Shown here: positions 1 to 64,000 of the stretch, in pieces | Numbering within the stretch: position 1 is the first letter of the stretch | How the letters are laid out: each line of letters begins with the position of its first letter | Origin: Mesostigma viride | Taxonomy: Eukaryota; Streptophyta; Mesostigmatophyceae; Mesostigmatales; Mesostigmataceae | Assembly (NCBI GenBank): GCA_009746045.1 | Contig: RPFO01000065.1 | Coordinates: forward strand, 1,585,424-1,649,423 | Length of the DNA stretch: 64,000 nucleotides | Reading direction: 5' to 3' | Program-made: the position numbers and the translations under genes | Notes under the pieces: model-generated | The model's input: only the letters and a program-made list of their open reading frames with translations | Databases searched by the model: none | What the model was told of the DNA's origin: nothing

Positions 1-560
1 CTGGAGGTAGTTGAACTAGTATATGCTACAATATACTAGGTTGTACTATTTTCTACTACATTTATACTATAATGTACTAAATTGAACTACATCTGAACTA
101 AATGTAACTGTGATTGATGCCCCTGTAACGTCTCCCAATGCTCAATAACAGGTCTGGCCACCATTGGTGACCTCCTAGAGCCATTCACAGCTGCATTTCG
201 TGGATCACCGCACAAAAAAAAAAGTTTTACTTAGCCTTATCAACATATGGGAATGAGGGCTTTGGTGTGCCAACATGCATGTGTGCTAAAAATTGGACAT
301 TCTGACACTGCGCGAGAGTCTGGTAATACTTAAGCACTTCAGGTCATGATCGAAGTATAGAATGAACTGATGCAAGCAATCAAGCATTATGCAAGGAATG
401 GAATGCTGCAATGAATTTTAGCAGTAATACTTGCAACTAGGGAACACACGATAAAGTCACGAATCTGACATGCATTGTGCCGTCATGGCACATGCATGAA
501 CATGTACACGAACAGAGGATCACGCGGACGCCCACGTGCACGCGCATGGCAATCCCCATG
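1..560. other. Non-coding, AT-rich start of window
   Basis: I see no gene here. The first ~115 bases repeat degenerate TACTA/ACTAAAT words (for example at 35-110), which looks like an old AT-rich simple repeat. A short A run lies near 211-222. Confidence 0.5.
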
Positions 561-795
561 CCCCCCCCCCCCCACACACACACACAAGCCCCAACTCCAA
601 ACATTGCACCAATGACCCACCCACCCAAACCCAACCCCAGCCCCCCTGACCCCCCCAACGCCCATGCACACGCCCATGCCCCCGCCCCCGCCCCCGCCCC
701 GCCCCCGCCCCCGCCCCCCCCGCCCGCCCCCGCCCCGCCCCCGCCCCCGCCCCGCCCCCGCCCATGCCCATGCCCCTGCCCCCGCACCCGCCCAT
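561..795. repeat. Poly-C, (CA)n and (CCCCCG)n low-complexity tract
   Basis: A 13-base C run starts at 561 and passes into a CA dinucleotide run to about 585. After C-rich sequence, GCCCCC-type hexamers run from about 671 to 790. All reading frames through it give Pro/Arg/Ala or Gly/Arg low complexity, so the open frames here are artefacts of the repeat. Confidence 0.9.
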
Positions 796-800
796 TCTCA

Positions 801-998
801 CCCACGCCCACGCCCACGCCCACGCCCACGCCCATGCCCACGCCCACGCCCACGCCCACGCCCACGCCCACGCCCACGCCCACGCCCACGCCCACGCCCA
901 CGCCCACGCCCACGCCCACGCCCACGCCCACGCCCACGCCCACGCCCACGCCCACGCCCACGCCCACGCCCACGCCCACGCCCACGCCCACGCCCACC
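801..998. repeat. (CCCACG)n hexanucleotide array 1
   Basis: About 33 copies of CCCACG with a rare CCCATG variant. The opposite strand carries GGG runs separated by three bases, the canonical spacing for a G-quadruplex; the C-strand could form an i-motif. Long open frames on both strands encode dipeptide repeats only. Confidence 0.97.
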
Positions 999-1097
999 CT
1001 AGCCTCACCCCTACTCCAAGCCACAATTATACCCAAAGCCACAGCCAGAAGTAGAGCGCAGCTGCAACAATAGCAGACGTAGCTGAGACACACACCT
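999..1097. repeat. Spacer unit copy 1 between hexamer arrays
   Basis: About 100 bases starting with CTAGCCTCACCCCTACTCC. The segment reappears at about 1,913-2,017, directly after the second hexamer array, with a few substitutions. The array plus its spacer has therefore been duplicated as one higher-order unit. Confidence 0.85.
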
Positions 1098-1912
1098 ACC
1101 CACGCCAACGCCCACGCCCACGCCCGCCCACGCCCACGCCCACGCCCACGCCCACGCCCACGCCCACGCCCACGCCCACGCCCACGCCCACGCCCACGCC
1201 CACGCCCACGCCCACGCCCACGCCCACGCCCACGCCCACGCCCACGCCCACGCCCACGCCCACGCCCACGCCCACGCCCACTCCACGCCCACTCCCACGC
1301 CCACGCCCACGCCACGCCACGCCCACGCCCACGCCCACGCCCACGCCCATGCCCAGCCCACGCCCACGCCCACGCCCACGCCCACGCCCACGCCCACGCC
1401 CACGCCCACGCCCACGCCCACGCCCACGCCCACGCCCACGCCCACGCCCACGCCCACGCCCACGCCCACGCCCACCCACGCCCACGCCCACGCCCACGCC
1501 CACGCCCACGCCCACGCCCACGCCCACGCCCACGCCCACGCCCACGCCCACACCCACGCCCACGCCCACGCCCACGCCCACGCCCACGCCCACGCCCACG
1601 CCCACGCCCACGCCCACACCCACGCCCACGCCCACGCCCACGCCCACACCCACACCCACGCCCACGCCCACGCCCACGCCCACGCCCACGCCCACGCCCA
1701 CGCCCACTCCCACGCCTACGCCCACGCCCACGCCCACGCCCACGCCCACGCCCATGCCCACGCCCACGCCCACGCCCACGCCCACGCCCACGCCCACGCC
1801 CACGCCCACGCCCACGCCCACGCCCACGCCCACGCCCACGCCCACGCCCACGCCCGCGCCCATGCCCACGCTCACGCCCACGCCCACGCCCACGCCCGCG
1901 CCTGCGCCCACC
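1098..1912. repeat. (CCCACG)n hexanucleotide array 2
   Basis: More than 130 copies of CCCACG, with scattered CCCACA, CCCACT and CCCATG variants and a few single-base phase slips near 1,280, 1,311, 1,354 and 1,474. These slips move the open frames between Thr-Pro, Arg-Pro and His-Ala dipeptide repeats. The minus strand has G-quadruplex potential throughout. Confidence 0.97.
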
Positions 1913-2017
1913 CTAGCCTCACCCCTACTCCAAGCCACAAATGCACCGTAAGCCACAGCCAGAAGTACAGCACAGCAGCGACAATTGCAGACTTAGCCCA
2001 GACACACACCTACCCAC
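1913..2017. repeat. Spacer unit copy 2
   Basis: Second copy of the ~100-bp spacer seen at 999-1,097. It shares the CTAGCCTCACCCCTACTCC start, the AGCCACAGCCAGAAGTA core and the end ACACACACCTACCCACG. Confidence 0.85.
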
Positions 2018-2180
2018 GTCAATGCCCCTGCCCAGAGACTCGCGGCCTCATCCCACCCCCCTGCACGAACAGTTCCCAAACAAAAGAAAAGGCAAACAAA
2101 AGGAACAAGAGTAGCAAGCTGCATTGCGAGCACATATGCCAGTTCTGGTGCACATGCCAGGCCGAAAGCAACTCATGATT

Positions 2181-2346
2181 GCCCCTGCCCCTGCCCCTGC
2201 CCCTACCCCTGCCCCTGCCCCTGCCCCTGCCCCTGCCCCTGCCCCTGCCCCTGCCCCTGCCCCTGCCCCTGCCCCTGCCCCTGCCCCTGCCCCTGCCCCT
2301 GCCCCTGCCCCTGCCCCTGCCCCTGCCCCTGCTCCTGCCCCTGCCA
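2181..2346. repeat. (CCCCTG)n hexanucleotide array
   Basis: About 27 copies of CCCCTG, nearly pure, with one CCCCTA and one CTCCTG variant. The minus strand reads GGGGCA repeatedly, a strong G-quadruplex pattern with two-base loops. The unit differs from the upstream arrays, so this is a separate expansion. Confidence 0.97.
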
Positions 2347-2384
2347 TCACCATTCTAACCACCACACATTACGAAAAGCAAGAA

Positions 2385-2436
2385 GAAATTATAATAATAA
2401 GAAGAAATTATAAGAAGAAGAAATAATAATAATAAA
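2385..2436. repeat. AT/GAA-rich microsatellite
   Basis: Imperfect repeats of AATAATAAG and AAGAAGAAAT. From its end to about 2,860 I see no gene, only short CAATTGCA-like words and no long frame. Confidence 0.8.
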
Positions 2437-2863
2437 CAAGCACAAAGTTGACTGCACATGCGACTGTACCAGTAGGCACGTAGCAAATTTTAGCTGCAGC
2501 TTCAATTTCAACTTCATTGCAATTGCAAGTGTGACTGCATGTGTAATTGCACTACCAATGCCTAATGCCCACTGCATGTGCCCAGTGCGAATGCAATTCA
2601 AAAGCAACATGCAATCGAAATTACAGCTGAAGCCGGCTATTAACAAAGATATTTAAAGCAGTTGTTAACTACAGAGACCCAATGAAAATGCAAATGCAAT
2701 GAAAAAGCAACAGAAGTTGAAGCCACTGCCACTCTACCTGCCGACAGTAACACCACCGCCAGCACCCACTCATATCCCAACGACAAGGAAATAGAATTGC
2801 CCAAAGCCAGACATACATTGGGACGCATAAGCAAACGGCAACGCAAGCGCACATGCAAATGTA

Positions 2864-2925
2864 TACGCAAAGGCAAAGGCAAAGGCAAACGCAAACGCAA
2901 ACGCAAACGCAAACGCAAACGCAAG
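2864..2925. repeat. (GCAAAG/GCAAAC)n hexamer repeat
   Basis: A short hexamer array whose unit shifts from GGCAAA to CGCAAA part-way. The open frames across it give Lys-Gly/Lys-Arg or Gln-Arg/Gln-Thr repeats and have no recognisable flanking protein. From 2,926 to 3,550 no gene is recognisable. Confidence 0.9.
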
Positions 2926-3550
2926 CTTGTCATGTACCTACGCTTAACTGCAAACGCAAACTGTGCACGAAGCAAAAAGATTGGATGGCCAAGATCATGG
3001 CAAATACGAGGGCCGAAAACAATCCAACTTCATCTAAATGTCCGAAATCCTCACGACGTTTCGATGCGCGCTTGAATGTCGAAGGCCTGCGCCGATTATC
3101 GATCATAAGTCGAATGTGTAATTGTCGGCTTATGAGAACTGCTTTGCGACAGTATCACGTCAGGCCGTTCCTGTGCAGCCATTTTCCCTGTGCAGCGGGT
3201 GGACAACGTTCACTTTCCGCATTATTCATGGCTATCGAAGTTAATTCTTACCGACCCCGGCTGCCATGGCCACTGGCCACGCATATCAAGTTCAGGTATT
3301 CCCGACCTGTAGCGCAGCAGATTTCTGTCGGAAGGCATCCTAAGCATCGTGATAAAAGAAATCCGAACAATAGACATTCATGCTGCATCTAAGGACATTA
3401 TGGCATTTGTATATACTGCAAGTACATGTATCGACATTGCCGTGATTGCTAACCCCGACTCACCATGAACAGGAACTTTCCCTCTGCCTCCATGAAATGT
3501 ACTTCGTGAAATGTACTGTAATACATATGATGTACTACGATGATAATCAT

Positions 3551-3846
3551 CCCAGCAAAGCCATAGCACACCTTCCGTTTCGACCGCCATGTCGGCCACT
3601 AGTCCGGATAGCTCAATGTGCACCTGACCTTGACACTAATCGCACAAACAGCCACAATTTTGCAAGCAAGAAGACATGGCTACCTCGGCATTTCATGAAA
3701 TGTACTTCGTGAAATGCATTTCGTGAAATGTACTAAGGAACGTGATTGGCCGGCGTTCGCTCGCCAAATCTCGCAAAATGTACTAAGGCACGTGATTGGT
3801 CCCGCAAAATGTACTAAGGAACGTGATTGGCCGGCGAAGATTCTGT
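3551..3846 (+). repeat. Left arm of perfect 296-bp inverted repeat
   Basis: Pairs base for base with 3,868-4,163 on the other strand around a 21-base spacer (3,847-3,867). Each arm contains three copies of a module with AATGTACTAAGG, an ACGT core and GATTGG, that is, an inverted CCAAT box beside an ACGT or CACGTG element. The outermost part corresponds to the first codons of the coding-like segment that continues beyond the right arm. Confidence 0.95.
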
Positions 3847-3867
3847 TTGCTGCAATTAAAATTCCCT

Positions 3868-4163
3868 ACAGAATCTTCGCCGGCCAATCACGTTCCTTAG
3901 TACATTTTGCGGGACCAATCACGTGCCTTAGTACATTTTGCGAGATTTGGCGAGCGAACGCCGGCCAATCACGTTCCTTAGTACATTTCACGAAATGCAT
4001 TTCACGAAGTACATTTCATGAAATGCCGAGGTAGCCATGTCTTCTTGCTTGCAAAATTGTGGCTGTTTGTGCGATTAGTGTCAAGGTCAGGTGCACATTG
4101 AGCTATCCGGACTAGTGGCCGACATGGCGGTCGAAACGGAAGGTGTGCTATGGCTTTGCTGGG
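3868..4163 (-). repeat. Right arm of perfect 296-bp inverted repeat
   Basis: Exact reverse complement of 3,551-3,846. I compared the arms by eye end to end and saw no mismatch or net indel. Identity this high means a recent inverted duplication or active gene conversion. The arm ends inside an open frame (plus strand) that continues to about 4,597. Confidence 0.95.
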
Positions 4164-4753
4164 ACATAATCGTGGCTATCTGCTTCCTGGCTTTCGCTAT
4201 CATGGTGATGGGACACCATGGGAAGCGCAAGTTCGCAGCCATAGTGCTAAGCGGCAGCACCCATGCCGGCAGCCTAGTGACCGACGAGACGTTCGACTGT
4301 AAGTGCGGCCACGAGTGCATGAAGCCCATTAGAATATCACATCTCCAGGCATTGCGAAGCGCCTGGTTTTCGCCCGGGCGGAAGCAAGAGGACAGGAAGG
4401 CGGCGATAAAGCAGCAGCTGCACCAGGGGGGGTACGACGCCATAACCACGATGTCGTCATCTACTCGTCACAAGTTCGTTCATGGCGCTGGTTTTCGGTT
4501 CGTTCTCGACGGGGGAGTCAAGGATATGAACATAGGGTTTGTGACCCCTTTTCACTTTCGCGTTTCACTTTCGAGGCGGCCTTCAGGCACTGCCTGAAAA
4601 TTAGCAACCACGTTTGGAACTCTTCGGACCACCTGTGAAACTAATCACATTTGATGATGTGCTGGCGGGCCTGGGCATCGCATTTGAGCATTACTTCGAG
4701 CAGGGCTCAACAAGCTCGATTCGCCAACTCAACCCGAAGAAGCCCTAAGCTGC
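4091..4753 (+). pseudogene. Broken coding segment, DUF7869-family N-terminal-like
   Basis: The frame from 4,091 to 4,597 encodes a hydrophobic stretch (near residues 22-42) and then a Cys-rich stretch with CKCGHEC (near residue 71) and a charged helix. It ends with a Lys/His-Phe-Val and Phe-Arg-Phe segment. This resembles the Cys-motif region that precedes the DUF7869 domain in algal, plant and animal proteins; I cannot confirm it by alignment. A second frame, about 4,617-4,748, gives a plausible C-terminal piece with GPPVKLITFDDVLAGLG. The two are separated by a stop and a frame change, and no DUF7869 core lies between them. It starts inside the right arm of the inverted repeat. Probably a rearranged transposon fragment. 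Confidence 0.4.
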
Positions 4754-5026
4754 GGTAAGACATATATTTGTGTGGATGGCTCTTGATATCATGCTGAATT
4801 TCTAGTCTTCTCTAGGTGGACAGTTCATGTGCAGCCATACAGGTCATCCATGTGTGTTTTAACCATGTTGCATGTGCCACAGATATTATGAGCAGTATTT
4901 ACTAAGTGTGCTGGAGTCGTTGTTGCATGCTTGTTGTATTTCACAGTTCACGCCTGCATGAACGCATCGTTGATACTAATGATTATTCATATTGCATGAC
5001 TGTTCTATTGGGGACGCCGCGCTTGA

Positions 5027-6779
5027 TGTCACAACGTGGCCGAAAGGGTGCATCCACCGCTGACGGCCGGTGGGTGAAATCGATGGACGCATTTCCGAAG
5101 AAGCCAGCCGCGGGCCACACCCATGGCGCGGGCGGGGCGCGGGCGGGGGCGGGGGGGGGAGAAGGCGCGGGTGCGGGCGCGGGCGCCACCCAAGACGCGG
5201 GCGCGGGCGCGGGCCCGGCGGGCGGGGGCGGGGGCGGGGGCGCAGGCGCCGGCGCGGGTGCGGGCGCGGGCGCCACCCAAGGCGCGCGCGCGGGCGCGGG
5301 CGGGGTGGGGGCGCAGGCGCCGGCGCGGGTGCGGGCGCGGGCGCCACCGCCGACTTGGATGATGAGCCAGCAACCGAAGCCGAGAGGGAGAGGCACCGCT
5401 CTTCGAAGGTGTTCGATCTCGAAGTGTTTTGGGGCCCGGATATGACCGTGTATGTCCGCTGGCGCCTAGCCGCATCGGAGACGTTGGTAAATGCACCGGT
5501 GAACAAGTGGCAGCCCACAGGGCCTAATGGCGAGGCTTGTGACGGGGTCACGCCCATTGGGTACACCCCGCAGGGAGATCCTGTCTATGGGTGCCTCCTC
5601 ATAGAGCGTGGCAAGGCCCCCAAAGGAAGTCCTGGTCTAGTGCCGCTTTTTGAATGGGACGAGGGCGGTGCCAGGAGATGTACCTGCGCTAGCCTTCACA
5701 GCCTTTTTCCTGACATCGTCGCCGCTGAGAAGCAGCAGTTGCTGGACGGATGGATTGAGCAGGTGCCAAAGTCCGTGGAGGATGTGCGTGCCAACAACGA
5801 GAATCTGTTCGACATCATGGAGCAAAAGCTCAAAGAGAAGCGTGAACTGCAAGCGAACAAGGCGGTACCCTTACCGCTGCGATCTGCAGGCGACCAGTCG
5901 GTTGCGCGGGCAACACGAGCACTGAGGCTGCCCATAAAACAAGTAATCTCACACGTCGCTTGCCCTGCCCGCGAGATTCAAGCGCAGATCAACCGCGCAT
6001 GTGCGCCCGCTGCGCGAGGGAGCACATCAACGGCAACGCCCGCTTTGCGCACACTGATTTCCGGCAGGCACACCTTCAAGGTGAATGGAAGCCTCATACG
6101 ACGCAGCGACCTACTCGTTGTTAAGCGGCCAGCCGTCACCTGCGGGCAGGGAATGCCGTGGGCACCACACATGCTGGTGAAGGTCCTTGATCTGGAAGGC
6201 GATCGCACGGAGCGTGACAGCATTGTCGCCTCTCCTTACTACGCACCGTCGTGGACGGGCCAGTTTTCTAGAGTGACATTAGGTGGCGGCAGCGCAGGGA
6301 TGACGGTCCCCATTTCTGATGTACACCTGCAGCACTGGACAGTGGGCGGTACGGCAGAGGTGCACCAGCCTGAGCTGATCAGTACCGGCAAACTGTCAGC
6401 TGCCACGGTGGCGGCGTTGAAAGAGCACCCGCAGATTGACTTTGAGCATTACAAGACTGCCACCGCCGCCAGGGCAGCAGCAAAGGATGACTGCAATGCC
6501 TACTTTGCCGAGCATGGAGCACGTGCGCTTATCGGGATGCGCCTGTGTGCCCTGTTTCCGGGGATAGCGAGGAAGAGGGAGCGCTTCCATGGCTGGGTCA
6601 CTAAGGTTCAGGAAAGGGGAGGTCACCTGCTCATCAAGGCGATGTGGGCTGATGGGCAGGACTATCATGCCCTGGCGGAGGTGACGCAGTTCGTGTGCGG
6701 CTGCCCACACCCAGTCGAGGCATTTGGCCGCGCTCGCTTCTTTCCACAGGAGCTAGGCTGGCACCGTGAACGCAGGTGA
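5027..6779 (+). CDS. Unrecognised long coding region with Gly/Ala repeat (frameshifted)
   Basis: I do not recognise the family. The likely start is the ATG at 5,027 (MSQRGRKGAS). That frame reads a Gly/Ala-rich tract with two ATQ-containing units up to about 5,300. The third unit is in register only in the frame that then runs unbroken to the stop at 6,779. The switch lies in the G run at 5,302-5,311, so a one-base indel (real or assembly) is the simplest reading. The remaining ~470 residues are non-repetitive and look genuinely coding: an acidic start, FWGPDMTVYVRWR, a CTC motif, a Leu/Glu-rich helix and a Cys-x-Cys near the end. No membrane segment is seen. A Glu-rich frame (6,766-7,008) overlaps the end and might be a frameshifted or spliced acidic tail. 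Confidence 0.5.
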
Positions 6780-6826
6780 TGGCACCCACATAGACGATGC
6801 CGTCCCTGCTGTGCACAGTGACAGTG

Positions 6827-6975
6827 AAGGCGGGGAGGAGGAGGAAGAGGGAGAGAAAGAGGGGGAGAAAGAGGGGGAGGAGGAGGGGGAGGAGGAGGAG
6901 AGGGGAGGGAGAGGGGAGGGAGAATGGGAGGGGGAGGGGGAGGAGGAAGAGGGAGAGGGAGAGGGAGAGGAGGAT
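6827..6975 (+). repeat. GAGGGA-type purine tract
   Basis: About 150 nearly pure purines built from GAG, GGA and AGAGGG words. The plus frame from 6,766 encodes MNAGDGTHIDDAVPAVHSDS followed by a Glu/Gly run, which may be a protein tail or just the repeat. Homopurine mirror-like sequence can form triplex (H-DNA) structures. From 7,009 to 7,420 no gene is seen. Confidence 0.85.
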
Positions 6976-7420
6976 GCGGAATGGGAGCCGGGGATGACTG
7001 GTAGATGAGACGGTGCCATCTACCGGCGCATGGAATGAAGTGGTAGACAAGTTTACTCATGGTTGTCGGCAAGTAGAGCATGCACGCCTGGCCTAGTTGA
7101 ATCAATGAGTTGAGTTTGGAGAGGCTGCATTTTGCTTGGATGAAGAATGTGTTAGCATGGCCAAACTTTTATGGCTTGTAGCCAAATCCTCTTGGGGTAT
7201 GCAGTGTACTAGCGGTGTGCAATTGCGAGGATTCCTGTCTTGTAGCGATGTGGCCTCTCACCCTGCAGCCTGGTAGATGTGTTGGCATGCAGCCACCCAT
7301 CATTGGTCATCCGATCTGGTGTGATTTGCATTTGCACACCTTGTATTAAGGCCATGATTTAATATGTCTTGTTATTTTTAATGTGTATATGCGAAAAGAG
7401 GCATAATATGCTCATATAGT

Positions 7421-8115
7421 GCTAGCAAATGTCACTACCTTTACCTATGCCTGACCTTACAAGTTGAGGATGGTCTAATGTAGTGGCAAACAGGTTATTT
7501 ACAACAATTCACAGTTTTCTGACATAGTTTGAGGCAACTATACTTACCAAAATGCTTGAAAAAGGCAAAAATTGCACCATTTATGCTAGCAAACGTCACT
7601 ATTTTGAGATCAAACTGGGCCCAAACTTGGCCCATGGTCTAATCTAGTGGTGTTTAGGTTGCTTCCAACATTTCATAGCTTTCTGACATAGTTTGATATT
7701 GTTTAGTAGCTTACACTGAGCAAAATGCTTGAAAATGGCAAAAAATGCACCATTTATGCTAGCAAACGTCACTATTTTGAGATCAAACTGGGCCCAAACT
7801 TGGCCCATGGTCTAATCTAGTGGTGTTTAGGTTGCTTCCAATATTTCATAGCTTTATGACGTAGTTTGATATTGTTTAGTAGCTTACACTGAGCAAAATG
7901 CTTGAAAATGGCAAAAAATGCAGTATTTATGCTAGCAAACGTCACTATTTTGAGTTCAGATTGACCCCAAACTTTGTGCATGGTCTATTCTAGTGGTAAT
8001 TAGGTTGCTTGCAAATATCCATGATGGTTTGACGTGATTTAGTACTGTTTCCTATTTATTACTATTTAATTTAATTTAAAATGACAAAAATGTACCTTTA
8101 TTGCTAGCAAATGTC
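7421..8115. repeat. ~164-173-bp tandem repeat, about four units plus a partial one
   Basis: The landmark GCTAGCAAAC/TGTCAC recurs at 7,421, 7,585, 7,758, 7,931 and about 8,103, giving periods of about 164, 173, 173 and 172. The second and third units are nearly identical; the outer units are diverged, as expected of an array homogenised at its centre. No coding potential. It abuts the copia relic that begins at 8,114. Confidence 0.9.
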
Positions 8116-9560
8116 ACCAAGATGACGTCCGATCGATACCAAACTTTGTACGAGGCCTATTTTGGTTGCAAACATCATGCATGACAATTTTCAGCATAAA
8201 AAGACAAACTTCGGTACGAAGTACATTTTGCGTGCTGGAGTACATTCTTAATGGCTGGTAGGGCTGTTCATAAGAAAGAGGAGACATTTTAGCCACATCA
8301 TGCTTGCCCAATCCAAAGGAGGTGGGATGAAGTTTTTGGTTGTGAACCAAGTCTGCCACACAAGGTTCTTGCCCTGGGGCATACTTGGGGGTAGCAAATT
8401 TTACAGAAGCAATGTTGGTATGAAGAAGGTTTTGAAGTGAAATTTTGAAATGATTCAGATCAACACCACCCAGGTCCTGTATGGCTAGTCTATCACTGGA
8501 GATAATGACACCAGGGTAAGAGAGAAATGGATCACCCAACAAGGCATTACCTTTATAGCCTTCCAATACCTGAAAAGGGGTTGGGATACCAAGTATAGGC
8601 AACATGACCTGACCTTGTACCTTGAGTGATGACTGCCCTGAGAAATCAGCCACATGGTGCCAGGGTGAAGGTTCCAAAGGCATATGGGGCACAGCCAGGG
8701 CACTGATAATGCTGACCTGGGCTTAATTGTGTGTCCACTGCAACCATAAATGGGCTATTGTCATTCTGCCCAACCTTCCCCACCTTAGCTGATCCTGCAG
8801 CAGTTTGAGCTTTAGCTCTATGAGCTGATTGTAAGATGCGAACAGCTTCTGCTAGGCTGCGTTTGGAAGGTGCAGCTAGTGGCGGAGCTATGTCCACAAT
8901 TGAAGAGGTGAGAGGTTGCTGATCACCTGTTTTGCCAATGTAACCCTCTGCTGCAGGGGGCCAAGCCTGCAGTGACTGCCTACAAGCATCAAGGGTGACC
9001 GGGGTGTCACAGTGGGTGTGGCTCTCACACTCACCAGTGGGTGTTCCAAACAACCACTCACTGGGCAACGCTGGGATGCCAGGCAACTGTACAGGGCTGT
9101 CGGCCAACAGCTCTTCCTCCTCTGCCACGTCTGACACAGTTGGAAAATACAATCATCCTGTGAGGTGAACACCTGTGAATCTTACCCGTGTCATTGTGTT
9201 TAACCAGCACTGTCCTGCCTGTGGTGTTAAACTTTAGGATGGTGGCTGGCCCATGCCAGGTACCCACCTTGCCTAGTCCCGACTCCTTGTAGAATAGGAC
9301 CTGGTCCCCTTCTCTGAAGGTGGGACGGGGATGCTTTGCATCCTTGACAGCTAACCTGCTAGCTGTATGTGCTCGCTGTGCGTTGTATAGGGCTAGTACC
9401 TCAGGTGGATAAATGCCTGCATGCAATCCATCTGGTGTAATGACCACCCCTTGTGGGGTTTTCATGAGTGGCCTCCTGTTGAGGACTTGGCACAACCTGG
9501 TGGACCACAGAGCTCTGTCAGCATACATATGACCCACTGTCAGCCAGCAGATTACCATCT
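8114..9560 (-). pseudogene. Ty1/copia-like pol relic: integrase C-terminus then protease-like domain
   Basis: Read on the minus strand. The frame 9,558-9,058 carries an integrase C-terminal region (FREGDQVLFYKESGLGKVG, then a Trp-His-Gly-Pro-Ala motif). The frame 9,152-8,646 carries a linker ending in VAVDTQLS, a degenerate protease active-site motif. The frame 8,692-8,114 carries the rest of the protease-like domain (VADFSGQSSLKVQGQV, LLGDPFLSYPGVIISSD) and then a conserved SPLSYEQ. At least two frameshifts separate them, and the reverse transcriptase is missing. The same succession of motifs occurs in the intact element at 21,452-25,027, so this is a diverged relative that shares its unusual integrase-to-protease order. 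Confidence 0.8.
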
Positions 9561-10119
9561 TTTTCAGTCCAGATGTTGCAGTATGGGTGTCAGTTGCTCA
9601 GCACCTCAGTCAGCTTGGAGTCAGTCTCCTAGCTGGGCAGGATCAGGCTTGAAGTCGCTAGCCTTCAACCTGAAAGGAAAACATAATGGGAGTTAGATGA
9701 GATGCTTAGGCTGACACACGGATTTCCGGCCTGCGCGCCGCGTATTGCCTACCGCGGCTGAGCGGGACACCTCAGTACTGTACGGCAGGGCGTACGGTAC
9801 TGAGGCGTCAGGTGGACTGACGTGCAGTTAGTGCCAGACTGTTCCTAGGTGCTAGCTCGACCCGCCAGGTCCGGTGTAGCCGGGTCTGACGGGCCGAGTG
9901 TTAGCTGGTTGCTAGTGACGTGGTCGCATGGCATTGCAGTGTCCAGTTGTCCACTGGCAGGTGCTGCAGTGAGCACTGCCATAGGCATATAGGCGTAGCA
10001 CTGGGGAGTGCCGCAGCACCCGAGTTTGCCCAGTACGTTCCATTCTGAGCCCTCAAGCTTTCACTACATTCCTTGTATTATTGCTAATACAATCGTCATT
10101 CCCATTTCCAGCTTTCGTC
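9561..10119. other. Possible LTR-like sequence with hairpin, no gene
   Basis: No coding signal. A hairpin lies at 9,771-9,804 (CTCAGTACTGTACG and its near-perfect complement, one G-T wobble). It resembles the hairpins seen at the start of several gypsy LTRs in this window. The region leads into the integrase of the gypsy relic, so it may hold a fragment of its LTR or leader, but no partner LTR was found. Confidence 0.35.
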
Positions 10120-11272
10120 AGTTGTCCTTCGTCTCTAGACGCATTCCAACTCCGCGCTCTTGCATGAGCTCCACGGCTCTACCTTGGGAGGTCATCAGGG
10201 CACCCATCGGGTCCTAAGCCACCTGCGACGGCTATTCTTCTGGCCTGGCATGAAGCAGGAGGCGCTGGAATATGTGCGCACATGCCATTCGTGCCAATTG
10301 ATGAAGCCGCGCAACACCGGGTCGCAGGCCACCCCCCACTCATTACCTGATCCGCTGCGACCTTGGGATAGCCTGATGATGGACTTCGTTGGTCCATTCA
10401 AAAGCCGGACCCCGTCGGGTAACGAGCAGATTTTGGTGTTCCACGATCGGTTGACCCGCAGGTGCCATCTGGTGCCTTGCCCCCTGACACTCACCGCGCA
10501 GGATTGCGTCCGACTCTACCTAGACAATGTCTTCAAGTACCATGGGCTGAGTCGCCAGTTTATCTCCGACCACGACAAGCTGTTCACTGCCACGTTTTGG
10601 CAAGAGTTCTTCGGGATCCTGGGCACCAAGGTCTCCCTCGGGACCGCATACCACAGCTCCTCTACACATCTGGTAGAACGTCTTAACCGGGTAGTGGAGG
10701 AGACCATGCGCCACTACATCAAGGGGCGAGGCGACAACTGGGATGAGTTCATTGGGTTTGTCGAGTTTGCCCGTAACAACTCGTCCCAGGCTGCCCACGG
10801 CTATACGCCATTTTTCCTGGACACAGGACAGCACCCCCTCACCCCAGCCGAAATGCTGGCCAGCCAGATGCCCAGCAAGGACGCAACCATACGCACGACG
10901 GTGCGAGGTGTGAGAGAGATGCTCGAGCACATGAAGCAGGCACAGGAAAGTGCAGTCTTGGGATACCAAGCCACACGAGACAAACGCCTGGCGCGCTTGC
11001 GAGCGTCGATTGATGCCCGCACGCCCGCGATCGACGTCGGGGACCTGGTCCTCGTGGAGGGTCCTCAACTAGGTCGGTTCGCTCAGAAGGTGGAGGAAGG
11101 GCTTAAGACCAAGCTGAAGCCAATCTTCCTCGGTCCGTACCCGGTGGTGGACAAGTTCAAGGACTGCATGTTCCGGGTAGACGTGCCCTCCACTTGGCAG
11201 GTGCAGAATAACACGTTCCACAGGGACCAGTTAAAACTGCACCACAAGAGCTCGTTCCCGCGGGTAGGGTAG
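10120..11272 (+). pseudogene. Ty3/gypsy integrase
   Basis: The frame 10,160-11,272 encodes a nearly complete integrase. First comes the His-His-Cys-Cys zinc domain: HELHGSTLGGHQG, then CHSCQLMK. Next is the catalytic core with Asp in MMDFVGPF, Asp in FISDHDKLF and Glu in HLVERLNR, exactly 35 residues between the last two (D,D35E). The C-terminal domain follows, with DVGDLVLVEGPQ and FHRDQLKLHH. In-frame sequence upstream to about 10,120 belongs to it. Protease, reverse transcriptase and RNase H are absent. It is followed at once by a chromodomain remnant and then, out of normal order, by Gag. It is clearly related to, but diverged from, the integrase at 58,878-59,862. Confidence 0.9.
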
Positions 11273-11310
11273 ACGCCCCTGCGCCGCTAGAACACAACCC
11301 AGAGACGGGA

Positions 11311-11424
11311 GAGGTAGAGAATGAGGTGGAGGCCACTGTGGCCCACCGCGATCAGAAGCGAGGCAGGGGCATGGTGCGCTAGTACCGCGTACAATGGAAG
11401 TTCAGCCAGTCGAAGGCAGACCCC
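11311..11424 (+). pseudogene. Chromodomain remnant after integrase
   Basis: The frame reads VEAT-VAHRDQKRGRGMVR, an in-frame TAG at 11,380-11,382, and then YRVQWKFSQSK. This is the first half of a chromodomain as found at the end of chromovirus pol proteins (VEAI-L-HR...RGRG...YLVRW). The TAG replaces what is probably CAG, so the copy is inactive. Confidence 0.75.
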
Positions 11425-12233
11425 ATGCCCGACTTCAAGCACATCCCCAACGTAACAACTGAGCATGAAGCCGCGAGACATCCAGGAGTGGGCTAGGCTG
11501 GTGAACAAGGCCGTCACATGCTCGTCGAATTACCACAAGTCAACAACTGGGATCTGTCCACCGAGGACTTGATCGACTTGATCATCACCCATGCCATGGA
11601 CATCTCAGTTACACGACTGCTTCACTGCGATAGCATCGCGTCACAGTCCTACCCCAAGGATATCCACGAGCTGATGGAACGAATTCAGCAGAAGCTCGTC
11701 CCACCAGACGCTGAGTTCCAGGAGCGCATCGCCTTTGGCGCATTCCGACAGGGTGACATGCCCTACCGCGAGTTTGAGGTGGAGTTTGACGAGATGGCGA
11801 GTCGCCTATTGGATGTGTCGGGCCACGAGTACAAGATCCGCCTCATGGAGGCCATCCACCCTGATCTGCAGCTCGAGGCTAGGAAGAAGTTCGCAGACAC
11901 CCCGTGGCATCTGTGTCCAAGGTCAAAGCATATCTCCTCACTGCAGCCGACGACCACATGGCTAGTAGGACTGCACGCTCGACGCGGCGCGGTACTGACG
12001 CGTCGAATCCTGCAGATGAAGGCGACCCCGCGGAGAAATCCCCAGCTGAGGAGGAGCAAGATGAGGACGAGATCGGCGACGCGCAGAATGACTCCCAGGT
12101 CAATGCTCTACTCAACACCCGCAGCTGGCACATGCGGTGCTTCTATCGCCAGGAGATCGGTCACATGAAGCGCAACTGCCCGAAGTTGAGGAGAGGAGCA
12201 GACACGCCCGGTGACACGTCGGCAACCTATTGA
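11425..12233 (+). pseudogene. Ty3/gypsy Gag remnant with degenerate zinc knuckle
   Basis: It starts MPDFKHIPNV at 11,425, shifts frame near 11,460 (MKPRDIQEWARLV), and shifts again into the frame beginning at 11,518. That frame holds a retrotransposon Gag domain (LLHCDSIASQSYPKDIHELM, then a Pro-Tyr-Arg-Glu-Phe motif). A last frame (11,904-12,233) ends in CFYRQEIGHMKRNCPKLR, a CCHC knuckle whose second Cys has become Arg. All parts match the Gag at 62,392-63,749 in order. Gag directly follows integrase and chromodomain with no LTR between, so the relic is rearranged. Confidence 0.85.
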
Positions 12234-12712
12234 CCATGAACATGTGGACCCCTAGCTTTGCATTGCGGTTTGATACTCAGTCAACCTTTCTTTGGGAACG
12301 ATCGATCAACCAACCTGTTCCCTTCTTCCCTGGCAGGAGGATGCTGCCAGGCTAAGGCCGGGCATGTAGGTCTGTCGCATAGTCGGCAACCATTCTGAAA
12401 TGCTGCGGCCGGGAGGTCTGACACTGATTCACCACTTGTCATGTCTGCCTACTATTAATTGCTCAGTGCCGACCACACCCCCGTTTCCTTTTTATAGCCG
12501 TGGCAGCCTCTGCTCAATGTTGTGTTTGGCCGTGAAGTCGAGGATCCTTCGTGTGACATGCACAAGGACTTGCCGCAACTTAGGCATTGCTGCTAACGCC
12601 TATATACTAATATCGCATTGCCACATTTGACTGATTGACTAATCCCTAGTGTGTCACGTAGGCGCGACAAATCTGTCGACATCATGCATAGTACTGTCTC
12701 CAGATCCATTTA

Positions 12713-12728
12713 GGGGGGGGAGGAGGAG
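12713..12728 (+). other. Polypurine tract of gypsy relic
   Basis: Eight Gs followed by AGGAGGAG, the same G-run-plus-AGGAG signature that precedes the LTRs at 14,178 and 55,563 (minus). It would prime plus-strand DNA synthesis. It is followed by TCTGACA at 12,729 and its complement TGTCAGA at 12,777-12,783, which may mark the start of a decayed LTR. Confidence 0.55.
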
Positions 12729-12783
12729 TCTGACAAGGTTATGACGAAACGACAGCAAGTGAAGGGCCAGTTCAGGTGTCAGA

Positions 12784-14161
12784 ATTATATAGTATACTTG
12801 CATGACAGATCTGTCTGGTACCTAGTAGGTGTCTTTTCGTTTTAGTAGTTGTCTTTTCCTTAAATTCCCTGCACAGCTGCTGGCCAGCGATGGCTGCCCT
12901 CAGCAGTTGGCATCATTCCAGAGGTTACTATATGTGGAGTCTTATTGTCTTTTTCAGCTGTGCATGGTTTAAGTTGTTATAGTTATGCAGTTGCTGTCTC
13001 CCTTCTTTCTCTTGGGGCTGGCTTCTCGCCACCCCGAGAGTCAGCCTGACTTTTGTTTGTATGCCATGCTTCTGCACGACCAAAAGCGCAACCAACCCAT
13101 GCACACAATCTTGCAGGTTTGAGTGGCGCCCATCACGCACTCTTCGTTGCTGAACGCTGATTTCCCCGTCGCTGAACACGGGACGCTACATCAAGTAATC
13201 AATTCAGCGGTGCACGGTCTGACTGCACCATCAACATGCGGTTCTTCTCCGATATGACCGAGCTGCGCTATAGCAACACAGCCACCGGTTCACGTACGGC
13301 TTCTCCTGATTCAGTCGACAATTCAGACGACAACAACCCCAAGCAACTTTGATACGTATCGTCACGATTTCAGCATAAACGTCAAGTAACTGATCATCAT
13401 CAAGCTAGTATGGCGCATTACGCATGGCCAGACATCCCAGCAGCGGCCAGGACTACCTACCTCACAGTCGCCTGGCATCACAATGGATGTCTTCAATCCA
13501 CCGAATGGACCGGCACGATCAACAGCTATTGTAGGCTTGCCGGATCCACCCTCTATGAACGTCGAGCAGATATAAGCTGCTCTCAAGGAACGGGTATAGG
13601 ATTGTTCATGAAACTGGTGTAACCCAGGGCGGATGCCTGAAATCATATAGGCTGAAGCTTAAGGCCTGGCGGGACCAGCTCATGAACGCTTCTATAGCCC
13701 TGTGTTCCATCTTAGGGCTCTAGGCCCGACCGAGGGCTTCCTCGGTACTGTAGTATAGGAGGGCCTTACGCCCGCCCGGTTTTTTCGGCCCGGTAGATAG
13801 TTAGGGACCAAGGTCTTAGAGCTGGCTGGACACTTGGGCGACCTAAGGAAACAAATCCTGCCGGGGCAGGTCTATCCGTGGGGTCGAGAGTCCCTATTCG
13901 AGCGCGGCCCCCCTCCGATCGCTAGTGCCCAGGATCGTGCCCCTGATCGCTGTGGCTAGGATCGTGCGCGCCTGCCGTCCGATCGTGCCCCCGATCGTGC
14001 GCGCCCGCCTCGAATCACTATATAGGGTGGGCTCCAGCGGATACCCGGCTTGATGCGTGATTAAGGGAAGCCTAGGGAGAAGGCAACGAGGCCAAGGTCT
14101 GGATAGCGCATGAGCCAAACTATTTGAACCCTTCGCTCGAAGGGAGTGGGCTCCCTTCCCC
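12784..14161. other. Unassigned sequence between gypsy remnants
   Basis: No convincing gene. Short open frames on both strands lack coding character. A GATCGTGC(C/G)C word is repeated several times between 13,915 and 14,010, and a TATA-like CACTATATAGGG lies near 14,017. The region is probably decayed LTR or internal sequence of the elements whose polypurine tracts flank it. Confidence 0.4.
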
Positions 14162-14477
14162 GATAGGGGGGGAGGAGTGTAGCGTGCCGACTAGGGTCGA
14201 ACCTAGTGAGCACGAGAAAGTTTGGCAAAAGAATTATGGTATAAAAAGATACGTGCAAAAAGAGATAGATACCTAAGGTGGTTTGAAGTCCATACCCTCC
14301 GGCACACCTCTGCATGTGTATACGAGGGTGCCGACAGTTGAGACCTAGAGCAATATTGGTGACATTGGGATATATATCGATGGATGTGTGTCCGATGGCA
14401 TAACGTAACGATGGTTACCACGGACATGGTTAGAGGTCGATCAGCCCTATGTTCGACCCGTAGTTCGGCCCACTACA
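14162..14477 (+). mobile_element. Polypurine tract and 300-bp gypsy LTR (single copy)
   Basis: The purine tract ATAGGGGGGGGAGGAG (14,162-14,177) is followed by a candidate LTR at 14,178-14,477. It begins TGTAGCGTGCCGACTAGGGT and ends CGGCCCACTACA. The two ends are an imperfect inverted repeat of about 26 bases. A TATA-like GTATAAAAAG lies near 14,239. The first ~35 bases can also fold on themselves (ACTAGG with CCTAGT, enclosed by CGTGC with GCACG). No second copy is present, so this is a 3' LTR of a decayed element. Confidence 0.6.
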
Positions 14478-14958
14478 GTAACGTAAATTAGGCGTGGAAT
14501 ATTCGCATGGAATGTTCCGGGCCACAAGGGTTGGAACAGCAGTGCCGACCTAGTGGCACTGCTTGGCATAAAGGCGTGCGAGGACGATGGACAAGACAGT
14601 CGTTCGTCAATCCGCCGACTCACCCACCTCAGTAAATCTGAGCTACGAATCTATTCCTTTTAATACAATCATGTCCAACACATATCCTTGTACAACTGCA
14701 ATTGCAAGAATACAAGAAGGTAAATAATATAATGCCTCTGGGCCTACGCTGTGATGACAGCAAGTAGCACATAGAATAGTGATCCCCCTTCCTGCTCAGG
14801 CAGGCAACAAACCGGGACGATGGTCCCGTAGAATAGAAACGATCTTTCCCAACGCCGGTGCCTGGCCGATGGGTTTGGCACGTTACACAAACATGCAAGT
14901 AAACAATGGTATATAAGTGACAGCTCTCTAGCAATCACAACAATAGTGAGTATACAAC
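14478..14958. other. Unassigned, no gene
   Basis: I see only short frames without coding character and no repeat shared with other parts of the window. Confidence 0.4.
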
Positions 14959-15740
14959 AACCCACCCACCCACCCACCCACCCACCCACCGGCCACCCAC
15001 CCACCCACCCACCCACCCACCCACCCACCCACCCACCCACCCACCACCCACCCACCCACCCACCCACCCACCCACCCACCCACCCACCCACCCACCCACC
15101 CACCCACCCACCCACCCACCCACCCACCCACCCACCCACCCACCCACCCACCCATGCACCCACCCACCCACCCACCCACCCACCCACCCACCCACCCACC
15201 ACCCACCCACCCACCCACCCACCCACCCACCCACCCACCCACCCACCCACCACCCACCCACCCACCCACCCACCCACCCACCACCCACCCACCCACCAAC
15301 CAACCAACCAACCAACCAACCAACCAACCAACCAACCAACCAACCAACCAACCAACCAACCAACCAACCAACCAACCAACCAACCAACCAACCAACCAAC
15401 CAACCAACCAACCAACCAACCAACCAACCACCACCCACCCACCCACCCACCCACCCACCCACCCACCCACCCACCCACCCACCCACCCACCCACCCACCC
15501 ACCCACCACCCACCCACCCACCCACCCACCCACCCACCCACCACCCACCCACCCACCCACCCACCCACCCACCCACCCACCCACCCACCCACCCACCCAC
15601 CCACCCACCCACCCACCCACCCACCCACCCACCCACCCACCCACCCACCCACCCACCCACCCACCCACCCACCCACCCACCCACCCAACCAACCAACCAA
15701 CCAACCAACCAACCAACCAACTAACCAACCACCCAACCAC
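14959..15740. repeat. (CCCA)n array with internal (CCAA)n blocks
   Basis: Tetranucleotide array: CCCA from 14,959 to about 15,296, CCAA to about 15,430, CCCA to about 15,687, then CCAA to about 15,740. CCA trinucleotides occasionally break the CCCA phase. The minus strand is GGGT/GGTT, strongly G-quadruplex-prone. All long frames across it (His-Pro-Pro-Thr or Gly-Gly-Trp-Val) are repeat artefacts. Confidence 0.97.
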
Positions 15741-15969
15741 CAGGATGAAAAAGGGTAGACAACCAAAGATTATACAGAGGGAAAAAAAAAGAAGCAGATA
15801 CACAGACAAAATATGCTCTCTGAGCACCCAGGCAGCAAGCTTTATTATGACTTTTCTGTCACCTACAGCAGTAAAGCAAATGAGGCATCGCAGCCAGCCG
15901 CATCAAATGCATGCAATATAGAGAGGACATTATAAACAGAAAGTATACCTGTACGGTGTAGTCCGCCCA

Positions 15970-16539
15970 TGCAGCTGTAAAAGTCCGCCTGCCAGTAGGC
16001 CTGCACGGAGACGATGTCTTGCACAGCCGACACTGCATGGAACGGCAGCGCAGTCTTCGCTGGCAATCAGCTCGATTACAGTTCTCGACCAGTGAACTGC
16101 CTGCGCCAGGTGCTCAGGCAGTTCATCGTCGCGCCACAACCAATAGCCGCACAACACGACTTCGTTCGTGTTGCAATGCAATGTCTACGTTTCCTGCCAC
16201 CGCCCATCTCGGGTCTATTGCCTCACCTGGCTTGACTATGCACACTACCTCCAGAAAAAAGGGCTTGTTGCCCGGATCCTCGCTTCGGACCTGCTCTACC
16301 GACCCTGGGGAAATAGCTAGCATTTCCCCCTCGCTATTCCTTCGCAAAGAGTGCACTATCGTGTTATTAGCTCTGGAATCTACGCGGGATCCTGGAAACC
16401 AAAATGCCGCGCCATCCACTGCGCCGGCAGCGGCATTTTTGCTCATTTTGAGCTTGGCCGGCTGCTGGGTAGGCGCAGGCGGAATGTGCCTACAGAAACT
16501 AGTGCTCGCGTAAACTGAAACAGCATTCCGTGACGCCAT
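15970..16539 (-). pseudogene. Broken coding segment, possibly BAH-like
   Basis: The frame starts at the ATG at 16,539 and runs to about 16,165. It includes GEMLAISPGSVEQV, NKPFFLEVVCIVKPG and a run to VAGNVDIALQHE. The sequence then makes sense in a second frame (WLWRDDELPEHLAQAVHWS, ELIASEDCAAVP) and, from about 16,045, in a third (HAVSAVQDIVSVQAYWQAD, then FYSC). The succession resembles a bromo-adjacent-homology domain: a basic barrel start, an E-L-x-x-S motif, a Val/Pro-Ile segment and a terminal Phe-Tyr-x-Cys. The match is weak and by eye only. It may be an exon of a chromatin protein with two indels, or a transposon passenger. Confidence 0.35.
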
Positions 16540-17675
16540 TATCGTATGTCCTGCAGCAAGTGTACTAGCTAGTGTAAAATGTACATTATGACCACTAAAG
16601 CATGCGTGATGAGCGGCACGTTAGTTACGAGAAAATGTTCACAATGCATTATGCCTATTTGCAGCGCCGTATTTTCCAGCTACCTAATGCCAGCAAAATG
16701 CCTCCAACGTTTCTATTTTCATGCCAGCGAGTTTGCCACGACCGAAGGTGTAGATCCGAGTCCAAAAACTCCCGTCTAGAAAATGTTCTATGCTCGGAGT
16801 CCACGGAATCAGGAAGTCGGCCCGCAGTTGCCGTACAGATCCGGTAGTGACTCGTGAAGTGAAAGATTTGGGCAGATTAGGGCAGATCGGGTTTGGTCGA
16901 TCCGGTCCTGGATCAGTCCGTATGCTAAAATTTGCGCGCCGTCCGTTGTACTTGAATTTTCAAGGGAAGCGAATGTTGCCTCTTTCGGTAATGCAATGTG
17001 GTTGTCTCCAGTAAGTCCAGTTTACCAGCTGTTGAATAGTTGGACCATGGCTCTGCATGATCAATGATGTGCTGAATCGCCTTTTCAGGTGTCACTAATA
17101 TATACTTGGCACTGAGTGATGCATTGAGCCTTGATGGTCGCGGTCTTGGGTGACCTGAATCGTTCCAAGACGATTGGTTGCTCTCACCATTCCAGTTCAG
17201 CAGTGAGAGAGACTGATGAGTGTGCCTTGTTCATTTAGGGCCACTTCAGTTGTTTGCGGGTTGAGATGTGGCTGCAGGCTTTCCCTCACCCTCGCCCCCC
17301 GTGAGTCTTGTCTTAGAGGGGAGGAGATCTACTATGAGGTCTATGGCAGATGGACATCACTATTTGCCTGTGCATGAAACTGATAGGGATTTTCAGTTAG
17401 AACTTCTTTTGTTACCTCATAGATCCCATTCTGTCCTGGTGACCTGTGCCTTCATGGCAGACTTGCTGTGGTCACCTAGCTGCCTGAGGGCCTTAGGACA
17501 TTTTCTGTCTTCCAGTTCTGGGCCTATGGTCTACATGAAAGCTGTGGTCAGCTAGCGTGCTTTGGTCAGCAAGTTGTGCTTCCAGTGGTTGACATCCAGA
17601 GACGTCTTACTGCTGCAGCTTTCCTTCTTTGAGCCGATCCAGTGTTTGACCTGCAATCCAGTATGTTCGACCTTG
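16540..17675. other. Unassigned, no recognisable gene
   Basis: Short frames only, none with domain similarity that I recognise. Confidence 0.4.
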
Positions 17676-17780
17676 GATAGAGAATCTGGAGTGGCCAGAT
17701 TTGCATAGGATGGAGAATCTGGAGTGGCCAGATATGGATGGGTTGGAGAATATGGGTTGGCCAGATTTTGGAGATCAGTT
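17676..17780. repeat. ~37-bp tandem repeat, three units
   Basis: GGATRGAGAATCTGGAGTGG-type units, each ending in GGCCAGAT, occur at about 17,676, 17,709 and 17,745, with divergence in the third. Up to 19,063 the flanking sequence holds no recognisable gene. A degenerate CAGTTCC/CAATTCC repeat lies at 18,785-18,870. Confidence 0.8.
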
Positions 17781-19214
17781 TTTACTACGTGCTTGCACTG
17801 ATCCAGTTGTGGGAGACCTTGTCTTGGACGCGTGGACTTGGTGCAGTCTAGTACCAGTTAACGCCAAGCGCATTGCATGGCGTGTTCCTGATTCGGCATA
17901 TCTCTGCGATTCCAGCGGCACCGGAACGAGTTCATTCCGACAAGTATCAAGAAAGTTATGGCGTTCCGACTTCCCGGTCGCGCGCGAGCGCGAGCCGGCT
18001 GTTCTTCTAAGTCGGACGTGAATATTTGCCGACGGCATATGGGGTCGACAGTAATTCCTGGGCTGACAGGAATTAGGTGCTGAACCTACGACGGTATGGG
18101 ATTAATACCTCGTACGCAGGAAATAGGAACCTTAACCTGTGGTCTGTTGGTACCGCAGGCTTAGTCCTGGACTTCTAGGTGCAGATGCAATAGTCACTGT
18201 GGACTGTGCTCTGTGGTCACTGTACCTGTATGGCAGGCCTACTGTATAGGAACTGGGCGCTGTACAGGTAGTGAATACTGTACCGGGGGTGTTAATACTG
18301 AGCAGGCCTCCTAGGCTGCTCAGGACTAGCAAAGCTCAGTGCACAAGTATATAAAGAATAGGCCAGTGCCAATTGGGCATCTCTTGCGAGCCCGCCTCAC
18401 GTGTGTTGCCTTGACTTGGCAAATTCGTGTACAAGCCTCAAGCGTGTGAGCGCTGTAACATTATCCAATTTTAACAAAGCTCCGTTCCAACCATATTCAC
18501 ACATTGCTGCATTGCAACCATTTCCTATACATTGCGTTTTAAGAACGTTAACTGTACCTACAGAGTACCTTCTATGGATCCAGTAAATGGGATGTGCAGA
18601 TATGGCACAGTCTTTGTTGCTAGTGGGATAGGCAGAAAGAATCTGTTATGATGCTTACGGTGATGGGCATGGCGGATTCCATGAGTGAGCCCTCTCAACA
18701 CTGGGAACCTTCCTCGTTCTCTGCCTAATAATGTGTCTTTTGAGGCAACACTTGCCTTTCTTTAGAAGACACTTCCTGTACCAGCAGATCCAGTTCCAGT
18801 CATTGTTCCAATTCCATATCTGCTTCCGGTTGCTGTTTCCAGTTCCAAGTTCAAGTTCCATTCCTGTTTCCAGACTTTTTCAGGCCTCATCTTTAAGGCG
18901 GCTGTTCCTTTCACCTGCCTTGTTTGATGATTACCAGTTGTGATGACATTGTACTTGGATTGTACTAGGGTCTTTTCTCTCTCATGAGTTGCAGGATGAG
19001 CCCAGTACCAGTGGCGTCTTTTCTCTGGCTGGAGTCCCAGGAGAAGACAGTAGTTGGTTTTAACCCCTAAATGGACAGAAATACTGCCGATGCATCGGCT
19101 GTAACTTCACAATTTTGCAAACCAGATCGATGCCATCCAACCCACCCATATCCAATGGCTGTCCTTGGGGGCCAAGCATGTCCATGAGTTGCCCTTCGGG
19201 TTGGTATATCACAA

Positions 19215-19944
19215 CCTTACATATATTAAAAATATAATTACTTACAGCAGAGTGAAAGCACTCAAACCAAAGCAAACGCCCAGCTATAAACCTATATACA
19301 GAGCCATGTCAAAGCTCTATACTACGATAAGACCAATGGAAACGCCTAACGGGAGGAACCTAATAGCCCTGCTGCACCGCAAAATCAGCCCGCGTACGGC
19401 GGAGCATGATGTCATGCAGCCATGGCCCGAGTCAGCGCCACCGACAAGCGCTGCATGACGCCAATATGACGTCCAGGTCCGCGCCGACCATGGGGCCCGC
19501 TGGCCCTCCAGGTCCAGCTGGTCCTCCCGGAGCCGGCAACACTCCTTGAAGAAGGCGGAGGTCAGGGGCCCCATGGCCCCAAACTCCTCCAGGACAAAGG
19601 GCACCACACGATGGTGCCCGACGTCGCCGTAGGCCAGGAGCTTGGCCCGCTCCGCCCGGTCCGCCGTGTAACCTGCCGTGAGGGAGGCCCCAGCCATGTG
19701 GCTAAGAGCCAAGGGCCGCGCCATGCACCGAAACGTCAATAAGCAGATGCCGGCCACCCCCCTCAAAGTCCAGCACCACGATGTCAGGCCGGTGGTTGGG
19801 GGAATAGAAGGCAGCGCCATCCGCATCCTCGGACCGGATGTTCGCGTGGGGGAAAACCGACCGAATCATGGCGAGCACCACCGTCAGGAGGACAGTGTGC
19901 AAATACAAATACCAATGCTGATTCTGTTGGCCCCTTACATATAT
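19215..19944 (-). mobile_element. 5'-truncated LINE insertion with 12-bp target duplication
   Basis: The insert is 19,227-19,932 (706 bp), flanked by CCTTACATATAT at 19,215-19,226 and 19,933-19,944. The sister copy near 33,470 has this 12-mer once, the empty site. On the minus strand, frames about 19,826-19,317 and 19,850-19,700 encode the C-terminal region of a LINE reverse transcriptase protein: HRPDIVVLDFEGGGRHLLID, then a DVGHHRVVPFVLEEFG segment. Frameshifts break it. The 3' end lacks a long poly(A) and ends in an AT-rich run. The 5' truncation is typical of target-primed reverse transcription. Confidence 0.85.
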
Positions 19945-20042
19945 GCAGGGTAGGCCATGTATAACTGCCGTCAAAGTCAGGGGGGTCAAGACGAGCGTTT
20001 TCATTTTTGGTAGAATGTGCATTTTGAATTATGTTATAAGAG

Positions 20043-20047
20043 CTAGG
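20043..20047. other. Target site duplication CTAGG (left)
   Basis: Matches CTAGG at 27,522-27,526. The uninterrupted sister element has a single CTAGG at the corresponding place near 33,574. Five bases is the usual duplication for copia integrases. Confidence 0.9.
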
Positions 20048-20675
20048 AGTTAATGAAACTGTGGCTGAACTGTGGTTCAGCCTGCACTGATTAATATCTA
20101 CAGAGGAAGTAGTTATATTAATCAATAGGTTTACGTTGCTGGTTATGGTTACCAGCACAGAACGCACGAGGCACGTGAGAACCGTCGCCGAAGGTGCGAG
20201 GACACAGGTGCAGGGAAAGTGGTGCTACCAAGTGGCAGCGTCCTGCTCGTTATATACTAATTGTGACGCAGTCACATCCAGATGACTGATAGGACAGATC
20301 ATCTCACAATATTGCTGTCCTTCACTCTGGACCAGCAGATCTCGACTCGTTATCCATAAATAGTCACATCAGTGTCCTGTCGCACAAGTCCTGTCACTAT
20401 TTGTTACGTCTAATCAATAGCATTGAATAGACCGCAGTGTCGGAGACTAAATGTCCTATCGTACACTGTGACAAGACGCCGTATGCCACGCGTCACTTGA
20501 AGAACCACCGTAGAATCACCGAATCCAAGTAGAATGTAGTAGAACAGTATCTTGCTCATATCTCGAGCAATACTCATCAGAATGAACCCGTTTCTGGATT
20601 GTAGTAACCGGAAGTAGAATCTCTACAAGCCAAGTAGCTTAGTAGAATAATATTGCTTGCCAGGCAATATTAACT
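20048..20675 (-). mobile_element. 3' LTR of intact copia element
   Basis: 628 bp, begins AGTTAAT and ends ATTAACT on either strand, a perfect 7-bp terminal inverted repeat in place of the usual TG...CA. By eye it is identical to 26,894-27,521, so the insertion is young. For the minus-strand element this is the downstream LTR. Confidence 0.95.
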
Positions 20676-20676
20676 C

Positions 20677-20696
20677 CAGCCCTTTCTTCTCTTTTA
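20677..20696 (-). other. Polypurine tract of copia element, with a second copy at 20,725-20,743
   Basis: On the minus strand the bases next to the 3' LTR read AAAAGAGAAGAAAGGGCTGG. The same tract, preceded on the plus strand by the same ATATTAACT that ends the LTR, is repeated about 48 bases further (20,716-20,749). The LTR edge plus purine tract has been duplicated in tandem. Between here and the pol stop (20,750-21,451) I see no gene. Confidence 0.8.
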
Positions 20697-21189
20697 GAGC
20701 TTGGACATAACAGCCATATTAACTCCAGCCCTTTCTTTCTTTTAGAGCTGTTAGGCTTGGCAACACATATATAGAAACAACATGCATAGCACTTGACATC
20801 CCTCCCAGCTCTCTGTAGTCTCTGCTCGGGATTAATCAAGCACCAGATCACAACACATCTCAGCCATGACGAATTACAATGAATTCCCTATCCACTGGAA
20901 GTAGAAAGCCAAGTGTTTGGAATAGCAGCTTGTGGCTAACCAGAATAATGACCAAAATGGAATCATCACCATAATGGCTCCTGATTGGAACCCCACAAGT
21001 TACCCACAAGACCTTATCAGGTAGACATTGATAGTTATCAGAACTGGCGCCCACCATGGACTGAGAAATAGCACATCACAAAATATATTAAGCACATGAC
21101 AAACTACCTTCCTCTGTCTGGGACAAAACTAGGGGGACCTGTCGCCACCTCACCAGCAAGGTTGATGGGCCAGCCAATCCGGGAAAATC

Positions 21190-21302
21190 CGCCTAAGCAG
21201 CCCCAGGGAATCGAACCCTGCCCTATAAAATCCCTTTGGTTGAGACAAACCTCAAACTGAGGACAAACCCCCAACCAACATCATGCTCCATGACTGAGCA
21301 TT
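21190..21302 (-). other. tRNA-like segment in copia 3' untranslated region
   Basis: The minus strand contains a perfect RNA polymerase III B box, GGTTCGATTCC (21,207-21,217), in a T-arm-like stem CAGGGTTCGATTCCCTG. About 70 bases upstream is a D-arm-like GCTCAGTCATGGAGC (21,285-21,299). The spacing and missing acceptor stem rule out a functional tRNA; a tRNA-derived relic is possible. Confidence 0.35.
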
Positions 21303-21451
21303 ACATAGAATACAGTATTATACACATATGTACACAGAGCATTACTGCCCTCAGAGCATCACAGCTCTCAGCATAACAGAGCCCAGCTCTATGTTAGCTC
21401 TTCTCACCCAATCAGTCACCAAACTCAAAGCTCCAACTGGAATTGCTCAAC

Positions 21452-24400
21452 TCACACAGAGGAGCTCATCAGCTTGTAAAGAAGCTTATATTGCTCAGCA
21501 GACTTGTGAGGTAACTTGGTCAAGGCATCAGCAGGATTCTCAGAACCTGGAAGATGTTGAATATCCACCAGACCTGCCAACTCCTTCAACAGGAGATAAT
21601 CCAGATCTCTGCTCCTGGCCAACTGCTTGTGCACAAACTGGACCATGCCCATGTTATCTGAAAGGATCAAGGTTTCCATCTGAAGAGTATGAGGAGTCAC
21701 TGAAGCCATAGCTAGCAACAGCTCCTTGATGTACAAACTGGACTGAATCCCTTCACAAATGGCTCTGCACTCAGAGACATCTGAACTCACAGCAACCCTT
21801 CTTTGAAGACGACTGTACCAGGCCACAAGACTAGGCCTATGTTGCTGAAGCACAAACAAGCCAGCTGACCTGCCTCTGACCTTAGAAACTTGCCTGCTAT
21901 CCATGGAGCTATCAACATAGATATCCAAGGAAAATGGCAAAGACAAATCAATCCCAGCTAAAGTAATACCAGGAGACTTGTTAACATGTGCAATAATCTG
22001 GGAAGGCTCCTCCAGAATTAGCACATCATCAGGGGATCTGCTATGGACCATCATGTCAGGCCCACAAATGCTGCCATACCAGGCCAACTTGCCTTTCAGC
22101 TCAGGTGCAATGGATGACGTCATGACCTCTGGAACAGATTGAAGAATGGTACTCTTGTAGTCATTGCCCGCCTGCAGCTTAATCAGCCACTGACTCCCCT
22201 CCTGAACCAATGTAGCCTGCATTCCACAGAACGTGACAGCCTCTCCAGGCTTCTGCCACAATTCTTTTCCCAAAGGAAATGCATCATTAATGATGGGCAC
22301 AAACTGACTCAACCACTTAGTGGGAGCAATCAAGTGCAAGTCATCACCATGCAGGCTAGCATACACAGGTAAATCATGCCACCTACCCAGCAATAAACAT
22401 GGGTCCACAGATGACACCTTCAACCCACAGTGTTTAGTCAAGAAGTCTTCCAAGGTGAGCCTCCAAATGATGGGACTGGACCTGAGACCTTCTAGACCCT
22501 TCAGAATCAGCAGGTAGCTAGACTGGAGCTCTGCCTGCCAGGCTACAGGAACTGGCACATGAAATGGAGTTTCACAATGCCACACCTGCTGAGCCACACT
22601 GGGATCACCCTTCAGAAATGCTCTCTTGAAATCTAGCAGAACTGAAGACATATCAGCACCCTGGTTCAGCATACCGACATACAGGCACAATAAAATACGC
22701 CATGTATCATGTAGCATCCCAGGTGTATACAACTCCTCGCCCAGAAGATCCCCAGTACCACGGTATTCATTGAGAACTGGACGCACATGGGGAACAGACA
22801 CCCCCTCCACCTCCTTCCGCTTGATGACGAATCTGAGCTTCAACCGTGTACTGTATGGGGGAACTTCATTCACAGGCTGACAGCAGTCAAACTGCAACCA
22901 CTCCTCTAGAGCCTTGGCAAATGCTAGCCTCCAGGCCTCAAACATTAGAGGAGAACTCATTTCCTGGACAAGCTGATCATAGCTAAGAGGAGAATGAGCA
23001 GCCAGTGATCTCTTAGTAATACCAATACTGCTAGGGTGTAGAGCAGCTGGCATAACAAGACTGGAAGCCACAGGAATCTGATTCTCAGGCCACTGCACAT
23101 TCTTGATCGCTTTCACAGAATTAAATACACTGGCAAGGGAGGTTTTAAAATTGACCAAGGGTATGCTACCCCAGCCAAACTTTCTCAGCTTATCAGATGC
23201 CACAACAATTCTAGGAGAGCTCAGAAAATTTTGACCCAAGATGATAGGGCCATCATAATCTTCAAGCACAAGAAATGTGACATCCTCACCCATGAAGGGT
23301 ACCAGCACCTCTCCCAATACCATAATGTGTGTCCTGCCACTAAAGTCAGACACCCAAGCACAACTAGGCGAAAGCACCTGCCGTTGACCTGTATGTTGAG
23401 ATCCCATAACAGAAACCTCAGCATTGGTATCTACCTCTAGGACAGCATCCTCGGACTCCTCCAACTGGCTGAGCTTGGACACCCGAGGTCCTTGCTTGGC
23501 TTTTTGCATAGCCAGCACCACATCTTTCAGGCCCACACCTCTATGCTTAGTGAGGCTAGAGGGGACCACATCTGCCTGTCCTAAGGATGGAAAGTTAACC
23601 GATCCAGGGGTCTGGCCAGGACTTACCCGGGGATTACTTCCAGCTTGAACGTGATGATCAGGGATGACGTCATGACCAACTGGCAAGGTTGTCACATCAG
23701 GAGCTACTGCCTCTGCTTCAGCACCCCTTAGACGTACATATGACCACGACAGACGGTGCACATTCTGGGGAGGATCCTCCATCTTCACCCAGCACTTGTG
23801 CCCAGCTAGTTCCACCCTGGTCACTACTCCAGGGTGCCAGCTACCACGCTTGCCTGCAAGCTTGGGCTCTTTCCACACAATTACCCTCTGGCCAACAACA
23901 GGTTTCAGAACACTCCAGCCCTTGTCTTTCTGCCTCAACTTGGCAAACTTGAACATAAGGCTATCTTTCCAGGCTTGCTCAACCTCAGTAGGGAGCTCCC
24001 GAAGATGCAATGATAATGGAGTCACAGGGACCTCTCCAACATACATGGATGCCCTGACATTCAATCTGTCCTCAACTGACCTTAACCAGGCCGTCTTGAT
24101 AATAGCTGGAACCAATCTTGGAATCTTCTTCTCCGTCAGCAGAATAGTCTTGAGTTCTCTGATTGTCCTCTCCACCACGCCTTGACTGCCATGGGACTCC
24201 CTGTGTACAATAAATAACTCAGGGAGGTCTTCATTCCCCATGCAGCACTCAAATTCTAAATCACACTGCAGCTGGATCACTGGTTTCATTCTGGATCTGA
24301 TAGCCTGGAGCCCAGCCACCAAACATGGCTTAGACTTGTCTTGCAACAGCTCCAGCACCTTGTACTTGGTATATCTATCAACACCAACCAACAAAATCAG

Positions 24401-25027
24401 TTTCCTGATTTCTTGGATATCACATTGTACATATCCAGGCTGCAACACAGGTTGTCTGACATGAGACTTCTTAGGCTTGGGAGCAACCAGCCTACAGGAA
24501 CAAGCCTCAGCAACCTGTTTTACTGCATTAAACAAAGATGTCCCTCCCAGCCTCCTTGCAAACTGGAGTGCCTGGGCAGCATGACCAAACATGTGATGCA
24601 ATCTCAATGCAATGTTTGACACAAGAGACATTTTATTAAATACAGGTGAGGTGCTGGGAACAGCACGCTCACTTACAACCATGCTCCCCATTGCATCATT
24701 CAGGCCATCAGCCTCACCCTCCTCCTCTAGAGGAGCTTCCTGCCCTAAGGCAGGACTTCCACGCTCCAACATTGAAGGAGTACGCAAACTACCTCCAAGA
24801 GCCATGTGGGAACGTTGTTGCCTTGTGGTAACTGCTTTCACCATGGTGACGTGGGAAGACCCAGTCACTACCCCATTGTGTTCTTCCTCCATGGATGCAC
24901 CCTCAACCTGTGCAGGGGGACTCTCAACCTTAAGTGGGAGACTCTCAACCTGTGCAGGGAGCAAATCAACTTCATCCAGAGTAATGGGGGGGTCACTCTT
25001 AGCCCCCTCCCTGGCGGACCCTAGCAA
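21452..25027 (-). CDS. pol: copia pol polyprotein with order integrase-protease-RT-RNase H
   Basis: Unbroken, about 1,190 residues. Domains in order by rough residue: integrase zinc region (LHHMFGHA ... CSCRLVAPK, 145-205); integrase core (CDIQEI, QLQCDLEFE, HGSQGVVERTIRELK, 205-300); integrase C-terminus (GKRGSWHPGVVTRVEL, 380-430). A protease-like domain follows at about 530-620 (LEVDTNAEVSV, VSDFSGRTHIMVLGEVLVP, IILGQNFLSSPRIVVASD). Then reverse transcriptase (SSVLLDFKRAFLKGD, LHGDDLHLIA) and RNase H (IYVDSSMDS, SECRAICEG, LILSDNMGM, PGSENPADALTKLP). Canonical copia places protease first. The protease motif is DTN rather than DTG, and the YxDD box reads HGDD. The frame opens at a TTG codon just after the Gag stop (about 25,049), so translation may need frameshifting or reinitiation. 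Confidence 0.9.
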   Translation of the reverse strand: MLGSAREGAKSDPPITLDEVDLLPAQVESLPLKVESPPAQVEGASMEEEHNGVVTGSSHVTMVKAVTTRQQRSHMALGGSLRTPSMLERGSPALGQEAPLEEEGEADGLNDAMGSMVVSERAVPSTSPVFNKMSLVSNIALRLHHMFGHAAQALQFARRLGGTSLFNAVKQVAEACSCRLVAPKPKKSHVRQPVLQPGYVQCDIQEIRKLILLVGVDRYTKYKVLELLQDKSKPCLVAGLQAIRSRMKPVIQLQCDLEFECCMGNEDLPELFIVHRESHGSQGVVERTIRELKTILLTEKKIPRLVPAIIKTAWLRSVEDRLNVRASMYVGEVPVTPLSLHLRELPTEVEQAWKDSLMFKFAKLRQKDKGWSVLKPVVGQRVIVWKEPKLAGKRGSWHPGVVTRVELAGHKCWVKMEDPPQNVHRLSWSYVRLRGAEAEAVAPDVTTLPVGHDVIPDHHVQAGSNPRVSPGQTPGSVNFPSLGQADVVPSSLTKHRGVGLKDVVLAMQKAKQGPRVSKLSQLEESEDAVLEVDTNAEVSVMGSQHTGQRQVLSPSCAWVSDFSGRTHIMVLGEVLVPFMGEDVTFLVLEDYDGPIILGQNFLSSPRIVVASDKLRKFGWGSIPLVNFKTSLASVFNSVKAIKNVQWPENQIPVASSLVMPAALHPSSIGITKRSLAAHSPLSYDQLVQEMSSPLMFEAWRLAFAKALEEWLQFDCCQPVNEVPPYSTRLKLRFVIKRKEVEGVSVPHVRPVLNEYRGTGDLLGEELYTPGMLHDTWRILLCLYVGMLNQGADMSSVLLDFKRAFLKGDPSVAQQVWHCETPFHVPVPVAWQAELQSSYLLILKGLEGLRSSPIIWRLTLEDFLTKHCGLKVSSVDPCLLLGRWHDLPVYASLHGDDLHLIAPTKWLSQFVPIINDAFPLGKELWQKPGEAVTFCGMQATLVQEGSQWLIKLQAGNDYKSTILQSVPEVMTSSIAPELKGKLAWYGSICGPDMMVHSRSPDDVLILEEPSQIIAHVNKSPGITLAGIDLSLPFSLDIYVDSSMDSRQVSKVRGRSAGLFVLQQHRPSLVAWYSRLQRRVAVSSDVSECRAICEGIQSSLYIKELLLAMASVTPHTLQMETLILSDNMGMVQFVHKQLARSRDLDYLLLKELAGLVDIQHLPGSENPADALTKLPHKSAEQYKLLYKLMSSSV

Positions 25028-25048
25028 GCCCAGGGAAGGCTGAGCCCG

Positions 25049-26097
25049 TCAGGTTGGGTTGTTATACCCACCTTGGCCCCTTTGCTTACGCCAGCTAGGG
25101 CAGTCCTTACGGATGTGGCCCTGCTGGTGACAGAAATAACATGTGATACGAGGTGTCCCCACCCCAGGTGGTCCCCGCTGGGACCCCACCCTGTTGAAAT
25201 CAAATCTGGGACGCTGAGCCGCTGGCTGCTCCTGGGAAGGACCTCCACGACGCTTGAAGCCACTGAAGCCCTTGGCCTGGAAGCCCCCCCGCTTGGAAGG
25301 CCCTGACCTTGGTGGACCATAACCGTTGGAGGGCTGCCCCCCCATTGGTTGCCCTTGACCTTGGGAACACTGCCCCCTGCTGCAGCTGCCATATCCACCT
25401 TATCCTTCTCCTTCTGCTTCTCCCTGGCCTTGTCTGCCTCCTTCTTGCCTCCCACATACTTGCCCCTGAAATAATCCTTGATCTTGGCCACCATAGCAGC
25501 CCAGGTGGTGCATGTACGCATGTGCACCTGCAGGTTATCCAAGGTGACCTCATCCAATCCCAGGCTACCTAGGAAATCATCCATGGCAATCTCATCTGAC
25601 ACTACATACCCCTTGCCAGCACAATTGTGCCTGAGCTCCTGAAAATCCTCAAATGCCTGCAGAATCAGACCCTCAGCCTTGAAATCAATGTACTCCTTCT
25701 TCCAAAAGGAGCCATCACTAGCCCTCTTATCATCTAGGAACACCTCAAACTCAGCTATAAAAACCTCCCAGGAATCTCCATCCTCAAACTTGTCATTTAC
25801 ATACTTCTGCACCCTCTTGGGACACTTAAGAAGGTACTGTGACATACACAGCACCTGCAGAGGATTGTTACCATTATATAAGCCCTTATATCCCTTAAGG
25901 TGCCTAATGGTAATATCCTTATCCTTAACAGTCCAGTGCTCCTTGAGACTGGGAAGCTGGTTAAGAATAGCAAAGCCCTCCTGGGCCTTGGCTCTGCGGG
26001 GCTGCTCTGCTGCTGCTGGGCGATTAAAATTCTGATTAAAATTCTGACCCCGCAGCATTTGTTCGCCGCGTATCTCGCCGTCTTCCAAACCCTGCAT
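25049..26097 (-). CDS. gag: copia Gag with zinc knuckle, frame change at a G7 run
   Basis: The most likely start is the ATG at 26,097 (MQGLEDGEIRGEQM). The first ~250 residues resemble a copia Gag: WTVKDKDITIRHLKGYKG, a Leu/Cys/Pro-rich helix and FEDGDSWEVFIAEFE, followed by a Lys/Glu-rich linker. At the seven-G run (plus-strand C7 at 25,337-25,343) the sensible frame changes. The new frame holds a Gly/Arg-rich linker and a perfect CCHC knuckle, CYFCHQQGHIRKDC (near 25,100-25,140), and stops at 25,049. Without the shift the original frame runs on to 25,021 without a knuckle. Either a programmed frameshift or a homopolymer indel is possible. The knuckle marks the nucleic-acid binding end of Gag. 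Confidence 0.8.
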
Positions 26098-26248
26098 GGT
26101 CGCTGCGAATGCCGATGACAACTGTCGATGCCGATGCCGATGCTGAAGAAAGAATACTGCTGGGGAATTAATAAATTAATCCCTTAAGCTCTGGAACCAC
26201 GAAAAAAAATTTTCCTGAATTAATTCTCTGTTAATTATAACAGAAAAT

Positions 26249-26812
26249 TTAATCCAGCCGCATATCGTCGCGCGGAAACTGCAATACGTTATCCAAAATC
26301 TGCTGCACAATACTCGGATATAAATCAGGAAGCCCCTCGCTGTTTTCACCTGGCTCCTCAGCGTTTGATTGCCGCTGAATCGAAGCAGCGACGTTTATGA
26401 TACCGTTGACTGACGACGCCCACCCGTTGTTGCTAACCGGAACTGCGACAGTCGGAAGAGTCGCCGAAATTCCAGACCACGCTGTCGCCAACGCCAGAAC
26501 ACCCAAGCCGTAGGTGCGAAGCGCCGAAATTACTTGAGCTTGCTCGTCTGATCCCGACGCTGCAAGCCTTCGGAAAATATGGGAATTTTCCGACAGGATT
26601 TCCAAATCTTGAGTAAGGTCGTCGACGAACTGATGCAGATCGTTAGAAACTGGCGGCCGGCTGACGAGCGCTTGAGACAGCGAAGGTTGAACAGCACGCG
26701 AATGCAGCGCAGCAGTTGACGCCGTACGTTGAACGTTGAAATTAAAGCCTGAAGACGATGGAGCCGACGCACGCTCGGGAGATGGCTCACGATATTCACG
26801 CGTGTTTCCCAT
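26249..26812 (-). CDS. Extra ORF between 5' LTR and Gag of copia element
   Basis: 187 residues from the ATG at 26,812 (MGNTREYREPSPERASAPSS). The N-terminal third is Ser/Pro/Arg-rich and probably disordered. The middle is helical (DLHQFVDDLTQDLEILSENS), followed by an Ala/Leu/Ile-rich segment (GLGVLALATAWSGI) and an acidic end (LPDLYPSIVQQILDNVLQF). It lies entirely between the 5' LTR and Gag, 151 bases upstream of the Gag start. I recognise no family. It could be an accessory protein, a first coding exon spliced to Gag, or a divergent matrix-like part of Gag. Intact pol and identical LTRs argue that it is maintained. Confidence 0.6.
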   Translation of the reverse strand: MGNTREYREPSPERASAPSSSGFNFNVQRTASTAALHSRAVQPSLSQALVSRPPVSNDLHQFVDDLTQDLEILSENSHIFRRLAASGSDEQAQVISALRTYGLGVLALATAWSGISATLPTVAVPVSNNGWASSVNGIINVAASIQRQSNAEEPGENSEGLPDLYPSIVQQILDNVLQFPRDDMRLD

Positions 26813-26893
26813 ATAATGGAAAAACACCGTAAAAATTGCCGACACCAGAAATCAATGCCGTAATCAGTAGATTACGAACTCGCTTGTAATTCG

Positions 26894-27521
26894 AGTTAAT
26901 GAAACTGTGGCTGAACTGTGGTTCAGCCTGCACTGATTAATATCTACAGAGGAAGTAGTTATATTAATCAATAGGTTTACGTTGCTGGTTATGGTTACCA
27001 GCACAGAACGCACGAGGCACGTGAGAACCGTCGCCGAAGGTGCGAGGACACAGGTGCAGGGAAAGTGGTGCTACCAAGTGGCAGCGTCCTGCTCGTTATA
27101 TACTAATTGTGACGCAGTCACATCCAGATGACTGATAGGACAGATCATCTCACAATATTGCTGTCCTTCACTCTGGACCAGCAGATCTCGACTCGTTATC
27201 CATAAATAGTCACATCAGTGTCCTGTCGCACAAGTCCTGTCACTATTTGTTACGTCTAATCAATAGCATTGAATAGACCGCAGTGTCGGAGACTAAATGT
27301 CCTATCGTACACTGTGACAAGACGCCGTATGCCACGCGTCACTTGAAGAACCACCGTAGAATCACCGAATCCAAGTAGAATGTAGTAGAACAGTATCTTG
27401 CTCATATCTCGAGCAATACTCATCAGAATGAACCCGTTTCTGGATTGTAGTAACCGGAAGTAGAATCTCTACAAGCCAAGTAGCTTAGTAGAATAATATT
27501 GCTTGCCAGGCAATATTAACT
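26894..27521 (-). mobile_element. 5' LTR of intact copia element
   Basis: 628 bp, identical by eye to 20,048-20,675, with AGTTAAT...ATTAACT ends, and flanked by CTAGG (27,522-27,526). For the minus-strand element it holds the promoter. I did not locate a convincing TATA box on the minus strand. Confidence 0.95.
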
Positions 27522-29164
27522 CTAGGCGCCTACCACTTCAGGGATGATAAACAATTAGTTGCTGAACAGTTTGAGCCATTGGGGTCATCATTTGGGTGGG
27601 TATACCAGTGCTCAGTTACGCCCAGTACAGCCCATAGGGGTACCGACCGGTGGTAAAAAGCAACCAAGGGGGTAGGGGTGGGCATACTACCTACTAATAC
27701 CTACTTATATGCCCCCCAACCATGCCACACAATACATTTCCCTTCCACAATGATGGGGAAACATAACTGCATCATCACACTGCCCTTACATGGCACCTAT
27801 GTGCAGGTGCCACCTTGTCCATGCACGTAGGTAACGTGGTACGGATACCCCATGCAAGGCATGCATTCTAGGAGGCAGCCACCAACAAACTATAGTGATT
27901 TTAAGCCTATTTCAGCTTGCCCTAGCAAGGATAAACTAGGCCTAAGCTGCTACAGCTTGCCAGGTGAGGGCCAGCACACCTGGTGGCACATGCTGACAAT
28001 GGGAAGCTTCTACTCACCGGTTACATGCTTGATGATGCCACAGAGACCAGCCAACTGCCTCACACTCATGCAATATATATGTGTGTGGGAAATGTATAAC
28101 AAACATATATGGAGGTATTCAAACCCATACAGCCTCTAAAACTTATCACCATCACACTATGGCAGGTCAACTGACTGAGGGAAGCATCTAAGAATGGTGT
28201 TTTAGGAAGGGGCCAGGCCATGGTCAAGAAAGAGCATGAATAATGAAGAAAGAATGTGCTACACAAGCTAGAACGTATATATAAACGTCAAACATCGACA
28301 AGAAAACGATAACTCAGCTTTACCTGGCATGGCTGGCATTACCTTGGCCCAGGCGGTGGCCGCAAAATGGCGCATTGCGGCACACCAAAGTTGTGCAGCA
28401 TGGTCGCTAGATTCGACGATTTCTGGCCACCCTTGCACGCTTACGACTACAAATCATCATAAAAAGTAAAAATAAACCGATATATCCTTGAAAATACGCC
28501 GGAAAGGTATTGCTGTCAACGTTTCTATCGTCCGGCCTGATCGCAGTTTTTTCCAGCAAGAACGCTGCCGACACCTATCAAATGGCATTACCGCAAACCA
28601 AAAATTGGCCTGTATCATCTTTAGGACGTATAAAATCAATTTCCTGAGTTTGGTCAGAAAATTCGAAAGAAAACGTAAATGCCATGCGTGGGCGCAAGCC
28701 GCCATGGCCAGGTCGTCGTTTTCCGGAATGCACGTTGTACATGAAAAAGTACCCTGACCCCTTGTACTTTGAACGGCCAGAACACCTCTATAACTTTGTC
28801 AGAAGTATGCAAACCCTAGTACCATGCTGTGAGGAAAATTATAAACTTTCGATCTTCTCAGCTAAACTTTTCCTAATTCTCGATAGTTTTCGCGGCATTT
28901 GGTCCCCCGAGAAGGGGCCGACGTGTCGGCTGTAACTCAGTTTTAGGCAGAAAATCGGCAGCCAGACCATTTAGGGGTTTGGGTTTTATTTTGTGTTATT
29001 TCTGTGTTTTACTAGACGTGACAGGCTCACACCCAGGCAACCTCCTGGCTTGTCTGTAATATGGAGGCAGATGGTGCGCAAGGATAGATGGCAAGTAGTG
29101 ATGAAGGAGACCAACCCCAAGTCTGTGGGGGCTCCGCGTGTGACCGCGTAGTATGGCATTCATA

Positions 29165-29310
29165 ATAGCGATTCGGGCCGCGGTGCCCACGCCCCTGTAA
29201 CTAGGACCTAGATAGCTTACACCATCCTAGTTCCATCCCATGTTCCCCTCCAACTGAGGACTTATGCTCACGTGACGCAGTCATGTGTCTATTAATTAAT
29301 TAATTAATTC
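29165..29310 (-). repeat. Dispersed CACGTGAC-palindrome repeat, copy 1
   Basis: Inverted relative to 46,009-46,151, to which it is about 90% identical. In repeat orientation it begins with (TTAA)n, then TAGACAC(A/G)TGACTGCGTCACGTG, and ends near ATAGCGATTCGG. The core CACGTGAC-TGC-GTCACGTG is a palindrome with two G-box (CACGTG) motifs; this copy has one base change in it. A third, shorter copy is at 36,484-36,520. Confidence 0.75.
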
Positions 29311-29315
29311 TGTGT

Positions 29316-31052
29316 TTTTGAGTTTTTTGGTAGTGTGACAACTTCCTCCCCGGATAGGTTGTGTGTTATTATGTGTTCAGGCTGTGAGTCTTGCCCATGA
29401 ACTCAGTTCCCAAGAGGGTTGATGACGCCTTTGTGGTTGATGGCCTGGTGTCACGGACGCGAGCTATTTCATCCGGGCGCCCACTATATGCACAAGACCG
29501 GTGACGTGCGCAAGGAATTTGTTTTCTGCGCATTTTCGACAAAGGCTAGTGACCGGGGGGGGGACACTAGCACTTGCAGCATAATAAGAGCGGACGAAAG
29601 TGTACGTGCGCGCGCGCCGGGCCAGGCACAGCTGGGCGCGCAGCACTGACTTGAACGGACGGCAGCACAAGTGCGCAGCGTCGAGAGGATCATACGCGAG
29701 TTAGTGGACAGCTGGAGCTGGAGCTGGAGCTGGACTGCTGGACTGCTGGACTTCAACAGCGCCGAGGCTATTGACAGGCCAGGTGTCTTTGTGGTGTAGA
29801 ATAGCGGGTCAACGTTATGAGGACTGGACAGAAAATGGAAAAGGACAATTTGCGGTGCGGAGCCAGATCGCTGGAATGAATGCGAAATCGCTGGCAGCCC
29901 TGGCTACAAAGGGATTTCTTCTAGAAAGGAAAGATTAGAAGCAATGTTTGCTGGGCCACTCACACGCAAGGTGTGAGCGTGCAGATTGTTTGAAGGATAT
30001 TATGCTTCGACCTTGGTGGTCGTGACCAAATGCCGGACATTCCCAGGGAAAGAAATGCCGGAGCCTCTAGGAGATGAGATCGGCAATTAACAGGGTAGCA
30101 ATTTAGATTTGTCGGGATGCCTTCCTGTTTTTGTTGGCATGTGTGGTACCTAGTAAACCAGGACGGCAACTGGAATGCGGTTTCTGTTTGCATGGTTCAG
30201 GCAGCAAGATAGTTTTGGCATTCCTGGCTGGACTGACAAGTGTGGCGTGTGTCATGCGTGTGGCATGACGAATGGTTTGGTTCATAGTCGAAGAGGACTC
30301 TCACGTAGCGTGTAGACTCTTCGAGTTTCTCGTTAGTGGCCTTCGTGTTTCTCCCTTTCCTGGGGAGCAAGGCCCGGGTAGCATGTCATGGAGCGCTGCC
30401 TAACTGCGGGCTCGTGAGCATGGAGTGCATCGGTATTGAGACTATCAACGTGTTGTAATTGTTCACAATAAATTCCGCATGTGCGGCTTCATCATCAGAC
30501 TGTGCAAAGTGTGTGTTGTGAAACCATTGTTCTATAGCAGGGGAGGCAAAAGCATCATCTTGCACCCGATCATCATTGTCGCAATTAGATTAGTTGGAGC
30601 GTCTAGCTAACGCCCCAGCAAGGATAGTCAAACGCGGCACGCGACGGTATACACAAGGGGATCAATAAGGTGGTCATCAGGCACGAGGGACATGCAGTTC
30701 CTTGTCCTCGGCTGAGAGCCCTCCTTTCGTTAATCATGGGACAGGTCCTCGCCCACCCCACCGGGCATGCAGTTAAGGCAGGCACGTCAGCTCAGCTCAT
30801 TTGGGTTTTACCAAAGCTGAGCCAGGCTGCCGCCATGGTGGCGCCGGAGATTGTGGTACGCAGACGCGACACTGGAAGGATAACTGGGTCATGCGGCCAG
30901 CCTGTGATTTGCAGACCATTTCCGGCCTTTGTCCATAGACTCAAATCCTTGCAGGGTCAATGATGCCGTGTTGGCGGAGACTTGAGGCCTGTGGGGAATT
31001 GCTGGCAGTCATGCGACTGGTCTGTTTGGCAGAGCCGGGTAGCTCTGTTCTT
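29316..31052. other. Unassigned, no recognisable gene
   Basis: Short frames only. A GCTGGA repeat lies at 29,712-29,752. An AATAAA-containing run is at about 30,467. The region ends in a polypurine tract at 31,053, so part of it may be the 3' internal region of a decayed LTR element. Confidence 0.4.
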
Positions 31053-31100
31053 GGGGGGAGGAATGTAACAGTATTTTCTGACAGTGTGTATACTGTTACA
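31053..31100 (+). mobile_element. Polypurine tract and start of a gypsy-type LTR
   Basis: GGGGGGAGGAA (31,053-31,063) is followed by TGTAACAGTAT, which has its exact complement ATACTGTTACA 15 bases later (31,090-31,100). The layout matches the other gypsy LTR starts in the window. The end of the LTR was not found; sequence up to about 31,430 may belong to it. Confidence 0.5.
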
Positions 31101-31439
31101 TCCAAGTGGACGCGAAATTGTAGTTGAGCGTCTAGTGTAATTGGCTGAGTCCTTTGTTGAACGGCCAAAGTGTTATGATTCCTGGCCCGACTCGACTTTT
31201 TGGGACTTATATGCGGAGTGCCCTTTTGATGGTCCTTTGTGCTGGGCCCTGGACGGTATGGGACAGTACCTTGGAATCTATGTGTAATCTGACTGATGTC
31301 AGTTAGTATCTTTCGTAAGTTAGGGGTGTAAAGCATATAGAGAGAGAACCTTCCCACATCCTCCAACTTGGGGGTAACGAGCCACGAGATAGCCATGGCT
31401 GACGGCGGAGCTCATAACTTTCACGTTTGAGCACCGAAT

Positions 31440-32226
31440 TTAGTCGTGAATATCACAATCGCTTCGTCTTTCTAAGACGCACATGCTGATATAATTTTCC
31501 GACGCTATTACGCAATATACGATGAGCAAACGCTTATCGACGCAACGCAGCTGACGGCTGCGCTCGGCAATGAAAATACGTCTGCAGCTCCGGCTGCAGC
31601 TTCGCCCTCAGGTCCGGCAGGCAGCGGTGACACTAGTCGCGCACTGGTGGTCGCCCAGCCCCTCCCGGGCTTCCTGCCTCGCCTTCAGCCTCGCCCGAGC
31701 CCAAACGCAGCCGCCCAGCCGAGCCTAGCTGGTCTGATGTCGACTTTGACGTTGACGAGTTATTTTCCACCTTCGACGTCAACAGACCCGGCTATTTCGA
31801 CAAGCCACACATCCGGATGTTGGAGCTCCTGTTCTATGGGTCGTATGCCTCCCTTCTTGACCTGTGCCAGCGCCTCCACCGCCACAAATGCTTCCGCAGC
31901 CAGTCTGACGGCCAGTTTCAGTTCCGCGTAGGTGACCTGTCTGGCTGGTCGCGACCGCGCCTTCAGCTTGCCGCCCTCTTTTCCATCCTTAAGCGTTCTT
32001 CCGCGGAACTCTGGCAACCCGTCCCCTTGGGCGAATTCACCCTCCTCCACCACCTCTCACAGCATGTGGCGCCCCTCACTTGCGAAATGCAAGCTTTGGG
32101 TCGTAAGCTGGCTGCTGAGCTCCCCACCATCCCCACCGCCACCACCACCGCCACCCTCCTCGCCTCCCCCCCCCCCCCCCCTCCGACTCCATCACCGCCC
32201 AGCTCCGCGACATTGACCAGCGCCAG
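31440..32226 (+). pseudogene. LINE ORF1-type gene, 5' part
   Basis: One frame (from about 31,480) reads ADIIFRRYYAIYDEQTLIDA and a Pro/Ala-rich linker to about 31,680. A second frame then continues with SWSDVDFDVDELFSTFD, a conserved Tyr-Phe-Asp-Lys-Pro motif and ELLFYGSYASLLDLCQRLH, through a Thr/Pro-rich linker to ITAQLRDIDQ at 32,226. One frameshift near 31,690 separates them. The coding sense resumes at 35,658 and again at 44,077. With both inserts removed the three blocks form one continuous reading frame, so the target was a single gene. Confidence 0.7.
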
Positions 32227-32309
32227 CTCGTCGTCTGTCTCTGGTCCTCTACGGAGGACTGAGTTGAACTCAGTCCTCTCTAGAGGACCGAGTTTTGGGG
32301 TTTCGTAGA

Positions 32310-32905
32310 AAATTCTCCCCGGTCAGAATGTTTGTCAAAAAAATTCTCTCAAAATTTATTCAAATACTACGTGAAAAGATCTTTCTTGGACATATTTTTG
32401 GGATTTTTTTGGATTTGGTATGAGCGGCGAAATGTACGGTCAAAGTACAGGTGGTAAGGGTACTTTTCCACGTGAAACGCGAGTTCCGGAAATGCACGAC
32501 CTAGCCATGGCGGCTCGCGCCCATGCATGCAGTTTACGTTTGCGGACGAGTTAGCTGTCCAAACTCAGGAAATAGATTTAACATGCTCTAAAGATGATAT
32601 AAATCCATTTTTAGCTCGCGGGGATGCGATTTACCCGGTGTCGGCACTGTTCTTGCTGGAAAAAACTGCGATAAGGCAGGTCGACGGAATTGATGACTGC
32701 GCTTGCTTTCCGGCGCAATTTCAATGGCTGATAGGTTTCTTTCTACATTTTAACATGCATCGTATTAGAATAAATTGAGTGACAGTATAGATTTGATGAT
32801 TTCGACCATTCTGTCACGTCATGGTCTATGTGCCGCAAAGTGCCACTTTTGCGGGCACCGCCTGGGCCAAGGTAACGCCAGCCGTGCCAGGTAAAGCCGG
32901 ATAAT
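32310..32905 (-). repeat. Diverged inverted copy of the piggyBac-like element's right half
   Basis: The reverse complement aligns with 28,320-28,780 and 34,350-34,820, sharing landmarks such as CCTTGGCCCAGGCGGTG, CGCAGTTTTTTCCAGCAAGAA and GAGCCGCCATGG-like words, at roughly 65-75% identity by eye. It is an older member of the same family. Confidence 0.75.
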
Positions 32906-33316
32906 CGTTGCCTCTTCGTTTCTTGATGTTCTTACATGAGTCTAAGCTTGCGAGGCGTTGTCAGGTTCAAGTCTTGATGCTCTTTCTTGACCGTTGCCTG
33001 CCCCTCTCTAAAACCCCCTTTTCAGATGATGTTAGCAGGCATTTGCCTTAACCCAGTGTAGTTGTGCAGGGTTTTAGGAGCTGTGCAGGTTTAAACACCT
33101 TCGTAGATGTTAGTTATTCTTTTGCTACGTTCATACTGCATGATTGTGTGGCCACGGGCTGCGTCAAGGGTGCATTCAAGCTTTTACGGGTGAGTGAAAA
33201 GTCTTGGTGACAAACCACTGCCATCATGTGCCAGCAACTATGTTGGCCACATCATGGCAAGGCAAAACAGTTATAGCCATATCTATTGTTGTTAGAAACA
33301 ATGGAAATATGCTTAA

Positions 33317-35015
33317 CCCCTAAATGGGCAGAAATACTGCCGATGCATCGGCTGTAACTTCACAATTTTGCAAACCAGATGCCATCCAACCCACCCATAT
33401 CCAATGGCTGTCCTTGGGGGCCAAGCATGTCCATGAGTTGCCCTTCGGGTTGGTATATCACAACCTTACATATATGCAGGGTAGGCCATGTTTAACTGCC
33501 TTCAAAGTCAGGGGGGTCAAGACGAGCGTTTTCATTTTTGGTAGAATGTGCATTTTGAATTATGTTGTAAGAGCTAGGCACCTACCACTTCAGGGATGAT
33601 AAACAATTAGTTGCTGAACAGTTTGAGCCATTGGGGTCATCATTTGGGTGGGTATACCAGCAGTTACACCCAGTACAGCCCATAGGGGTACCGTTGGTAA
33701 AAAGAAACCAAGGGGGTAGGAGTGGGCATACTACCTACTAATACCTACTAATATGGCCCCCAACCATGCCACACAATACATTTCCCTTCCACAATGATGG
33801 GGAAACATAACTGCATCATCACACTGCCCTTACATGGCACCTATGTGCAGGTGCCACCTTGTCCATGCACGTAGGTAACGTGGTGCGGATACCCTACGCA
33901 AGGCATGCATTCTATGAGGCAGCCACCAACAAACTAGTGATTTTAAGCCTATTTCAGCTTGCCCTAGCAAGGATAAACTAGGCCTAAGCTGCTATAGCTT
34001 GCCAGGTGATGGCCAGCACACCTGGTGGCACATGCTGACAATGGGAAGCTTCTACTCACCGGTTACATGCTTGATGATGCCACAGAGACCAGCCAACTGC
34101 CTCACACTCATGCAATATGTGTGTGGGAAATGTATAACAAACATATATGGAGGTATTCAAACCCATACAGCCTCTAAAACTTTTCACCATCACCCTGTGG
34201 CAGGTCAACTGACTGAGGGAAGCATCTAAGAAGGGTGTTTTAGAAAGGGGCCAGGCCAGGGTCAAGAAAGAGCATGAATAATGCAAAAAGAATGTGCTAC
34301 ACAAGCTAGAACGTATATATAAACGCCAAACATCGATAGGAAAACGATAACTCAGCTTTACCAGGCATGGATGGCGTTACCTTGGCCCAGGCGGTGGCCG
34401 CAAAATGGCGCATTTCGGCACACCAAAGTTGTGCAGCATGGTCGCTGGATTCGGCGATTTCTGGCCACCCTTGCACGTTTACGACTACTATGTATCATAA
34501 AAAGTACAAAGAAACCAATATATCCTTTAAAATACGCCGGAAAGGTATTGCTGTCAACGTTTCTATCGTCCGGCCTGATCGCAGTTTTTTCCAGCAAGAA
34601 CGCTGCCGACACCTATCAAATGGCATTCCCGCAAACCAAAAATTGGCCTGTATCATCTTTAGGACGTATAAAATCAATTTCCTGAGTTTGGTCAGAAAAT
34701 TCGAAAGAAAACGTAAATGCCATGCGTGGGCGCAAGCCGCCATGGCCAGGTCGTCGTTTTCCGGAATGCACGTTGTACGTGAAAAAGTACCCTGACCCCT
34801 TGTACTTTGACCGGCCAGAACACCTCTATAACTTTGTCAGAAGTATGCAAACCCTAGTACCATGCTGTGAGGAAAATTATAAACTTTCGATCTTCTCAGC
34901 TAAACTTTTCCTAATTCTCAATAGTTTTCGCGGCATTTGGTCCCCCGAGAAGGGGCCGACGTGTCGGCTGTAACTCAGTTTTAGGCGGAAAATCGGCAGC
35001 CAGACCATTTAGGGG
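33317..35015 (+). mobile_element. piggyBac-like TTAA element, copy B, uninterrupted (1,699 bp)
   Basis: Flanked by TTAA on both sides (33,313-33,316 and 35,016-35,019). Ends CCCCTAAATGG and CCATTTAGGGG are inverted repeats. It provides the empty sites for both the LINE (single CCTTACATATAT) and the copia element (single CTAGG) found in copy A. No transposase; the short frames it contains are shared with copy A but show no domain. Confidence 0.85.
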
Positions 35016-35657
35016 TTAACCTACCTATTATATTGGTGGTTGACACTTATAACATAACCCTTTGTTGGTAGGTATCCAAGCCCTTTCCCTACATGCATGC
35101 ATAGGCTCTCACTGCATGATAAGGTATGATATACCTGAAGTATGAATGTATGATGATGCAAGTGTGTTGTCCTGTAATGCTTGAAGGGAAATGAGTTGAT
35201 TGGGATGGTTGGTGGCCACGGTGGTGTGTAGTATGACCGCACTTACATGCTAGCAAAGTTAGCAAAAGCCCCATTCCTCTCCTGAGGACTGAGAGTTTTT
35301 TAATTGTTTCAGGCAGTTGCAGTGGCCAAATCGAGCCCAGTTTTTTGCCACTTTTCAAGAACTGTATTGTTTACATGCCTATATTTTTTCTTCATGCACC
35401 AGGATTTGATTGAATTTTTCCCACTCGTTCTTATCCCGAAAAATGCAAATTCGCGAGAGGTGCCCAACGTCCGTGTAATTTTCAGGTGTTCGGGTCAAGT
35501 TTTCACATATGCAGTATTTTTGCCAACAAAATGACATCTAGTACACCCCCGATCCACATCAAAACATTTGGGATGGACCCCCCACCTAGTCGCTACACGC
35601 GGTTGAAAATTGTCAACTCAGTCCTCCTGTGAGGACTGAGTTGGGACAGACGACGAG

Positions 35658-35801
35658 TTAAGGACAATGCAATCGCCATCGAGGTCTTGCAAAACACCGC
35701 AGGCCTCACCGCCCAGGCGGTGAAGGACATTGCCGCCAAGCCAGCCCTGGCTGGCCTGGCCGGCGATGCTCCTCCCATCCCGACCTGGGCAGACATGCTT
35801 A
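35658..35801 (+). pseudogene. LINE ORF1-type gene, middle part
   Basis: The frame reads VKDNAIAIEVLQNTAGLTAQ and continues through an Ala/Leu-rich linker to PPIPTWADML, where the 8.275-kb transposon is inserted. The reading sense continues exactly at 44,077 once the transposon and one TTA are removed. Confidence 0.75.
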
Positions 35802-35924
35802 CCCTAGCCTAATATGGATTTGTACTAGAGCACGCCATTTGTACTTCATTTTTCAAAGTTGCATTTCTATGCATCTAACATCTCAACTAAAGTCTTTGAG
35901 GAAGGGGAAGTTCATAGGACCTGT

Positions 35925-37355
35925 GACACCGTGACACCGTGACACCGTGACACCGTGACACCACCATGGCGCCTCATATTGCATGTAAACACACATCTTT
36001 GCACATTTAGTGATTAAGTAATGGGGATTATATGTCTATTTGATGATGACAAGGTTGCCCTAGATGACCTAGACAACGTGACACCGTGACACCGTGACAC
36101 CGTGACACCGTGACACCGTGACACCGTGACACCACCATGGCGCCTCATATTGCATGTAAACACACATCTTTGCACATTTAGTGATTAAGTAATGGGGATT
36201 ATATGTCTATTTGATAATGACAAGGTTGCCCTAGATGACCTGGACACCGTGACTCCGTGACACCGTGACACCGTGACACCGTGACACCGTGACACCACCA
36301 TGGCGCCTCATATTGCATGTAAACGTGCACATCTTTGCACATTTAGTGATTAAGTAATGGGGATTATATGTCTATTTGATGATGACAAGGTTGCCCTAGT
36401 AGATGACCTGGACAACGTGACACCGTGACACCGTGACACCGTGACACCGTGACACCGTGACACCGTGACACCGTGACACCACCATTAATTAATAAGCACG
36501 TGACTGCGTCACGTGGGTGCCAATACAGAGTAAAGGAACCTTCAACCCTATATACACAGTGAGAAGGAGGGAGGGCGCCCTAGCTTCTCTCACTGCCGCA
36601 GGTGGGCAGGCCACAGAGCGCTCTCTCCACGGCATGGTGCCGGGGCGCAACACTGTGGGTGCAATACAACCAGTGCAATACCATAGGTAGGCTGACGCAT
36701 AGCTTATGCTACAAATGTGAGGTGGGCTCAAGACGTCGGCTAATTAAGGCGCAAGCTGATGGCCACAAGGTGCCAGAGCTAATTGAAGGTACTATAACGC
36801 TGTGCGCTAATATCGTTTCAAGTGCTGTAATGCCTAAGCTATCCCATCATCGATTGCCCCCATCTAGACAACTAGCTGGAGTGCTCTATCCCGGGGAAGC
36901 CCGGGGGGGCTTCCACAGTTTCTTGTTGACGTAGAGGTCCCCGCCCCGCCAGTACACTTGGGGCTTCTCGGGGTTGGTCTTGTGGCCACCACCATGGTCT
37001 TGTGACACCACCATGGCGCCTCATATTGCATGTAAACGTGCACATCTTTGCACATTTAGTGATTAAGTAATGGGGATTATATGTCTATTTGATGATGACA
37101 AGGTTGCCCTAGTAGATGACCTGGACAACGTGACACCGTGACACCGTGACGCCGTGACACCGTGACACCGTGACACCACCATGGCGCCTCATATTGCATG
37201 TAAACACACAAGTTTGCACATTTAGTGATTAAGTAATGGGGATTATATGTCTATTTGATAATGACAAGGTTGCCCTAGATGACCTGGACACCGTGACTCC
37301 GTGACACCGTGACACCGTGACACCGTGACACCGTGACACCGTGACACCACCATGG
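35925..37355 (+). repeat. Left subterminal (GTGACACC)n arrays in ~160-185-bp higher-order units
   Basis: Five to nine tandem GTGACACC octamers are followed by a unique ~110-bp block (ACCATGGCGCCTCATATTGC ... ATGACCTGGACAAC). The composite repeats at about 35,925, 36,080, 36,255, 36,415, 37,005, 37,130 and 37,305. A non-repeat insert (about 36,484-36,990) interrupts the series. The octamers match, inverted, those at 43,583-43,961. Confidence 0.9.
36484..36990. mobile_element. Short insert in the subterminal repeats, CACGTGAC family
   Basis: Begins ATTAATTAATAAGCACGTGACTGC-like sequence within an octamer array, and regular repeat sequence resumes near 36,993. The first ~35 bases match the dispersed CACGTGAC-palindrome repeats at 29,165 and 46,009. 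It contains no gene that I recognise; a 110-residue frame (36,602-36,934) lacks coding character. Confidence 0.5.
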
Positions 37356-37672
37356 CGCCTCATATTGCATGTAAAGACACATCTTTGCAGAATTGTATTG
37401 ACATTGTAGTTGTCTAACTATACACATGTAAGCATTCACAAATTGCAGCTAAGCGTTTATTAATTGCTGCTTGCCTTGACAATATTTAAGCATGCACATA
37501 ATTTATTTCAGCATGGTACGTGGGAACACATCATGTGACTGTATAAAAGAGACAACTAAGTATATTCATGGGTGCCTCATTGACATCATACATGTCTAAC
37601 TTAAAATGAAAAATTATAACACATTCTCATTGAGTCGTTATAGTGAGGGACATTTATGACATAGAGTCATCA

Positions 37673-38800
37673 TTAGAGGGACCATGCCAGGCAAAACATG
37701 ACCTCGCGATAACCAGCCATGCACTGATTGTTATGCACCCTTGCACACTGCTGTGCAAAGGCACGCTTCAGCCCCTGCAGCACGTCTTGAAACGTCAGCA
37801 TCAGCACCGGTGGAAGATCTGACACACGGTTCTTGATGCCGTTGTACCACCGGATGAACCAACCAAACCTTTGGTCAGCATCATTGTGTGTGTGTCCCGG
37901 TGGAAGCCGGCACACCCTGATGCGAGCAAAGAGGCGGCGGACAATGAGAACAGCTAGGAACCCCAACAACTCGTTGTTCATGTTGTCCCCACCCCCATCC
38001 ACTTGAAGGACGAGGTTAGGGGCAAGGCCAAACTCACGAATCTCAGGATCAGTGGACTTCTCCCATGGACGCTCAACAACCACTTCCAACAACTGATGCG
38101 TGAGCACTGTTGCCGTGACGCGCCCTGAATTACCAGAAACCTCAGAATTAGCTACCCATGGCATGATGACCCAAAAATACGTCCTCACCCCGTGCAAAAT
38201 AGAGCAGACTAACTGGTACGGTATATGAAGCTGGCGGCTGCTAAGCCACTCTTTCGAGGCGCTCCCCCTCGTTGGAACCGCTGTCTTCATCTTTGCCAAA
38301 CCATCCATGACTATGGAAACAAAAAAATGCTTGGCGCCTTCGAACCTTCGCTGCAGATAAGCCATCCGCTCCCCATTAAAGAAATCAGTGTGATCAGCTA
38401 ACTTCTCCTTACTGGCCTCCCACCTGGCCCGGTCAGTGGTCCGGTAAAACAAAATGGCATCCTTCAGCTTTCGACAGCGGGAACATTCACCCATAACCTT
38501 TGTGCGAAAACGCTCAACATGGACTTCCATGATTGTCGCCACTGCTTTGAAGATTGTCCTGAAAAGCGAAATACTAACCACAGGTGCATTGTAATCTTGT
38601 CTCTCCCTAACATACTCCGAGTACAAAGTCTTCTTGCAGGGTTGCTCAAGAATGCTGCGGCCATCTCGAGGATCTTTCTCAACTGCTGGGCGTAACCAAC
38701 GCCGAATCCATAGCTCACAAAGCGCTTTGGCCTCCCCAATCCTGGCAGATATTGAACGGGATCCTCGAACACGCCGTCCAGCAGTGCTACCCAAGCCCAC
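37673..38800 (-). CDS. DUF7869-domain protein, candidate transposase of the 8.275-kb element
   Basis: 375 residues to the stop at 37,673; the frame opens at 38,800, but the true start or an upstream exon is unclear. Key features: CSRCRKLK (near residue 106), a long amphipathic helix, FVSIVMDGLAKMK (near 162), a hydrophobic sheet-like region, LVLQVDGGGDNMNNELLGFL (near 272) and RLPPGHTHNDADQRFGWF (near 301). These match the DUF7869 pattern of S-I-x-x-D-G, L-D-N-x-x-x-D-N-K-N and G-H-T-H-x-D-x-D-Q. The conserved Asp and His residues suggest an RNase H-like metal site, though that is inference. It lies between inverted subterminal repeats and is the best transposase candidate in the element. An N-terminal Cys-motif region is missing here, so it may be partial. 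Confidence 0.75.
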   Translation of the reverse strand: MGLGSTAGRRVRGSRSISARIGEAKALCELWIRRWLRPAVEKDPRDGRSILEQPCKKTLYSEYVRERQDYNAPVVSISLFRTIFKAVATIMEVHVERFRTKVMGECSRCRKLKDAILFYRTTDRARWEASKEKLADHTDFFNGERMAYLQRRFEGAKHFFVSIVMDGLAKMKTAVPTRGSASKEWLSSRQLHIPYQLVCSILHGVRTYFWVIMPWVANSEVSGNSGRVTATVLTHQLLEVVVERPWEKSTDPEIREFGLAPNLVLQVDGGGDNMNNELLGFLAVLIVRRLFARIRVCRLPPGHTHNDADQRFGWFIRWYNGIKNRVSDLPPVLMLTFQDVLQGLKRAFAQQCARVHNNQCMAGYREVMFCLAWSL

Positions 38801-39099
38801 AACGGTATGAAAGTGCCAAAAAATGCCCTTATAAGCCCTACAAGGAGCAAATTGAGTCCAAACATGCTAGATATTGGTAGGCAGCATGTCCATGACACCA
38901 GTAAAAGGAATTTGACTTTCCAGAATTTTTCGACATCGGTTGGTCTATTTTTGGCATGTCTATTTTTAGCAACTTTCCAGATTTTAATACAAACAAATAC
39001 CATTTGATATGCAAATAAAGAGCTCCTGACCTGGCTGTTTGCATGTAGGCTTATGCTCATGTCTACCATCTGTGCACCATGTCCCATGGTCATCTGACC

Positions 39100-39650
39100 T
39101 CATTTGGTGACAAACTGCCACCAAATGCTAGCAAAAACGCACCGTTTCACCACATCTCATAGCAGTTTCCATGGAAGATGTGTTCAGTCGAGGCTGGAAA
39201 TTTGCAATCACGTTACACATCATAAATGTAGACATGGCACAAAAAATCAGGTCCATCGTACTGTATTTGGTAACAAAATGCCACCAAATGCTAGCAAAAA
39301 TGCACGTTTTTCGCGTTTTTTTCACACATTTCATGACAGTTTTCATACAAGATGTGCTCAGTTGGGGCTGGAAACTTGCAAGCATATTAAATATCATCAT
39401 AGTAGACATTGCACAAAAATCCAGGTCTGTTGTACTTCATTCATTGACAGCTTGCTAGCAAATGTGAGAAAAAATGTGCGTTTTTTGCATTTCCGCCACA
39501 TTTCTTGCAGTTCCCATGCAAGATGTGCTCAGGTGAGGCTGAAAACAAGCGCCCATGTTAATCATCATGTCATTTCAGACATTGCACAAAACTTCAGGTC
39601 CATCAAGTGTCATTGGGTTCACTGGTCCATGCAACACCTGCGAGTTTCCA
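39100..39650. repeat. ~163-bp tandem repeat, three units
   Basis: The landmark TGCTAGCAAA recurs at 39,127, 39,290 and 39,453, a constant 163-bp period, with a decayed end. Each unit includes a GATGTG(T/C)TCAG word and a conserved GACATTGCACAAAA-type end. It shares the GCTAGCAAA word, but little else, with the tandem repeat at 7,421-8,115. Confidence 0.85.
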
Positions 39651-40892
39651 GCTAATCACTCAACCTTGGATGCAAAGTTCTTTAGTAACGGTATGGCCAA
39701 CTCCCACCAACTGTGTTGCTAACTGTTCAGACCTTGCACAGATAATATAACACAACTTTTGTGACACACAGACAAAGATATATGAACATGAACAGTGGCT
39801 AGACATGGTTGTATATATGTGCATACGGCCATGCTAAGGCAATTTTCAAGTAGGGGCTTGTTAGACATAAGAACTGCCAACTGTCACGTTGGCTAGCATG
39901 ATCAGTTCAAACCCACAGCACGCACGGTAGCCGCAAACTCAGCTTGGCAATGTAATAATCTAATCTGATGCCAGGCATCTCGGCCGTCGGCATGGTTGCG
40001 ATGTGTTTTGTGCGCCTTGATTTGGTAGCAGCACATCCCTTGGCAACCGGCCCGCCTGACCAAGGTTGCCACACATGGTCCTCTGCATCACCATGGATGC
40101 CCCCATGTCCCTGTCTCTGTTATAGGGGCCCACGTTGCTGGCAACGCAGCTTCCAAGTTGGACTAGATCTCCTCAGCCAGCGCTGTGGTGCATAGCCAGA
40201 CAGCTCATACACTGCTCAGTTGCTACCTCGAGGTTGCCGGCTTGAAATATGCCACCAAAGGACTGCACTTGGCCGCCATCATACCTAGCATGAAGAAGCC
40301 ACTGCACATCCCCGGTGAGCCGCTTGGCCACAATACCGCAGCTGTCTTCAACAGATAGTGCAAGCCCAATGGCCTCTACATAGGCACATGCATCGTGCTC
40401 ATGCTCTTGCTCTGGCCCTTGTCAACATGAGATGCATGCCCATGCATGCTTCACCATGTTTCTCCAAGCCATCCGTGACTACTTGCTTCAGATATGTCAT
40501 TCAACTCCTGCACGTCCTCAGCCAGACTGTCAAACTAGCTGGTGCCCCATCCCTCACTTTGGTGAGGACTGCGATTCTGGCTAGCAGCTTAGCGATCGTG
40601 CGTGGTTGTGCCTGAGTTTCTGGGTGAGTGGCAGTGGCATTGGAGCAAGAGGTGTTGAGCATGTGCGTGTGTCTATCCACTTGACAAACAACCCCTCCCA
40701 CCCCTGACATTGAGGAGTTTGGCCATGTGCCAGGTTGCCAGAATTCCGCAAACATGCATCATAGGGAAATAAAGGATTGCTGGTTGTGCACACCACATGA
40801 GAAAACAAAACACACATACCTGTCAGGAGGGCAGGCTTGGGTTGCTTCATTGGCGCTGGTTGCAACGTGCGTAATAATAGCCCGCCATTGGC

Positions 40893-41917
40893 TCATTTAC
40901 CCGTGCCCTTGGCCAGCACGCACAGCCTGAACTGCATGAACTGCATGGATGCGGCCGTCCAGGATGCCCTCTGCTCATCATTCAGGGGTGTGAAGGCAGC
41001 TTGGGTGCTGGCGTGTAAGGCAGCTTGTGCATCAGTGTTTGCCGCCCGGCCGTGTGGCAGCACAGGTAGCTGGCCTAGCCCGGCCACTGTCCTCTCTCCA
41101 CTCTCACGCAATATGCCACCCTCTCCACAAACCATGACAGTTCTCATGTGCATGCATGTCTTAAGATGCTTGTTGAAGGCAGATGCTTTCAGCTTAGAGA
41201 TGGTGGGCACGTATACAGTGGGTTTTATGGACTCACAAGCATGTGAAGCCATCGAGCATCCAAGAAAGCCACCAATTGCTTCAAGGTTTTCCATCAATCT
41301 TCGTGGTCAACCATGTCATGCAACATTACTTGCCGTGAGCACAATGCCAATAAATTGCAGCATGTACAACTAGAGCAAAGCAACAGCTTTGTGATCCATA
41401 GCCCTGCCTGCAAATCATTGCCATCGATCGGAGGCAATAGCGCTGCAAGGCTGCCAGCCAGCCCGTAATATCTTGCCCGCAATCCGTCATGCACCCTCCC
41501 TAATATCCGTGTGAAGAGTTCCTTGACATCCCTAGCCTCTAAGGTAACCTGTACGTCGCTGATGTGAAGAAAAGGCTCGCCATGAAACCGTAGCTCGCTA
41601 TACGATTCATGACGCACCTCCCGTAAGATAAGAAGATGACCAAAAGAGAAACTCCGGAGATGGGGAACTGGTAACATATTCATCCGTGACAAGGTCAGGG
41701 ATTCAACAAGGAGTGAATTGGCCCGTAGATTTGAATAAGGGAACATACCGCTCGGAGGTATCCATGTCTGCCGTGCGCTTGATGTCTGTTTCGCACACCC
41801 CGCCGCAGAACTCGTTCCGGCATTCACCTGCTGACCGCAGTTTCTACATGTCCAGAGGCTGATAAAAGCCCCAACATCGTGGGCGTCTTTAGAGTCCACA
41901 AAGCCTGCATTAAACAT
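40893..41917 (-). CDS. Hypothetical transposon-borne coding region (two overlapping frames)
   Basis: Frame 41,917-41,294 encodes 207 residues with a CRNCGQQVNAG motif, a basic-hydrophobic core (LPVPHLRSFSFGHLLILREV) and ELFTRILGRVHDGLRARYYG. Frame 41,297-40,893 encodes 134 residues starting MMENLEAIGGFLGC. The end of one overlaps the start of the other. Composition looks more coding than the surroundings, but I recognise no domain and did not establish splice sites. It could belong to an upstream part of the DUF7869 gene on the same strand, or be chance. Confidence 0.3.
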
Positions 41918-42447
41918 GACGTTCGGGGCAAACGCATATATATACGAAGTATGGGTCTGCCAAGCCTGACGCAGCCTTGAAATTGGTCGGAAATATGCGG
42001 TAGCTCAGGAAAAAAAAGTTGCAGCGGTAATGAAGAAAGTCGTTCGGTCAAAGTCTTTAGAATACATTTTACCGATGCAATCTTCCATCGTTGTCGATAT
42101 ATCGGCGTGCAAGTGCACCCGCCTGGCCCGAGGTGGTGTCACGAGGTCCGAGCTACTCGTGGTCCGCATTGATTGCTCTTGATTCTGAGCGAATCTCAAC
42201 GGGCCAATCAGGTGTCGGGACCTCGGGACACCACCTAAATTTGGGCCGCAAGTTCTCGGGACCTCGGGACATCGACCTCGGGAACGAAGGCATGCACCCG
42301 ATGTCACGAGGTCCGGAGAACTTGAACGCAAAATAATATACAGATTAAGCTCGACAAGTACTTCTGGACGCACGACGTAGATAATTTGCGTGCCCTCGTG
42401 TTTGTTCGTGTTTTTAGGACAGCGGAGTTTGATAGGATATAGCTGCG

Positions 42448-43158
42448 ATGGCTAGCGGCGAACAGCAGCCGCCGGCAGAAATCCATGAACAGTATGGCTC
42501 GGATGAACGTGCAGAGCATGCCGAGACAGCCGATGATGGCGCTGCTGTAGACGGGAAGGCAGATGAACAACCAAAAGATAAGAAATCAACCGTGTACGTC
42601 CGGGGCGCGCTGAATGAGCTTAATAGAATTAATGCAGCCTCTGATGGCGGTTCGGACGGGGAGCGCGAGCGACCAGGCAAAACTGCATCGCAAGGAAGAT
42701 CGCAGGTAAATTCCGTAAGAAAACCCCCATGGTTTGCCCCATTTTCCAAAAAAAATTTCCCCTCGCGGGGGGCGCGTGAAAACGAAGGCTCCGCTCCGCC
42801 CGCCCAAAGGCGGCGGGCTCCGCTTTGCCTTTGCCGTTTTCACGCGCCCCCCGCGAGGGGTTGTTGTTTAGGGGGGTTATCCTGCTTGGGATGTCGACTG
42901 CCTGCCTGTATGCTTTCATGAATAGAATCGTAGTTGCAGCTTCTATGCAATTCAGCTTGCACGAGGCTGCTGCATGGAGGGTACGATGACGTTTGGTGTC
43001 GGAGAAAATACGTAACTTTCTTGTTTTGCTTTCTTGTTTTGCGTGCTATAAATGCTATTGTTTTGCACCAGGCATCATCGGACGCAGTGCCTCGGAGGCG
43101 TCTGGTGAAATACCAAATAACAATCTGGAACAAGATGTGTATTATGATGACTATTAAG
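42448..43158 (+). CDS. Two-exon small acidic/basic protein gene inside the transposon
   Basis: Exon 1 is 42,448-42,704 and exon 2 is 43,072-43,158, joined in the same phase by a GT-AG intron (donor CAG|GTAAAT, acceptor TTGCACCAG|GC). The product is about 114 residues: an acidic, disordered N-terminus (EQYGSDERAEHAETADDGAA), a conserved-looking STVYVRGALNELNRI, a Ser/Gly/Glu/Arg linker and a basic C-terminus (VPRRRLVKYQITIWNK). I recognise no family. The intron contains a foldback element (42,759-42,860). It lies near the right end of the 8.275-kb element and may be its second gene, possibly a DNA-binding accessory; that role is inference. Confidence 0.5.
42759..42860. mobile_element. Foldback element with 26-bp perfect inverted ends, in an intron
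   Basis: The left end CCCCTCGCGGGGGGCGCGTG (42,759 on) and the complementary right end (42,835-42,860) pair over 26 bases around a 50-base GC-rich centre. It resembles a very short MITE. No clear target duplication is visible; the flanks share partial A-rich/T-rich complementarity. Confidence 0.75.
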
Positions 43159-43582
43159 TGAGACATGCATTGTTTTGGACTAGTTGTCTAATTAATGGTA
43201 TGCGCCTGGGCATCAAACCCAGATGGAATACACATATGCGCATACCTGTTTTAATGGTTTGAGACTCACATGTGACTGCATGGTTGACTTAGTAGATCCA
43301 TGTCATATTTCAGTAAAGAATGTGATGCATGCATGGCTATTTAGGAATGAAGGCTAGTTGTTTAGCCTTATCAATATTTGGTGTCAAATGCAGTTGTATC
43401 TTGTGCCATGCCACTTTGTCACCGTGTCCTGGTGTCATGCATGATGCAACAGTGTTCTGAGACGTAGGGCATGTAAGGTTCTTTCTTTTCAGGGGTTCAA
43501 AACTAATTATGTTGCCTTGTGCTTGCATTACTCAAGTTAGAGAAGTGAAAAACGATATCTCCATACATAGCAAGATTCAATG

Positions 43583-43961
43583 TCACGGTGTCACGATGTC
43601 ACGGTGTCACGATGTCACGGTGTCATGATGTCGTGCGGTGTCACGTCATGTTGGGCAGCGCTTCAGCTTACATGTGGACATCATGATATCAGTGCTGTAC
43701 ATCACATTACCTTGTGACATCATACAAACTGTGAAATGCTAGCTAGTGTTGTGATGTCACGGTGTCACGGTGTCACGATGTCACGGTGTCATGATGTCAC
43801 GGTGTCACGTCATGTTGGGCAGCGCTTTAGCTTACATGTGGACATCATGATTCCAGTGCTGAACGTCACATTACCATGTGACATCATACAAACTGTGAAA
43901 TGCTAGTGTTAGTGATGTCACGGTGTCACGGTGTCACGGTGTCACGGTGTCACGGTGTCAC
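43583..43961 (-). repeat. Right subterminal (GGTGTCAC)n arrays
   Basis: Octamers GGTGTCAC/GATGTCAC, the reverse complement of the left-end GTGACACC, occur in three clusters (about 43,583-43,648, 43,756-43,810 and 43,917-43,961). They are separated by two copies of a ~110-bp block containing CATGTTGGGCAGCGCTT. Opposite orientation at the two ends is what a transposase recognising both ends would require. Confidence 0.9.
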
Positions 43962-44076
43962 CACATGTTGGGACACTGACCTCCATGCTTTGGACCTATG
44001 AGAGGCATTAAATAACAATGTTGAAAAAAAACCAATTTGTACTAGTGCTGTAGTACAAATCCATATTAGGCTAGGG

Positions 44077-44602
44077 TTAAGCAGCACGCCACCTCCACCA
44101 CCTCCGCCGTCGCAGCACAGCTCCAGCAGCAGACGCTCGACCTCCGCGAGGAGGCCGAGCTCGCCAAGCGCAGCCTCAACGTCATTGTCAAGAACTTCGA
44201 CATGGAGGAAGGTGAGAATTCCGAGAAGCTTGCACGTGCGTTTGAGAGAGAAGTTCTTAGTCGCATGGGCCTTACTGGTGAGATTGAGCTGGTCGCCCAC
44301 CGCCTTCCCCGTGCGCGGGGTAAGGCAGGGGCTCCCCCGCTCCTTCTCACCTTTAAGAACCCGGCGGACAAGATTTCTTTTCTCCGACGCCGCAAGCGGC
44401 TCGAGAAGACTCACTTTACCCTTGACGACGACTTGACCCTGGCGCAGCAACACCGGCGACGGGAGCTATGGCCAACCTACCTCCAGCTCCGGCAGACCAA
44501 GGCGGGGCAGCCGGTGTACTGGAAGGGGGCGGCCATCTACGTCGGCCACAAGCCCTGGCAGGCGACCCCCGCGGCCCCAACGACTCCAGACGCCCCAGCT
44601 TA
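44077..44602 (+). pseudogene. LINE ORF1-type gene, 3' part (nucleic-acid binding domain)
   Basis: Continues in frame from 35,801 with a Gln/Ala-rich coiled segment (LDLREEAELAKRSLNVIVKN), then FEREVLSRMGLTGEIELVAH, ARGKAGAPPLLLTFKNPADK, RRRKRLEKTHFTLDDDLTLA and RRRELWPTYLQLRQ, and ends with a Pro/Ala tail at the stop (44,600-44,602). The order coiled coil, RRM-like fold, D-D-L-T-x-x-Q-x-x-R-R-R-E-L motif and C-terminal strand pair is the signature of L1-type ORF1 proteins, which coat the LINE RNA. No reverse transcriptase follows. The gene is inactive here only because of the insertions and one frameshift. Confidence 0.8.
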
Positions 44603-46008
44603 GGGGAATACAGCAGTAGTAGTGCAGAATAGATAGACCGTGGCCATGTACATGTAAGCCTCCTACAGGCTCTATACCAGCTGACTCACGAGTCTTATTT
44701 AGCCATGTACATGTGTGCCTATGATGAGCCACACTCCAGATGATGCCTAGCTTTATTTAGTTATGCCGTGCCCATGCAGAGAGCTGCTCTCTGCTGAGAT
44801 GCCACGCTCTAGCTCTTGTATAGCTATGCTGATCTTCCCCACCTATGACCGGGCTCCCCTTAGCTGGGCGTTGCCCGAGACTCTGGGTGGTGCCGGTGCC
44901 CTAGTGCACCTAGAGCAAGTGTTGTTTACATTCCCGCCCTTGCAGGAAGTAGCTTAGAATGTATTATAGGCTCATATGCCCCTTCTTTTAGTTTAGCCAA
45001 GCCCTGCCTATAACGGGACCCCCATGGATGTTGCACTAAGAATTTAGCCATGCTACGCAGTGCAGAGAGATGCTCTCTGTCGAGAAGCCATGCCCTAGCT
45101 CTTGTATAGCCATGATGATCTTCCCCCACATGACATACTCCCCCTTAGCTGGGCATAGTGTGAAGATCATGAGGGTGCAGGTGCCTTAGTGCACCTAGAG
45201 CAAGTGTTGTTTACATTCCCACCCTTGCAGGAAGTAGCTTAGAATGTATGATAGGCCATATGCCCCTTCTCTGGGCTATGTGCTACATATACTCCCAACG
45301 GAGTTATGTTCCAATTCAATTCAATTCAATTCAATGCCCCTTCTCTGGGCTATGTGCTACATATACTCCCAACGGAGTTATGTTCCTAATTAATTAATTA
45401 ACCTTCCCGGTTCATCTGTGTTCTGATTGGCTGAGACCTGTAGGATTGCGTTGGACTCCTCTGTGTCGGCGGGGACATAAGCTTTGCCTGTTTGCCACCA
45501 TAGCCATCAGGCGGATACCCCCAATTATGTGAAGTTATTTCTAATAACCAAACATCCTCACTTCAGGCCCTGTTATTGGACAGCCATATCCGATAGACAG
45601 GAAGTCTTGTGTCTGTACGAACAAGCAGAGAGACTCCCGACCAAAAGGGGACCATAGCTCTCTATCGCCGTAGTACATTCTGTTGCGAGAGCCCTACAGA
45701 AGAGAACCGACCACACTCAGTTATCTCCTGGAGAATACATGGGGTTTCCCCTGTCTCTTGGGTTTGGTAAGTCGGTTCTGTCTTTAATGACTGGAGGTAA
45801 AAGATCTGTGCATTTAGAGGAGCAGAGGCCGCCATTTTATTCTGTTACAAGGTGCTGGAATGCATAGTGGTGCAGGTGCACCTTGTGCATCCCGAGCAGG
45901 AGTAGTTTACACCCTACCCTTGCAGGAGGTAGCCCAGAATGTATTTAAAGCCATATGCCCCTTCTCAGCTAGGATATGTGCTACATGTACTCCCAACGGA
46001 GATATGTT
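44603..46008 (+). repeat. Tandem and truncated copies of a LINE-like 3' tail
   Basis: A ~286-bp unit (GCAGAGAG..., from 44,776) repeats at 45,062. The end sequence, ACATATACTCCCAACGGAGT and then TATGTT, occurs three times, each followed by a simple AATT-type tail: (CAATT)n at 45,311, (TTAA)n at 45,387 and (TTAA)n at 46,007. Repeated 5'-truncated copies with variable simple-repeat tails are typical of LINE or SINE 3' ends. No gene. Confidence 0.65.
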
Positions 46009-46151
46009 AAATTAATTAATTAATTAATAGACACGTGACTGCGTCACGTGAGCATAAGGCCTCAGTGGGAGGGGAACATGGGATGGAATGGATGGTATAA
46101 GCTATCTAGGTCCTAGTTACAGGGGTGTGGGCACCGCGGCCCGAATCGCTA
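46009..46151 (+). repeat. Dispersed CACGTGAC-palindrome repeat, copy 2
   Basis: (TTAA)n, then CACGTGAC-TGC-GTCACGTG at 46,032-46,050, then sequence matching 29,165-29,285 in reverse complement. It contains two G-box motifs. From 46,152 to 46,516 I see no gene, only a (TTTAA)n run near 46,160. Confidence 0.75.
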
Positions 46152-46516
46152 TGATATGTTAAAATTTAATTTAATTTAATACTTCAGAAGCCACTCTGCT
46201 TCACATGAGATGCGCCCGGCACATCTTCTGTGCTAGCTAGGTGAGAAGCGATTCCAAAGCGTTGCCACTGAAATCCTGCTGCATAATTCTTTGTGAGGCA
46301 CAGACAATATAAAAACCGTTCGTATGGTACAACATGCCAGCTGCGTGCCTGGCCCAGACTGGGCAAAAGCCCCTGTTTCAGCTGGAGGCAACGTATTTAA
46401 AAAAAAGCCTAATAAAGCATGGGCACGAAAACGGAAGTATACATTCACATCCCTCCTAACGTGACTGCTCCCCTAACATTGAATTGTGTAGAGAGACACC
46501 TTCCACTTCCAGGGGC

Positions 46517-49500
46517 CTACATCCAGGCCCCCTTGGGCGAGCACGAGATCTCGCTGCCACGTGGCTCGGTCGGGTAGGCCGCTGGCGCCCCCCCTTTGGG
46601 CCGCTGCAGCGGCGATTGCATCTGGCACAGCGCCGGCTTGGGCGTGGGCTGGCCGTCCAGTGTCTTGCCCCCGGTGCTTCCCTTCTTGTGCGGCTCTGTC
46701 TGCGAATGGGCGGCATGGGCGATCTCCCCGTTGCCGCCCCCGTGCTGACTGGACATGTCCCCGTTGCCCGTCAGCAGCGGCGTGCCCAGAACCATCTTGG
46801 GGGAGATCTTGGGGGAGGGGGCGTTGGAGTCGGCGTCGCAGGGCTTGCCTCCCTCGCTTGCGGTGGGGCCCCTGACAGGGATACGCACGAGGAACGGCAG
46901 CATGCAGCTGCAGCGGTGGCCTGGGGGAGAGAAGACAAGGGAGGGAAACAACAAGGGAAGGAGTGGGCTTGAGCAGCGGGGCAGCAAGACAGGCCGTCTA
47001 CGTGCTGGACAGGCAGGAGGGTAGAAAAAAGATGCGCTGAAGGATGGGGATGGTATGCTACATGGGCGCCCATGTGGCGTGGCAGTGGGCACACAGAAGA
47101 GGTGGGCCACTGGGCAAGTGTGGAGCACATGGTAGAAGGTGGGGCTGTTCACTCCTGCACAGCTTCAAACCCCCACTGCTCTCCCATTGAACAATTCACC
47201 TGCCTGGGCCAGGCCAGGGGCTGTCATTGATCATCGCCACCTGATAATACGGCGCAAGGCTATCCTACCTTGGGAGTCACATCAGAATGCGAACCACAAC
47301 GTTCCCGAGGCGATGGCAGCAAAACAGCGCATGGCACACGCACAACGGGGCTCACAGACCGAATGCGAGCCAAATAGCAGGTTGCAACCAAACAATGCAC
47401 AGCAAGTAAAGCGACAACAAATTCGCTCCGTCACTGGCCAAGCCATGATGCAGCCACAAGCAAGTCATATTTGACTTCAATTTGCTTCCATGTGGCAACC
47501 TGGGTAAATCACCACCAGGCAGAATTAGCTGGCACAGCAGCGACGCAGGTACTCCTCATCCACAGTAGTTGCAAAGAAAAGGTGACACACGGGGACAAGC
47601 CAGCCTGGGCCACATGCACTCAACAAGAAGAGCACAACTCCCTGTTTACAACCAGGCCGATGAACATGCACGAGGGCCACAAGAGGTGGCCCTTCATGTA
47701 CCAGATGACACCACAGATGTAACAACAGCACACAACGGGACAACAACCACAAGATAACGTATCACACAAGACAAGAGCGTGGACAAGAGAAGCCGACACG
47801 CATGACAACCAACACACACAAGACAAGAGCGTGGACAAGAGAAGCCGACACGCATGACAACCAACACACACAAGACAAGAGCGTGGACAAGAGAAGCCGA
47901 CACGCATGGCAACCACCACACACAAGACAAGAGCGTGTATGAGAGAAGCCGACACGCATGACAACCACCACACACAAGACAAGAGCGTGGACAAGAGAAG
48001 CCGACACGCATGGCAACCACCACACACGAGCCAAGAGCGTGGACAGGAGAAGCCGACACGCATGGCAACCAACACACACAAGACAAGAGCGTGGACAGGA
48101 GAAGCCGACACGCATGACAACCACCACACACAAGACAAGAGCGTGGACAAGAGAAGCCGACACGCATGACAACCAACACACACAAGACAAGAGCGTGGAC
48201 AAGAGAAGCCGACACGCATGACAACCAACACACACAAGACAAGTGCGTGGACAAGAGAAGCCGACACGCATGACAACCAACACACACAAGACAAGAGCGT
48301 GGCCAAGAGAAGCCGACACGCATGACAACCACCACACACAAGACAAGAGCGTGGACAAGAGAAGCCGACACGCATGACAACCACCACACACAAGACAAGA
48401 GCGTGGGCAAGAGAAGCCGACACGCATGACAACCACCACGCACAAGACAAGAGCGTGGGCAAGAGAAGCCGACACGCATGACAACCACCACACACAAGAC
48501 AAGAGCGTGGACAAGAGAAGCCAACACGCATGACAACCACCACACACAAGACAAGAGCGTGGGCAAGAGAAGCCGACACGCATGACAACCACCACACACA
48601 AGACAAGAGCGGGGACAAGAGAAGCCGACACCCAGGACAACACCCTGATAGAGTTAACATGGACTACACAAGCACGCATGAGCACGCGTCCCCTCACCGA
48701 TCCTGGCCAACCGGTTGACCCACTGGGGTATGCCCCGGTCCAGCAGTTTGCGTGCCAGCATGTCTGCCACGCCATGTGGAGAAAGGGAACAGCGCGATGT
48801 CAGCATAGGAAAAAGTGGCATTAGTGCGCACGCATGTGTGGGTGTGGGTTGGGTGGGTGTGGGTTGGGTGGGTGTGGGTTGGGTGTGGGTGTGGGGTGCG
48901 CGCCTTGGCATGGCAAATTGACAAGAGGCATGTTGACAACCTCGTTGCTTGTTTGCTATGCCTGGTGGTCGATCCCCGTGCACTGTACTACTTTCATCAT
49001 CGATGCACTGCATTGGTGAAACTATGCAATATTTTCAAAAGAAAATTTTCGAGGTAAGTAGGAAAAATCCATCACAATCACAAGACAATCCACCACATGG
49101 GTAAGACAATCCACTACGTCTGTTTGGCATGCCTGCTATCACCTGCACCCGATCGCCCTGCAAAGACATGCACCAAGCCCTCATTCGTGGTGCCATGACC
49201 TGACAGCCCTCAACTAACCTGGTCGACAACTTCACGCCTGGTTCACCCCTGTAAGGGTTGCCACGCATACCAGCCTACACCTGCCACATGCCGCCTGACC
49301 ATGAGGATGATTTTTCAAAACAATACGTGAGCAGCACCGACAATGCCAGGGTCCTCGCGCAGGGCTGTCAAGCTGAAAGAACGGGCGACACCAAAAAGTT
49401 GTAATGTGCAACTCTACTCCGTACGATTATTCCTAGTGTGGCCGCAAATATACTCGCCACGGTCTTAACGTAATAAATATACGTGCGGTCTCAAGCCTCA

Positions 49501-50607
49501 CGCCGAGGTCTCTCAGACAATGTTATGCAAGTGAAGCGCACGATGAAAGTTACCGATGCATTGATACGAGGGTGGTGGCGGGACGAGAATCCTGTCTGCG
49601 TGTTCCATGGCCAACGGCGTCTGAGGAATCAACCCGCGGCATTACAACCACTAAGCATTCGCTACCCAACCATGTTATTCAACTCAAAGGTCCTGTGCGG
49701 TAGGCGCCAATCAAGGGCCTGTGTGATTCACGGGACGCCAGAAGCGCAACTCATTCCCTCACGACACCGAGGGCGTGCAGTACGCGCGGATGCCAGCAGA
49801 TACAAGCACTTGGGCTGCTTTGCTTCTTGCTGCGGTGACTCTTGTTTATTGCCTTACTACGCAGTTTCTTGCCCTCCGATGCACTCCACAGCGCGGCCGC
49901 AAAAGACAGGGGCAGGGCATTAATGGAGCGTGCGGCACAGCGGTGGACATGCACCCATGTCAGGATGGATGCATCAGGATGGCCAGTCCTGGGAGATGCA
50001 GCGTCTGCGCTGGCATACGTCAAGTATCCAATGGTGTGCATCATTGCGTGCTGTAAAGAAGAAACAATTTGACCCAATTTAATGCAAATATTTTATGCAA
50101 TCACACATGCTGACTCGTCAGATTCATTCTAGGTGCATACCTGTGAAGTGGTTGCAGTTCTTGGACAGGATGTGGTAGGCATTGCCGGGGTACTGAGGAT
50201 GAAGGCTAATGGCCGCTGCCTTGCTCTCTTCCTTGGTCAGCGCGGTCTTGCCAAGAAAGAGGGAGCAGCGGAACTTGTATCCGGGGGTGGAGCGTGGCCG
50301 AACCCTGGCGTGGGCAGCGTGGGATGCCAAGCGGGGCGTTAGAATGTGAGTTTGCCTATGGCTACATTAAGCCGGCTTGGGTGTTGTAGAATATCCGTGG
50401 GAAGGGCACGCCTGCTGCTTACCTGAATACTCCGGTAGTTTCGTCGGGATGCGACCCGTAGCCCCATTCCGAACCATACACCTCGAGGCCCGAGTGAAAC
50501 GCCCCGATGCCCAAGTAATAGCCCCATTTGTTAAAGGAGCTGAGATCGTATATGTTGAGCCAAACAGTGCCATCCAAATGTCGAGTGTTGGCATCCGTCG
50601 TTGCCAT
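46517..50607 (-). CDS. DeSI/PPPDE-type deSUMOylating isopeptidase, four exons
   Basis: Host gene with GT-AG introns in consistent phase: exon 1 50,607-50,423, exon 2 50,304-50,141, exon 3 48,763-48,698, exon 4 46,920-46,517; 272 residues. The PPPDE cysteine protease fold begins VWLNIYDLSSFNKWGYYLGI. The catalytic His is in GAFHSGLEVYG and the catalytic Cys in LSKNCNHFT. The domain ends with IPQWVNRLARIG and a CSCMLPFL segment usual for the family. Exon 4 adds ~130 Ser/Pro/Gly-rich, probably disordered residues, longer than most relatives. Family members cleave SUMO or ubiquitin from proteins, or act as thioesterases; the substrate here is unknown. Intron 1 is 118 bp. Intron 2 (1,377 bp) and intron 3 (1,777 bp, with a 52-bp minisatellite) are long. 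I chose the ATG at 50,607 because the domain begins 15 residues later. Confidence 0.92.
47755..48640. repeat. 52-bp minisatellite, about 17 units, in intron 3 of the DeSI gene
   Basis: The unit contains ACAAGAGCGTGGACAAGAGA and then AGCCGACACGCATG, and repeats every 52 bases with few substitutions. Since 52 is not a multiple of 3, all three minus frames read through the array as the same repeated peptide pieces; these frames are not genes. It lies wholly inside an intron. Confidence 0.95.
48836..48898 (+). repeat. GGGT-rich 16-mer repeat, G-quadruplex-prone
   Basis: (GTGTGGGTTGGGTGG)n repeats in intron 2, just upstream of exon 3 on the transcribed minus strand. The plus strand is G-rich, so the pre-mRNA is C-rich near the acceptor, resembling an extended pyrimidine tract. 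Confidence 0.85.
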
Positions 50608-50960
50608 AAAATTCTTTCACCTCGCCCATCACCATCTGGATGCTAAAATCATCAATTTGACTGCACTTTCCTAATCATGCTGAGGCGAAGGGACGGGCCT
50701 TCCACAGCAATACCGAGAACCCATCAGTGGCATGCATCCCGGCTCCGAAAAAAAGGCGGACAGGTCATACGTACTGCTTGCCTCAGATATCTATTTTAAT
50801 GAACGCGTGATCTTGAAAATTCGCTAATCATATGCGATGTCTCAAATCTTCGAACCGCTAGCCTCCGATGGTGGATATTAAATAAAAACTTCCACCGTGT
50901 TCGCGGATGGCAAATATGATCGCATCTATAGAAGTTCTAGTTGCTGTAGTCGGTTATTAA

Positions 50961-51092
50961 TAATTAGGGCTTTTGACAGATCTGTAAAGTTAGGGCCCGA
51001 AAAATACAGATGGCTAGGCGTATATGCAGATCTGTTTTTTTATTCCAGATCTGTACGTAAACTCCGACGTAATGCCTTTACGTCTTCGGGGG
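50961..51092 (+). repeat. MITE-like repeat with CAGATCTG palindromes, copy 1
   Basis: About 95% identical to the reverse complement of 54,274-54,405. Three CAGATCT words divide it. The region 50,608-52,100 otherwise shows no recognisable gene. Confidence 0.8.
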
Positions 51093-52109
51093 TCGAGGTG
51101 CAGGTTGTGTTCACTTGTTCAGTACCTGGAAGCAAAATTCAGCCATGGCTACTGTACGAAAGCTAGAGGAATGTCAGCCGTATGACCTGCACACGAGGGT
51201 AATTAAGAAATCAAGCCGAAGTTAATCCTGCATCTTAGCGAGCAGAATAATTGCAAACACAACAGCAATTGTGCGACAGACCAAACAATAATGCCGCGTG
51301 CACTAGGCTCTGTATTCTGGTCACACCCATGTGCATTTGCTGCATTGGATTAGGCGCCATTACGAACTGAGTCGAGGGAAAACGCGAGGAGCGCCATCTA
51401 AGCAGTTGCTTGTCATGTCTATACGCCCGGGCATCTTATTATCTGTCTACCATGCACGCATTTTCCTTGGACGAATCAAACAGCTTTTGACATTTTAATG
51501 GCGACATTGAAGTCCGGCCACGACAATATAGCGCTGCTCAGAGCTTCGTTGCCGAGAAAGATGTGCTTTGTCCGGGCCGATAATGTAACTCTGCATAGAC
51601 CCCGGTAGCTGAAATGCGCATATTGCTTGAGGTAAGCGAGCCACGACGCCTGCAGGTGCTCCTGCCGAGGTGGAGACCTCCGAGAGCACGTGGATTAGGC
51701 TCATGCGTCAAAGCAGCATCGACCTTCATTCTCCTGGTGTGGAAGGTCACTTTTCAGGATTAACATATCTGAATGTTGATGGCCTGTGCATTTTCTGTCA
51801 ATTGAGCAGCGATTGAAACCATGAGCCATGCAAGTGTAAGGTGCAGAATTCAGTTGATGAACCCAAGCCGGTAATGTGCAGAATTGATGAACCCAAGTTA
51901 TATGTGCAGATGTTTCGTCCCATTGGCTGTGTGCTAGTGCATGAACCGTCTAGGCCCTTGGCGTGTACTCACTTGCTGCAACCGTGCCCACAGCTGCTTG
52001 TCAATACACGCGGCAGGCACAATGACTTTTGCCGCGAGGTGAAACATTGAACTCCCCCACACCTTGCATTTTTCACTCTTTGTTTTCCCTATCCATCCTA
52101 CCCCCCAGC

Positions 52110-52795
52110 ACACACACATGCACACACACACACGCCCACATACTGCACATGCACACAAATGTTCACACACACACGCCCACATACTACACATGCACACAAA
52201 TGTTCACACACACATGCACACACGCACACACATACACACATGCACACATGCACACATGCACACATGCACACATGCACGCATGCACACATGCACGCATGCA
52301 CACACGCACACACACACACATGCACACACGCACGCATACACACATGCACACATACACACATGCACACACGCACACATGCACACATGCACACATGCACACA
52401 CGCACACACGCACACACGCACACACGCACACACGCACACACGCACACACGCACACACGCACACACGCACACACGCACACACGCACACACGCACACACGCA
52501 CACACGCACACACGCACACACGCACACACGCACACACGCACACACGCACACACGCACACACGCACACACGCACACACGCACACACGCACACACGCACACA
52601 CGCACACACGCACACACGCACACACGCACACACGCACACACGCACACACGCACACACGCACACACGCACACACGCACACACGCACACACGCACACACGCA
52701 CACATGCACACACGCACACACGCACACATGCACACATGCACACATGCACACACCCACGTGCGCACATGCACGCTAACACATGCGCACACACTAAC
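52110..52795. repeat. CA-rich array, mainly (GCACACAC)n
   Basis: Mixed ACACATGC/ACACGC words to about 52,385, then about 40 nearly pure GCACACAC octamers to about 52,700, then mixed again. Alternating purine-pyrimidine sequence is prone to Z-DNA. The long His-Thr and Cys-Val frames are artefacts. From 52,796 to 54,273 I see no gene. Confidence 0.95.
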
Positions 52796-54273
52796 ACACA
52801 CATCGTCGTCAGAACACACATGCACACAAATGTGCACACACCCACGAGCACACGTGCACATGCATACAATCCCACACAAACACAGGCAGACTTGCACACA
52901 TGCGCCACATACATTAATCCATCACCAATAAACTGGTTGCTTGGACCCAACGACCTTCTTACTCGCCTGTCCACCCAACGTTCTGCCCATCCTCCCGCCT
53001 GCCCGCCTGCATGTCTGCCACCCGCCTACTGCCCACCCATCTGTCAGCCTGTCTGCCTGCTTGTGTGCATGCCTGCGGGCCTGCATGTGCACCTGCGCCC
53101 ATGCACCTGTTATGCCCCCATGGCACGTATATGCAGCCTAGCTAGTTGAGTGTCTCTTTGCACGCGCACATGGGTGGCTACATGGGCATTTGCCTGTGTC
53201 TTGGGCTGGGGGGTTGGGCTGATTAGTTCAAGAGTGAGCGGGAAGACGGTGGTATAATTGGGTGGGTAGGGACGGAGTGGATGGATGATTGGGGGGGCTG
53301 GATGCGGGTGGGACTCAAGTTCGTGTAAAGTCCAAAGTTGCCTGTAGCATCAGCAAAAATAAGCGAGAAAGCAGCCTAAATTCAAGGAGCCTACTTGTTG
53401 TAACATGTGCCAAACTGCAATTAATGGTTGCAGGCTCACAAGCTGCCAGCTTCATAACGCAAATGGAATGAATTGCATGGTTACAGGACAAGCGTGTGGT
53501 TGGAAATCTTACAATGCCTGGCAACGTCTCTTTCATGTGCCCACTGAGAACCGCTGTTCAACACAGGAAGGCTTTGGCAAGCAACGAGCTTCGGCCAGGG
53601 CCTTCATTGCAAGGAAGCGTGTGTGAAGCAATAACGTCAGGATTTACAAGCAGAAACTATACCTAACTTTGCGACCTTCATGCAGTATGTCATGTGCATG
53701 GCTATGTAGTATGTGCCAACAATCACAACGAAAAAGTGCGAAATTGCAAACATTGCCATGGAAGGGCAGGAGCCACGCACGCAGCAAATTAAAACGGTTC
53801 GTGAACCAATCTGTCGGGCATAAAGGCAGCAAAGTCTGGCCAGCAATAATGCAGTGCGATGCGAGAAAAACTCGGTAACTATGGGCAGGCAGGCGCAGCT
53901 CGTCCTCAGCAGTGCTATCTAACGTGACGGCGCCTTATTTCCGCGTGCACGGTGCCGAACATGGCACTGGCCTGATTCCAGTTGCAGCAACGCCAGATGC
54001 CTTCCCGTCATAGAGCAGAGGCTTCACGTACGTCGACATCGTTGCCTACCAATCGTAATGCTTCCCGTGATAATGCACTCGCGTCCGAACAAAATGTCGA
54101 GAAAGCAAACAATCTACACGCGATAAAACTGGGCTGCTAGCTTTTCAGGACTGGTTTTACCATGCCTTAAAATTCCATTAGCTTACTTTTAAAACCATGG
54201 CTGACTAATTTTGGCTAATTTTCAGGTATTTGTGCCGCACCGCCCGCATGCATGGCCCGGGACGAGTCTCGAA

Positions 54274-54405
54274 GACGTAAGGGCATTACGTCGGAGTTTA
54301 CGTACAGATCTGGAATAAAAAAACAGATCTGCATATACGCCTAGCCATCTGTATTTTTCGGGCCCTAACTTTTCAGATCTGTCAAAAGCTCTAATAATTA
54401 AAGAA
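54274..54405 (-). repeat. MITE-like repeat with CAGATCTG palindromes, copy 2 (inverted)
   Basis: Reverse-complement partner of 50,961-51,092, about 3.3 kb apart. Both encode the same short open frame (GPEKYRWLGVYADLFFYSRS); since the repeat is non-coding in character, that similarity is due to the repeat. Confidence 0.8.
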
Positions 54406-54465
54406 TTTTCGGATCTAGCATGCATGAGGGCGGCACGGGCTGCGCATGCCCAATGCCCATGATTC

Positions 54466-54978
54466 TTTTTTTTTTTTTTCGGGGAAATGGGTATATTTTA
54501 TTAGCCAATTATGGACCAAAGAGGTGAGAGGGGAAATGAGTATCAGCGAATCCTAATGAAGGTGGGCACACACACGTGTGGCGGTGACAGGTGAAAGGCT
54601 AATAGGGCGCGTTATTAGACCAGGGAAGCCATTGGACCTGAGTAATGTCGCCATGAGGCATACTGGTGAATACCTGATTACGGCCCAGTAGATCATGAAA
54701 AAGCTGGAGCGGGCTGGGCTTGTCGTTATTGGGCCCTGGGTCCCACACCCTGTGTTGTTCCTGAGCTAACAGCCAGTAGCGGCGCATAGCCGCATTCCAT
54801 AGGTATATAAAGCGCCGGACTACGCCGCCGCGGGTATACTCCTCGCGGACCTTAAAGACTGTCTCGTTGCGTACGGTCCAGATCGCGTATAGCATAGTAG
54901 TGCGTAGCCATATCCATTCTGCTTGGGAAACTGAAAGCTCGGTCCCTGGTGTGCCAGCAATACCGAAAATGATGGTAC
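54466..54978 (-). mobile_element. LINE 3' end with poly(A) tail
   Basis: On the minus strand a frame ending at 54,599 encodes a typical LINE C-terminus (SQAEWIWLRTTMLYAIWTVR, NETVFKV, and an Arg/Trp-rich helix). It is followed by AATAAA (54,502-54,497) and 17 bases later a 14-base poly(A) (54,479-54,466). The upstream end is cut by the gypsy LTR that starts at 54,979, so the gypsy element inserted into this LINE. Confidence 0.75.
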
Positions 54979-55563
54979 TGTTACGTCCCTGCCCAGACAC
55001 ACCTAGCCCGAGCTACGTAGCGAAAGACCCTTCTCGCCGGAATTAGGAATAATTCAAGATAGCCTAAAGTAGGTTGCGCTTCACGACGTGAGTCGTGAGA
55101 TATCTGGCATCACGGCTTGATGCCAAGCTAATTAGTACACACTTATATTGGCTAGCAATACCAATTACAAATGGATAATTGCCCCGGGCTCAATGTGTAG
55201 GCGTATTCGCACTTATCATTCATTAAACCAAGAGGACGAGACTCTCGTCCTCGGACCAATTTAACCTAGGTTGGGTGCGGCGCAGATACACACCAATTTC
55301 CCTAGAACAATCCGAGTCACTCATTCCACGCAGGATCCGGGCCGACATCGACCCTCAACTATAGGATCCACGCCTAGAACAACTGACAGACTCAGAACCG
55401 GCGCGGCGCCACAGCACCGGCCCCTAGAAGGACAACCTAGGACCAAAATAACTAGTCCAATTCACACAATAGCCAAGGTCCGTAAAACCCAAGTCCAATA
55501 GACTAAACGGCCTTAGTAATTTATTTCATTGTTACGTCCGGCCAAAAGGGCAGGGACGTAACA
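54979..55563 (-). mobile_element. 3' LTR of gypsy chromovirus (585 bp)
   Basis: The ends TGTTACGTCCCTGCCC (54,979-54,994) and GGGCAGGGACGTAACA (55,548-55,563) are a perfect 16-bp inverted repeat. In element orientation the first 34 bases also fold on themselves (TGTTACGTCC with GGACGTAACA). It is followed on the plus strand by the complement of the polypurine tract (CTCCTCCCCCCC, 55,564-55,575). The 5' LTR would lie beyond 64,000. Confidence 0.85.
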
Positions 55564-55784
55564 CTCCTCCCCCCCATGGGGGTCGGTAGTCCCTACCGTA
55601 CAAGGTAAATTTGGAAAAACAACGCTACTATAAGAGTACTATGTCCCAACCTCGGTTCACCCACAGGTTAGTAATGCCAGTTCCTCTAGAAGTTGATACA
55701 CAGGCCCAACTCTGACGTAGTAGTAAGACTCCAATGGTGACTGGATCAATCCGCTATCCGTCACGAAAAACTATTCTAACCACT

Positions 55785-56636
55785 TTAGCGTCCGCCGCTA
55801 GTGGCACGTCGCTGCACCAGGACTTCAGTGAGGGCCCTACGCCCCGCGTGGGTCATCTGTGAAATCATCATCCCAGGGTGCGAACACAGGTCAATCTCAA
55901 AAGCCACCTGGTAGGGGGACACCTTCTGCCGACCCAGCCGGGACAGCTCCAGCCACGACCCTCGGGGCCACAAAGACAGGAACCCAGCGAGGTACTGGGG
56001 ATGGGTGAACATGAGCGTCAACGCCGACCGATCCACCACCCCACACCGGTGCTCGCGAACAAAGGCCACCCCCATCAGGAAAACCTCCATACGCACGTGA
56101 TCATCGTTGATCGACACCGACCGGGCCCCTACAATATCGGGCGCCACCAGATTAAGAAAGGCACTCCCCTCCGCTGGAGCCACCTTGGGAGGCGTCACCA
56201 CGTGCTTCACCCCATCGACCTGATAGCGCCAATCCCACCAGTCCTCGGACCCGAATCGCACAACATGCCCCACCGCGGCGGGGAAACGAGGGTCGTCGGG
56301 TTGCGGCAGGGGCAGAGGAACCTGGGGCAGAAAGGTGATCTCTACCTGTTCCCAGTAAGCCCCGCGATCCACAGCGAACCAAGGACCCGCGCGAAACACC
56401 AGGGGAGCAGGTAAGTGCGTACCCGGGGGAACCTGAAAAGCCGGAGGCCCCTCGAATGTCACACAAAGCTTCTCCGTGCGCGGTCCTGGCCCACCATGTC
56501 GCACCACTCTGCCCGGTACCGGCCGTATGAAGTCTCCCAATGACCACTCCTCGTGAGATGACCCAGGAGCTCTGGAGGCCGCATCATAGCCCACTGAAGT
56601 GGCAGCAGAATGATCACCTTGACGACCGTGCTGCAT
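55785..56636 (-). CDS. Gypsy element 3' ORF of unknown function (283 aa)
   Basis: It starts at the ATG at 56,636, overlapping the end of the previous ORF by 23 bases in another frame, and ends 209 bases before the polypurine tract. The sequence is not low complexity: SLGDFIRPVPGRVVRHGGPG, LVFRAGPWFAVDRGAYWEQV, an acidic-aromatic FGSEDWWDWRYQVDGV, FLMGVAFVREHRCGVVDRSA and SWLELSRLGRQKVSPYQVAF. There is no signal peptide or transmembrane helix, so it is not an envelope-like protein. It occupies the position where some gypsy elements carry extra genes. No family recognised. The intact frame beside a frameshifted pol suggests either constraint or fewer homopolymers. Confidence 0.65.
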   Translation of the reverse strand: MQHGRQGDHSAATSVGYDAASRAPGSSHEEWSLGDFIRPVPGRVVRHGGPGPRTEKLCVTFEGPPAFQVPPGTHLPAPLVFRAGPWFAVDRGAYWEQVEITFLPQVPLPLPQPDDPRFPAAVGHVVRFGSEDWWDWRYQVDGVKHVVTPPKVAPAEGSAFLNLVAPDIVGARSVSINDDHVRMEVFLMGVAFVREHRCGVVDRSALTLMFTHPQYLAGFLSLWPRGSWLELSRLGRQKVSPYQVAFEIDLCSHPGMMISQMTHAGRRALTEVLVQRRATSGGR

Positions 56637-58479
56637 GGACCATCAGACGCTGTATCAGGTCCTGTCCGGATTGTACCGCAGCTACGAGCGCTTCCAAGCG
56701 CATCACGGGCTCCGCTGGTACCAGAATGTCCGTACCGCTGGGGCCCTCCGCAGCCCGAGGTCGCGTCTCTGCCATGGTGGGTAGGCGCGGATCCTCCGCG
56801 GAAGGGTGCGAGTGTCGACCCGACGAAGTGGGACGGAGGTGTCCCTCCGCCGGACGTGGCATGGATGAGCCGGCTGGTGCAGGCCGGGGACGTGGATCCA
56901 GGGAGACCAAGAAGGTAGGCTCCGGTGGTTCCAAGGAGACAAGGAAGGTAGGCTCCTCCTGACCCGCATCCGTCGGAGGATCAAAGGGGGCCACAACCGG
57001 GGGCTCGCCCCCGGCCGGCTGTTCTGTCCTAACCGGAGCAGCTCCCGTCGTGTCCGACCGCGGTCGCCGAGCCTCTCGCTCCAGTTCCACCGCCGACCCC
57101 CACGTGCGCTCCCAGTGCCGATCCGCCGGGCGACGAGGTGGTGGTGACGCTCGGCGAGCAGGGCGTACCTCCGTTCCCGAGTCCGAACGGGAACGCGAGC
57201 GCGATGACGGTGAGGGCGAGCGCCGACGTGCAGGCCGGTCTGGAGCACGCCGAGAGTCTGGTTGACTGCCTCCGCCCCAACCCGTGGACCGCGGGCGAGA
57301 CCCTCGCCCAGAGGGGCGCCCCCAGCCCATTGCCGGCGGTGGCGCCTCGAAACGCGTCACAGGACGATGTCCTGCGCCGCCCTCCAAGGAGCCCCCAGAA
57401 GGTGGATCCCTTGAAGGGGGACGAGGAAGAGGACGGGGAGGGTAGTCATCAGAGTCGGAGTCGTCACCCTCGCTCCCATCATCCTGGTCCTCGTCGTCCA
57501 TCGCCACGATGCGATCCAGAGCCTGCCGTAACGAGTACTGGCCCGCGCGCATACACTTCTCGCCCCGCACCGCCCCTTCCAACGGGAGGTATCGAGGAAA
57601 GTAGTTCTCCAGATGCTTCCGCACCTCGGGCGGAATCAGGAGGAGCAACAGCCGTGGAAATACCAGACCTGCATCCAGCGTGTTCACGCACGCATGACAC
57701 AGGCACTCCCGCTCATGGGTTTCCCAGTCGATACCGACCACCACGCCGTCGCGCTCGGCAGTGCGGGTCTCGATCTTGAACCCCACATTCCTGCGCACGA
57801 ACCGTCGAAAATCCTCCAGCTTAGCGGGGCCGACATGCGCCAAAATGGAATCAGCGCGGGCATCCGACGGCATCTGGTTCCGGCGCCGACGACGCCGCTC
57901 CATCAAGTCACCCTCCCGACCATAGTCGCGCACGAACATTCGGGGGTTAAAGGTCTCCTCATTCAGCTCCTTCACTAGCTGCAGCGCGCGCGCGTCCGGG
58001 GCTCCGGGTCTGGACGACGTCTCGTGCCGACCACCCCCTCCCGAGCCCCCGGCCCTTGAAGCACCCCTTCGGACTGCAGGCTCTCCGCGAGCTGTCTGCA
58101 TCCTGTCAACCTGTTCTGGTAGAGGGACCTCCGGGTAATCTGTCGTATCCATATCCACCAGATCTTCCTCACTCGACTCCCCGTCTACTACCCGGATTCC
58201 CGCCTCTACAGCCTCCGCGGCGCTGGCAGAAGTCTGGCCTCTGGGAAGCGCCTCCGCGGCGTCTCCCTGCACGGCCCACACACCAAAAGCCAAGGCGTTA
58301 GTTGGCGTGTACCTAGTACCCGGCGCACACCTCACTCTCACCCTACACCGTACACCGTTATACCGCCTATTAATGCAACTGGTGTTCTTGTATGCTTCCA
58401 ATAAGCGGGCGCAACCCGCTAACTCAGTAGGGGTGCGCCAGGAGTCCTCCGACTCATGCTGCGCGAATCGCCATCGCAC
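56614..58479 (-). CDS. Chromodomain end fused to ~590-residue extension (gypsy ORF3)
   Basis: The open frame begins inside a chromodomain: VRWRFAQHESEDSW, then TELAGCARLLEAYK, the last strand and C-terminal helix. The first half of that domain lies upstream (VAAIVGHRDVKRGRG, about 58,545-58,500) in another frame, separated by a C-run at 58,498-58,505. The extension contains a basic ERRRRRRNQMPSDARADSIL, a structured block of about 120 residues (VGPAKLEDFRRFVRRNVGFK, RECLCHACVNTLDAG, PPEVRKHLENYFPRYLPL), an acidic run (MDDEDQDDGSEGDDSDSDD) and a long Pro/Arg/Ser-rich tail with two EPTFLVSL repeats. I recognise no family for the extension. It ends overlapping the 283-residue ORF. The likely reading is a pol C-terminal domain or a separate ORF3. 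Confidence 0.7.
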   Translation of the reverse strand: MRWRFAQHESEDSWRTPTELAGCARLLEAYKNTSCINRRYNGVRCRVRVRCAPGTRYTPTNALAFGVWAVQGDAAEALPRGQTSASAAEAVEAGIRVVDGESSEEDLVDMDTTDYPEVPLPEQVDRMQTARGEPAVRRGASRAGGSGGGGRHETSSRPGAPDARALQLVKELNEETFNPRMFVRDYGREGDLMERRRRRRNQMPSDARADSILAHVGPAKLEDFRRFVRRNVGFKIETRTAERDGVVVGIDWETHERECLCHACVNTLDAGLVFPRLLLLLIPPEVRKHLENYFPRYLPLEGAVRGEKCMRAGQYSLRQALDRIVAMDDEDQDDGSEGDDSDSDDYPPRPLPRPPSRDPPSGGSLEGGAGHRPVTRFEAPPPAMGWGRPSGRGSRPRSTGWGGGSQPDSRRAPDRPARRRSPSPSSRSRSRSDSGTEVRPARRASPPPRRPADRHWERTWGSAVELEREARRPRSDTTGAAPVRTEQPAGGEPPVVAPFDPPTDAGQEEPTFLVSLEPPEPTFLVSLDPRPRPAPAGSSMPRPAEGHLRPTSSGRHSHPSAEDPRLPTMAETRPRAAEGPSGTDILVPAEPVMRLEALVAAVQSGQDLIQRLMVHAARSSR

Positions 58480-58877
58480 GCGGTACTGTCGCTGGGTCCC
58501 CGCCCTCGCTTGACATCTCGGTGTCCCACGATCGCAGCCACCTCATCCTCCTGTTCCCCTGTGTCTGGATTGAACTCCAACGGGGCCGGGGATTGACCCT
58601 ACCCTGAATGGTGTTCTGGTGGTACAACTTGAGCTGGTCACGATGGAAACGGTTGGATTGTGAGGTTCCATGACACCGGGACGTCCACCTGGAACATGAC
58701 GTCGTCAAACTTGGAGAGCACCTTGTAGGCCCAGGAACATGGGACGAAGCTTAGTCTTCAGCTCCTTCCACCTTGTGTGAGAATCGTCCGATCTGTGGGC
58801 CCTCCACCAGGACCCAATCGCCCACCTCAATGGACTCGCCCGGTTATCCCGGCCGGCTGTTCCTCTCCAGATACCGT

Positions 58878-59862
58878 TCAGGGTTCGGCGGCGCGGTAAC
58901 CCTGGACGGCACTGTTATGAGCCTGGTGCATCCGCTGCAGCAAGCGATCAACCCCCTGGCGTGTGTCCAGCTTGACCTGACCCTCTCCCCGTTCAGGGCT
59001 CATAAGCAGGTCGGGAGGCGTGAGAGGGTGCCTGCCAGAGTTGAGGAAAAAGGGGGTAAATCCGTGGGCGGCCTGGGGAGCATTGTTCAGGGAGAACTCC
59101 ACCAAGCCCAGAAGTTCCTCCAATTGCTGCCACCGCGTCGTGTAGTGTCGCATGGTCTCTTGCACTGTACGGTTCAGCCGCTCCACCAGATGGGACGACG
59201 AACTGTGGTAGGCCGTACCCAGCGACACCTTGGTGCCCAACCGCTCGAAGAACTCCTGCCAGAATTTGGCCGTGAAGAGCTTGTCGCGATCAGAGATGAA
59301 CTGTCGGCTGAGCCCATGGAATTGGAACACGTGCGTCAGGTATATCTTGGCGCACTCCTCCGCAGTGAGGTCGGCCGGACACGGGGCCAAGTGACACATG
59401 CGCGTCAGGCGGTCCACGAACACCAGGACCATGCTGTTGCCGCTCTTCGTCTTCTTGAACGGGCCGATGAAGTCCATCATGATAGAGTCCCAAGGACCCA
59501 TCGGATCAGGTAACGTCTTGGGGACGGCTTGCGAGCCCGTGTTCCTGGACTTCATGATCTGGCACGAGGGGCACTGGCGCACATATGTCTCAATATACTC
59601 CTTCATCCCTGGCCAGTAGAAATGTTTGCGGGCCCGAGGATAAAGACGGTGGCTTCCTTGATGTCCGCCTAGAAACGAATCGTGGATCGTGCAGCAAGGC
59701 GGCCCTACAAAGCTCCGGGACATACAGCCGCCATTCCTCCGGCTGGACACTCACGAACAGGCGTCCCTCCTGGAACTTGCAAGGGTAGGCACCCATCTGC
59801 TGGGGATGCGCCCGGATGGCTTCAAGCGCCGCTTCCTCCGTGACCGTGAAACGACTGATCAT
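58878..59862 (-). pseudogene. Gypsy integrase (frameshifted start)
   Basis: The frame 59,862-59,590 holds the segment before and at the start of the zinc domain (LYVPELCRAALLHD). The frame 59,750-58,878 holds the rest: IHDSFLGGHQGSHRLYP, CPSCQIMKSRNTGSQ, the catalytic Asp in MMDFIGPF, the catalytic Asp in FISDRDKLF and Glu in HLVERLNR with 35 residues between. A C-terminal stretch ends at YRAAEP. It stops early at 58,878, and the remaining C-terminal domain (RFHRDQLKLYHQN) is found in another frame near 58,610-58,650. Confidence 0.88.
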
Positions 59863-59989
59863 CGTCTCCAGTTCCGACGTGACTGTGAACGCGTCCGCGG
59901 CCGGGTCTGTCTCCGCACTCGCCTGGTTGACGAATTCGGGAAGACTGTGGGCGGGCCGATCGGCTGAAGCTGAAAAATTCCCTGGGGCG

Positions 59990-60842
59990 GCACCACATGG
60001 CTAAGAGGGCATGCGCATATGCGATCCCTCCCCCTCCCCGGGGGCGTCCACGTCCTCTGTGGGCACTCGTCTCCTCCAAGAGAGGTGACAAGTCATCACT
60101 GGTGGTGTGTCCCAGATGAAACAGGTGGCGGGGCCCGGGGAGACCGTGGCTCCGCGCCGTAGGCGGTCCCCGGGGCGGCCACTGGTACGCAAGTGGTATG
60201 AAGCACATCCATGTCCTCGTAGACCAATAGTCCGCCGTCGCGAGAGGGCGTCTGGCACCACGTTGTCCGCGCCCTTGACGTATTGGATCTTGAATGGCGC
60301 AAACTGTGACAAGTACTCCATCCACCGCGCTTGACGGGGCGTCAGGTTGGGCTGCACCAGAAGGTGGGTGAGCGGCCGCGTGGTCGGTGTGGATCACCAG
60401 GCGGTGGGGTCGAGATCCCCTGCTCACTAATGGCCCCGAAAACTGGGCCCCAGAAGATGGTGACGCCACGTGTGGCAGCTGGTAGACTACTGCCAGAAGC
60501 TCCTGCTGATGCACTGGGTAATTCCGCTCCGCCGGAATCATTGTGCGTGAGATATACTCGATGGGCTGAAGACCCTTGCCTTGGTCCTGCAGGAGGACCC
60601 CCCGATGGCCACCTTGCTGGCATCCGTAGCCACAACGAAAGGAAGGGCCGGGTCCGGCAGGATAAGGACTGGTGCTGTGGTGAGGTGCGCTTAAGCGCCT
60701 CAAACGCCTGTTGGCACTGCTCAGCCCAGAGGAACGGGGTACCCTTCTTGAGAAGAGCGTTGATCGGGGCGGCGATGGTGGCAAACCGGGATGAACCGTC
60801 GGTAGTAAGAAGCCAATCCCAGGAAGCTGCGCACCCCTTCAC
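59990..60842 (-). pseudogene. Gypsy RNase H region, several frameshifts
   Basis: Pieces in three frames: the connection domain (GVRSFLGLASYYRRFIP, about 60,840-60,790; INALLKKGTPFLWAEQCQQ, about 60,765-60,700), the RNase H core (GVLLQDQGKGLQPIEYISRT, then NYPVHQQELLAVVYQL, about 60,600-60,480) and its end (LTPRQARWMEYLSQF, then KGADNVVPDALSRR, about 60,350-60,230). All parts are in the correct order with short missing or extra bases, so decay or sequencing indels are recent. Confidence 0.8.
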
Positions 60843-62374
60843 GTCCGTAGGGACAGGCCATTGCTGGACGGACTCGATCTTCTCCGGGTCGGTCGCGATG
60901 CCGTCGCGGACAGGGTATGGCCCAGAAACGGCACGCAGCGGCCGGCGCGCACCTTGGCTTTCCGCGCCGAAAGGTGCTCATCCTCCATGATCTGCAGCAC
61001 GGCGTCCACATCCTCTAGGTGCTCCTCGAACGTCTTGGAGTACACCAGGATGTCGTCCAGATACGCCAGCGCGCACGTGCGCTTGTAGGTCCAGGGCGGG
61101 CGTGCCCCCTTCTGCGGGTCCGCCAGGTCCTGGGAGACCTGCGGCAAGTGGGCTGTACCCATCACCGGACGGAGGATATCATTCATCAGCATCTGGAAGG
61201 ACGCCGGCGAATTGCACAGCCCCATTGCCGCCACCCGAAACTGATAGTGACCGAAGGGCGTAGCGAACGCGGTCTTGTGGCAGTCTTCTGGCGCGATGCG
61301 CAGCTGCCAAAACCCGTCCGCACAGTCGATGACGGTGAAACACGTGGCCCCCTGGACACGGTTGAAGATGTCGTCGATCCGCGGTAGAGGATACCGGGAC
61401 TTGACGGTGATGGCGTTCAGCTTCCGGTAATCCGTCACCAGACGCCACTTGCCTCCTGGCTTGGGAACGAGCAGCACGCCCGCTGAGAAGGGGCTGTTGC
61501 TGGGTTCAATGAGCCCAGCGTCAAGCAGTGAAATGAGGATCTTCTTGAGCTCCACCAGCTCGACTGGGCCCATGCGTACATGGGAGACACAGTAGGCCCG
61601 GAACCCTCCTGGAGCTGGACACGTGCAACACCGATCGATTGGGAGGGAACTGGGGGTGCGATCCGCAAAAAGGGTAGTGCGCTTCTCCAGGACGGCATTG
61701 AACCGCGCCAGCTCATCCGGTGTGAATCCGGCACCAATCTCGTTAAGCAGAGCCTGAGTGCTATCCAGGTCTATGCGATACATCGCGTACTCCTTGCCCT
61801 TCCGAAGCTGGCGCGCCAGCGTCTTGCTACTCATCAGGATCTGGGACGCTGGTCGAGGCCCGTCCGCCGAGCGCTCGTGTGTAATGTTATGGACCTCCGC
61901 GGCCTGTGCCCTATACTCGCTGTCAGGGCACCAGAATGAACCATCCGGAAACCAAACTACCCGCCGGCGCACACTGATGTCCACATCCTGCTTGTCCAGC
62001 CAGTCCACCAATGATGATGTCGGCAGCGCCCAGCGGCGCAATAGTCGCCACCAGGTCACCGGCGTGCCCTGCAGCAGCACACCCTTGATGTCTGCTAGGC
62101 CCGGCGATTGGTGTCGCCGACCGTCTGAGTAGGTGACATAGACTGCCGTGGTGTGAGGCCGGGGTACCAGGCCCAGCCGACGCACCAGGGCCTCGTTGAT
62201 GAAGGACGTGGAGGCGCCGGTGTCGACCAGGAACTTCACGTCCATGATCGTTTTCTCCTTCAAATACGGATCAAGGACGGTGGGAGGGACCACAACCCCC
62301 GCTGAAAAGAAACAGATGCCGCGAATCTCCTGAGATGCACGCGCCGCCGGTTGGGAGGGCGCGTCTGCGGCCAC
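60839..62374 (-). pseudogene. Gypsy protease and reverse transcriptase
   Basis: A 511-residue open frame. Protease: FLVDTGASTSFINEALVRRL (near residue 48) with the flap-like YVTYSDGRRHQSPG. The second conserved protease motif near residue 120 is out of frame, and the frame recovers at WLDKQDVDISVRRR. Reverse transcriptase: LLVPKPGGKWRLVTDYRKLN, TCFTVIDCADGFWQLRI, MGLCNSPASFQMLMNDIL and the catalytic CALAYLDDILVYSK. Between NDILRPVM and AYLDD there are about 30 more residues than in typical gypsy enzymes. The frame is lost after CVPFLGHTL, before the connection domain. Confidence 0.88.
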
Positions 62375-62391
62375 GTTGTTAACATCTACCT

Positions 62392-63749
62392 CTACTCTAG
62401 TTGACTCCGCGTCGGGCTACCATCTGATTTTTCTATCCTATCCCCTACCCCGGGACCCAAGCCCATGGGCAGGGCTACTACTCCCGAGGAGCGGTGGGAC
62501 GGGAGGCCGCCTCGCCCGACCACCCGCCCTCTTCCCCCCCTCCTCCTCTTCGTCAGCCCCCTCCTCATCGTCATACTCGTAGCCAGCCACTGCCTGCGTT
62601 TGGCCGGAAGAGGAGGACTGTCGCCGCGCCTCAATCTCGTTGACCGCGCGCAACACACCCTTGGTAGAGTTGGTCGCGGGTGGTCGCGGCTGCTGGTACT
62701 GCGTCGGGACCTGTCTGGCGTGCTGCAGGCGAGCCGCACGCTCACCCGCGTTGCGGGGTCGGTCCCGAGGGCCGGAGGGTCGGGGCGGCTGCCGAAGGCC
62801 GGGCCGGAGAAACGAACGCTGGGTGTCCCTTCTCCTGCCCCGCGACCGGCGTTCTTGCCCCGGAGCTTGGGGCAGTCGCGCTTGAGGTGCCCCACCTCAC
62901 TGCACATGAAGCAGCGCGCCTTGCTAGCATCGATCGCGTTGACGCCAAGGTCAGTGTAGCCATCATCAGGGTCGTCGGGGTACTCCTCCTCCTCCTCGCC
63001 GATGAGCTCCGTAGAGTACATCTGGTTCACCCGTCGCGGACCTGCAGTGGCTGACCTGAAGAAACGGCGCACCGAGGGTGCGCGCCCGCGAGCCACCACG
63101 TCGGCCACCTGCAGAAGGTATCTCTGGATATTCAGGATGTCCCACTCCTTCCAGGGGACCTCAGCGTAGTGTTTGAATACCTCATCCTGCAGCTCGGGGC
63201 TGAGCGCCTCGATGAATCTGATCTTGTACTCGTACCAGGTCATGTCGGTTAGATAAGCGGCGCTGGACTCAAACTTGGACAGAAACTCGCGATATGGGGT
63301 GGTCCCCTGGCGTAGCTTGCCGAAAGCGATCCGCTCGTGGAGCTCCGCGTCTGGGGGTATCAGCTTGCGGCGCACCCGGTCCATCAGCTCCTCCACGGTT
63401 GTGGGTATGACTGGGATGCGATGCTCTCACAGTTCAGGATGCTCACCACCGAGGGGTCCATGCAGGTGTTAACCACATGCGGGATCAAATCACAGGTGGC
63501 CAGTTCCCAGCTGTTGTGATTGCACCAAACGGTATACTGCTGTTGCCACATGCGTCCCCATTCGTCGACCTCTCGCGGTTTCATATCCGCGTGCAGCTTG
63601 GGTACATTCTTGAAGGTAGGCATCGGTGGGGCCTTTACCGTGTTAAGCTTAGGCCCACCGACCTCCCTGTAGGAGATGGAGCCGAATGCTGGAGGCTGCG
63701 ACCGCGGGAGAGATCCGGATCTGTCCGGTGTGCCGTGTGTCCGGCGCAC
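62392..63749 (-). pseudogene. gag: Gypsy Gag with CCHC zinc knuckle (one frameshift)
   Basis: The first frame (63,749-63,384) contains PMPTFKNVPKLHADMKPREV and ILNCESIASQSYP, then runs into a stop. The protein continues in another frame from 63,396 with VEELMDRVRRKLIPPDAELH, a Tyr-Arg-Glu-Phe motif, an acidic linker and a perfect knuckle CFMCSEVGHLKRDC (about 62,925-62,884). It ends in a basic tail at 62,392. The relic at 11,425-12,233 matches it throughout and reads across the junction, so this is a one-base shift. The N-terminal start is unclear, since the frame opens at a GTG and continues upstream. The region 63,750-64,000 has no further recognised domain. Confidence 0.85.
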
Positions 63750-64000
63750 CTGTACCGACGAGGGGTGTTCGTACCCGGGTCATCCAGTGCCACCCTGCCT
63801 GAAACTGAGGTTGCCAGCAGGCGCAGGCGAGGGGACCGCGCTTCGGTCAAGCACCCGTGGACGCTGCGGTTGAGGTGCCAGGCGCTGGGCTGGCGTGTGA
63901 GTCTCCTCGTCGCGGGTGGTGACACTGCTCCGGGTCTCCTCTGGGCTGGTCCGTGGTCTATGAGTACCAACGGGCGGGCCCTGCGTGACAGATCCCTCGT

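Follow-up and report, generated by a model that had tools for sequence, protein, structure and literature searches.

Background

In En/Spm elements the TNPA protein binds subterminal repeat arrays, and internally deleted derivatives of these elements occur. CACTA transposons are described as two-gene elements that carry subterminal repeat arrays and make 3-bp target duplications (PMC8978399, accessible text). The CACTA-related TRC elements of Schistosoma, Tribolium and Aedes have ends that start with CCC; their duplications measure 2 bp and they encode a Transposase_21 domain (PMC1636069, accessible text). In the accessible part of PMC12730594, a C(2)C..H(3-4)H signature is given for the CMCT clade, target duplications of 2-5 bp and CA..TG ends for the group treated there, and duplications of 7 bp for Kyakuja and 8 bp for Zisupton.

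The window, by which we mean the whole 64-kb stretch of Mesostigma viride DNA analysed here, contains an element of 8,275 bp (35802-44076) that encodes part of a DUF7869 protein. This copy belongs to a family of DNA transposons whose ends read CCCTA and whose target duplications measure 3 bp. It is quite probably a deletion derivative mobilised in trans by its longer siblings through their DUF7869 protein, a likely DDD-type transposase. These elements resemble CACTA/EnSpm in their 3-bp duplications of varied sequence, their subterminal arrays, their two genes and their internally deleted derivatives. They differ in that the ends of the A, B, C and D copies read CCCTA and not CACTA, that DUF7869 is matched and Transposase_21 is not, and that the two genes are divergent. 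The DUF7869 element appears to work like a CACTA element, which falls short of making it a member of CACTA. Its 3-bp duplication lies within the range of the PMC12730594 group, but it has no C(2)C past the second Asp and its ends are not CA..TG. The KDZ elements (Zisupton, Kyakuja, Dileera) are set apart by their duplications of 7-8 bp.

Results

Structure of the window element

The features of the window element are collected in Table 1. No shuffle out of 100 gave a 26-bp match like that of its terminal inverted repeats (TIRs). When the flanks are joined with a single TTA, a 230-aa stop-to-stop frame spans the junction; with the element present, the host frame meets a stop at element bases 9-11. 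The M. viride genome (439,911,974 bases searched in 2,243 contigs) contains 1,938 instances of the unbroken site, TGGGCRGACATGCTTAAGCARCA (reversed control, 0), and the host sequence is therefore a high-copy repeat. An empty copy of the site was read directly at one place (L086, one copy). The perfect TIRs, the flanking TTA trinucleotides, the host ORF restored on excision and the octamer arrays in opposite orientation, all reported in the preliminary description, were found again.

Table 1. Features of the window element and its target site (window coordinates).
Feature	Position	Strand	Basis
Left target duplication copy, TTA, 3 bp	35799..35801		Flank reading and empty site
Left TIR, CCCTAGCCTAATATGGATTTGTACTA	35802..35827	+	Exact 26-mer; 74 exact copies genome-wide
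Left subterminal arrays, GTGACACC octamers, ~170-bp units	35923..37348	+	Repeat scan, A2 alignment
~540 bp amid array blocks, no A2 counterpart	36465..37001		Gap in A2 alignment
397-aa open frame with DUF7869 (PF25273)	37673..38866	-	ORF and Pfam
3.26 kb without A2 counterpart, replacing gene 1 start	38798..42060		A2 alignment
Gene 2 remnant, frame with predicted first exon	42436..42921	+	100% identity to A2, 113 aa
Right subterminal arrays, same octamers in opposite orientation, GGTGTCAC	43580..43961	-	Repeat scan, A2 alignment
Right TIR	44051..44076	-	Exact 26-mer, inverted match to left TIR
Right target duplication copy, TTA	44077..44079		Flank reading

Compared with the longer copy A2, the window copy is intact at its two ends and in its arrays. 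Of the genes it retains the DUF7869 core and the first frame of gene 2, and its positions 37752-38797 are 99.9% identical to the core of A2 gene 1. Its 397-aa frame contains neither the N-terminal portion of the gene 1 protein nor that gene's second exon, and the frames of gene 2 after the first are deleted. In the 3.26-kb segment that replaces the start of gene 1, the ORFs scanned gave no Pfam family above its cut-off. By comparison with A2, the window copy is likely a non-autonomous deletion derivative, which would depend on A2 for help. That it might be autonomous was considered and rejected, because it lacks both ends of the DUF7869 protein and most of gene 2.

Family A in the genome

A search of the genome for copies with the same TIRs, using the exact 26-mer end (74 occurrences; reversed control, 0), defined family A. 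Convergent exact ends at most 15 kb apart were paired by eye, with no other sequence used to locate the copies, and this gave 33 two-ended pairs of 6.8 to 13 kb. An exact 3-bp duplication flanks 30 of the 33 and a 4-bp duplication none of the 33; shuffling their flanks gave a mean of 1.45 and a maximum of 7 pairs with a 3-bp duplication. The duplication is absent at C335:2300479, C887:4617206 and C1457:1355698. The flanks suggest that two insertions are each represented on two contigs (C680/C777 and C557:562089/C737), and therefore 28 of 31 distinct insertions carry a 3-bp duplication. One pair, C1413:2943025, lies inside a tandem repeat, a setting in which matching flanks carry less weight.

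The 30 duplications are spread over 23 trinucleotides, including one TTA, one TAA and, elsewhere, AAA, CCA, AGG, GAA and CAT among others; their letters are 34 A, 26 T, 18 C and 12 G. Because the duplications vary in sequence, TTA is no target rule and was rejected as one. Of the 3-bp TTA duplication once proposed as a family trait, the length stands and the specificity for TTA does not. By its TIRs, its fixed-length target duplication and its empty sites, family A has the hallmarks of a TIR cut-and-paste transposon.

Linkage of DUF7869 to the ends

The match to PF25273 in the window frame (E 5.3e-12, 46.2 bits) covers profile positions 55-116 of 192 only. A2, B and D score 44.3, 46.6 and 49.6 bits, and all four exceed the 26-bit gathering cut-off. 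The core thus passes the curated cut-off, but only about 60 of the 192 profile positions are spanned, and it therefore represents a divergent DUF7869 branch.

A protein search of the genome gave 110 matches from the best 105 of 504 candidates. Many of the listed matches are fragments or are interrupted by stops. Among the matches listed, 31 of the 34 belonging to family A lie inside end pairs, against 0.02 expected, and a match to the DUF7869 frame is present in 31 of the 33 pairs of this family; at least one of these 31 matches, that at C1724, covers part of the core only. The remaining three family-A matches (C63, C129 and C2100) have one exact end on each contig. The listed matches also include at least 26 A1 copies with the 397-398-aa DUF7869 frame of the window copy and at least three copies of the 606-aa A2 frame within family-A ends.

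The two family-A pairs that hold no DUF7869 match have common flanks and are likely one insertion on two contigs. The one that was read, C777 (L116), is A2 minus bases 4821-7034: the whole DUF7869 core and its neighbours are gone, and gene 2 is kept. The B-like L096 and the D-like L097 are also derivatives without the core, one copy of each having been read, and all three core-less copies are internal deletions. In the families located via DUF7869 (B, C and D), its presence is therefore by design, and the test that starts from the ends concerns family A only.

Genes of the longer copies

A2 (9,051 bp), B and D have in common two divergent genes. Gene 1 is predicted to carry DUF7869 in its first exon, followed by a phase-0 GT-AG intron and a second exon whose frames measure 558-636 aa. 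The predicted spliced products are stop-free and measure 1,127 aa in A2, 1,112 aa in B and 1,184 aa in D. Gene 2 is predicted to consist of two or three frames, with related frames in all three copies. The longer copies A2, B and D are likely autonomous. Between A2 and B, dN/dS is 0.19 for gene 1 and 0.39 and 0.42 for the frames of gene 2. Within gene 1 the lowest value, 0.08, falls on the DUF7869 core, and the other parts range from 0.19 to 0.53.

In the scanned frames of A2, B and D, the Pfam match above threshold is DUF7869 in gene 1, and the matches elsewhere are sub-threshold; several of those in gene 2 are coiled coils. A known transposase was sought as a rival in copies with the same TIRs, and Pfam found none in the scanned frames of the window copy, A2 and L116, nor in those of B, D, L096 and L097.

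Related families and the common end plan

Three further families were found. Family B is 88% identical and 9,029 bp long, with ends CCCTAAGCACGTCTGGATTTGTACTAG and duplications CAT and GGG (2/2 checked). Family C is 67% identical, with ends CCCTAAGCTCACCCGCGTTTGTACTCCAGCAC and a TTT duplication at both copies (2/2). Family D is 52-53% identical and 8,904 bp long, with ends CCCTACCAGCCATTTAGAATGTACTCCAGCAC; the four copies checked, of 14, all have duplications (TAT, CTG, ACT and CGA). A B-like end type, CCCTAAGCTCGTCT, with at least 11 short pairs, has a 3-bp duplication in 8 of the 8 checked. Over all families, 46 of 49 copies checked have 3-bp duplications.

Families A, B, C and D follow one end plan, CCCTA-N14-TGTACT-NNANCAC. 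This consensus, derived from the same four families, occurs 573 times in the genome (the first 100 places being listed), and the reversed pattern 0 times. Over six end types, 15 of 32 end positions are invariant. Families A, B and C have octamer arrays; none was found in D, and they are therefore not a defining trait. Among the matches listed are 14 equal-scoring D copies with open 585-aa frames and five B1 copies with open 586-aa frames. Two D copies share 99.9% identity, and two B copies 99.6%, along stretches exceeding 7 kb; the spread is therefore recent.

Candidate catalytic residues

The motifs MD(G/A), DGGGDN and GHTH-x-D-x-DQ point to D361, D463 and either D502 or D504 (A2 numbering). 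These Asp residues are identical in A2, B and D, at spacings of 102 and 39/41. They lie in the three motifs singled out in the preliminary description and are the best candidates for the catalytic acids, with all four families coming from one genome and the conserved acids thus resting on few sequences. For transposases that have no solved structure, the RNase H fold has been judged from two Asp near strands 1 and 4 and a third acid near the helix that follows (PMC5718144, accessible text); the strands and helices around the acidic motifs of DUF7869 were judged by eye. AlphaFold2 gave a mean pLDDT of 46.8 for the window frame with P0001, the core part being mostly below 50, and of 41.2, mostly below 50, for the DUF7869 core alone, values too low for comparison with the RNase H fold of known transposases. 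Sequence comparison with solved structures gave chance-level matches only (best E 0.46).

Relatives in databases and literature

No database relative was found with the window protein. A four-row alignment query gave a single one, P0001, labelled Mesvir1 and perhaps from the same species, which lacks the catalytic part. The core of D had no relatives up to E 10, and relatives were found neither in viral contigs nor in prokaryote genomes. A set of 5.39 million open-access papers contains no mention of DUF7869. Among the open papers listed for transposon ends, superfamily names and algae, no CCCTA/DUF7869 element appeared, subscription papers and Repbase lying outside the search. The literature matches to GQNKN, which we take to be a motif of the DUF7869 family, were unrelated.

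Discussion

The proposal that DUF7869 is the transposase gains from its linkage to the ends (31 of 33 pairs), from three further families and from the constrained core; it does not carry over to the window copy itself, which has no full protein. A known transposase too diverged for Pfam could also explain the elements, as a far branch of CACTA/EnSpm (CMC) with the same mechanism. We regard this as rather unlikely, although CACTA elements share the 3-bp duplications, the subterminal arrays and the presence of two genes (PMC8978399, accessible text) and the CCC start is that of the animal TRC elements. The Tribolium TRC end, CCCTAGTAGCACCGAATATTTGTAAAA, is strikingly similar: it starts with CCCTAG and has ATTTGTA at base 18, against base 17 in family A (PMC1636069, accessible text). 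TRC elements differ, however, in the length of their duplication and in their Transposase_21 domain, and a scan for Transposase_21 (PF02992) down to matches as weak as E 1 found none in the window frames or in gene 1 of A2, B or D. The CMCT signature, as given in the accessible part of PMC12730594, was not found in gene 1 of A2, B and D either: the sole CxxC lies 60 residues before D1, and H(3-4)H past D2 occurs far downstream only and is not common to the three.

Two other readings would keep a transposon of this kind and take the enzymatic role away from DUF7869. It is improbable that gene 2 encodes the transposase and DUF7869 an accessory protein. Gene 2 does have related frames in A2, B and D and a dN/dS below 1, but it is the less conserved gene, its Pfam matches are the sub-threshold ones, and it is mostly deleted in the window copy, whereas the 397-398-aa DUF7869 frame is retained in at least 26 copies. 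It is more improbable still that DUF7869 is a passenger gene acquired by the transposon. Nothing specific speaks for this beyond the fact that some transposons, among them fungal elements with TET/JBP genes, carry passengers (PMC12730594, accessible text); no part of gene 1 is more constrained than the DUF7869 core, DUF7869 is linked to CCCTA ends in families down to 52% identity, and no known transposase was seen in the frames scanned. We give hardly any credence to a TTA-specific element as in PIF/Harbinger. The 3-bp duplication, the TTA at the window copy, the two proteins and the commoner A and T in the duplications would agree with it; but targets go well beyond TTA and TAA, the TWA rule does not hold, and no Harbinger family was among the Pfam matches in the window frames, A2, B and D.

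Under the transposase reading of DUF7869, the gene 1 protein of the longer siblings would cut at CCCTA, with D361, D463 and D502 or D504 holding the metal ions, and would join the ends to a target whose strands are cut with a 3-bp stagger. The TGACACC octamer arrays may be bound by the product of gene 2, comparable to TNPA in En/Spm. The DUF7869 protein of the longer siblings would then be what mobilises the window copy in trans.

Conclusions

The broader possibility is that an undescribed superfamily of eukaryotic DDD transposases, marked by CCCTA-N14-TGTACT ends and 3-bp duplications, has DUF7869 as its catalytic domain, and that DUF7869 proteins of other eukaryotes are transposases or tamed ones; it seems to us evenly balanced between true and false. 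If it is true, a Pfam family of unassigned function would gain a testable role and eukaryotic DNA transposons would gain a lineage outside the known ones. The end consensus provides a direct handle for finding members in other genomes. Families in which near-identical copies are numerous, frames are open and deletion derivatives match may well include an active transposon and are good places to look for one; their host is likely a relative of land plants that branched off early.

Insertion sites and sequence components

The family-A transposon copy splits a frame of a host repeat whose uninterrupted site recurs 1,938 times in exact form across the genome. A Pfam scan of the right-hand part of this frame returned no family above its cut-off; the host repeat is likely a retrotransposon ORF. 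A second family-A copy (G000 C1801:5827802-5840760; L003, L020 and L086) has entered this host repeat as well, roughly 50 bp away from the site used by the window copy. Within the window copy, the GC-rich palindrome-like repeat has a similar sequence in the longer A2 copy, L035.

Features of the window copy, its flanks and gene 1 of sibling copies
Feature	Position	Remark
Interrupted host frame	window 35500-35801 and 44077-44603	flanks of element
3.26 kb segment	window 38798-42060	inside element, without counterpart in A2
174-bp repeat	window 39145-39546	within 38798-42060 segment
GC-rich palindrome-like repeat (CCCCTCGCGGGGGGCGCGTGAAAACG...)	window 42740-42870	directly beyond gene 2 remnant
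Gene 1 start	L035 from 916; L041 from 3369; L039 from 3399	

The end CCCTACCAGCCATTAAGAATG was found in the D-like derivative L097 (G000 C1:12547288). Among the listed matches to the end consensus it is the commonest end (33 of 100 by our own count), and a matching second end is seldom near it.

Start of gene 1

The opening stretch of gene 1 in A2, B and D is strongly hydrophobic, scoring 2.5-2.6 on the Kyte-Doolittle scale across 19 residues, and resembles a membrane anchor. Such an opening is an odd feature for a transposase. A second ATG is present downstream of the stretch, and the Mesvir1 relative P0001 starts at the position of this ATG. Because dN/dS is 0.53 for the hydrophobic start region, it may be untranslated.
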